Assembly (NCBI GenBank): GCA_902175065.1
Contig: CABIIJ010000039.1
Location: 1-37,580, forward strand
Source of the DNA: an uncultured Comamonas sp.
Lineage (GTDB): Bacteria; Pseudomonadota; Gammaproteobacteria; Burkholderiales; Burkholderiaceae_C
Direction of reading: 5' to 3'
DNA length: 37,580 nucleotides
The notes beneath the pieces were generated by a model. The model had not been told where the DNA came from and made no database searches. It worked only from the letters and a program-made list of their open reading frames with translations. The position numbers and the translations under genes were made by a program. Below are positions 1-37,580 of the stretch, one piece after another (the first letter of the stretch is position 1; the number at the start of each line of letters is the position of its first letter).

Positions 1-2
1 AT

Positions 3-785
3 ACCGCCCTCCTGACCGACCCCAGCCCCCAGTCCCGCAGCGACAGCGCGGTCGTGCAGACACCTGCTTTCAGCCCGCTCTACCAGCAAATCAAGGGGCT
101 GATCCTGCAAAGCCTGCAAGCCGGGGAATGGAAGCCCGGCGAACTCATTCCCAGCGAAATGGAACTGGCCGCCCGCTTCAAGGTCAGCCAGGGCACGGTG
201 CGCAAAGCCATCGACGAGCTGGCTGCAGAAAACCTGGTCACCCGCCGCCAGGGCAAGGGCACCTTCGTCACCACGCACAACGAAGAGCAGGTGCAATACC
301 GCTTCCTGCAACTGCACCCCGATGTGGGCCAACAGCAGGACGAGGGCCGGGCACAGCGCGACATCATGGAATGCCGGCGGATGCGGGCCAGCGCCGATAT
401 TGCCCGCATCCTGGGCCTGCGCACCGGCGACAGCGTCATCCATGTCCGCCGGGTGCTCTCGTTCGGCGGCACGCCGACCATTCTGGAAGACATCTGGCTG
501 CCCAGCCAGGTCTTCAAGGGACTCACTGCACAGCAGATGGCGCACTACCCCGGCCCGACCTACGCCATGTTCGAGATGGAGTACGGCGTGCGCATGGTCC
601 GCGCCGAGGAAAAAATCCGCGCCGTCCTGCCCGACACGCAGCAGGCCCAATGGCTGAAAACCACGGCCACCACCCCGTTATTAAGTGTGGAACGCGTCAC
701 TTACACCTACAACGACAAGCCCATGGAGCTGCGCCGCGGCCTGTATCTGACCGATAGCCACCACTACCGCAATGCACTAAGTTAG
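3..785 (+). CDS. GntR/HutC family transcriptional regulator (5' end probably outside window)
   Basis: A DNA-binding regulator with an N-terminal GntR winged helix (PLYQQIKGLI, then IPSEMELAARFKVSQGTVRK and RRQGKGTF) and a C-terminal UTRA-type ligand domain ending in MELRRGLYLTDSHHY. The effector cannot be read from sequence. The frame is open to the left edge of the window. A GTG at 54 is the first possible start inside the window, but the residues upstream of it also look coding, so the true start is probably just outside. It lies 97 bp upstream of sdhC in the same direction, so it may regulate the succinate dehydrogenase operon; that is inference from position. Confidence 0.9.
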   Translation, partial: TALLTDPSPQSRSDSAVVQTPAFSPLYQQIKGLILQSLQAGEWKPGELIPSEMELAARFKVSQGTVRKAIDELAAENLVTRRQGKGTFVTTHNEEQVQYRFLQLHPDVGQQQDEGRAQRDIMECRRMRASADIARILGLRTGDSVIHVRRVLSFGGTPTILEDIWLPSQVFKGLTAQQMAHYPGPTYAMFEMEYGVRMVRAEEKIRAVLPDTQQAQWLKTTATTPLLSVERVTYTYNDKPMELRRGLYLTDSHHYRNALS

Positions 786-882
786 CCGTTGTAAGCCCCG
801 TGCCATGGGGCTTGCCCTAAAATCCCCCCCGTTTGTCTTTTTGCGATTACCACGCAGTTACATCATCGAAAGCCCGACAACC

Positions 883-1317
883 ATGACTGACCAAGCAAAA
901 CCGCGGCCCGAGTTCCGCAACATCAACATCTTCAAAGACGTACGCACCTACCGCCTTCCCTGGGCGGGCAAAGTCTCCATCCTGCACCGTGTCAGCGGCA
1001 TGCTCATGTTCGTGCTGCTGCCCTTCGTGTTCTGGATGTTCGACACCTCGCTGTCTTCGGAAATTTCCTTTGCCACCTTCAAGGGCGCCTTCAACGAAGG
1101 GCTGGGTTTCGTCCCCGGCTGGTTCATCAAGCTGGTCACGCTGGGCCTGATCTGGGGCTACCTGCACCACCTGTGCGCGGGCGTGCGCCACCTCATGATC
1201 GACCTGAACCATGAGCGCATCACCAAGGAATGGGGCGCATCCTCGGCCATCGTCACGCTGGTGCTGAGCCTGGGCCTGACCGTGATCCTGGGTGCCAAGC
1301 TGTTCGGCCTGTACTAA
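883..1317 (+). CDS. sdhC: succinate dehydrogenase cytochrome b556 subunit SdhC
   Basis: Membrane anchor of complex II, which binds heme b and ubiquinone with SdhD. The 144-residue protein has three hydrophobic segments. It carries the family signature HRVSGM near residue 30 and the heme region HHLCAGVRHLMID, where the histidine ligand lies. The frame is open upstream to about 805, but the ATG at 883 gives the usual short cytosolic N terminus (MTDQAKPRPEFRNINIFKD). First gene of sdhCDAB-sdhE-gltA. Confidence 0.95.
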   Translation: MTDQAKPRPEFRNINIFKDVRTYRLPWAGKVSILHRVSGMLMFVLLPFVFWMFDTSLSSEISFATFKGAFNEGLGFVPGWFIKLVTLGLIWGYLHHLCAGVRHLMIDLNHERITKEWGASSAIVTLVLSLGLTVILGAKLFGLY

Positions 1318-1344
1318 TCCACCGTCTTTGATAAAGGAAAAGCT

Positions 1345-1713
1345 ATGTCTTCCGTGAACTACGGCACCAAACGTGTTGTGACCGGCGCCCACTATGGCGT
1401 GCGCGACTGGCTGGTGCAACGTGCCACCGCCGTGCTGATCGTGGCATTCACCGTTGTCGTGCTGGCCCAGCTGCTGCTGACCAAAGGTGAAATCAGCTAC
1501 GAGCTGTGGGCCGGCATTTTTGCCCCGCAATGGATGAAGTTCATCACCGCTGGCGTCATCGTCTCGGTGCTCTGGCATGCCTGGGTGGGCGTGCGCAACG
1601 TGTGGATGGACTACGTGCCTGCCGCCGGCCTGCGATTCACCCTGCAAGTGCTGACCATCGTCTGGCTGGTGGGCTGCGCTGCCTGGGGATTTGAAGTTTT
1701 GTGGCGCGTGTAA
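1345..1713 (+). CDS. sdhD: succinate dehydrogenase hydrophobic membrane anchor SdhD
   Basis: Second membrane anchor of succinate:quinone oxidoreductase, 122 residues with three transmembrane segments. The segment HAWVGVRNVWMDY (about residues 73-85) holds the heme-ligand histidine and the D-Y pair of the quinone site. The ATG at 1345 has a good ribosome binding site (AAAGGAA) about 5 bases upstream. It is 27 bp after sdhC and 38 bp before sdhA, so it is co-transcribed with both. Confidence 0.95.
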   Translation: MSSVNYGTKRVVTGAHYGVRDWLVQRATAVLIVAFTVVVLAQLLLTKGEISYELWAGIFAPQWMKFITAGVIVSVLWHAWVGVRNVWMDYVPAAGLRFTLQVLTIVWLVGCAAWGFEVLWRV

Positions 1714-1751
1714 GTCGCTTGTTGCCATTGCGCACTATTTGAAAGTTAAGA

Positions 1752-3557
1752 ATGAGCTACTCCAAAGCAAATATCACCAAGCGTAAATTTGACGTCGTCA
1801 TCGTCGGTGCCGGCGGCTCGGGCCTGCGTGCTGCGATCGAGCTGTCCAAAGCCGGCCTGTCGGTGGCCTCCCTGTCCAAGGTTTTCCCCACCCGCTCGCA
1901 CACCGTGGCAGCGCAAGGCGGTGTCTCGGCCTCGCTGGGCAACATGAGCGAGGACAACTGGCACTACCACTTCTACGACACCATCAAGGGCGGCGACTGG
2001 CTGTCCGACCAGGACGCCGTGGAGTTCATGTGCCGTGAAGCCCCCAAGGTGGTGATCGAGCTGGAACACTTCGGCATGCCGTTCGACCGCAACGCCGACG
2101 GCACCATCTACCAGCGCCCCTTTGGTGGCCACACCTCCAACTACGGCGAAAAACCCGTGCAACGTGCCTGCGCCGCCGCTGACCGCACCGGCCACGCCAT
2201 GCTGCACACGCTCTACCAGAAGAACGTGGCCTACAAGACCAACTTCTTCGTCGAATGGATGGCCCTGGACCTCATCCGCAACACCCGGGGCGACGTGGTC
2301 GGTGTCACCGCGCTGGAGCTGGAGACCGGCGACCTGTACGAACTGCACGCCAAGGCCGTGCTGCTGGCCACCGGCGGCGCAGGCCGCATCTTCGCCGCCT
2401 CGACCAATGCCTTCATCAACACCGGCGACGGCCTGGGCATGGCCGCCCGCGCCGGCATCCCGCTGCAAGACCTGGAGTTCTGGCAGTTCCACCCCACCGG
2501 CGTGGCGGGTGCGGGCGTGCTGCTGACCGAAGGCTGCCGTGGCGAAGGCGCTATCCTTTTGAATAGCGAAGGCGAACGCTTCATGGAGCGCTACGCGCCC
2601 ACCTTGAAGGATCTGGCACCGCGTGACTTCGTGTCCCGTTCCATGGACCAGGAAATCAAGGAAGGCCGTGGCTGCGGCCCGAACAAGGATTACATCCTGA
2701 TGAAGCTGGACCACCTGGGCGCCGACACCATCCGCAAGCGCCTGCCCTCGGTGGAAGAAATCGGCCACAACTTCGCCAACGTGGACATCACCAAGGAGCC
2801 GATCCCCGTGGTGCCCACCATCCACTACCAGATGGGCGGCATTCCCACCAACATCCACGGCCAGGTCGTCACCTGGGACGGCGAGAAGAACAACGTGGTC
2901 AATGGCCTGTACGCCGTGGGCGAATGCGCTGCGGTATCGGTGCATGGCGCCAACCGCCTGGGCACCAACTCGCTGCTCGACCTGCTGGTGTTCGGCAAGT
3001 CGGCCGGCAAGCACATCGTCGGCTTCGTCAAGGACTTTGGCGAACACAAGGAAGTGCCTACCAACGGCAGCGACCGCACGCTGGAGCGCCTGAACCAGTT
3101 GGACAACGCCAAGGACGGCGTCTACGCCCAGGATCTGGCCAACGACATCCGCCAGAACATGCAGACGCACGCCGGTGTGTTCCGCACGCAGAAGCTGATG
3201 GACGAAGGCGTGGTCAATATCGCCGAAATCCGCAGCCGCGTTGCCGCCCTGGGCCTGAAGGACAGCTCCAAGGTCTGGAACACCGCCCGCATGGAAGCGC
3301 TGGAAGTGGACAACCTGATCGAAGTGGCCCAGGCCACCATGGTTTCCGCCGCCGCCCGCAAGGAATGCCGTGGCGCCCACACCGTGTACGACTACGAACA
3401 TCCGGCCGACCACCCCGAATGCCCGCTGGGTCGTAACGACAAGGAATGGCTCAAGCACACCCTGTGGGACAGCGCCACCAACAGCCTGACCTACAAGCCT
3501 GTGAACATGAAGCCCCTGACGGTGGACAGCATTCCGCCCAAGGTCCGCACGTTCTAA
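1752..3557 (+). CDS. sdhA: succinate dehydrogenase flavoprotein subunit SdhA
   Basis: Oxidises succinate to fumarate with covalently bound FAD, on the cytoplasmic face of complex II. The 601 residues are full length for the family. Visible motifs are the dinucleotide-binding GAGGSG (19-24), the flavin-attachment histidine in RSHTVAAQGG (H50), the active-site HPTG (247-250), the substrate arginine in APRDF (R291) and the C-terminal-half motif SVHGANRLGTNSLLD. A long open frame on the opposite strand is a GC-driven shadow. Confidence 0.98.
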   Translation: MSYSKANITKRKFDVVIVGAGGSGLRAAIELSKAGLSVASLSKVFPTRSHTVAAQGGVSASLGNMSEDNWHYHFYDTIKGGDWLSDQDAVEFMCREAPKVVIELEHFGMPFDRNADGTIYQRPFGGHTSNYGEKPVQRACAAADRTGHAMLHTLYQKNVAYKTNFFVEWMALDLIRNTRGDVVGVTALELETGDLYELHAKAVLLATGGAGRIFAASTNAFINTGDGLGMAARAGIPLQDLEFWQFHPTGVAGAGVLLTEGCRGEGAILLNSEGERFMERYAPTLKDLAPRDFVSRSMDQEIKEGRGCGPNKDYILMKLDHLGADTIRKRLPSVEEIGHNFANVDITKEPIPVVPTIHYQMGGIPTNIHGQVVTWDGEKNNVVNGLYAVGECAAVSVHGANRLGTNSLLDLLVFGKSAGKHIVGFVKDFGEHKEVPTNGSDRTLERLNQLDNAKDGVYAQDLANDIRQNMQTHAGVFRTQKLMDEGVVNIAEIRSRVAALGLKDSSKVWNTARMEALEVDNLIEVAQATMVSAAARKECRGAHTVYDYEHPADHPECPLGRNDKEWLKHTLWDSATNSLTYKPVNMKPLTVDSIPPKVRTF

Positions 3558-3584
3558 GCCCACTGCATTTTCGAGAAGATCACC

Positions 3585-4289
3585 ATGAAACGCACTTTCA
3601 AAATCTACCGTTACGATCCCGATAAAGACGCCAAGCCCTACATGCAGACCCTGGAAGTGGAGCTGGACGGCCACGAGCGCATGTTGCTGGACGCGCTGGT
3701 CAAGCTCAAGAAGCTCGATCCCACCATCTCGTTTCGCCGCTCCTGTCGCGAAGGCGTGTGCGGTTCGGACGCCATGAACATCAATGGCAAGAACGGTCTG
3801 GCGTGTCTCACGAACATGAAGACCCTTTCGGGCGACATCGTGCTGAAACCCCTGCCCGGCCTGCCGGTGATCCGCGACCTGATCGTGGACATGACGCAGT
3901 TCTTCAAGCAGTACCACTCGATCAAGCCCTACCTGCAAAGCGACATCTACGCCTCCGAGGACCAGGAGCGCCTGCAATCGCCCGAAGAACGCGAGGAACT
4001 CAACGGCCTGTACGAGTGCATTCTGTGCGCCAGCTGCTCGACGGCCTGCCCCAGCTTCTGGTGGAATCCGGACAAGTTCGTCGGCCCGGCCGGCTTGCTG
4101 CAGGCCTACCGCTTCATCGCCGACAGCCGCGACACGGCCACCAGCGAGCGTCTGGACAACCTGGAAGACCCCTACCGCCTGTTCCGCTGCCACACCATCA
4201 TGAACTGTGTGGACGTCTGTCCTAAGGGACTCAAGCCCGCCAAGGCCATCGGCAAGATCAAGGAATTGGTCGCCCGCCGCGCGATTTAA
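3585..4289 (+). CDS. sdhB: succinate dehydrogenase iron-sulfur subunit SdhB
   Basis: Carries electrons from FAD to quinone through three Fe-S centres. The 234-residue protein has the [2Fe-2S] motif SCREGVCGSDAMN...GLAC, with Asp in place of a third close Cys as in the E. coli enzyme. The ferredoxin-like half has CILCASCSTACP and CHTIMNCVDVCPKG, which supply the [4Fe-4S] and [3Fe-4S] ligands. It lies 27 bp after sdhA and 3 bp before sdhE. Confidence 0.98.
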   Translation: MKRTFKIYRYDPDKDAKPYMQTLEVELDGHERMLLDALVKLKKLDPTISFRRSCREGVCGSDAMNINGKNGLACLTNMKTLSGDIVLKPLPGLPVIRDLIVDMTQFFKQYHSIKPYLQSDIYASEDQERLQSPEEREELNGLYECILCASCSTACPSFWWNPDKFVGPAGLLQAYRFIADSRDTATSERLDNLEDPYRLFRCHTIMNCVDVCPKGLKPAKAIGKIKELVARRAI

Positions 4290-4292
4290 GTC

Positions 4293-4571
4293 ATGGCTGC
4301 TGCAGGAGACACGCTGCTCGAGGCACGTGAACGCGACCTCCTGCGCTGGCGTAGCCGGCGCGGGCTGGTCGAGAACGATTTGTTCATCGAGCAGTTTTTT
4401 ACCACTTACGGCACCCGGCTGACCCAGCGGCACGCTGCTGGCCTGACGGCCTTGATGGACCTGGCGGACAACGATTTGATGGATCTGTTCTTGCGGCGCA
4501 AGGAGCCACAGGGCGATCTGGATACCCCTGAAGTGAAAGCAGTACTGGAGATGGTGCGCAAGCCCCTGTAA
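4293..4571 (+). CDS. sdhE: FAD assembly factor SdhE (succinate dehydrogenase assembly factor 2 family)
   Basis: A 92-residue helical protein of the SdhE/YgfY/Sdh5 family, which promotes covalent FAD attachment to SdhA. The family signature RGxxEND is seen as RRGLVENDLF near residues 23-32, followed by the acidic LMDLADNDLMDLF segment. Its position directly after sdhB (3 bp gap) and before gltA supports the assignment. Confidence 0.92.
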   Translation: MAAAGDTLLEARERDLLRWRSRRGLVENDLFIEQFFTTYGTRLTQRHAAGLTALMDLADNDLMDLFLRRKEPQGDLDTPEVKAVLEMVRKPL

Positions 4572-4629
4572 CCGGTATCCCCTTTAGCCTGCCACGCTGG
4601 CTGTGGCACAACTGAAAAGGAAGTTGGAA

Positions 4630-5940
4630 ATGAAACTCGCTGACAACAAAGCGACCCTATCGTTCAGCAACGGCGCTCCCAGCGTCGAGTTGCCCATTTA
4701 CCAGGGCACGGTCGGCCCGGATGTGATCGACATCCGCAAGCTCTACGGCCAGTCGGGCATGTTCACCTATGACCCCGGCTTCTTGTCCACCGCGGCCTGC
4801 CAGTCGGCCATCACCTACATCGACGGCGACAAGGGCGAACTGCTGTACCGTGGCTACCCCATCGAGCAACTGGCCCAGAACTGCGACTACCTGGACACCT
4901 GCTACCTGCTGCTCAACGGCGAGCTGCCCAACGAGGGCCAGCGCACCGACTTCCACAAGCTGGTGCTCGACCACACCATGGTGCACGAGCAGATGCAATT
5001 CTTCCTGCGCGGTTTCCGCCGCGACGCCCACCCCATGGCCGTGCTGACCGGTCTGGTGGGCGCGATGTCGGCCTTCTACCATGACAGCACCGACGTCACC
5101 AACCCCGAGCACCGCCACATCGCCGCCATCCGCCTGATCTCCAAGATGCCCACGCTGGTGGCCATGGCCTACAAGTACGGCAAGGGCGAGCCGTTCATGT
5201 ACCCGCGCAACGAACTGTCCTACGCCGGCAACTTCCTGCGCATGATGTTCGGCACCCCCTGCACCGATTACCAGGTGAACCCGGTGATCGAGCGTGCGCT
5301 GGACCGCATCTTCATCCTGCACGCCGACCACGAGCAGAACGCCTCCACCTCCACCGTGCGCCTGTGCGGCTCCTCGGGCACCAACCCGTTCGCCGCCATC
5401 GCCGCCGGTGTGGCCTGCCTGTGGGGCCCGGCCCACGGCGGCGCCAACGAAGCGTGCCTGAACATGCTGGAAGACATCCAGGCCAACGGCGGCCTGGCCA
5501 AGGTGGGCGAGTTCATGGAGCAGGTCAAGGACAAAAACTCCGGCGTGCGCCTGATGGGCTTTGGCCACCGCGTCTACAAGAACTACGACCCCCGTGCCAC
5601 GCTGATGCAGGAAACCTGCAACGAAGTGCTGGCCGCCCTGGGCCTGGAGAACGACCCCCTGTTCGCCCTGGCCAAGAAGGTCGAGCAGATCGCCCTGGAA
5701 GACGACTACTTCGTGCAGCGCAAGCTCTACCCGAACGTGGACTTCTACTCCGGCATCGTGCAACGCGCCATCGGCATTCCCGTCAAGCTGTTCACCGGCA
5801 TCTTCGCCCTGGCCCGCACCGTGGGCTGGATCGCCCAGCTCAACGAACAAATGGCCGACCCCGAGTACAAGATCGGCCGTCCGCGCCAGTTGTTCACCGG
5901 CGCCGCCACCCGCGACGTCAAGCCTGCCAACCAGCGTTGA
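4630..5940 (+). CDS. gltA: citrate synthase (type II, hexameric)
   Basis: Condenses oxaloacetate and acetyl-CoA to citrate. The 436-residue length fits Gram-negative NADH-sensitive citrate synthases. Active-site regions are [24 protein letters not shown] and [13 protein letters not shown] (catalytic His residues) and the Asp region before NVDFYSG. A GTG at 4603 would add nine residues, but the ATG at 4630 has AAGGAAG about 8 bases upstream and gives the usual N terminus [10 protein letters not shown]. It is last in the TCA operon and is followed by a strong terminator. Confidence 0.97.
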
Positions 5941-5977
5941 TCGACCGCACGCTGCACCGTCACGGCGGTGGAGCCTC

Positions 5978-6015
5978 AAAAAAAGCCTGCTGGTTCAAAG
6001 CCAGCAGGCTTTTTT
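5978..6015 (+). terminator. Rho-independent terminator of the sdh-gltA operon
   Basis: A perfect 9-bp stem, GCCTGCTGG (5985-5993) with CCAGCAGGC (6001-6009), and a 7-base loop are followed by six T. The A run before the stem makes the structure usable from the other strand too. It lies 37 bp after the gltA stop. Confidence 0.9.
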
Positions 6016-6016
6016 C

Positions 6017-6096
6017 ATAGCTACTTCCACCGACAAACAAAGGATTTCAGATATTTTTATACCTTAAACCCTTTGTTTTTAAGTGGAAACAGCTAT
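6017..6096. repeat. Imperfect palindromic repeat between convergent gltA and nitroreductase genes
   Basis: Arms 6017-6043 and 6070-6096 are inverted copies of 27 nt with several mismatches. Both start with ATAGCT at the outer end and end with AAACAAAGG inside. The right arm is followed by a T run that reaches the stop of the nitroreductase gene. It shares the outer ATAGCT ends with the repeats at 13481, 34358 and 35826. Confidence 0.7.
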
Positions 6097-6100
6097 TTTT

Positions 6101-6763
6101 TCATTCAAACCCGTGCAATGCACCCCATTCCGCAAAGGGCACGCGCGGGGTGCGCAAGGCATTGATCGGGGCGCCGGCGTCCTCGTAGCCCAGGGCCAGG
6201 CCGCAGGCCAGGCGGTAGTCGGGCGGCATCCCCAGGTGCTGCTGCACCAAGGGGCTGTAACGTCGCCAGAAGCCCTGGGGACAAGTGGCCAGGCCTGCTT
6301 CCACCGCCCGCAGCATGAAGGATTGCAGGTAAATCCCCACATCCATCCACTGCGGGTAGCCCATGCGGGCATCGATGAACACGAACACGCCGACCGGTGC
6401 GCCGAACAGTTCGGCGTTCTTCGCCAGCTGGCGCAGGCGTGCAGGCTTGTCCTCGCGCGGGATGCCCAGGCAGCGGTACAAATCCTCGCCATTGGCAAAG
6501 CGGCGCGTGCGGTACGGCTCCCACAGGTCGGGCGGGTAGGACAGCAGGGCTGCATCCTCCTGTGCGGGTGTGCGGGCAACCTCGGCCAGCAGCGCCTGCA
6601 GCGGCGCCCCGGTCAGGGCGGCCACACGCCAGGGCTGCATATTGCCGCCCGAGGCGGCCAGCGCGGCATCCTCCATCAACTGCTGCACCAGCGCTGCGCC
6701 GGGCACCTGGGGGGTAAAGGCCCGCACCGAACGGCGCTGGCGCAGGGCTTGGGAAACGTCCAT
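6101..6763 (-). CDS. nitroreductase family protein (FMN-dependent oxidoreductase)
   Basis: A 220-residue protein of the nitroreductase fold, which uses FMN and NAD(P)H to reduce nitro compounds, quinones or similar acceptors. The N terminus has the FMN-phosphate motif RRSVRAFTPQVP. AASGGNMQPWRV (about residues 38-49) contributes to the flavin pocket, and the C-terminal half has LACGLALGYEDAGAP. The ATG at 6763 has GGAAGGAA upstream; the open frame extends further without a better start. The physiological substrate cannot be inferred. It is convergent with gltA. Confidence 0.88.
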   Translation of the reverse strand: MDVSQALRQRRSVRAFTPQVPGAALVQQLMEDAALAASGGNMQPWRVAALTGAPLQALLAEVARTPAQEDAALLSYPPDLWEPYRTRRFANGEDLYRCLGIPREDKPARLRQLAKNAELFGAPVGVFVFIDARMGYPQWMDVGIYLQSFMLRAVEAGLATCPQGFWRRYSPLVQQHLGMPPDYRLACGLALGYEDAGAPINALRTPRVPFAEWGALHGFE

Positions 6764-6827
6764 GCCAAATTCCTTCCTGAAAAAACTGGGGCCGAGCCTA
6801 GCGCATCGGCCTGCCACCCGGTGTCAC

Positions 6828-7685
6828 CTATTTGCCCAGGATCTGGTCGATGCGGTCTTTTTCAAAGTGGCTGGCACGCTCGCTCTCGCACGGCAGGCAG
6901 TCGGCGTTGAGTTTGGCCGAGAGTTTTTCCAGCGCCTGCCACAACAGCTGCAGTTGTTGCTCGTGCGTGGCCGTGCCTTCGGCCAGGCTGCGCATGGCCT
7001 GGCTGACGGGGTCGTCATCCTGCGTGATGCCGTAGGCGCTGAAGCTGGGCGTGGCAGCCGCAGCGGTTGCGGCCACTTGGGCAGCAGCATCGGCCGCCGC
7101 CTTGGCCTGGGTTTGCGGGCCGGCGTTTTCGTGCTGCTGCAAATGGGCCGCGTCGGCGCTGTCGTCCTTGTGCGCGGCAATGATGCGTGCCGGTATCCCC
7201 ACCGCCGTCGCGCCGGCCGGTACGGGCTTGAGCACCACGGCATTGGAGCCGATCTTGGCGCCGTCGCCCACCTCGAAGCCGCCAAGCACCTTGGCGCCCG
7301 CCGAAACCACCACGTCCCGCCCCAAGGTCGGATGGCGCTTGGCCCCCTTGTAGAGCGAGGTGCCGCCCAAGGTGACGCCGTGGTAGATGGTGCAGCCGTC
7401 GCCCACCACCGCCGTCTCGCCGATCACCACGCCCATGCCGTGGTCGATGAATACGCGCTGGCCAATCACTGCGCCGGGGTGGATTTCAATGCCCGTCAGC
7501 CAGCGCCCGATGTGCGAGGTGAAGCGCCCCAGCCATTTCAGGCCGTGGTTCCAGCACCAATGGGCAGGGCGATGCCACCAGATGGCGTGCAGGCCGGGAT
7601 AGCAGGTAATCACTTCCCAAACGCTGCGGGCAGCCGGGTCGCGCTCAAGGATGCACTGGATGTCGGAACGCAGGCGGGAAAGCAT
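6828..7685 (-). CDS. cysE: serine O-acetyltransferase
   Basis: Acetylates L-serine with acetyl-CoA, the first step of cysteine synthesis. A short helical N terminus ([19 protein letters not shown]) leads into left-handed beta-helix hexapeptides: [26 protein letters not shown], then YHGVTLGG and HPTLG. This is the catalytic and acyl-CoA face. It is 285 residues. The last roughly 110 form an Ala/Gln-rich tail ending in a Cys pair (CLPCESE) and a charged helix, beyond the catalytic domain. The start at 7685 was chosen because conserved sequence begins there. It is probably co-transcribed with trmJ (32 bp upstream). Confidence 0.93.
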
Positions 7686-7717
7686 GAAACAAAGCCGTTC
7701 AGGGGAAACCCGAAAGT

Positions 7718-8521
7718 TTAGTGCTTGGACGGCGTGCTGTGCAGCATGGCCTTGGCAATTCCGCGCAGGATGTGGATTTCTTCCTGGTTCAACTGCGCAC
7801 GGTTGAACAACTGGTTCAGGCGCGGCATCAGTTTTTTCGGTGCTGCCGGGTCGAGAAACCCCACATGCTCCAGCGCCTGCTGCCAGTGCGCCAGCATTCC
7901 CGCGACCTGCCGGGCATCGGCCCGCTGGGCGTCGGCCAGCGGGGACGCTGCCACAAACCCACCCAGCGCCTGACGCCATTCATAAGCGACCAGTTGAATC
8001 GCCGCCCCCAGGTTCAGCGAGCCAAACTGCGGGTGGCTGGGAATGCGCAACGCCACATCGCAGCGGTACACGTCCTCATTGGCCATGCCAAAGCGCTCGC
8101 AGCCAAACAGCAGGCCAATACCCATCTCGCCCGGCGCGGCGGCTGCATCCTGCCCGCCATCCGATGCTGGCCCTTGCCCTGGCGGCGTGGGCAGCGCGTT
8201 TTCTTGCCAGGATTGCACCAGGCCTTCGAAGTGCTCGCGCGGCGTGCGCGTCGGCGGGCCGAAGTCACGCGGCGTCATCGCCGTGGCGCACAGGTGGCTG
8301 ATGCCCGCCAGCGCCTCGTCCAGGCTATCCACGATCCGGGCGTTGGCCAGCACGTCCAGGGCGCCGCTGGCCCGCTGGATGGTTTCCTCGCGCCGCAGCA
8401 CATTCGCCCAGCGCGGGCGCACCAGCACCAGATCGTCGAAGCCCATGGTCTTCATGGCCCGTGCCGCAGCGCCCACATTGCCGGCATGGCTGGTTTCAAT
8501 CAAAACAAAACGGGTTTTCAT
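7718..8521 (-). CDS. trmJ: tRNA (Cm32/Um32) 2'-O-methyltransferase, TrmJ type
   Basis: A 267-residue SPOUT (TrmH-like) methyltransferase expected to methylate position 32 of tRNAs with S-adenosylmethionine. The N terminus [25 protein letters not shown] is the classic SpoU motif 1. [22 protein letters not shown] is motif 2, and [21 protein letters not shown] is motif 3, which forms the knot. A C-terminal helical extension matches TrmJ rather than short TrmL. It diverges from suhB and lies directly upstream of cysE. Confidence 0.9.
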
Positions 8522-8700
8522 GGCAAGTGCCCTGCACGGTTTTGCGCAAGGCCGTTAAAATCCTGCCCCTATTGTCGCCGTCCGCATCGCCGGATGGCGG
8601 TCGTACGTTCTTCACCCGCAGCCAGCGGTGCCAATTTGCACGATATGAATCACGCCTTGTGCCTTTCCTGCGCAGGTGCTGGCTGCTTTTTGCACAATTT

Positions 8701-9576
8701 ATGTCGTCCTCCCTGCACCCCATGCTCAACGTGGCCATCAAGGCCGCCCGCGCCGCTGGCGCCATCATCAACCGCGCCGCCCTGGACATCGAATCCGTGC
8801 GCGTGGCGCAAAAACAGGTCAATGACTTCGTCACCGAAGTCGACCGCGCTGCCGAAGAAGCCATCATCTCCACCCTGCTCACCGCCTACCCCGGCCACGG
8901 CATCCTGGCCGAAGAATCGGGTCAGGAGCATGGGGCGAAAAATTCCGACTACGTCTGGATCATCGACCCGCTGGACGGCACCACCAACTTCATCCACGGC
9001 TTTCCCGTCTACTGCGTGAGCATCGCCCTGTCCTTCAAGGGCAAGATCGAGCACGCCGTGGTCTACGACCCCACCCGCAACGACCTGTTCACCGCCACCC
9101 GAGGCCGGGGCGCGTTCCTGAACGAGCGGCGCATCCGCGTCTCCAAGCGCACCCAGTTGAAAGACTGCCTGGTTTCCACGGGCTTTCCTTTCCGCCCCGG
9201 CGACAACTTCCGTGCCTACATGCGCATGTTTGCCGAAATCACCCAGCGCACCGCCGGGGTGCGCCGCCCCGGTGCGGCCGCGCTGGACCTGGCCTACGTG
9301 GCCGCCGGTTTCTGCGATGGCTTCTTTGAGACCGGCCTGTCCATCTGGGACGTGGCCGCCGGCAGCCTGCTCGTCACCGAAGCGGGCGGCCTGATCGGCA
9401 ACTTCACCGGCGAAGCCGACTTCCTTGAGCAGCGCGAGTGCCTGGCCGGCAACCCCCGCGCCTATGGCCAGCTGGTCGGCATCCTGGGCAAATACAGCAA
9501 GTTCGCCACCGTGGAAGACAAGCTGGTGGTGGATGCCGCACTCCAGCGCCAGGACGGCGAAGACGCCCAGGACTGA
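8701..9576 (+). CDS. suhB: inositol-1-monophosphatase family protein SuhB
   Basis: A Mg-dependent, Li-sensitive phosphatase of the inositol monophosphatase family. In E. coli SuhB also acts in rRNA antitermination. Motifs: EESG (metal-binding Glu), [17 protein letters not shown], and [15 protein letters not shown] near residues 217-231. It is 291 residues, slightly longer than E. coli SuhB because of a C-terminal tail. The open frame runs upstream to 8461, but homology begins at [20 protein letters not shown], so the ATG at 8701 is preferred. Confidence 0.93.
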
Positions 9577-9600
9577 GCCGGAACACGCCTGCCATGAAAC

Positions 9601-9634
9601 AGCCGCCAGCCCGAAAAGGTGCTGGCGGCTTTTT
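9601..9634. terminator. Bidirectional terminator between suhB and the LysR gene
   Basis: A 10-bp perfect stem, AGCCGCCAGC (9601-9610) with GCTGGCGGCT (9621-9630), and a 10-base loop are followed by TTTT. The matching ATGAAA/TTTCAT flanks make it nearly symmetrical, which fits its place between convergent genes. Confidence 0.85.
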
Positions 9635-9657
9635 CATGGTGACGCAGGCGCAGGCAG

Positions 9658-10587
9658 CTACCGAATGGGGCACCACTCCCGCGATTGCCCCATCAGCAGC
9701 GGCTGGTTGCACTGCACCGCCTCGCGCACGAACTCCCACAACGCCCGCACGCGGGCCAGTTCGCGGCGATCGCCGGGTGCGGCAATCCAGAAGGTGCGCA
9801 GCAGATCGATCTCGTCGATGAGCACCGGTACCAAATCCGGGCTTTGCGCTGCCATGAAGCAGGGCAGTACGGCCAGCCCGCGCCCTTCGCGCACCGCGTG
9901 GTACTGGGCCACCACGCTGGTGCTGCGCAGCGGTGTCGGGGCATCGGGCGCAATGGTGACCAGATAGCGCAGGGCCGGGCTGAACACCAGCTCCTCCACA
10001 TAGCCGAAGAAACGGTGGGCGCTCACATCCTCCAGATGGCGGATGGGCGGATGCCGCTCCAGGTAGCTGCGGCTGGCGTACAGGCGCAGGCGGTAGTCGG
10101 TCAGGCGGCTGCATACCTGCCCGCTGCCCTGCGGGCGTTCGATGTTCACGGCCAGATCGGCCTCGCGCTGCGAGAGGTTGATGAAGCGCGGCACGATCAG
10201 CAGCTCCACCTGGATGGCCGGGTGCCGCTCGCAAAAATGGCTCAGATGCGGGGCCAGGAAAAAACTGCCGAAGCCCTCGGTCGCCCCCAGGCGCACATTG
10301 CCGGTAAGCGTATGGCTGTCGCCGCCGATGTCCTCGCCCACCAGCACCATGCTGCTTTCCATGCGCTCGACATGCTCCAGCAACCGATGGCCGGCGGTGG
10401 TCAGCACATGGCCGGCAGGCGTGCGCTGGAAAAGCTGGGCGTCCAGTTCTTTTTCCAGCCGGTGCAAACGCCGCGTGACGGTGGAATGGTCCAGCCCCAG
10501 GCGCCGCGCCGCCTCCTGGGCCGACTGGGCACGGACGACGGCGAGAAACAGGCGCAAATTGTCCCAATTGATGTGATCTGCTGGCAT
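9658..10587 (-). CDS. LysR family transcriptional regulator
   Basis: A 309-residue LysR-type regulator. The N-terminal winged helix is clear (WDNLRLFLAVVRAQSAQEAARRLGLDHSTVTRRLHRLEKEL, about residues 7-46), followed by a linker helix and a periplasmic-binding-like effector domain. The ATG at 10587 is chosen over a TTG at 10605. It diverges from a binding-protein gene and mmsA, so it is a candidate regulator of those genes. The effector is unknown; a branched-chain acid or its semialdehyde would fit the context but is only inference. Confidence 0.9.
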   Translation of the reverse strand: MPADHINWDNLRLFLAVVRAQSAQEAARRLGLDHSTVTRRLHRLEKELDAQLFQRTPAGHVLTTAGHRLLEHVERMESSMVLVGEDIGGDSHTLTGNVRLGATEGFGSFFLAPHLSHFCERHPAIQVELLIVPRFINLSQREADLAVNIERPQGSGQVCSRLTDYRLRLYASRSYLERHPPIRHLEDVSAHRFFGYVEELVFSPALRYLVTIAPDAPTPLRSTSVVAQYHAVREGRGLAVLPCFMAAQSPDLVPVLIDEIDLLRTFWIAAPGDRRELARVRALWEFVREAVQCNQPLLMGQSREWCPIR

Positions 10588-10713
10588 AGCGATGCAATTT
10601 TGCAAGCAGTGTATGCCTAAATACCTGATCCATTTGCATTACTGCTCCAGTAGAGTGTTTCTTGGCGCGGCACCGAACCGCCCGCGCCGTCTTATAAAAC
10701 CAGGAGACACACC
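10588..10713. promoter_or_regulatory. Divergent promoter region with candidate LysR site
   Basis: The 126-bp gap between the LysR gene and the binding-protein gene contains TGCAA-tt-TTGCA at 10593-10604. This is a 5-bp inverted repeat of the spaced T...A form that LysR proteins bind, six bases from the regulator's start. A further ATTTGCAT half-site lies near 10632. The plus-strand gene has AGGAGA before its ATG at 10714. Confidence 0.5.
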
Positions 10714-11937
10714 ATGCGATTCACCCGGCATTCCCTCGCCCTGGCCACGCTGGCCGCCCTCGCCTGCGGCACAACCGCGCAGGCCCAGATTTCCAACGAC
10801 ACGGTCAAGATCGGCGTGCTGACCGACATGGCCGGCCCCTATTCCGGCATGGGCGGCGCCGGTTCGGTGGTGGCAGCCAAAATGGCGATCAGTGACTGCC
10901 TGGAAGCCGAATGCAAGGGCATGAAGATCGAAGTGGTCAGCGCCGACCACCAGAACAAGGCCGACATTGCCGCCACCAAGGCACGCGAATGGCTGGACCG
11001 CGACGGCGTGGATGCCATCGTGGACATCACCAACTCCGCCGCCGCCCTGGCCGTGCAGAAGCTGGTGCGCGAAAAGGGCGGCATCGCCATGTACAGCGGC
11101 CCGGCCACCACCCGCCTGACCGACGAGGATTGCGCGGAAAACGGCTTCCACTGGATGTTCGACACCTATTCCTCGGCCTCCGGCGCGGCAGCGGCCCTGA
11201 CGAAGAACGGCGACAAGAGCTGGTTCTTCGTCACGGTGGACTACGCCTTTGGCCACTCGCTGGAAAAAGATGCCTCCGAAATGGTCAAGGCCAACGGCGG
11301 CACGGTGCTGGGCAGCGTGCGCCATCCGCTCAATGCCAGCGATTTCTCCTCCTTCATCCTGCAGGCGCAGAACTCCAAGGCCCAGGTGATCGGCCTGGCC
11401 AATGGCGCCCAGGACACGGTGAACGCCATCAAGGCGGCACGGGAATTCGGCATCACCGGCGAGAAGGGCACCAAAGTCGCCTCGCTGCTCATGTTCCTGA
11501 CCGACGTGCACTCGCTGGGTCTGCGCCAGGCGCAGGGCCTGATGTTCTCCGAAGGCTTCTACTGGGACATGGATGAGAAGACCCGCGCCTTCGCCGCCCG
11601 CTTCGAGAAACTGCACAAGGGCTACAAACCGACGATGGTGCAGGCCGGGGTGTATTCCAGCACGCTGCACTACCTGAAGTCGGTCGCCGCCGCCAAGACG
11701 GACGACTCCAAAGTCATCGCCCAGAAGATGCGCGAGCTGCCCATCGACGACCCGGTGATGCGCAACGCCAGCATCCGCGCCGATGGCCGCGTGATCCACG
11801 ACATGTACCTGTTCCAGGTGAAGGCTCCGAATGAATCCAGGGGCGCATGGGATTACTACAAGACCGTCAGCACCATCCCCGCCGACGTCGCCTTCAAGCC
11901 TCTGGCCCAGTCGGCCTGCCCGTTGGTCAAGCAGTGA
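10714..11937 (+). CDS. ABC transporter substrate-binding protein, branched-chain amino acid (LivJ) type
   Basis: A 407-residue periplasmic binding protein of the type I fold used by Liv/urea/amide ABC importers. It has a Sec signal peptide (MRFTRHSLALATLAALACGTTAQA, cleavage after AQA near residue 24). The mature start VKIGVLTDMAGPYSGMGG is typical of the family. No permease or ATPase genes are adjacent, so it is either an orphan receptor or uses a transporter encoded elsewhere. It is followed 17 bp later by mmsA, suggesting that its ligand feeds a pathway through methylmalonate semialdehyde or a related aldehyde (inference). Confidence 0.88.
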   Translation: MRFTRHSLALATLAALACGTTAQAQISNDTVKIGVLTDMAGPYSGMGGAGSVVAAKMAISDCLEAECKGMKIEVVSADHQNKADIAATKAREWLDRDGVDAIVDITNSAAALAVQKLVREKGGIAMYSGPATTRLTDEDCAENGFHWMFDTYSSASGAAAALTKNGDKSWFFVTVDYAFGHSLEKDASEMVKANGGTVLGSVRHPLNASDFSSFILQAQNSKAQVIGLANGAQDTVNAIKAAREFGITGEKGTKVASLLMFLTDVHSLGLRQAQGLMFSEGFYWDMDEKTRAFAARFEKLHKGYKPTMVQAGVYSSTLHYLKSVAAAKTDDSKVIAQKMRELPIDDPVMRNASIRADGRVIHDMYLFQVKAPNESRGAWDYYKTVSTIPADVAFKPLAQSACPLVKQ

Positions 11938-11954
11938 AACCCGGAGCATCCACC

Positions 11955-13463
11955 ATGAGTACCACTCCCACCACCATCCACCACTTCATCGGCGGCAAGC
12001 CCTACCCGTCCAGGACAACCGAATGGCGTGACGTGACCAACCCCGCCACACAGGAAGTCGTCGCCCGCGTGCCCTTCGCCACCCGCGAAGAAGTGGAGCT
12101 GGCCGTCGCCAACGCGCACGCCGCCTTCCAGACCTGGCGCAGCACCTCGCTGGGCGCACGGATGCGCATCATGCTCAGGCTGCAGCACCTGATCCGCGAA
12201 AACGCCGCCGAACTGGCCCAGCTCATCACCCGCGAGCACGGCAAGACCCTGCCCGACGCCGAGGGCGAAGTGGGCCGGGGCCTGGAAGTGGTGGAGCACG
12301 CCTGCTCCATCACCACCTTGCAACTGGGCGAGATTGCCGAGAACGCCGCCACCGGCGTGGACGTGTACAACCTGCTGCAGCCGCTGGGCGTGGGCGCGGG
12401 CATCACCGCGTTCAACTTCCCGGTGATGCTGCCGTGCTTCATGTTCCCGATGGCGATTGCCTGCGGCAACACCTTCGTGCTCAAACCATCGGAGCAGGAC
12501 CCCAGCTCCACCATGCTCCTGGTGGAACTGGCGCACGAGGCGGGCGTGCCGCCCGGCGTGCTCAACGTCATCCACGGCGGGCCGGAAGTGGCGGACATGC
12601 TGTGCGATCACCCGGACATCAAGGCGCTCTCGTTCATCGGTTCCACGCATGTGGGCACCCACATCTACCGCCGCGCCAGCGAGGCAGGCAAGCGCGTGCA
12701 ATCCATGATGGGCGCGAAAAACCACTGCGTGGTCATGCCCGATGCGCCCAAGGAACACGCGCTGAACAACCTGCTGGGCTCGGCCTTCGGCGCGGCCGGC
12801 CAGCGCTGCATGGCCAACTCGGTCGCCGTCTTTGTCGGTGCGGCACGCGACTGGCTGCCCGATGTGGTGGAGAAATCCAAGGCCATGAAAGTCGGCCCCG
12901 GCACCGACCGCAGCGCCGACCTCGGCCCCCTGGTCAATCCCCGCGCCAGGCAGCGCGTGGTCGGTTTGATCGACTCCGGCGTGGCGCAAGGCGCCACGCT
13001 GCTGCTGGACGGCCGCCACTGCGTGGTGCCCGGCTATGAAAAAGGCAACTTCGTCGGCCCCACCGTCTTTGCCGACGTGACCGACCGGATGGACATCTAC
13101 CAGCAAGAGATCTTCGGCCCCGTGCTCAACGTGGTGTGCGTGGACACGCTGGAGGAGGCCATCGCTTTCATCAACCGCAACCCCAACGGCAACGGCACCT
13201 CCATCTTCACCAGCAGCGGCTGGGCGGCACGCAAGTACCAACACGACATCAACGTGGGCCAGGTGGGCATCAACGTGCCCATCCCGGTGCCCGTGGCCTA
13301 CTTCAGCTTCACCGGCTCGCGGGCTTCCAAACTCGGCGACCTGGGGCCGAACGGCAAGCAGGCCGTGCAGTTCTGGACACAGACCAAAACCGTCACGGCC
13401 CGCTGGTACGAAGACCACGGCAGCAGCAACGACGGGGTGAACACCACCATCACGATGAAATAA
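11955..13463 (+). CDS. mmsA: CoA-acylating methylmalonate-semialdehyde dehydrogenase
   Basis: Converts methylmalonate semialdehyde or malonate semialdehyde to propionyl-CoA or acetyl-CoA with NAD and CoA, in valine, thymine, inositol or beta-alanine breakdown. The 502-residue aldehyde dehydrogenase has the fold motif FNFPVMLPCFMFPMAIACGN and KPSEQDPSS for NAD binding. The nucleophile is in GQRCMA (C285). The motif lacks the usual catalytic Glu, as expected for CoA-dependent members (MGAKNH precedes it). ATG at 11955 is the start. The 3' end is followed by a palindromic repeat. Confidence 0.93.
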   Translation: MSTTPTTIHHFIGGKPYPSRTTEWRDVTNPATQEVVARVPFATREEVELAVANAHAAFQTWRSTSLGARMRIMLRLQHLIRENAAELAQLITREHGKTLPDAEGEVGRGLEVVEHACSITTLQLGEIAENAATGVDVYNLLQPLGVGAGITAFNFPVMLPCFMFPMAIACGNTFVLKPSEQDPSSTMLLVELAHEAGVPPGVLNVIHGGPEVADMLCDHPDIKALSFIGSTHVGTHIYRRASEAGKRVQSMMGAKNHCVVMPDAPKEHALNNLLGSAFGAAGQRCMANSVAVFVGAARDWLPDVVEKSKAMKVGPGTDRSADLGPLVNPRARQRVVGLIDSGVAQGATLLLDGRHCVVPGYEKGNFVGPTVFADVTDRMDIYQQEIFGPVLNVVCVDTLEEAIAFINRNPNGNGTSIFTSSGWAARKYQHDINVGQVGINVPIPVPVAYFSFTGSRASKLGDLGPNGKQAVQFWTQTKTVTARWYEDHGSSNDGVNTTITMK

Positions 13464-13480
13464 ATATCGCTACTCTTTAA

Positions 13481-13560
13481 ATAGCTTTCAGCGCTTGTGA
13501 AATATAAATTTCATGATGAAAAATATCTTAAATATCCAATTAACAAGCGCGATAAGCTAT
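13481..13560. repeat. Palindromic repeat between convergent mmsA and acylase genes
   Basis: Arms 13481-13498 and 13543-13560 form an 18-nt imperfect inverted repeat. Outer ends are ATAGCTT and inner ends GCGCTTGT, around a 44-bp AT-rich centre. It shares AGCT...GCGCTTG with the repeats at 34358 and 35826. Confidence 0.7.
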
Positions 13561-13581
13561 ATTTAGAATAGCAAAAAGCGA

Positions 13582-13612
13582 GGGAAGGCCAACCGACAGT
13601 GTTGGCCTTCCC
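13582..13612 (-). terminator. Terminator of the acylase gene
   Basis: A perfect 12-bp stem (13582-13593 with 13601-13612; GGGAAGGCCAAC and its complement) has a 7-base loop. Read on the minus strand it is followed after a few bases by CGCTTTTTGC. It lies 34 bp past the acylase stop. Confidence 0.75.
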
Positions 13613-13646
13613 CCGCTTCTTCCATCCCCGTGCCAGGGGCGGCGCG

Positions 13647-14702
13647 TTACTGCGCTTCCATGAAAGGAAAAGGTTTCGCCGTGACGAATTGCCCGGACAC
13701 TTCACCGGCAAGAATCCGGTTCATGTCCACCCCCAGGTCAAGGACACGCGTCTTCGCACCCTTGGAGAAGTCCAGGCGCTTCATATCCACCCAGAACACA
13801 TTGGGCGAGGTGGCGGATTCCGCATAGAACAACCGGTTTTTCTGATCGGCCACGATGCGCCAGCGCGTCGTGGACAGATTGGGCGCATCCGGCTGGCTGA
13901 TGCCATACGGCACCGAGACATTCCGCACGACGCTGAACACCGCAGCCGCAGCAATGCGCGGATCGTCGCTCTGCACGACGGCATCGACGTAATAGCCGGC
14001 CCGCACGAACCGGTCGGAGGCCCGATTGGTTCCCGGCAGAAACGAGCGCCCATCCACCCCGCCCCAGTAACGCGTGATGGCAAGCTGCTCGGCGTAGACA
14101 GGATCATTCGTCATCACGCGGAACTCGCGGCCATGGTGAATCTCCAGCTTGCCATCGATCCACTCCAGAATCGCGCTATCGCCCGTCGCATCCGACAGCG
14201 ACAGATGCAGTGGCGCAAGACTGCCGGGCCGGCCGGGCACCTCGCCGCTGACGACCTGCACCGGCACTTCCCGCGCATGCTGCACCGCCTCCTGCACCGT
14301 AGCGAACTGATCCAGGAAATACTGGGCCCAGATGGCCAGGGATATACGGGGTGTGACGCCATCATCCTGGGGATACTTGGCATCGGCCAGCCACAGCAGG
14401 TTGGCATTGAGGCCCGCCTCGTTCATCCCGTCCACCGCCGAGATTTCATAACCGGAAACAATCAGGCTGCCATAGGCGGAAGTCCATTGCACCGACCTCG
14501 GCCCAGCAGCACCGTGCCGCTGCATGCCACGCGGAAAAACCCACAAGTTACTGACCATGGGATCTTTGAAGTCCATGGAACGGCCCGTGAGATAGGTGCC
14601 GTTCGGGCCATGGTAAATGACACGGGTGCACGCCTGCGCCTCAACAGCCACCAGTGCAGCCACTGCTGCAAGCGTGACTCCAATACGGGTAAATCGGTTC
14701 AT
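13647..14702 (-). CDS. exported Ntn-hydrolase, penicillin V acylase / choloylglycine hydrolase family
   Basis: A linear-amide C-N hydrolase of 351 residues. A signal peptide (MNRFTRIGVTLAAVAALVAVEAQA) is followed directly by CTRVIYHGPNG, so cleavage would expose Cys25 as the N-terminal nucleophile. Arg41 and Asp44 (TGRSMDF) and VMTNDPVY supply the other catalytic residues known in penicillin V acylases. Family members cleave penicillin V, conjugated bile salts or acyl-homoserine lactones; the substrate here cannot be told. AAGGAG lies 10 bases before the ATG at 14702; an ATG at 14708 is also possible. The island's left junction is 94 bp upstream and may have replaced its promoter. Confidence 0.88.
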   Translation of the reverse strand: MNRFTRIGVTLAAVAALVAVEAQACTRVIYHGPNGTYLTGRSMDFKDPMVSNLWVFPRGMQRHGAAGPRSVQWTSAYGSLIVSGYEISAVDGMNEAGLNANLLWLADAKYPQDDGVTPRISLAIWAQYFLDQFATVQEAVQHAREVPVQVVSGEVPGRPGSLAPLHLSLSDATGDSAILEWIDGKLEIHHGREFRVMTNDPVYAEQLAITRYWGGVDGRSFLPGTNRASDRFVRAGYYVDAVVQSDDPRIAAAAVFSVVRNVSVPYGISQPDAPNLSTTRWRIVADQKNRLFYAESATSPNVFWVDMKRLDFSKGAKTRVLDLGVDMNRILAGEVSGQFVTAKPFPFMEAQ

Positions 14703-14801
14703 GTGCATTGCACTCCTTGAGTAAAAACGGCCCACCCCATGGCATCCAGTAAAAACAGCGTCCAGTGCCGGGGGCTACCCTCTGTCGACGCCGGGGGAAA
14801 T

Positions 14802-14816
14802 CTCCCACTCGATTGT
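14802..14816 (+). other. Distal attachment site of the genomic island
   Basis: CTCCCACTCGAT followed by one differing base and GT repeats, in the same orientation, the sequence at 24502-24516 that encodes the last residues of guaA (TIEWE). Direct repeats of a gene's 3' end are the usual footprint of tyrosine-recombinase insertion. The two copies are 9,700 bp apart. Confidence 0.75.
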
Positions 14817-15045
14817 AGTTTGCAGAAAAAACATATGTATTTTCAACAAGTTATAACTCGCACATCGCTGGATGCCATGAAAAGTACCATACTCATCTAT
14901 TCGCGCTAACTATTGCCGCCAGCCCAGCATAAATGTTCGGATAGCAGTTCTTTTTCCCCTGCCTCTTGGCAGCGGCGGGTTCCTGACCTGGCCTCGCATA
15001 GCCGGATAGATTGCACGCAGCGTAGTAGGATGAAATTTTGTCCGC
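14817..15045. other. Non-coding left end of the island
   Basis: No convincing gene in this AT-richer stretch. It contains ATGCCATGAAAA at 14872-14883, a 12-mer also found at 24364-24375 near the other end of the island, and a GTACCAT just after it. Both are candidate recombinase arm sites. Confidence 0.5.
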
Positions 15046-17192
15046 CTACCTTAAGCAACATTTTTTGTACTTGAGCCCGCTACCGCAATGACACGGGTCG
15101 TTCCGGCCGAGCTTCATTCGGCTGACCTCTCTTGAATATCGAGGAAGAGCATCGCGCACTTTTGATGCCGGTTTCATGTCGGCGGTCAGCTGCTCCATTT
15201 CGTCAGAAGCTTCCCACGGAAAATCCAACGTGATACCAAACTGGACTTGCCCAGTCGGGCTAACAGAGACTCCAAACCACTGTGCAGCACGTTGCTGGTA
15301 CTTCCGTTTAGCGCAGTGGGTCTCCAACACAGCAATCGCTTCTAGAGATGGCGTCGGGTTGCAATGGAAGCTGACCCCGCAAGGGGGTGTGCTCGATGCA
15401 AGCGTAACGTCGTGTCGCTTACCGTCGATCTGCGCCTTCTTCGTGATGATTTCGAGTACGCGATGGACGTTCCTGCACGAATCTTCGTCCATTGAAAGCA
15501 AGTGGAAGCCGAGTTCGAGAGTTGCCGGGTCCGCCCTAGCTTCGATTTCCTTGATGAGGTTCTCGTAACGAGTGCCACGCATCTTCGTGAGGATGCCCAC
15601 TGGTGTGTCGTCGCCGGGCTGGTTGTCCCTGCGCACCATCATCGCTGTGTCCAGGTCTCGCGCAATGGAGTCCTCAAGCATGACTAGATCGTGCTTCTCA
15701 TCCAGCCAGAGATTCTGCTTAAGGTGATAGCCGAGCACGGTCAACTCGTGCCCGCTCATCAGCTTGTCCGAGGCAGCCACGCGCAATTTCACATATCCAA
15801 GCAGCCGCAGCGGCGTCGCCAGCATTTCCGTCAACGTATCGAGAAGGAACACATCCATCACGAACGGAGGTCGGATGACATCAGTTGTCTGGAACTTCAG
15901 GGACTGGCTTGCCTGAAAGGCCAGTGCCGGATAGTGTTCCGACACAAGGCTGAACAGGAAGACCTCTTTGATGCTGGGTGGAAGCACGACTTCTTTCTTG
16001 TTGTCGTCCACCAACCGACATCCACCGGCAAGCAGTTCGTTCGCGCATGTCCAGCCTTGATCATACGAATCTTGGATGGCAGCAGCGAAGTCGGCTTTAA
16101 GCTGGTTATCGTTTCCCTTGCGCGCAGCGATGGTGAGCTTCTTAGCCTTCGCCTGCAAAATGATCGGTCTCCATAGATGACCAGAACATCTGCCTCACCC
16201 ACAATGTCTTTGCCACGATGCAGGTTCACATTGGCATAGACATGCTCATGGCCGAAGACTCCGGCCAAGCGGCGCGCAGCGAACTGCTCGGTAAAGACAC
16301 CGCGATGCTTGGCGGCTGTCGGGCGGTAAGCCTTGTCGTCCCACATCCAAAAGAACGGAGATTCGTATAGCGCCTCGTAAATGGCGTAGTGCGAAAAGAG
16401 AAGCACAGTTCCACGGTCGGTCGGTAGCAGCGGCCGCGCAGCGACCTCGTTGAAGTCACCCACCTCCTTGAACCCCGAGTTATCTCCCGTAAAGAGGAAC
16501 GCGCGGAAGAAGGCTTCGACTATGTCTTTCTCAACACCACTATGAAACGCCACCTCATCCAGCGAGAACTCAAATGCGGGCAACCAAGTCACGGGAGGGG
16601 CGATAGCCGTTCGGGTATCTGCGAGAAGTCGCGTCCCCTTCTCATCCATCAAGGCGCACATCGTCTTTGCGATGGTCCGCGCCTGGCCGGATGTGAAGCC
16701 CTTGTTCTTGAGCATCCATGCGTCATCGGCCCCGTACTTCTCGGGCACAAGATCCCTGTACTGAAAGGCATAGGCTGACTCAGTGCCGTAAAAGATAGGT
16801 TCTCGCATCCCCGGGCCGTGCCACGGATTTGGCGGTGTGGCACCCGCTTTCACCGCATCGAACATGGACGCGAACATCGGGTAGGACATCGAGTTGTGCA
16901 GTTCCTGCAAAAGAGCATCGGTGCGCTTGACGTAGCCCTCGGTCACATCAGTCGGCTGCTGAGACAGGTCTAACGGCTTCTTTACCATCAGGCCAATCAG
17001 CGTCGTCAATTCCGTCCGGATAAGGCGCTCTCTACTGAACAATCGATCCATGTCGGACGGCTTCAGCTTGCCCTTAATGTGAATGACGTTGTCGCGATGA
17101 CAAATGTGTGCAACCGCATGAACGTATCCAGGCGATCCAGCTAGCGTGGTCAAATCCTCAAGAATTTGGGATTCTTCGCGCGGTTTCTCCAT
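15046..17192 (-). pseudogene. large SEC-C protein with NERD/PD-(D/E)XK-like nuclease motif, broken by a one-base frameshift
   Basis: Two overlapping minus-strand frames, 17192 to 15897 and 16158 to 15046, make one protein if a single base is restored near 16160; the total then becomes 716 codons including the stop. The first half ends in GEADVLVIYGDRSF and the second resumes at LQAKAKKLTIAARKGND. Together these give the G-E-x-D ... Q-x-K pattern of nuclease-related (NERD-like) folds, so the break falls between the two halves of the putative active site. The C terminus is a SEC-C zinc motif (GRNDPCHCGSGLKYKKCC). The start at 17192 has a strong AGGAGGA. It could be a defence-type cargo gene of the island; the function is not known. 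Confidence 0.75.
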
Positions 17193-17256
17193 GCTTCCTC
17201 CTATCTAGTTCGCAAGCCTCGTTTGCGTGATCCTTGCCGCGATGAGGATGATCCAA

Positions 17257-17278
17257 AAATTTCCGCGTGCGGAAATTT
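17257..17278. promoter_or_regulatory. Palindrome upstream of the SEC-C gene
   Basis: A perfect 10-bp inverted repeat, AAATTTCCGC-gt-GCGGAAATTT, between the start of the SEC-C gene and the stop of the ribbon-helix-helix-like gene. It is nearly identical to the palindrome at 17897-17920, so the two flank the small gene at 17282-17671. Probable protein-binding site. Confidence 0.7.
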
Positions 17279-17281
17279 CCG

Positions 17282-17671
17282 TCATCCGTCCATGCCGCCG
17301 ACTGCTCCCGCATCAGAGATGCCGCGGGCCAACTTCTCCCACCGCTCCATTGCCTGAGCCTTCGCCTCCGGTTTCGCATCCTCCGGGATGGGCGGGGTGT
17401 GCATGTAGTAGGACTTGATGAACAGCTCATGCATCGTCATCAACTCCTGCATTTCGCTGCGCATCCGCCGCACTTCGTTGTGCAGCGTCTTGAAGCTACC
17501 GGCCTGGCGCTTCTCCAAGTCCACCATCGCCCGGTGAAGCTCATCCCCCTGGATGTACTGCCGCGCAGCCTCACGGAACAGCCCCGGCACTGACCAGCCG
17601 CGTGCCTTGGCCACCTCTTCAAGGGCCTGCTGAAAGTCATCGTCACAGCGAACAGCGTTGAGTTTGCCCAT
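17282..17671 (-). CDS. ribbon-helix-helix-like DNA-binding protein with coiled-coil tail
   Basis: A 129-residue protein. The N terminus (MGKLNAVRCDDDFQQALEEV, then ARGWSVPGLFREAARQYI) resembles the strand-helix-helix of CopG/Arc-type regulators and relaxosome accessory proteins. Residues about 45-85 are a heptad-like charged helix (LEKRQAGSFKTLHNEVRRMR). The promoter side carries several dyads with a TGATATCA or GATACC core, and matching TTTCCGCG palindromes lie on both sides of the gene. It could be an autoregulator or a transfer accessory factor. No specific family name can be given with confidence. Confidence 0.75.
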   Translation of the reverse strand: MGKLNAVRCDDDFQQALEEVAKARGWSVPGLFREAARQYIQGDELHRAMVDLEKRQAGSFKTLHNEVRRMRSEMQELMTMHELFIKSYYMHTPPIPEDAKPEAKAQAMERWEKLARGISDAGAVGGMDG

Positions 17672-17688
17672 AAATTAATCACTTACCC

Positions 17689-17783
17689 GGTATCGCCTGA
17701 TACCAAAATGCACACCTCTGATATCAGGTAAATTCGTTGTTGATCCAAGATATAGTACACCATCGAAAGCAAACCTGATATCA
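17689..17783. promoter_or_regulatory. Cluster of operator-like dyads upstream of the ribbon-helix-helix-like gene
   Basis: Three dyads: GGTATC-gcct-GATACC (17689-17704), CTGATATCAG (17718-17727, followed by GTA), and CCTGATATCA (17774-17783). They share a TGATA(T/C)C core and lie 18 to 112 bp upstream of the gene that starts at 17671, where its promoter should be. They probably bind its product or another island regulator. Confidence 0.55.
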
Positions 17784-18114
17784 TTCTTTATGTTCCACTA
17801 CTGATGGTTGGCGAGTGTGGTTTGGTCTTTGCTGAACAAGCCGTCAACCGGGGGGGGTGGGACTGAAACGGGAGCGAAAGCCCTCCCGTGACCTCAAAAA
17901 TTTCCGCGCGCGGAAATTTTGGGGTGGTGCCGGGCAACCGGCATCACGTTCCTTGCATGGCCTTTTGGATGATTTGGCGGATGTTCCCTTGTTGGAACTA
18001 GGCCCAGGGGCAGGAGCGAGCCTTAGCCAGTCTTGTGCTGGCGTATGGGGCTTGCTCGCACCTGCGCTGTAGTTGCGGCAAGCCGTGTGTCAACGCACGG
18101 AAAGGAACGGAGCC
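17784..18114. other. Non-coding leader between divergent island operons, with a perfect palindrome
   Basis: No convincing gene. The main feature is a perfect 24-bp palindrome at 17897-17920 (half-site AAAATTTCCGCG), a second copy of the dyad at 17257-17278. A G-rich run precedes it near 17850. Transcription of the TrbL operon probably starts somewhere in the right half; no clear -35/-10 pair was identified. Confidence 0.55.
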
Positions 18115-18534
18115 ATGCCACAGCTTCAAGACCGGCACCAGCCGGACATCATTGATGCGGACTTTCGGGAAGTTCGCACCACGGGCTATCAGCCCTCGTC
18201 CATTCAGCGCATCGCAGGCGGCACAGTGACCGCGTCATGCTGCGCACTCATGCTCGCAGCAGGGTTCGAGCTGATCGACGGCCGCATTGCGATGCTGCTC
18301 CTGCTCGCGGTCGGGGCGGGTGGATACCTTGCCTACATCCATCTGCACGCAAACCGGCCTGGTTTCGTGTTCTTCGCAGCCGTCGCCTTGCTGGCCATTG
18401 GGACTTCCATCGCGCTCGCGGGGTTCTATCCCCTCGCTTCTCTGGTTGCGCTCGCCGTCGGCGGCATCTGCGGTGCTCTCGCCCGCGCCGTGAAGGTTGA
18501 CGGTGCGTCTCATCAAGGGAGTACTTTCAAATGA
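18115..18534 (+). CDS. small integral membrane protein upstream of TrbL
   Basis: A 139-residue protein with a polar N terminus (about 35 residues) and roughly four hydrophobic segments (TVTASCCALMLAAGFELI, MLLLLAVGAGGYLAYIHL, GFVFFAAVALLAIGTSIALA, PLASLVALAVGGICGAL). It has no recognisable catalytic motif. The ATG at 18115 follows AAAGGAACGGAG. Its stop overlaps the TrbL start by 4 bp (ATGA), so the two are translationally coupled and may work together in the membrane. It does not look like TrbK or TrbJ. Confidence 0.8.
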   Translation: MPQLQDRHQPDIIDADFREVRTTGYQPSSIQRIAGGTVTASCCALMLAAGFELIDGRIAMLLLLAVGAGGYLAYIHLHANRPGFVFFAAVALLAIGTSIALAGFYPLASLVALAVGGICGALARAVKVDGASHQGSTFK

Positions 18535-20471
18535 CATCGCTCAGCACCCATCGACGCGCGGCGCTTTGGCTGCTCGTCATCGCATTTGCCCTCTTTGCTG
18601 CGGATGCGGCGTTTGCCGATGTCCTGAATGACATCGGCAATGGCTACAAGACCGAATCGGCCAAGTGGTTCCCGAAGCTCCTGGTCATAGCCAAATCCCT
18701 GTTCTGGAAGCTCGCGGCGATTGAATTCGCTTGGGCCTCAATCCTGTGGGTGCTGAAAAGCCAGGAAATGCAGTCGTTCACGGCTGCGGTCGTGCAAAAA
18801 CTCATCGGCATCGGGTTTTTCTACTTTCTGCTGCAAAACGCCGACTACTGGATTCCTGCCATCGTGAACAGTCTGGTGAAGGCTGGCAACGAAGCGACCG
18901 GACTGCCGGCGCTCACGCCGTCCGAAGTGTTCGACCTGGGCATTGATACGGCAGTGGCGATGTTGAAGGGCATCCAGGCGTTGAGCTTGTGGGAAGATTT
19001 CGCCACGGTCGTAGTTGGCGGCCTCGCCGCGCTCGCCATCGTGATTTCGTTCCTGGTCATCGCCGGGCAAATGCTGATCGCGCTGATCGAGAGCTACATC
19101 GCCATCAGCGGCGGTGTGCTGTTCCTGGGCTTCGGCGGCTCGCGCTGGACGGTCGAGTTCACGCAGAAGTACATCAGCTACGCCTTCGCCACGGGCATCA
19201 AGCTGTTCATGCTCTACCTCATCATCGGCGTGGGCACGGCCCAGGCCAAGACCTGGGCGGCCCTGCTGGCGACCACGGACTGGAACAACATTTTCGCCGT
19301 GATGGGTGGCTCGATGCTACTGGCCTTCCTGGGCTCCCAGATTCCGAACATGGCAGCGGCCATGCTGTCCGGTGCACCGTCGCTGACGGCTGGCGCGGCA
19401 GCGGCGACGTCGGGCGCACTCACGGCCGGCACGGTCGCGGCAGGCGCTACCGCCATTTCTCCGGCGATACAGTCCGCCAGGGGCGGCATGCAGGCACTGA
19501 AGGCGGGGTATGACCATCACCGCGCTAGCGGCAGTGGCGCACTGGCAAGCGCCCTCAAGGCGGTCGGCACGTCCACTGTGGACATGGGCCGCGAAGCCGG
19601 CCGCAGTGCCAGCGAAGCCGTGGGCCTTGCGAAGCCTACGGCGTCCGAGCGTTCGACAGTGGGCGGCCGTGCGGCCGAGCGGCGCGACGGCATGACCGCC
19701 CAGCTCCGCGAAGAGCGCGCGGCGATGGCCGACGCGGGCGGCATGAGCAAGGGCGGCGAAAACAACGCGGGCGGTGCTGGCACGTCGGCCGAAGGCGACA
19801 GCGCCAAGAACAACAGCGCGGGCAACAAGAGCACGTCGGCCGCGCCAGTGATTCCCCCGCCTGCGACGCCCTCCGGCGCTGCTGGTGGGGCCGTAGGTGG
19901 GCTTGGCGGGGCCTCCGCGCCCCTAGGCGGCAATCCGCAGGTTGTCGATGACTACGGCAACGTGGTCGCGCCGCCTGCGGCCAAGATGGCCGAGAGCAAC
20001 GCGGGCGGGGCCGGCACGTCGGCGACGAACGCGGCTGCCGCGAACACCAGCGCGGGCAACACCCCGGCCACCGGCTCGGGCGCTGCACCTGCCGGCAGCT
20101 CGGGCAGCGCTCCAGCGCAGACGCTGGCCGCCGCCACGCCGGAAGCCCAGCGCCAGGTCGTCGATGACTACGGTAGCGTGGTGTCGCCGCCCTCGGCCAA
20201 GATCGCCGAGAGCAATGCGGGCGGCGTCGGCACATCGGCAGCGAACACATCGGCGATGAATACCAGCGCAGGCAACACGTCGGCCACGAACACGTCAGCA
20301 CCGTCTAGAGGGGCATCCGCGCCCGCCCCTGGGGCGGGACAAAGCGGCCCGGCCTCGGGCCGCGACAAGACGCCATTCCAGGATTTGCAGCATGTCAGGC
20401 CGCCGCAGATTCCGAGTGACGCCGCGCCGCAGGCCGGCGTGAATATCCGCCTCTCGCATTCCGAGGATTAA
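18531..20471 (+). CDS. trbL: P-type conjugative transfer protein TrbL (VirB6 family)
   Basis: Inner-membrane channel component of type IV secretion systems. The 646-residue protein has a signal-like N terminus (cleavage after AFA, about residue 29), then about six membrane segments up to residue 285, including the conserved ISGGVLFLGFGGSRWT block and YAFATGIKLFMLYLIIG. The remaining 360 residues are low-complexity Ala/Gly/Ser/Asn/Thr. They contain a repeat of about 72 residues that begins QVVDDYG at 19938 and again at 20154, and NAGGxGTSA motifs. No other trb/vir gene is present, so it is an orphan T4SS subunit. Confidence 0.88.
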   Translation: MTSLSTHRRAALWLLVIAFALFAADAAFADVLNDIGNGYKTESAKWFPKLLVIAKSLFWKLAAIEFAWASILWVLKSQEMQSFTAAVVQKLIGIGFFYFLLQNADYWIPAIVNSLVKAGNEATGLPALTPSEVFDLGIDTAVAMLKGIQALSLWEDFATVVVGGLAALAIVISFLVIAGQMLIALIESYIAISGGVLFLGFGGSRWTVEFTQKYISYAFATGIKLFMLYLIIGVGTAQAKTWAALLATTDWNNIFAVMGGSMLLAFLGSQIPNMAAAMLSGAPSLTAGAAAATSGALTAGTVAAGATAISPAIQSARGGMQALKAGYDHHRASGSGALASALKAVGTSTVDMGREAGRSASEAVGLAKPTASERSTVGGRAAERRDGMTAQLREERAAMADAGGMSKGGENNAGGAGTSAEGDSAKNNSAGNKSTSAAPVIPPPATPSGAAGGAVGGLGGASAPLGGNPQVVDDYGNVVAPPAAKMAESNAGGAGTSATNAAAANTSAGNTPATGSGAAPAGSSGSAPAQTLAAATPEAQRQVVDDYGSVVSPPSAKIAESNAGGVGTSAANTSAMNTSAGNTSATNTSAPSRGASAPAPGAGQSGPASGRDKTPFQDLQHVRPPQIPSDAAPQAGVNIRLSHSED

Positions 20472-20492
20472 CCGTCTCGAAAGGAAACGACG

Positions 20493-20687
20493 ATGGGTGT
20501 GCTTGTGGATTTTCTTCAACACCAACATGCGCGGCTGGCGCTCGAACTGGAGCGTCTTGCGCGTCAGGACGCACCGCTGGCTCTCACGATGATTGAAGTA
20601 ACGCGCGATGCGGACGGGCGGCTGGGAGAACCGTTGGCGCAGCTTGAGTGCCGATTGCTCGCGGCTGGCTTCGATCTACAGCCTTGA
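20493..20687 (+). CDS. small hypothetical protein downstream of trbL
   Basis: A 64-residue protein (MGVLVDFLQHQHARLALELE...) with an amphipathic helical N terminus and no membrane segment. AAAGGAAA sits before the ATG, and the gap after trbL is only 21 bp, so it belongs to the same operon. No family recognised. Confidence 0.65.
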   Translation: MGVLVDFLQHQHARLALELERLARQDAPLALTMIEVTRDADGRLGEPLAQLECRLLAAGFDLQP

Positions 20688-20710
20688 ACACAACACTGTG
20701 GAGGTAGAAC

Positions 20711-20944
20711 ATGGCAAAGAAGCGCCCCCCTCTCGATGGGATTTTCCAACCTCAAACAATGGCGCTGCTGCGTGTTTATGCGCAGTACACAAAAGAAATC
20801 GACGGCCTCGACATGAGCCTGGTTGAATTGGCCGAAACCTTGGTACTGGCGCATCTGGAAGAGCACGAACGCTTTCAAGACTGGACTGAACGTACTGCCG
20901 TGATCGAGGGTTTTCTAGAACGCATCGGAGAGGATTTGATATGA
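20711..20944 (+). CDS. small hypothetical protein of the trbL operon
   Basis: A 77-residue acidic, mostly helical protein (MAKKRPPLDGIFQPQTMALL...). GGAGGTAG lies before its ATG. It lies 23 bp after the previous gene and overlaps the next by 4 bp (ATGA), so it is translationally coupled. No known domain recognised. Confidence 0.65.
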   Translation: MAKKRPPLDGIFQPQTMALLRVYAQYTKEIDGLDMSLVELAETLVLAHLEEHERFQDWTERTAVIEGFLERIGEDLI

Positions 20945-21162
20945 AATCGCTGCTGGATCAAATTGGCCTCGAACGGGCGCATGCGCTCATGGCCGAAGCC
21001 ACGCACAAGGCCATTGCCAAAGCCCATGCACATGGGCTTGCCGTGACTGTCAGCATCGACGGTGAGCTACAGCGAGTTCAGCCAGGCGGCCACGCTGCCC
21101 CGATGATCGCCCAGGACGGCAGACAGAAGGCCGCCGATGAACATGGCGACAGCAACAGCTGA
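20941..21162 (+). CDS. small hypothetical protein, last gene of the trbL operon
   Basis: A 73-residue protein (MKSLLDQIGLERAHALMAEA...) with His-rich helical sequence (HAHG) and a polar tail. Its start overlaps the previous stop. Function unknown. The end of this gene is 38 bp before the tandem repeats at 21201. Confidence 0.6.
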   Translation: MKSLLDQIGLERAHALMAEATHKAIAKAHAHGLAVTVSIDGELQRVQPGGHAAPMIAQDGRQKAADEHGDSNS

Positions 21163-21200
21163 CCAGGTGCGCTCGCCTGTCACCAACACGCTGGCCCACG

Positions 21201-21269
21201 GTCGGACAGATTTCCATCCGACCATCAGATAGATTCGTGTCCGATCAACGGATAAATTTTCATCAGACC
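21201..21269 (+). repeat. Three tandem 23-bp degenerate repeats (iteron-like)
   Basis: Units at 21201-21223, 21224-21246 and 21247-21269 abut without gaps. Twelve of 23 columns are identical in all three, with the core pattern GA(C/T)A(A/G)ATT near the middle and TC(C/A)GA(C/T)C at the end. The first unit is itself an inverted repeat (GTCGGA...TCCGAC). They end 16 bp before the Pmp3-like gene. Possible operators or replication/transfer iterons. Confidence 0.65.
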
Positions 21270-21285
21270 AATTGAAAGAGAAAAC

Positions 21286-21462
21286 ATGCGCTTGCTGATT
21301 GCTTTGATCCTGCCGTGGCTGACATTCTTCACCATCGGCCGCCCCTTCGCCGGCATCATCTGCCTGATCCTCCAAATCACTCTGATCGGCTGCCTTCCTT
21401 TCTGCGGCCGCCTGATTCCTGGCGATTCGCTCTTGAATGCTCGCTACTGCATCGTCCAGTGA
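21286..21462 (+). CDS. truncated Pmp3/YqaE-like small membrane protein
   Basis: Residues 1-35 (MRLLIALILPWLTFFTIGRP, then FAGIICLILQITLIG) match the first membrane hairpin of Pmp3/YqaE family proteins, which often occur in mobile elements. From about residue 36 the sequence no longer fits: the second hydrophobic segment and charged tail are replaced by CGRLIPGDSLLNARYCIVQ. The 58-residue frame is too short to stand out in ORF lists. GAAAGAG precedes the ATG. Probably a 3'-truncated gene whose tail now reads antisense into the neighbouring minus-strand remnant. Confidence 0.6.
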   Translation: MRLLIALILPWLTFFTIGRPFAGIICLILQITLIGCLPFCGRLIPGDSLLNARYCIVQ

Positions 21463-21492
21463 CTTGCCACGGGCGAAAAGCGCAGTCGGCAT
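21394..21492 (-). pseudogene. 5' remnant of a gene following the helix-turn-helix gene
   Basis: The frame starts at an ATG 5 bp after the stop of the upstream HTH gene and gives MPTALFARGKSLDDAVASIQ followed by ERIARNQAAAERKA, a credible helical protein start. After about 33 residues it becomes the antisense of the Pmp3-like gene and stays open by chance to 21067. The natural 3' part appears to be missing. No family recognised. Confidence 0.45.
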
Positions 21493-21497
21493 CCCGA

Positions 21498-21710
21498 TTA
21501 CTCGCCACCCAGGAACTTCGCAATTGCTGCCGTGCGGAAGTACACCCGCCGCCCGAGCTTCATCTTGGCTGCGTTGAGCTGCTTCGCCCATTCGGTGTCA
21601 TTTCGCAGGCTGACCCGCAGCCCTTCGGCCGAGCGATCTAGCACTTTTGCAAGCTGGGCCATGCTGAGTAGCGGCCCGTACTGGCCCGTCAGTGCCTCTT
21701 CTATGTGCAT
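21498..21710 (-). CDS. small helix-turn-helix DNA-binding protein
   Basis: A 70-residue protein. LLSMAQLAKVLDRSAEGLRVSLRND resembles a MerR/AlpA-type helix-turn-helix, followed by KMKLGRRVYFRTAAIAKFL, the wing and last helix. This layout is typical of excisionase-like island regulators. Its start codon and leader lie in the left arm of an inverted repeat whose right arm holds the leader of the AlpA gene at 22766. Confidence 0.75.
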   Translation of the reverse strand: MHIEEALTGQYGPLLSMAQLAKVLDRSAEGLRVSLRNDTEWAKQLNAAKMKLGRRVYFRTAAIAKFLGGE

Positions 21711-21790
21711 ACGGTGGCTTTCTTTCGATTACGCATTGGGTGATCGAAGAATGCCCACTGGCACCGAAAATAGGTTGTACGAAAGTTAGA
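21706..21790. repeat. Left arm of an 85-bp imperfect inverted repeat (outward promoter)
   Basis: It pairs with 22688-22770 in inverted orientation at roughly 80% identity, including TGCATACGGT, TTCGATTACG, TGATCGAAGAATGC and AAAGTTAGA. It covers the start codon and upstream region of the minus-strand HTH gene. An internal dyad TTCGAT...ATCGAA is a likely operator. Confidence 0.8.
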
Positions 21791-21844
21791 ATTTAGTTGT
21801 CGTCACCTGCTATCATTGCGTGCATCACGTACAGGCGCTTTGAA

Positions 21845-22678
21845 ATGGCAAAACCCGGAACAGCACGGCGAGTATTCGACCCCCTGCTTAACGAGCTGGT
21901 GGCCGAGCGTGATACCTCGTCCGATCGCATCCGCGCCAAGCTGACCGACGCCTACGGCTGGTGTCTCTGTGAGCTGTGCTGGCGCTCCACCGAGTACGCG
22001 ACAGCCGTTGGAGCGCGAAAGTTCTTCAAACGCCCGCGCCGGGAGAACGCCCATGCAGCGCCCTTAACGGACGCCATACGCGTTGAGGCACAGAAGGAAG
22101 CCGATGCCTTGGTGGCACGCTATGAGCGGGCCTGGAAAGGCGAATTTGGCCCCTATGAGCCTGGTCGAATGGTGGCGACCTACTGTGACATCGTGGAAAT
22201 GCGCGGTGATTGTTCAGTGGAAGCATTTCGGGAGCACGTTGAGCAGCGAGCACTCATTGCCGCTTGGGCACGCCACAGCAATCTACTTGCAGTCACGAGG
22301 CTACCCGGCCAGCCCAAAGGGGCAGCGAAGCCCAGCAAGCTCTACTGCGAAGCGCACAACCCCAGGCGAAGCGATGAAGCCCGCCGCGCCTACCAACGCG
22401 ACAAACGATTCGCTCCGCAGTACAACGAGCTGATCGAAAAAATCTGGACGGAGCAAGCCGGCAACTTGCTGGCGTGGGACATCGAAGCCCACGTACATGT
22501 CAAAAGGGGAGCCTATCGCCAGCTCCAAGCACACAAGTCTCCCACGCGCTTGATTGATGACCTGCTGGCCCAGGGCACCATGAGCCAGGCTGAAATCGCG
22601 CGCCAGCTCGGCGTATCGCGCCAGGCTGTCTCTGCTGCCATTAAGCGGCGATCACAGAAGCCTATGGCGGTTGATTGA
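21845..22678 (+). CDS. hypothetical regulator with putative zinc finger and C-terminal helix-turn-helix
   Basis: A 277-residue protein of no recognised family. CELC (about residue 40) and YCEAHNPRRSDEARRAYQRD (about residue 165) could together form a CxxC...CxxH zinc site. The C terminus MSQAEIARQLGVSRQAVSAAIKRR is a clear helix-turn-helix. The ATG at 21845 is preferred to a TTG at 21797; neither has a strong ribosome site. The gene sits exactly between two inverted copies of a promoter sequence that face outward to two small DNA-binding genes, so it may be a master regulator or replication-type protein of the island (inference). Confidence 0.75.
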   Translation: MAKPGTARRVFDPLLNELVAERDTSSDRIRAKLTDAYGWCLCELCWRSTEYATAVGARKFFKRPRRENAHAAPLTDAIRVEAQKEADALVARYERAWKGEFGPYEPGRMVATYCDIVEMRGDCSVEAFREHVEQRALIAAWARHSNLLAVTRLPGQPKGAAKPSKLYCEAHNPRRSDEARRAYQRDKRFAPQYNELIEKIWTEQAGNLLAWDIEAHVHVKRGAYRQLQAHKSPTRLIDDLLAQGTMSQAEIARQLGVSRQAVSAAIKRRSQKPMAVD

Positions 22679-22687
22679 CAATCAAAA

Positions 22688-22770
22688 TCTAACTTTTGTA
22701 CGCCCTATTTTTTGTGCTGCGGTGCATTCTTCGATCATCAAACGTAATCGAATGAAAGCTACCGTATGCA
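22688..22770. repeat. Right arm of the 85-bp imperfect inverted repeat (outward promoter)
   Basis: Inverted partner of 21706-21790. It includes the leader and start codon of the AlpA-like gene and the internal dyad TTCGAT-n11-ATCGAA. Similarity continues a few codons into the genes: both proteins begin M-(H/Q)-I-E. Confidence 0.8.
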
Positions 22771-23008
22771 GATCGAGGCGAAGAGCAAGACTCTCATCAA
22801 TCGCAAGAAGCTTCTGGCGATGATCCCGCTGTCTGAGCGGACGATTTTCAACATGGAGCAGCGTGGAGAGTTCCCGCGCCGCATCGCGCTCACAAGCCGG
22901 AACGTCGCCTGGGACTTGGCCGAGGTAAAGACATGGATTGAGGCGCGCAGGTCGTCGGGCGCCCAGGCCGCGCGTCCCGGATTCACTCCGTTGGCCGCGG
23001 CCGTTTAA
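22766..23008 (+). CDS. AlpA family phage/island transcriptional regulator
   Basis: An 80-residue protein with the AlpA helix-turn-helix: LINRKKLLAMIPLSERTIFN followed by EFPRRIALTSRNVAWDLAEVKTWI. AlpA proteins commonly switch on integrase or excision in P4-like islands. Its 3' end overlaps the 3' end of the convergent integrase gene by 26 bp, so readthrough would produce integrase antisense RNA. Confidence 0.88.
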   Translation: MQIEAKSKTLINRKKLLAMIPLSERTIFNMEQRGEFPRRIALTSRNVAWDLAEVKTWIEARRSSGAQAARPGFTPLAAAV

Positions 23009-24191
23009 GCGTCCATTCGTCGATCATGTCCGCCCAGTCTTGCAGCATCGCCGTGCGCTGCTCACGGTACTCGGCCTTGTTGTAGACGGCTCTGACGCCC
23101 TTCTGTTCGTGCGCCAGACACTTCTCAATCCAATCGGTGTTGTAGCCAGCCTCGTGCAGCAACGTGCTGGCCGTGCGCCGCAAGTCATGCGGCCCGAATT
23201 TGGCAAGCGGCTTCCCTTCCTTCTGTGCCAGCCGATATGTCAGCGTCAGCACCTGGTTGAGCGTGGCACTGCTCATCGGCGTGTCTGAGTCATACCGCGA
23301 CGGCAGCACGTAGTCCGATCCACCCGCGAAGGTTTTCAGGGCAATGAAGATGTCCAGTGCCTGGCGGGACAGAAACACCAGGTGCGGATTGCGCCGCTTC
23401 ATCCGCTCCTTCGGAATCGTCCAAAGCGCCTCGCTGAAACTGATTTCGCTCCACGTGGCCTTTGTCAGCTCGCTCTTGCGAACCATCGTGAGCAGCAACA
23501 GCTTGGCCGCCGCCCGGATGGATGGTGTTGTGCCGATGCGCTCCATGTACTGGTACATCAGGCCGATCTCGTCGGGCGTCAGCGCACGGTCGCGCGGCTC
23601 GAACTTGGCGATGGTCGTCGGCCGCACCAGCTCTGCCGGGTTCTCGACCTTCTGGCCGCGCTCGATGGCCCAACGAAAGACCTGCAACACCACCTCGCGG
23701 GCATGCACTGCGGTTGCCGGTGCGCCGCGCTCCACGATGGCGTCGGTCAGCGCGCGCAGATCTTCGTGGGTGATTTCCAGCAGCTTCTGATTGCCGAATT
23801 TTGGCTTCAGCTCGCGCTCATAGACTGAGCGACGCATGTCGCGGGTGGAGTCGGCCATCTGGTAGCCGCGCAGCCACTTTTCCGCCCAGGCCCCGAACGT
23901 CTCGGCATCTTTGACGCGGGCCTTGTCCCGCGCCTTTTCCTTGGCCGGTGACTTTCCGGCCGCGATCATCTTTTTGGCCTCGCCCAACCGTTCGCGGGCT
24001 TCCGAAAGGGTGATGCCGCCGACACCATAGCGGCCGAAGGTGATGGTCTCCTGCCGACCGTGGATAGCGTAGTTGTAGCGGAACGAAATCGCCCCGGCCG
24101 GTGTGACGGCTACATAGAGGCCGTCACGGTCGTTCACCTTGTAGAGCTTGTCCTTCGGCTTGAGGTTGCGCAGCTTGGTATCGGTCAGCAT
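22983..24191 (-). CDS. tyrosine recombinase / integrase (P4-like, DUF4102 N-terminal domain)
   Basis: Site-specific recombinase of 402 residues, full length. The N-terminal arm-binding domain (DGLYVAVTPAGAISFRYNY, GRYGVGGITLSEAR) is followed by a core-binding SAM-like domain and the catalytic domain. R238 (MVRKSEL), H335 and R338 (HDLRR), H361 (LAHEQ) and Y370 (AVYNKAEY) are the catalytic set. It starts about 310 bp from the guaA 3' end, the apparent attachment site, which fits an integrase that inserts into guaA. Confidence 0.95.
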   Translation of the reverse strand: MLTDTKLRNLKPKDKLYKVNDRDGLYVAVTPAGAISFRYNYAIHGRQETITFGRYGVGGITLSEARERLGEAKKMIAAGKSPAKEKARDKARVKDAETFGAWAEKWLRGYQMADSTRDMRRSVYERELKPKFGNQKLLEITHEDLRALTDAIVERGAPATAVHAREVVLQVFRWAIERGQKVENPAELVRPTTIAKFEPRDRALTPDEIGLMYQYMERIGTTPSIRAAAKLLLLTMVRKSELTKATWSEISFSEALWTIPKERMKRRNPHLVFLSRQALDIFIALKTFAGGSDYVLPSRYDSDTPMSSATLNQVLTLTYRLAQKEGKPLAKFGPHDLRRTASTLLHEAGYNTDWIEKCLAHEQKGVRAVYNKAEYREQRTAMLQDWADMIDEWTLKRPRPTE

Positions 24192-24498
24192 GGCGTTCGT
24201 CCTGAGTCAGTTCGAATACCATGATCTGCACACCTGCCCTTGCATCACAAAAAATCAATACAAATCAAAGGCTTGTGCACTTTCGATACCATGAACAGCC
24301 GCGAAGCGGTTTCATGGTATCGATAGCCTCTCATGGCACCAGAGCGCGATAGTACCACTCACCATGCCATGAAAAAACAGTGCTTGACGGTGCCAGAAGT
24401 TGCCAGACTATGCTGAACAACAAGGAAGAAATTCAGTATTGACAATAACTTATGGATGATTTGGTGCCAATCGGTGCCAGCCGATGCCAGACGCCCAA
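24192..24498. other. Recombination region between integrase and guaA: hairpin and phased repeats
   Basis: No gene. A perfect 13-bp inverted repeat lies at 24283-24295 and 24311-24323 (TCGATACCATGAA), with an inner CCGC/GCGG stem. A further ATACCATGA lies at 24216. TGCCA(G/A) motifs begin at 24391 and 24401 and again at 24465, 24475 and 24485, exactly 10 bp apart, so all face the same side of the helix. These look like recombinase or accessory-factor binding sites. Confidence 0.65.
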
Positions 24499-26106
24499 TC
24501 ACTCCCACTCGATCGTCGCCGGCGGCTTGGTCGAGACGTCGTAGGTCACACGATTGATGCCCCGAACCTCGTTGATGACCCTGGCGGCGACTTTCTTCAA
24601 CAGCGGATAAGGAAGTTCCGCAGAATCCGCCGTCATGAAGTCGGTGGTCTGCACGGCCCGCAAGGCAATCACATAGTCGTAGGTACGGCCATCGCCCATC
24701 ACGCCCACGCTCTTGACGGGCAGGAACACCGCAAAAGCCTGGCTGGTCAAGTCATACCAGTTCTTGCCGGTCGCCTTGTCCACATGACTGCGCAGTTCTT
24801 CAATGAAGATGGCGTCGGCGCGGCGCAACAGGTCGGCATATTCCTTCTTCACCTCGCCCAGGATACGTACCCCCAGGCCGGGGCCGGGGAAGGGGTGGCG
24901 ATAAACCATTTCGCGCTGCAGGCCCAGGGCCACACCCAGTTCGCGCACCTCGTCCTTGAACAAGTCACGCAATGGCTCCAGCAGTTTCAGCCCCAATTGC
25001 TCGGGCAGGCCGCCAACGTTGTGGTGGCTTTTGATGGTGACGGCTTTCTTGCCACCGGATTCGATGACGTCCGGGTAGATGGTGCCTTGCGCAAGAAAAG
25101 TAGCCCCCTTGTGGCCCTGGCCGCTGGCCTTCAGTTTGGCCGCTTCTGCCTTGAATACGTCGACGAACAGGCCACCGATGATTTTGCGCTTGGCCTCGGG
25201 TTCGCAGACACCGGCCAGTTTGCCCAGAAACAGGTCGCTGGCATCGACGCGCACCACCTTGGCGTGCAGCTTGCCCTCGAACATGTCCATGACCATGTCA
25301 CCTTCATTGAGGCGCAGCAGACCGTGATCGACAAACACGCAGGTGAGCTGATCTCCGATGGCACGATGAATCAGCGCAGCCGCCACGCTGGAATCAACCC
25401 CGCCGGACAGGCCCAGGATGACTTCCTCATCACCGACTTGTTCACGGATTTTCTGCACCGCTTCATCAATGTAGTTACCCATCACCCAATCAGCATTGGC
25501 CGCACAAATCTCATGCACAAAGCGGTTGAGCATGGCGGCCCCCTGCACGGTGTGCGTGACTTCCGGGTGGAATTGCACGGCATAGTAGCGGCGTGATTCG
25601 TCGGCCATGCCGGCAATCGGGCAAGAGGGTGTCGAGGCCATGACCTTGAACCCCGGGGGCAGCTCGGTCACCTTGTCGCCATGGCTCATCCATACCTTGA
25701 GCATTCCATGGCCTTCTTCCGTGGTGAAGTCGGCAATGTCCTTCAGCAAGGCCGTGTGGCCATGGGCACGCACCTCGGCATAGCCAAACTCACGGCTGTT
25801 GCTGCCTTGCACCTTCCCGCCAAGCTGGTTGGCCATGGTCTGCATACCGTAGCAAATGCCCAGGACGGGCAGGCCCAGCTCAAATACGGCATCCGGCGCT
25901 TTGTCGTCCACTTCGTACACGCTGGCATGGCTGCCGGAAAGGATGATGCCTTTCAAACGGCCATCGGCAGCAAACTGACGCACCCAGTCGCTGCCAACAT
26001 CGCAGGGATGAACTTCGCAGTACACATGCGCTTCACGGACACGGCGGGCAATGAGCTGGGTGACCTGAGAGCCAAAGTCCAAAATCAGAATTTTGTCGTG
26101 TTGCAT
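24499..26106 (-). CDS. guaA: GMP synthase (glutamine-hydrolysing)
   Basis: Aminates XMP to GMP with ATP and glutamine. The 535-residue protein has an N-terminal class I amidotransferase with nucleophile C85 (GICYGMQ) and H180/E182 (QFHPEVTH). It is followed by the ATP-pyrophosphatase P-loop SGGVDSS (234-240) and a C-terminal dimerisation domain ending PPATIEWE. The ATG at 26106 is preferred over an in-frame TTG at 26115. It is downstream of guaB in the same direction but separated by 248 bp containing a repeat element. Its 3' end is the island attachment site and remains intact. Confidence 0.97.
24502..24516 (+). other. Attachment site at the guaA 3' end
   Basis: Copy of the 15-bp repeat at 14802-14816 (12 identical bases, one mismatch, two identical). 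It encodes the C terminus of GuaA, so insertion here restores an intact gene. The 3' end of guaA is a known insertion hot spot for islands with tyrosine recombinases. Confidence 0.75.
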
Positions 26107-26131
26107 AACAATCAATCATTAGAAGAATAGC

Positions 26132-26167
26132 AATGGCCCGTTGTCCAACAACGGGCAACGGGCCATT
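26132..26167. promoter_or_regulatory. 12-bp inverted repeat in the guaA leader
   Basis: AATGGCCCGTTG (26132-26143) pairs with CAACGGGCCATT (26156-26167). An alternative hairpin uses GCCCGTTGT with ACAACGGGC inside the same stretch. It lies 26 bp upstream of the guaA start, so it may affect guaA mRNA. There is no T run, so it is not a classic terminator. Confidence 0.55.
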
Positions 26168-26189
26168 TGATTAAAAAGTCCAATCCGGC

Positions 26190-26358
26190 TTAAGGATGCT
26201 CTGCACAAATCGCTGCGCCGCCCGCATCTGCGGCCTCAGGCGGTCTGCGGCGTTGCAAATCCTCGCGATAGCTACGGCTATCCCTGCGGTTTGCGCCTTG
26301 CAGCCCATCCCGATCCGCAGCGCAGGCTTACCGCTCGATTCGTGCAGAGCATCCTTAA
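26190..26358. mobile_element. 169-bp MITE-like element with 23-bp terminal inverted repeats
   Basis: Ends 26190-26212 and 26336-26358 are inverted copies (22 of 23 identical), beginning TTAAGGATGCTCTGCAC. The interior is GC-rich with a small hairpin (GATAGC-tacg-GGCTATC region near 26270). It codes for nothing credible. It lies between guaB and guaA, and its right end supplies the TAA stop of guaB. No clear target-site duplication was seen. Confidence 0.7.
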
Positions 26359-27830
26359 TCGGCACGGTAATTGGGGGCTTCCTTGGTGATCTGCACGTCG
26401 TGCACGTGGGATTCGCGGATACCGGCTGCAGTGATTTCGACAAACTCGGCCTTGTCGTTCATTTCCACAATGGACTTGCAACCGCAGTAACCCATCGCCG
26501 CACGCACGCCACCGGCCATTTGGTAAACGATGGACACCATCGAGCCTTTGTAGGGGACGCGCCCCTCGATACCCTCGGGCACCAACTTGTCGGCATTGGG
26601 ATTGCCCGTGGTCGACTCCTGGAAGTAGCGGTCAGCCGAACCCTGCTGCATGGCGCCAATCGACCCCATGCCACGGTAGCTCTTGTAGCTGCGGCCCTGG
26701 TACAGGATGACTTCGCCCGGTGCTTCTTCCGTACCGGCAAACATCCCCCCCATCATGATGGCGGAAGCGCCTGCGGCCAAGGCTTTGGCAATATCGCCCG
26801 AGAAGCGGATGCCACCGTCGGCAATCAACGGCACCCCCGTGCCTTTGAGTGCCTGGGCCACATTGGAAATGGCCATGATCTGGGGCACGCCCACCCCCGC
26901 AACAATGCGGGTGGTGCAAATGGAGCCAGGGCCAATCCCGACCTTGACGGCATCAGCACCTGCTTCCACCAAGGCCAACGCTGCCGCACCAGTGGCGATA
27001 TTGCCGCCGATGACTTGCACTTGCGGGTAGTTTTGCTTGACCCAGCGCACGCGGTCGAGCACGCCCTTGCTGTGGCCATGGGCGGTATCGACAACGAGTG
27101 CATCCACACCGGCCTTGACCAGAAGATCCACACGCTCTTCCGTGCCTGCTCCGACACCGACCGCTGCTGCCACGCGCAAACGCCCCGCGTTGTCGCGGGC
27201 GGCGTTCGGGAAAATCGTTTGCTTGTTGATGTCCTTGACGGTGATCAGGCCCTTGAGTTCAAAGGCGTCGTTGACCACCAGCAGGCGTTCGAGCTTGTGT
27301 TTGTTGAGCAGTGCTTTGGCTTCTGCCGGGCTCGTGCCGTCTTTTTCGTTGACGGTGATGAGCTTTTCGCGCGGCGTCATGATTTGCTGCACCTTGACGT
27401 CGTAGCGTGTTTCAAAGCGCACGTCACGGCTGGTGACGATACCCACGACCTTGCCACCATCGCATACGGGGAAGCCGGAGATCCCCAGCTCTTCGGACAA
27501 CTGCAACACCTGCAGCACCGTGTGCGCAGGGGTGATAACCACCGGGTCATGCACCACGCCGGATTCGTGGCGCTTGACTTTCGATACTTCGGCAGCCTGC
27601 TCCTGCGCCGTCATGTTCTTGTGAATCACCCCGATGCCGCCTTCCTGGGCAATGGCGATCGCCAGGCGGGCCTCCGTGACGGTATCCATGGCAGCGGACA
27701 CCAGGGGCAGGTTCAAGGTGATGTCGCGGGTAAACTGGGTAGCAAGGGAGACGTCCTTGGGCAGGACTTCGGAGTAGGCGGGAACGAGCAGGACGTCGTC
27801 AAAAGTCAGTGCTTTTCCAAGAAGGCGCAT
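26355..27830 (-). CDS. guaB: inosine-5'-monophosphate dehydrogenase
   Basis: Oxidises IMP to XMP with NAD, the committed step to guanine nucleotides. 491 residues, full length. The N terminus [20 protein letters not shown] is typical. Tandem CBS domains lie at about residues 95-205. The catalytic Cys is in [15 protein letters not shown] (around 305-310), and YRGMGS with the later flap segment is present. The frame is open upstream of 27830 but the conserved start is clear. It precedes guaA with a repeat element in between. Confidence 0.97.
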
Positions 27831-27934
27831 AGGGTTGGCTCCAAAAGGCAAATTGTAGCCGTGGGTTTTTACCGTTGCACGGAAGAAACAAAAAACCATT
27901 ACCAGCACAACCATCCCCCGCTACACTGGATGGC

Positions 27935-28465
27935 ATGGAAATGCGTGCCTCTTTCGTCCTGTTTGCTTACCTGACCTGCTTCACCGCCACCAGTGCCTTT
28001 GCGCAGTGGCAATGGATCGACGAATATGGTCGTAATACCTACAGCGACCGCCCGCCGCCGACACATATTCCCGAAAAAAACATTCTGAAAGCGCCTGCAT
28101 GGGCCCACACCGTTTCCCCAGCCACTTTGCCAAAGGCTGACATCCCTGCAGAGCCTGTCGTAACGCCGCCGCCTGCATCCAACGAAGTGACGCCCCAGGA
28201 CCTGCAGCAGCAGAAACAAGAAGCGGCCCGCCAAGCCGCCGAAGAGAAACAGAGAAAAGAAGCACAGGCAAAACTTCTGCAACAGCGCCAGGAAAACTGC
28301 AACCGTGCCCAAGCCGCCCTGCGTACCTTGCAAGCAGATGTGCCGCTGGCCCAAATTGGCCCCGATGGTCAGCGCACGACCATGAGCGACCTGCAGCGCC
28401 AACAGGACATCCGCCGCGTGCAGGAAGTCATGGCCCGCGATTGCGGCCCGTTGCCCAAAGACTGA
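27935..28465 (+). CDS. DUF4124 domain-containing exported protein
   Basis: A 176-residue protein with a signal peptide (MEMRASFVLFAYLTCFTATSAFA). The DUF4124 signature WQWIDEYGRNTYSDRPPP follows directly, then a Pro-rich linker and a Gln/Lys/Glu-rich coiled coil (about residues 88-130). The function of the family is unknown; it is probably a periplasmic structural or envelope protein. TACACT at 27922-27927, with TTACCA 17 bp upstream, could be its promoter, which would leave a very short leader. A second ATG at 27941 is possible. Its stop directly abuts the stop of rnfH. Confidence 0.85.
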   Translation: MEMRASFVLFAYLTCFTATSAFAQWQWIDEYGRNTYSDRPPPTHIPEKNILKAPAWAHTVSPATLPKADIPAEPVVTPPPASNEVTPQDLQQQKQEAARQAAEEKQRKEAQAKLLQQRQENCNRAQAALRTLQADVPLAQIGPDGQRTTMSDLQRQQDIRRVQEVMARDCGPLPKD

Positions 28466-28780
28466 TCAGTAACCCGCTTTGCTATGGGGCCGCCGAGCCG
28501 CAAACAGACCCGCTCCCCGTGCACCTTGCTGAATGAAGCGCTCACGCCGCGCAACTTTGGGATCGACGGTCAGGGGACGGTATAGCTCCACCCTGTCCCC
28601 ATCCTGCAAGAACGTGTTGGCAGCACAAACACGCCCCCAGATACCGCACACTTCGGTTGCTGGCCAGCCCGCTATCCGAACAGCATCCGCCACGGTGGCC
28701 GGCAAGGGCAATGCCAGCGCCAGCTCCTCCACCTGACCGGCCTGAACCGAGCGCCAGAGCAATACCTGCGCATCAGCCAT
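28466..28780 (-). CDS. rnfH: RnfH family ubiquitin-like protein
   Basis: A 104-residue beta-grasp protein of the RnfH (UPF0125) family, found next to ratA and smpB in many proteobacteria. Seen here: VEELALALPLPATVADAVRIAGW, then GIWGRVCAANTFLQDGDRVELYRPLTVDPKVARRERF, the family signature. Its exact role is unknown. Its start overlaps the ratA stop by 8 bp, so the two are coupled. The ATG at 28780 replaces a longer upstream frame. Confidence 0.9.
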   Translation of the reverse strand: MADAQVLLWRSVQAGQVEELALALPLPATVADAVRIAGWPATEVCGIWGRVCAANTFLQDGDRVELYRPLTVDPKVARRERFIQQGARGAGLFAARRPHSKAGY

Positions 28781-29213
28781 AAACTTTTTCTGCCCGCTGG
28801 ATAAAGGCGTCGACCATGCTGTTGGCGATACGATCAAAAATCGGCCCGATCAGCGCCGCCAAGGCAGCGCTATCGAAACCGTACACCAACTGCAGCTCAA
28901 CCTTGCACGCCCGTTGTTGACCATCCCCGACAGGGAGGAACCGCCAATTGCCTTCCAGCCGTGAAAACGGCCCCTTCACCAGGCGCATACTGATCTTGCT
29001 GTGTCCGTCATACTGGTTGCGTGTGACAAAGGCCTTGCGCAAACCCGCCATGGACATGCCGACCTCGGCCGTCATGCCATGCTCGCTTTCCTCCAGAACC
29101 TGGCTGTGCGAGCACCAGGGCAAAAACTCCGGGTAGTGCGCAACATCGCGCACCAGCGCAAACATTTCCTCGGGGCTGTACCAGATCAGTACCGATTTAT
29201 TGACAGATTTCAT
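28773..29213 (-). CDS. ratA: RatA / Coq10-like START domain protein
   Basis: A 146-residue SRPBCC/START-fold protein. In E. coli RatA is described as a ribosome-associated toxin; homologues (Coq10) bind ubiquinone. Features: VLIWYSPEEMFALVRDVAHYPEFLPWC near the N terminus, the helix LAALIGPIFDRIANSMVDAFIQRAEKVYG at the end. Which role applies here cannot be told; there is no separate antitoxin. Divergent from smpB, with 141 bp between. Confidence 0.9.
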   Translation of the reverse strand: MKSVNKSVLIWYSPEEMFALVRDVAHYPEFLPWCSHSQVLEESEHGMTAEVGMSMAGLRKAFVTRNQYDGHSKISMRLVKGPFSRLEGNWRFLPVGDGQQRACKVELQLVYGFDSAALAALIGPIFDRIANSMVDAFIQRAEKVYG

Positions 29214-29354
29214 GGGCAGACGGAGTCAAGACCTTTTTGTCATACAAAGGCTTTCCTCCCTTGGGGAGGGCTGGAGAAACTTAGAATTGCAAGCTTGGCG
29301 AAAGCGTGATTGTAGAAAGCCCCCGAGACCTGCAGCGCTTTCGCTGGAAAGACC

Positions 29355-29828
29355 ATGGCAAAGAAATCCAACTCCCCCTCCCGAATTGCCGAAAACAAAA
29401 AAGCGGCTTTCAACTACTTTTTCGAAGAACGGTACGAAACCGGCGTTGTCTTGCACGGCTGGGAAGTCAAGGCCGTACGCAGCGGCAAAGTCCAGCTGAC
29501 CGATGGTTACGTCGTGATAAAAAACGGCGAGTTGTTTTTAATCGGCTGCCTGATCCAGCCGCTGAAAACCGCCTCCACCCATGTCAGCCCGGATGCGGCC
29601 CGCACCAAGAAGCTGCTCATGCACAAGGCTGAAATCCGGCGTTTGATCGGCAAGGTAGAGCAAAAGGGGTACACCCTCGTCCCGCTGAACCTGCATTGGA
29701 AGGACGGCCTGGTGAAATGCGAAATTGCCCTGGCCAAAGGCAAGGCCGAACACGACAAGCGTGACACCATCAAAGAACGCGAGGGCAAACGCGAGGTTGA
29801 ACGCGCCATGAAGTCCCGACACCGCTAA
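29355..29828 (+). CDS. smpB: SsrA-binding protein SmpB
   Basis: Binds tmRNA and delivers it to stalled ribosomes in trans-translation. The 157 residues include the conserved [34 protein letters not shown] and the basic tail [20 protein letters not shown] that enters the decoding centre. GGAAAG precedes the ATG at 29355. The tmRNA gene (ssrA) is not in this window. Confidence 0.97.
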
Positions 29829-29959
29829 TACGTGCATAAGGCGTGCCATCACCTGCTTTTCCAGGGGTTTGCATTGGGCCTTTCAAGCCTGAGGCCCCTA
29901 GGAAAATCAAGGCGGACTGCTACACTCGATGCCATCCTTGTCGCTCAACTTCGCAACCT

Positions 29960-30736
29960 GTGACCACCCCCGTCCCCACTGCTTCACTGGCCTCCTGCAT
30001 CGACCGTCTGCAGCTAGGTGAAGCCCTGGCCTTGCTAGGGCGGGATGCCTGCGGGCAATTGCCCGATGCCCAGGACAATCCCGTGGCCTACTTTCAGGCA
30101 GTGGTCGATGGCCTGTGCAACGTCTCATTGCGTGACCCACTGACTGGCACGGCCAACCGGCGCCAATTGATGACCGTTCTGGAAGGCGAACTTGACCGCG
30201 TGGCCCGCTCTGGCGATGCCGCCTTGCTCCTCATGGTGGACATTGATCACTTCAAGACCGTCAATGACACCTACGGCCATAACGTCGGCGATCTGGCCTT
30301 GCAGCATGTTGCCCAACTGCTCCAGGAGTGTGTGCGCCCAATGGATACCCTGGCCCGCTACGGTGGCGAAGAATTCGCCATCGTTCTGCCCGCCTGCCAG
30401 CCGGCGTATGGCAAGAATGTTGCCGACCGCATCCGCCAGATCGTGGCCAGCCAGCCGTTTTATGCGAGTCCGGGTCAGGCCCTGCCGCTGACCGTCAGCA
30501 TCGGCGGGGCCTATGCGCTGCAGTGGATCCGCAGCACCAATGAACTATGGATAGAACGCGCCGACCAGCAACTCTACCAAGCCAAAAATCTAGGACGTAA
30601 CCGCGTGTGTATTGAACCGCAACCAGACAGCACCGTCACCGCCGAAGAAAAAGACCTGCTCTTTAGCGGCCTGATCATGCCAACAAGTGCCGCTGCCGAG
30701 TCCGCCTCCAGCCTGTCTCCAGGTAACGTCCAGTGA
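29960..30736 (+). CDS. GGDEF-domain diguanylate cyclase
   Basis: Predicted to make cyclic-di-GMP from two GTP. With a GTG start at 29960 it has 258 residues: a short N-terminal helical region and one GGDEF domain (RDPLTGTANRRQL, then MVDIDHFKTVNDTYGH, active site GGEEF at 135-139). RPMD at 126-129 is a complete inhibitory I-site (RxxD five residues before GGEEF), so product inhibition is likely. No membrane segment is seen, so it is probably cytosolic. TACACT at 29921 may be a -10 box, arguing against the longer frame from a GTG at 29843. The start is uncertain. Confidence 0.85.
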   Translation: MTTPVPTASLASCIDRLQLGEALALLGRDACGQLPDAQDNPVAYFQAVVDGLCNVSLRDPLTGTANRRQLMTVLEGELDRVARSGDAALLLMVDIDHFKTVNDTYGHNVGDLALQHVAQLLQECVRPMDTLARYGGEEFAIVLPACQPAYGKNVADRIRQIVASQPFYASPGQALPLTVSIGGAYALQWIRSTNELWIERADQQLYQAKNLGRNRVCIEPQPDSTVTAEEKDLLFSGLIMPTSAAAESASSLSPGNVQ

Positions 30737-30749
30737 AAGCGATAACCCA

Positions 30750-31595
30750 ATGAGTGACGTTGCATCCCCTCCCAACCATATGCCTGCGAGCACCGTGACC
30801 ATCAAGCGTCCCAGCGCCCACCCGAACATCATTGCCGTGACCAGCGGCAAGGGCGGCGTTGGCAAGACTTTCGTTTCGGCGAATTTGGCCGCTGCATTGA
30901 CCCGCCAGGGATTGCGTGTGCTCGTTCTGGATGCCGACCTGGGACTGGCCAACCTGGACGTTGTGCTGAACCTCTATCCCAAAATCACCCTGCACGACGT
31001 GTTTACAGGGCGAGCCGCCCTGCAGGAAGCCGTGGTCACGGCCCCTGGCGGTTTTCACGCACTGTTGGCAGGCTCCGGCATGGTCGAGTACTCGCGCCTG
31101 ACGCCCGAGGTGCGCAACCAGCTCATCCACACCATCGACACTCTGGCCCCCCACTATGACGTGGTGCTGCTCGATACGGGGGCCGGCATCTCCGATGTGG
31201 TGCTCTTCTCTCTTTCGCTGGCCACGGAAATTCTGGTGGTTGCAACGCCAGAGCCAACCTCGCTGACCGATGCCTATGCCGCCATGAAAGTTCTGGCCAC
31301 ACAGCAAAAGCGCCACAACATGCGCCTGGTGATCAACCAGGCTGCCCGTCCTGGCGATGGACGGGCCATCACCGGGCAACTGCAACAGGTGCTCAACCGC
31401 TTTGTCAGTACCGAATCGGGCCTGCCCATGCGCCTGATCCATATGGGGGACATTCCGGCCGATCCGGCGGTACGTGACGCCGTGATGCGCCGCCAGTTGC
31501 TGCTGCAAGCCAGCCCCGGCTGCCCCGCCGCCCTGGCCATTGCCCAATTGGCAACACGCGTGAAATCAACGCTGGCCAAACGCGAAGCGGTTTAA
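30750..31595 (+). CDS. MinD/ParA-type ATPase, FlhG-like
   Basis: A 281-residue P-loop ATPase with the deviant Walker A ([10 protein letters not shown], about residues 31-40), [16 protein letters not shown] and [14 protein letters not shown] (Walker B region). The sequence around the Walker A and the C-terminal basic part resemble FlhG/YlxH more than MinD. There is no amphipathic MinD membrane helix at the C terminus, which ends in [13 protein letters not shown]. It starts 13 bp after the cyclase gene, so the two may be one transcription unit. No flagellar genes are nearby; flagellar placement or another polar role is only inferred. Confidence 0.85.
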
Positions 31596-31606
31596 TCCCC
31601 CGCCCC

Positions 31607-33295
31607 ATGTCTGCCCCATACTGCGGGCGGTTCGCCCCTTCCCCCACAGGCCCCCTGCACGCAGGTTCCATCACTGCAGCACTGGCCAGTTGGCTGGATG
31701 CCCGCGCTCACCACGGGCGCTGGCTGGTGCGTATTGAAGACATTGACCCGGCACGCTGCGCTCGCGGAGCCGATCGTTTCATTCTCCAACAGTTGGCCCA
31801 ACTGGGCCTGCATCCTGATGCGCCCCCCGTCTGGCAATCCCAGCGACATGCGCTGTACGAACAGGCATTCGCCGCGTTGCTCGGTCACGGCTGGATCTAC
31901 CCCTGCGGCTGCACACGCAAGGACCTGGAACAGGCGTGGCAAACCCAGGGCCGCGCCCACCGGCGCCACCAAGAGCGCCCCTACCCCGGCACCTGCCGTG
32001 GCGGCTTGCACGGAAAACCGCCGCGCAGTTGGCGTTTTCATCTGGAAAAATTCATCAACAGCTGGCCGTCAATCCAGATACAGACTACACAAAAAGCTCC
32101 TTTTTTATTGGATGCAGACGGACTTTTGCACTGGCATGACCGCCGCCAAGGCTGGCAAACCCAACGCCCTGCCGAAGTGAGCGGCGATTTCGTCGTGCGC
32201 CGGGCCGACGGACTCTGGGCCTACCAGTTGGCCGTCGTGGTCGACGACGCCGACCAGGGCGTCACCCAGGTCGTGCGCGGGGCCGACCTGAGCGACAATA
32301 CGCCGCGCCAACTCCTGCTGCAAAGCGCCCTGGGCTACCCCACCCCCGGCTATCTGCACACCCCCCTGGTCACCATGGCCAATGGCGAGAAGCTTTCCAA
32401 GCAACACGGCGCACCGGCGGCCGATACCGGCAACGCCATGGCAACATTGCTGGCAGCAGCCCGTTTCCTGGGGTTGCCCCCACCCCCTGGAGATTTATCG
32501 CAGCTATGCCCAGGCTACGCCCTCAATCATTGGGTCAATGCCTGGCGCTCTACATACAATCGCCAAGTGACTGAAAACCAATTTCCCCCTTCCCCTGCCA
32601 CGCCCGGTGCGGCCCCGGCCCATGTGGCGCATCCTCAGACCATCCGCAGCTTCGTGCGCCGCACTGGGCGCGTGACCACCGGCCAGGCCAAGGCATTTGC
32701 CGAGCTGGGCGCAGCGTTCGTCCTGCCCTACCAGGCAGCCCCCCTGGATGCAGCCGCCGCCTTTGGCCGCACCGCCCCCTTGATTCTGGAAATCGGCTTT
32801 GGCATGGGCGAGGCGACTGCCCACATTGCCCAGGTGCGCCCGAACGACAACTTCCTGTGCTGCGAGGTGCACGAGCCTGGCGTGGGCGCCTTGCTCAAGC
32901 GCATCGGTGAGCAGGGCATCGGCAATATCCGCATCCTGCAGCACGATGCCGTCGAGGTCATTGAACAGATGCTGCCGCCCGCCAGCCTGGACGGCATCCA
33001 CGTCTTTTTCCCCGACCCATGGCACAAGAAGAAACATAACAAACGCCGCTTGATTCAGACGCCTTTTTTGGCCAAACTGGCGTCCCGCTTAGCCCAGGGC
33101 GGCTACATTCACTGCGCGACCGACTGGCAGCCGTATGCCGAACAAATGCTGGAAGTGCTCAGTGCCGAGCCCCAACTGACCAACAGCGCCGACGGATTTG
33201 CGCCCCGCCCCCACTACCGACCCACGACAAAATTTGAAAAGCGTGGTCTGCGGCTGGGTCACGGGGTCTGGGATTTGGTGTTCCGCAAACGCTAG
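31607..33295 (+). CDS. GluQ - TrmB in one reading frame (glutamyl-Q tRNA(Asp) synthetase / tRNA m7G46 methyltransferase)
   Basis: A 562-codon frame joins two enzymes. Residues 1-320 are GluQ, which attaches glutamate to queuosine of tRNA(Asp): HIGH-type PLHAG (16-20), zinc ligands C100, C102 and C130, and KLSKQ (262-266). Residues 321-562 are TrmB, which makes 7-methylguanosine at position 46: [14 protein letters not shown] motif [26 protein letters not shown], and [16 protein letters not shown] at 32567 (residue 321, GTG-ACT-GAA) is where trmB normally starts, and no stop codon separates the two. Either a true fusion or trmB re-initiates at the GTG. It begins 11 bp after the ATPase gene. Confidence 0.85.
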
Positions 33296-33331
33296 CCCCT
33301 TCACGAAGACACCAGCGAAAGCATTCTTGCC

Positions 33332-34339
33332 ATGGATATTCTGCAGAACTTGGTACACATGACAGGCCAGCGCGACCATTTGCGCCTGGAGTTCTCTGTC
33401 CTATCCACCCTCTTGCAACTGCCGGATATCACGCAAGTGCGTGCTTTGGAGATCCATCCCTTCGAAGACCAGTTCTGGGTACGTCCGCGCACCTGGCTGG
33501 AAGACGGGCAACTGGTCAATACCGATGTCGATTTTCTGCACGACCCACAGCGCGTGGCACTGAGCACCCTGCCCGTCTTGCAAGAGGGGCTGGCCGCCAG
33601 GCGTGAACGCATTGCCTGGCAGGCCTGCACCGGGCAATACATTCTGTGGCTACCGGTCTGGATGCGCGAGCAGGCCCGGGTGTGCATCGAAATCACCCAA
33701 TCGGCCCAGTTCTCCAGCCATGACCTGGATATCCTGCTGGCTATTTTTCAGGTCTACAGCAATTACCAAAGTCTGCTGGATTACAGCGAGCGCGATGCCC
33801 TGACCGGCCTGCTCAACCGCAAGACCTTTGACGAGCACCTGCTGCGGCTGTCCAACGCCAGCAAGTCCACGGACCAGGGGCAGCAGCCCTGGCTGGCGGT
33901 GATTGATATCGACCATTTCAAACAGGTCAATGACCGCTATGGTCACCTTTTTGGCGATGAAGTGCTGATCCTGGTGGCCAATCTGCTGCGTTCCAGCTTT
34001 GGCTCACAACACCGGGTGTTCCGGTTTGGCGGCGAGGAGTTCGTCATCCTGCTGCAATCGATGGCGCTGGATGCCGCTTTTACCGCCCTGGAACACTTCC
34101 GTCAGGCGGTGCAGAACTACGAGTTTCCGCAAATCGGCAAAATCACCGTCAGCCTGGGCTTTTCGGGCGCCCACATGCACGCACCCTCGCCAACGCAGCT
34201 TTTGAGCCAGGCCGACGAGGCGCTGTACTACGCCAAGGAAAACGGGCGCAACCGCGTCTGCCACTACGAAACCCTGCAAGCCCTCGGCGTATTCAACAAG
34301 CACGAACAGATCACGCACGACGACGTGGAGCTGTTCTGA
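33332..34339 (+). CDS. diguanylate cyclase with N-terminal sensory (GAF-like) domain
   Basis: 335 residues. Residues 1-145 look like a small cytosolic sensory domain, GAF-like by pattern only (RVALSTLPVLQEGLAARRER, YILWLPVWMREQARVCIEIT). A helix leads into the GGDEF domain: RDALTGLLNRKTFDE, VIDIDHFKQVNDRYGH and active site GGEEF (233-237). The position of the inhibitory RxxD site is not conserved (GSQHRVFRF), so product inhibition is not expected. It lies 36 bp after the gluQ-trmB frame and ends before a strong bidirectional hairpin. Confidence 0.88.
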   Translation: MDILQNLVHMTGQRDHLRLEFSVLSTLLQLPDITQVRALEIHPFEDQFWVRPRTWLEDGQLVNTDVDFLHDPQRVALSTLPVLQEGLAARRERIAWQACTGQYILWLPVWMREQARVCIEITQSAQFSSHDLDILLAIFQVYSNYQSLLDYSERDALTGLLNRKTFDEHLLRLSNASKSTDQGQQPWLAVIDIDHFKQVNDRYGHLFGDEVLILVANLLRSSFGSQHRVFRFGGEEFVILLQSMALDAAFTALEHFRQAVQNYEFPQIGKITVSLGFSGAHMHAPSPTQLLSQADEALYYAKENGRNRVCHYETLQALGVFNKHEQITHDDVELF

Positions 34340-34357
34340 TCAAACTATAAAAATAAA

Positions 34358-34441
34358 AGCTGCCAGCGCTTGCCAGATAAGGGTTTCAGAGTTGATTCAC
34401 TTTAAAACCCTTATCTGGCAAGCGCTGACAGCTATTTTTTT
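34358..34441. repeat. Long palindromic repeat / bidirectional terminator
   Basis: 29-nt arms, 34358-34386 and 34405-34433, match with one mismatch. The sequence runs AGCTGCCAGCGCTTGCCAGA then TAAGGGTTT. The right arm is followed by eight bases ending in a T run. It lies between the convergent cyclase and BI-1 genes and belongs to the same family as 35826-35872. Confidence 0.85.
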
Positions 34442-34488
34442 ACCATTTGCAGACGCATCCTCTGCAAATGGCAGGTAGCGACGAAGGC

Positions 34489-35181
34489 TTAATCGCGCTC
34501 ACCGCCAAAAATCCCCAGCAGGGCCAACAGGCTCTGGAAGACGTTGTAGACATCCAGGTACAGCGACAAGGTGGCGCTGACGTAGTTGGTTTCGCCGCCG
34601 TCAATGATCTGCTTGATGTCGTAGAGCATGTAAACGCTGAAGATGGCAATGGCGGCCGTGGAAATCGCCAGCATGCCGGCGGTGGAGCCGATGAACACGT
34701 TGATGACCGAACCGACCAGCAAGACGATCACGCCCACGAACAGCCACTTGCCCAGGCCGGACAGATCACGCTTGATGACCGTGGCCAGGCTGGCCATGAC
34801 GACGAAGACCCCGGCGGTACCGGCGAAGGCCGTCATGATCAGCTCGGAGCCATTTTTAAAGCCCAGCACCATGGCAATCAGGCGCGACAGCATCAGCCCC
34901 ATGAAAAAGGTGAAACCCAGCAGCACGGCCACGCCCACGGCGGAGTGCTTGGTCTTTTCGATGGCGAACATGAAGCCGAACGCCCCGACCATGAACACGA
35001 TCAGCCCCAGGCCGCCGGAAAGGCCGCGGGTAATCCCCGTGCTCAGACCCAGCCAGGCCCCCAGCACTGTGGGCAACAGGCTCAGTGCGAGCAGCCAATA
35101 CGTATTGCGCAACACCTTTTGGCGTTGCTGTTGAACGAGATCCAGGCCGGCGGTATCCAGCGTCGGAAAGTGGTGTTGCAT
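34489..35181 (-). CDS. Bax inhibitor-1 / YccA family membrane protein
   Basis: A 230-residue protein with seven hydrophobic segments and the typical TMBIM end: SVYMLYDIKQIIDGGETNYVSATLSLYLDVYNVFQSLLALLGIFGG, which contains the Asp residues of the pH-sensing di-aspartyl site in BsYetJ-type calcium channels. The likely role is inner-membrane proton-sensitive ion leak or modulation of FtsH (as YccA). The ATG at 35181 is the only good start. Confidence 0.92.
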   Translation of the reverse strand: MQHHFPTLDTAGLDLVQQQRQKVLRNTYWLLALSLLPTVLGAWLGLSTGITRGLSGGLGLIVFMVGAFGFMFAIEKTKHSAVGVAVLLGFTFFMGLMLSRLIAMVLGFKNGSELIMTAFAGTAGVFVVMASLATVIKRDLSGLGKWLFVGVIVLLVGSVINVFIGSTAGMLAISTAAIAIFSVYMLYDIKQIIDGGETNYVSATLSLYLDVYNVFQSLLALLGIFGGERD

Positions 35182-35391
35182 GGGTCTAGACTCCTGTAAT
35201 GAAAAGTATTTACTGCGCCTTGCAGTACCCTCGGCATTCTAGGAGCAATTGCCTCCCGGACAAGCTCCCTCTGCGAGGGGCGCTGCTGGGTATGTTTTAT
35301 GCACAAATGTTTTTCCTAAATACCACGCCAGGAAAGACGCCGTTGTCCTACATTCCATCGTTCACCAAATACTGATGAAGGATTGCACGCT

Positions 35392-35805
35392 ATGAAAAAC
35401 AAACCCGCACTGGAGTTGGCCGACGTCAAGCAGATCGCCGCTGCCGCCGAAGCCGAGGCACTGAAGAACCACTGGCCCGTGACCATCGCCATCGTCGACG
35501 ACGGCGGCCACCTGCTCTGGCTGCAGCGCCTGGACGGAGCCGCCGCCATCTCGGCCCACATCGCCCCGGCCAAAGCCCACGCCGCCGCGCTGGGCCGCCG
35601 CGACACCAAGGGCTATGAGGACATGATCAACAATGGCCGCAGCGCCTTCCTGAGCGTGACCCCGGTGGCCCCCGGTGGCCTGCTCGAAGGCGGCGTGCCC
35701 ATCGTCAAGGACGGCCAGTGCCTGGGCGCCGTCGGCGTCTCCGGCGTGAAAGCGCCTGAAGATGCGCAAGTCGCCAAGGCAGGCATTGCCGCCCTGGGTC
35801 TGTAA
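35392..35805 (+). CDS. GlcG/HbpS family (DUF336) heme-binding-like protein
   Basis: A 137-residue protein of the Haem_degrading (DUF336) fold. Signature segments are VTIAIVDDGGHLLWLQRLDGA, AKAHAAALGRRDTKGYED, and the glycine-rich LEGGVPIVKDGQCLGAVGVSG. Members include HbpS, GlcG and PduO C-terminal domains; they bind heme or cobalamin, or have unknown roles. No signal peptide, so it is cytosolic. AAGGA lies before the ATG at 35392; a TTG nine bases earlier is unlikely. Confidence 0.9.
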   Translation: MKNKPALELADVKQIAAAAEAEALKNHWPVTIAIVDDGGHLLWLQRLDGAAAISAHIAPAKAHAAALGRRDTKGYEDMINNGRSAFLSVTPVAPGGLLEGGVPIVKDGQCLGAVGVSGVKAPEDAQVAKAGIAALGL

Positions 35806-35825
35806 GCCCCGTCAAAAATCCCAAT

Positions 35826-35874
35826 AAAAATAGCTGCTGGCGCTTATCTGGTAAGCGCCAGCAGCTATTTTTTT
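35826..35874. repeat. Perfect 21-bp palindromic repeat / bidirectional terminator
   Basis: Arms 35826-35846 and 35852-35872 are perfect inverted repeats around a 5-base loop, with AAAAA at one end and a T run at the other, as expected for a terminator in both directions. The stop codon of the metallophosphoesterase (35873-35875) lies at its edge. Core AGCTGCTGGCGCTTA. Confidence 0.9.
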
Positions 35875-36667
35875 ATCTATTCTGTCCCGACTCCGCCACG
35901 GCCAGCTCCACGGTGAAAGCCGGGTCAAACTGCGGGTTCTCCGGCACACCCTCGCGGGCATAGCCCCGGGGATTGCACAGCACCCGGGTTCCGTCCACGG
36001 TGTAATCGCAACGATGGTGCATGTGGCCATGAATCCACAGGGCAGCCCGTCGGCCTGCCAACAGCCACGAGGCATCGGAGACAAAATTCACGTTCAAGGG
36101 AGAGCCGGCGAACTGTGCCGCCACGCTGGGCAAGGCCGGGGCATGGTGGGTAACGACCACCGTCGGGCCGGAAAAGGGGGCTGCCAGCTGGGAATCAAGC
36201 CACCGGGCATTGCGGGCGAACAATACGGCGCTGTCCTGCGGCGTAAACAGCGGCGCATCGGCGCCGCCATGCAGCCGAATACGGCTGAAATCCCGATTGA
36301 ACTGGATCGACTGGGCCATCGCCGCATCGCGCTGCGCCCCCGTGCCTGCGACCTGGAAATCCGTCCACAAGGTGCTGCCCAGAAAACGCACGCCGTGCAG
36401 CACCACGGCCTGGTTGTCGAGCACATGTACCTGGCTTCCCTGGGCCAGATCCTGCAATTGCGCCACCGTCTCGGGCAGGCTGGCGCCATAAAACTCGTGG
36501 TTACCGGGCACGTAGACCACCGGCTTGGCAAAGCGCCGGGCCCACGCCATTGCGGCTGGCGGACGGGCCACATCCCCGGCCAGAACCACGATGTCGGCAT
36601 CGGTCACCACCGGCGCCATCTCCTGCACACTCAAATGCAAATCGGACAATATCTGTAGCTTCACCAT
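35873..36667 (-). CDS. calcineurin-like metallophosphoesterase
   Basis: 264 residues with all five metal-binding blocks: SDLH (8-11), LAGDV, VPGNHEFYG, VVTHHAPAL and IHGHMHH. These bind a two-metal centre that hydrolyses phosphoesters; the substrate cannot be told. The ATG at 36667 with GGAGACC upstream is preferred over a longer frame. It is convergent with the GlcG-like gene. Confidence 0.9.
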   Translation of the reverse strand: MVKLQILSDLHLSVQEMAPVVTDADIVVLAGDVARPPAAMAWARRFAKPVVYVPGNHEFYGASLPETVAQLQDLAQGSQVHVLDNQAVVLHGVRFLGSTLWTDFQVAGTGAQRDAAMAQSIQFNRDFSRIRLHGGADAPLFTPQDSAVLFARNARWLDSQLAAPFSGPTVVVTHHAPALPSVAAQFAGSPLNVNFVSDASWLLAGRRAALWIHGHMHHRCDYTVDGTRVLCNPRGYAREGVPENPQFDPAFTVELAVAESGQNR

Positions 36668-36803
36668 GGCGGTCTCCTTGTTGTGTTCACCAAGCCATAT
36701 ACCGCAAACCACCGCCGACTTTGGCGAAATTACTATTTATTTTTAACGCGTTAGCAGGGCTAGAATGCCTGATCGATTTTGCTTCTGCGCCAGCGATTGA
36801 CCC

Positions 36804-37340
36804 ATGCCTTTACTAGAAAACGCCGACTGGCAGCTGCTCAAGCACCTTCATCAGCAGATTGCCTGCGCACAAGCCGGTCGCATCGGGCAAGGCGAGAAGA
36901 TTCCTCCCAACGCCTACCTGATCAGCCCCGGCCAGACGGGTCTGGCGCAGGCGCCAGCGCAGTTGGCCGAGCTGTCCCGGGATTTCGTTGCCGACCTGCT
37001 GCAACAACCTGACGGGCAGCACCTGCTGGCCAAGTACCTGGCCGATGCCGTGCAACCGGGCAGCGAAATCCACCGCCGGATTGCCCAGGAATACGGTTTC
37101 CACGCCCAGTACACCCTGAGCTGCCAGGAGGCGGTACTGCCGCAGGCCAACGGCTCGCTGCAGCCCGTGTTGATGGTGCTGCTGCACGGCCAGGGGTTTG
37201 CTCTGCCGATTTTTCACGCCATCGAGCGGATCGCAACCGGCAGCCATTGCCAGTTGCGTCCATTCCCCGATCTGGAAGAGTTTCAGGCGGTGCAGGTGCT
37301 GCTGGAGCAGCGCATCCAGCAGGGCATGACCCACCACTGA
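36804..37340 (+). CDS. hypothetical protein
   Basis: A 178-residue protein of no recognised family, soluble by composition (no long hydrophobic segment). The middle contains QPVLMVLLHGQGFALPIFHAIERIATG, a probable beta strand-helix unit, and the ends are helical and Gln/Leu-rich. It stands alone between a divergent phosphoesterase and a convergent partial gene. Confidence 0.7.
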   Translation: MPLLENADWQLLKHLHQQIACAQAGRIGQGEKIPPNAYLISPGQTGLAQAPAQLAELSRDFVADLLQQPDGQHLLAKYLADAVQPGSEIHRRIAQEYGFHAQYTLSCQEAVLPQANGSLQPVLMVLLHGQGFALPIFHAIERIATGSHCQLRPFPDLEEFQAVQVLLEQRIQQGMTHH

Positions 37341-37416
37341 CCCTGCAGCTTCCCCTCACTCACCGCTCCCCCGAACACTCCCGTCCTTGGCAACAGGCCC
37401 GGCGCCCGGGGTGCCG

Positions 37417-37580
37417 TCAACCAGAGGTATCCCAGGGCCAGTCGTGGTGCTTGCGCACGGCCTCGGCAAACAGCATGTCCTGCTTGCGCAACCACAGGCC
37501 GTAGGGGCCTTGCTTGAGGTCTTGCACCTCGGCCCGCTGCCACAGCAACGGGTCAATCGTCTGGATGGGCGGGCGTTGGG
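37417..37580 (-). CDS. C-terminal part of an unidentified protein (continues beyond window)
   Basis: The minus-strand frame ending at the TGA at 37417 reads IQTIDPLLWQRAEVQDLKQG, then PYGLWLRKQDMLFAEAVRKHHDWPWDTSG. It is a clear protein-like C terminus rich in conserved-looking Trp, Tyr and charged residues. It runs out of the window at 37580. The family is not recognised from this fragment. Confidence 0.6.
   Translation of the reverse strand, partial: QRPPIQTIDPLLWQRAEVQDLKQGPYGLWLRKQDMLFAEAVRKHHDWPWDTSG

Follow-up and report, generated by a model that had tools for sequence, protein, structure and literature searches.

In the 37,580-nucleotide stretch of DNA analysed here (the window, which is contig C39 of a 3.2-Mb genome), two inverted copies of a leader sequence, hereafter the arms, flank a single gene for a putative regulator with a helix-turn-helix (HTH). 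We put at roughly two in three the probability that this module is the control hub of an integrative element inserted at guaA, in which one regulator would switch excision and replication jointly. In this proposal, which is built from sequence comparison, we take the central protein for a putative HTH regulator, metal-binding, which would read a site in a compact divergent control region; the site has a GWCAAC core roughly 90 nt ahead of the outward start codon. At the left copy, the protein would probably regulate itself and control an outward operon of a small HTH gene and replication genes, and the right copy would place AlpA, and with it excision, under the same protein. Excision and replication could then be switched together despite lying in separate outward-facing operons. 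In the other layout that we found among relatives, AlpA lies opposite the regulator, in most cases with a replication gene after it, and a single copy would be enough; the two gene orders would attain the same coupling of excision and replication.

The guaA-inserted element and its gene content

Known guaA-inserted islands include GIsul2 (PMC9376610) and ICERspD18B (PMC7775301), and both papers, in the excerpts used here, cite Song et al. 2012 and give the core GAGTGGGA. The complement of this published core, TCCCACTC, is found in the window at 14803 and 24503 only, so the element probably extends from 14.8 to 24.5 kb (Table 1), and an IMP dehydrogenase gene lies past guaA. We filed the window element as a degraded relative of the GIsul2 kind, and it is probably a 9.7-kb remnant of such an element: it is inserted at the 3' end of guaA with the core GAGTGGGA, it has a P4-type integrase with an AlpA gene nearby, and Trb transfer genes are represented by TrbL alone. 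No match to RepA, RepC or an initiator was found in the window, and searches of the whole genome for TrfA and RepA_C were empty, a weak result since the controls matched nowhere either.

Table 1. Features of the element and of its control module in the window.
Feature	Position	Strand	Remarks
Candidate far att site, second TCCCACTC	14803..14810		Only other copy in the window
TrbL	18531..20471	+	Sole recognised conjugation gene among the element reading frames tested
HTH protein, 70 aa	21498..21710	-	HTH_17, below cut-off; first gene of the replication operon in relatives
Left arm	21700..21813		Divergent control region separating HTH gene from central gene
Core motif GTTGTC (GACAAC on the outward strand)	21796..21801	+	91 nt before HTH start
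Central putative regulator, 277 aa	21845..22678	+	CxxC...CxxH and C-terminal HTH
Right arm	22664..22776		Inverted copy, 5' of AlpA; overlaps central-gene stop codon
Core motif copy GACAAT	22677..22682	+	One change from GWCAAC; 89 nt before AlpA start
AlpA-family protein, probable excisionase	22766..23008	+	PF05930, 44.2 bits (cut-off 21)
P4-type tyrosine integrase, 402 aa	22983..24191	-	Convergent with AlpA
guaA, GMP synthase	24499..26115	-	Insertion target (3' end)
att core TCCCACTC	24503..24510		guaA 3' end

Since no replication gene follows the small HTH gene in the window, the replication output looks broken there. The preliminary description had called this left-hand output the transfer side, a label that we abandon because the corresponding gene heads a replication operon in relatives and because the alignment of the window with its close relative L074 stops at 21478, just after the HTH gene. 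At the place of the relatives' replication gene, the window has a gene for a 58-aa membrane-like protein (21286-21462), convergent with the HTH gene. A ribbon-helix-helix protein is encoded at 17282-17671 (-) beside unnamed genes, possibly in an antitoxin-type pair.

The right-hand output had been ascribed to the integrase and AlpA together. AlpA stands, but the integrase gene is convergent with it on the opposite strand and the right arm therefore cannot directly drive the integrase. We infer that AlpA is an excisionase from work on GIsul2, in which alpA overexpression made mobilisation easily observable and deletion of the alpA-containing region brought no detectable change in integration; the authors also speculate that alpA may be little expressed (excerpts of PMC9376610). 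Three CGA(A)TACCATGA-like words, one in inverted orientation, lie at 24209-24326, in the interval from the start of the integrase to the att core on the guaA side; two of the words pair as an inverted repeat (24280-24326, 16 bp, 94%), and these words are possibly arm-type integrase or AlpA sites.

The arms, the putative central regulator and two gene layouts

The inverted copies, first described as 85 bp long, are real and somewhat longer, and each includes, as had been reported, the leader and start codon of one small outward gene for a DNA-binding protein (HTH on the left, AlpA on the right). Their local alignment score is 59, compared to a maximum of 15 for 394 random window pairs, and BLAST against the own genome aligned them at 79% identity over 102 columns (E 1.3e-17) and found no third copy there. 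They differ by indels as well as substitutions, and a gap of 31 nt separates the end of the left arm from the start codon of the central gene. Since the two outer small proteins have no detectable likeness to each other, the arms do not appear to be the ends of a gene that was duplicated. A promoter scan predicted no sigma-70-type promoter in either arm. The TTCGAT...ATCGAA dyad, previously noted as a property of each arm, is indeed present in both, with unequal spacers of 13 nt in one and 11 nt in the other, but by itself it lies within chance: an equally long stem appeared in 85 and 77 of 300 shuffles of the two window leaders, and we rejected the dyad as a conserved feature. Dyads of 8 bp in L071, L086 and L017 were reached by few shuffles (3-7 of 300).

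The central gene also holds the motifs first ascribed to its product. C42, C45, C168 and H171, the residues of the putative CxxC...CxxH metal site, are invariant in 9/9 homologues, and the C-terminal HTH matches Pfam HTH_24 at 23.7 bits (cut-off 21.9). We found no named family for the protein; its predicted structure was poor (mean pLDDT 60), and a structural search returned no significant match.

The search for the same three-gene arrangement in other islands, which the preliminary description had suggested, found it in six elements of only four lineages (the window, L074, L070, L071, L072 and L110; two of the lineages are the close pairs window/L074 and L072/L110). In this paired layout, the HTH gene diverges from the central gene, which points toward AlpA. 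Among the relatives tested with Pfam, the small HTH gene is followed by TrfA, RepA_C, AAA_25 or HTH_36 proteins, and a TrfA-family gene lies in the divergent operon beside the regulator in L069, L071 and L086.

It had also been suggested that the segment can invert, so that recombination between the arms would flip the central gene toward HTH or AlpA in turn. The arms are inverted and enclose exactly one gene, and arms of the same element are more alike than the corresponding arms of the window and L071, which either gene conversion or flipping could yield. However, the central gene points away from HTH and toward AlpA in 6/6 assembled paired-layout elements across the four lineages, and it is this single orientation that leads us to disfavour inversion. 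The arms are also just 79% identical and differ by indels, we noticed no second recombinase next to them, and identity of the integrase is 88-99% whether or not an element has paired arms. We consider an invertible segment very improbable.

The other layout, seen in the Pseudomonas and Lampropedia elements, has a single intergenic region from which AlpA and the central gene are read in opposite directions. The intergenic regions of six Pseudomonas loci align to both window arms over 104-118 columns, and the Lampropedia region aligns to them over 18-32 columns only. Relatives carrying the central gene without paired arms had been named beforehand as a finding that would count against the idea, and such relatives exist: in 11 loci of this layout (L005-L011, L073, L016, L017 and L019), no second arm was found, with scores of 8-13. 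From their gene order, we read these loci as explaining rather than refuting the pairing, with AlpA and a replication gene mostly behind what would be one shared arm. By tblastn, 8/11 of them have a recognised replication gene after AlpA, and in L007 the 485-aa protein after AlpA matches a PHROG replication-protein family (E 1.3e-12). In L008 and L011, frames of similar size (495 and 491 aa) follow AlpA; Pfam found only an HTH in the former and nothing in the latter, and we do not identify them as replication genes.

Matched leaders and a core motif at a nearly fixed distance

For each paired-layout element except L110, we aligned the HTH leader to the AlpA leader of the same element; we left L110 out since it matches L072 at 100% identity in both its central and its helicase protein. 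Scores within elements were 59 for the window, 62 for L074, 63 for L071, 57 for L070 and 16 for L072, compared to a background of 974 pairs with a mean of 9.5, a 99th percentile of 15 and a maximum of 21. The leaders are clearly matched in three of the four lineages (57-63) and borderline in the fourth, L072, where the match spans 42 columns only and the score falls inside the background maximum. L072 and L110 come from genomes of two families, and the identity of their proteins points to recent transfer of this element.

Between lineages, leader scores were 7-11, with the exception of the window or L074 compared to L071 (20-35); the central proteins of the window and L071 are 44% identical. 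The central protein of L072 is distantly related to that of the window (19% in the alignment), and the arms of the two are unalike (9-11). In L070, the integrase, AlpA and HTH proteins are 95%, 83% and 69% identical to those of the window, while the central protein is unrelated, and its arms score 9-10 against the window arms and align to each other over 137 columns, 99 of them identical. Since L070 kept the integrase, AlpA and HTH genes but has an unrelated central gene and unrelated arms, the arms follow the central gene. Judging by these alignments, the arms go with the central gene and not with AlpA, HTH or the integrase, and related elements with different putative regulators bear their own, different, matched arm pairs. 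Translational coupling is suggested in L071: there a frame of 31 codons begins at the start codon of the right-hand side, and its stop overlaps AlpA's GTG start, so this arm too takes in operon start signals.

GWCAAC occurs on the outward strand 84-93 nt before the outward start in 17/19 leaders of elements with related central genes, leaders that are partly related by descent and not all independent. One exception is the AlpA leader of the window, where GACAAT stands at 89 nt and L074 has GACAAC, and the other is L095, where the motif stands at 141 nt. GWCAAC was absent from all five leaders of elements with an unrelated central gene or with none detected (both L070 arms and three GIsul2-type AlpA leaders), and it appeared anywhere in a shuffled 150-nt leader at a frequency of 0.06. 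We excluded L006, L008, L009 and L011 from the motif count as close relatives of L005 and L007, and we included, for motif counts only, L069, L086, L087 and L095, which have HTH and a divergent regulator (the stretch read showed no AlpA). The motif itself was used to place the sequences and sets the information content of its columns by construction, which does not hold for the clustering of distances.

Together, these comparisons favour the proposal in the preliminary description that one factor controls two divergent outputs, through the clear and borderline leader pairs, the arms following the central gene and the nearly fixed motif distance, on comparative grounds. We infer that the central protein binds the arms. 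In single and left arms, the motif stands at the central-gene start or just ahead of it, preceded in several cases by a TANAAT-like hexamer (by eye), and from this position the natural expectation is that the central protein autoregulates. A TATTTT hexamer stands in the window arms 29 nt past the motif start, as read on the outward strand, and would put the motif near -41 relative to the outward start site. Since a -10-like hexamer after the motif is absent in 4/18 leaders and has offsets from 16 to 36 elsewhere, this position only hints at activation. With its 6 bp, GWCAAC would make a short operator, and we found no site of clear symmetry.

It is unlikely, in our view, that AlpA or the small HTH protein reads the arms instead of the central protein. 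Each is a DNA-binding protein whose gene lies at an arm, and a role as regulator and/or excisionase has been proposed for AlpA-like proteins (excerpts of PMC10803314). However, L070 has AlpA and HTH proteins close to those of the window together with unrelated arms, three GIsul2-type loci have AlpA with neither a detected central gene nor the motif, and alpA expression in PICMI115 left satellite gene expression unaltered (same excerpts). It would be more surprising still if the arms were a leftover duplication without shared regulation, alike as recent copies. Their identity does cover whole leaders and first codons, broader than any one operator, and the dyad alone is within chance, but matched pairs recur in lineages whose arm sequences are unrelated, and the core motif holds its distance to the outward start codon in far more diverged leaders.

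Relation to known systems and distribution

A regulator gene with a predicted site ahead of both the excision gene and the replication operon would bear directly and testably on what switches on the excision of guaA islands, within the elements that possess it. The window element resembles three GIsul2-type loci (L098, L099 and L100) in its P4-type integrase (identity to the L100 copy, 91%), AlpA, the 3' end of guaA, the core GAGTGGGA and TrbL, and its relatives share replication genes with them, which by annotation also follow AlpA in all three. On the other hand, these loci have the integrase, AlpA and replication genes all in one direction, no central or HTH gene was detected in their 15-kb stretches, and their AlpA leaders are without GWCAAC. 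GIsul2 itself carries a sulphonamide-resistance gene and an arsenic operon (excerpts of PMC9376610).

The Pseudomonas and Lampropedia loci L005-L011, and L073, a related one, share with the window AlpA, a homologous central gene (54-74% identical) and, in 7/8 loci, an integrase 88-92% identical to that of the window (the stretch of L005 is without it), but there AlpA diverges from the central gene across one arm and the 70-aa HTH gene was not detected in the stretches read. Among the eight genomes behind L004-L011, the small HTH protein was found in that of L004, which has the paired layout, with a weaker 43% match elsewhere in the genome of L008.

In IncP-1 plasmids, KorA/TrfB controls the trfA operon. 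The likeness is an HTH regulator adjoining a divergent TrfA-family operon, as in L069, L071 and L086, but the central protein is larger and has a putative metal site and a link to AlpA and excision. It matches the KORA profile (PF16509) weakly and over the HTH only, at 18.3 bits compared to a cut-off of 26.7, and we rejected membership of KorA/TrfB on this score; the L087 protein scored 21.6 bits. In PICMI satellites, AlpA acts as a key excision switch, and alpA belongs together with up1 and prim to one early regulon, but these are phage satellites, and a central regulator and paired arms are not among the features in the excerpts available (PMC10803314).

A wider reading, which we hold tentatively and at somewhat less than even odds, is that the central proteins are master regulators of an as yet unnamed metal-binding HTH family, with an operator of their own (core GWCAAC), and couple excision and replication of guaA elements. 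The cassette of arm, regulator and inverted arm would be exchanged whole, the arms would stay alike by concerted evolution, and unrelated regulators would have reached the same mirror layout.

The central protein has eight relatives in genome contigs and matched 7/399 genomes of the order, its own counted, and 16/298 genomes of the genus of G884, G884 counted; the distant matches (4 in the order set and 11 in the G884-genus set) cover the C-terminal part only. Among 199 relatives, it matched its own genome only. The small HTH protein was found in 20/369 genomes of the class, 12/399 of the order, 5/110 of the family, 1/67 of the family of G333 and 5/100 of the family of G430, each count taking in the centre genome, or the own one if the set contains it. 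No arm or motif count includes L088-L094, L096, L097 and L111-L114, which are HTH loci where a central gene and AlpA were not recognised. Viral contigs queried with the central and HTH alignments gave no confirmed relative, and a search of open-access literature by title and abstract found no paper on the regulator or the paired arms. The plasmid collection gave no match to the window's central or HTH protein, and the 329-aa central protein of L018 matched one Vibrio plasmid. On Vibrio plasmid pL29 (L101), a guaA-type integrase was recovered in two tblastn pieces and a central-family gene, with AlpA beside it, likewise in two pieces, and both genes may be frameshifted.
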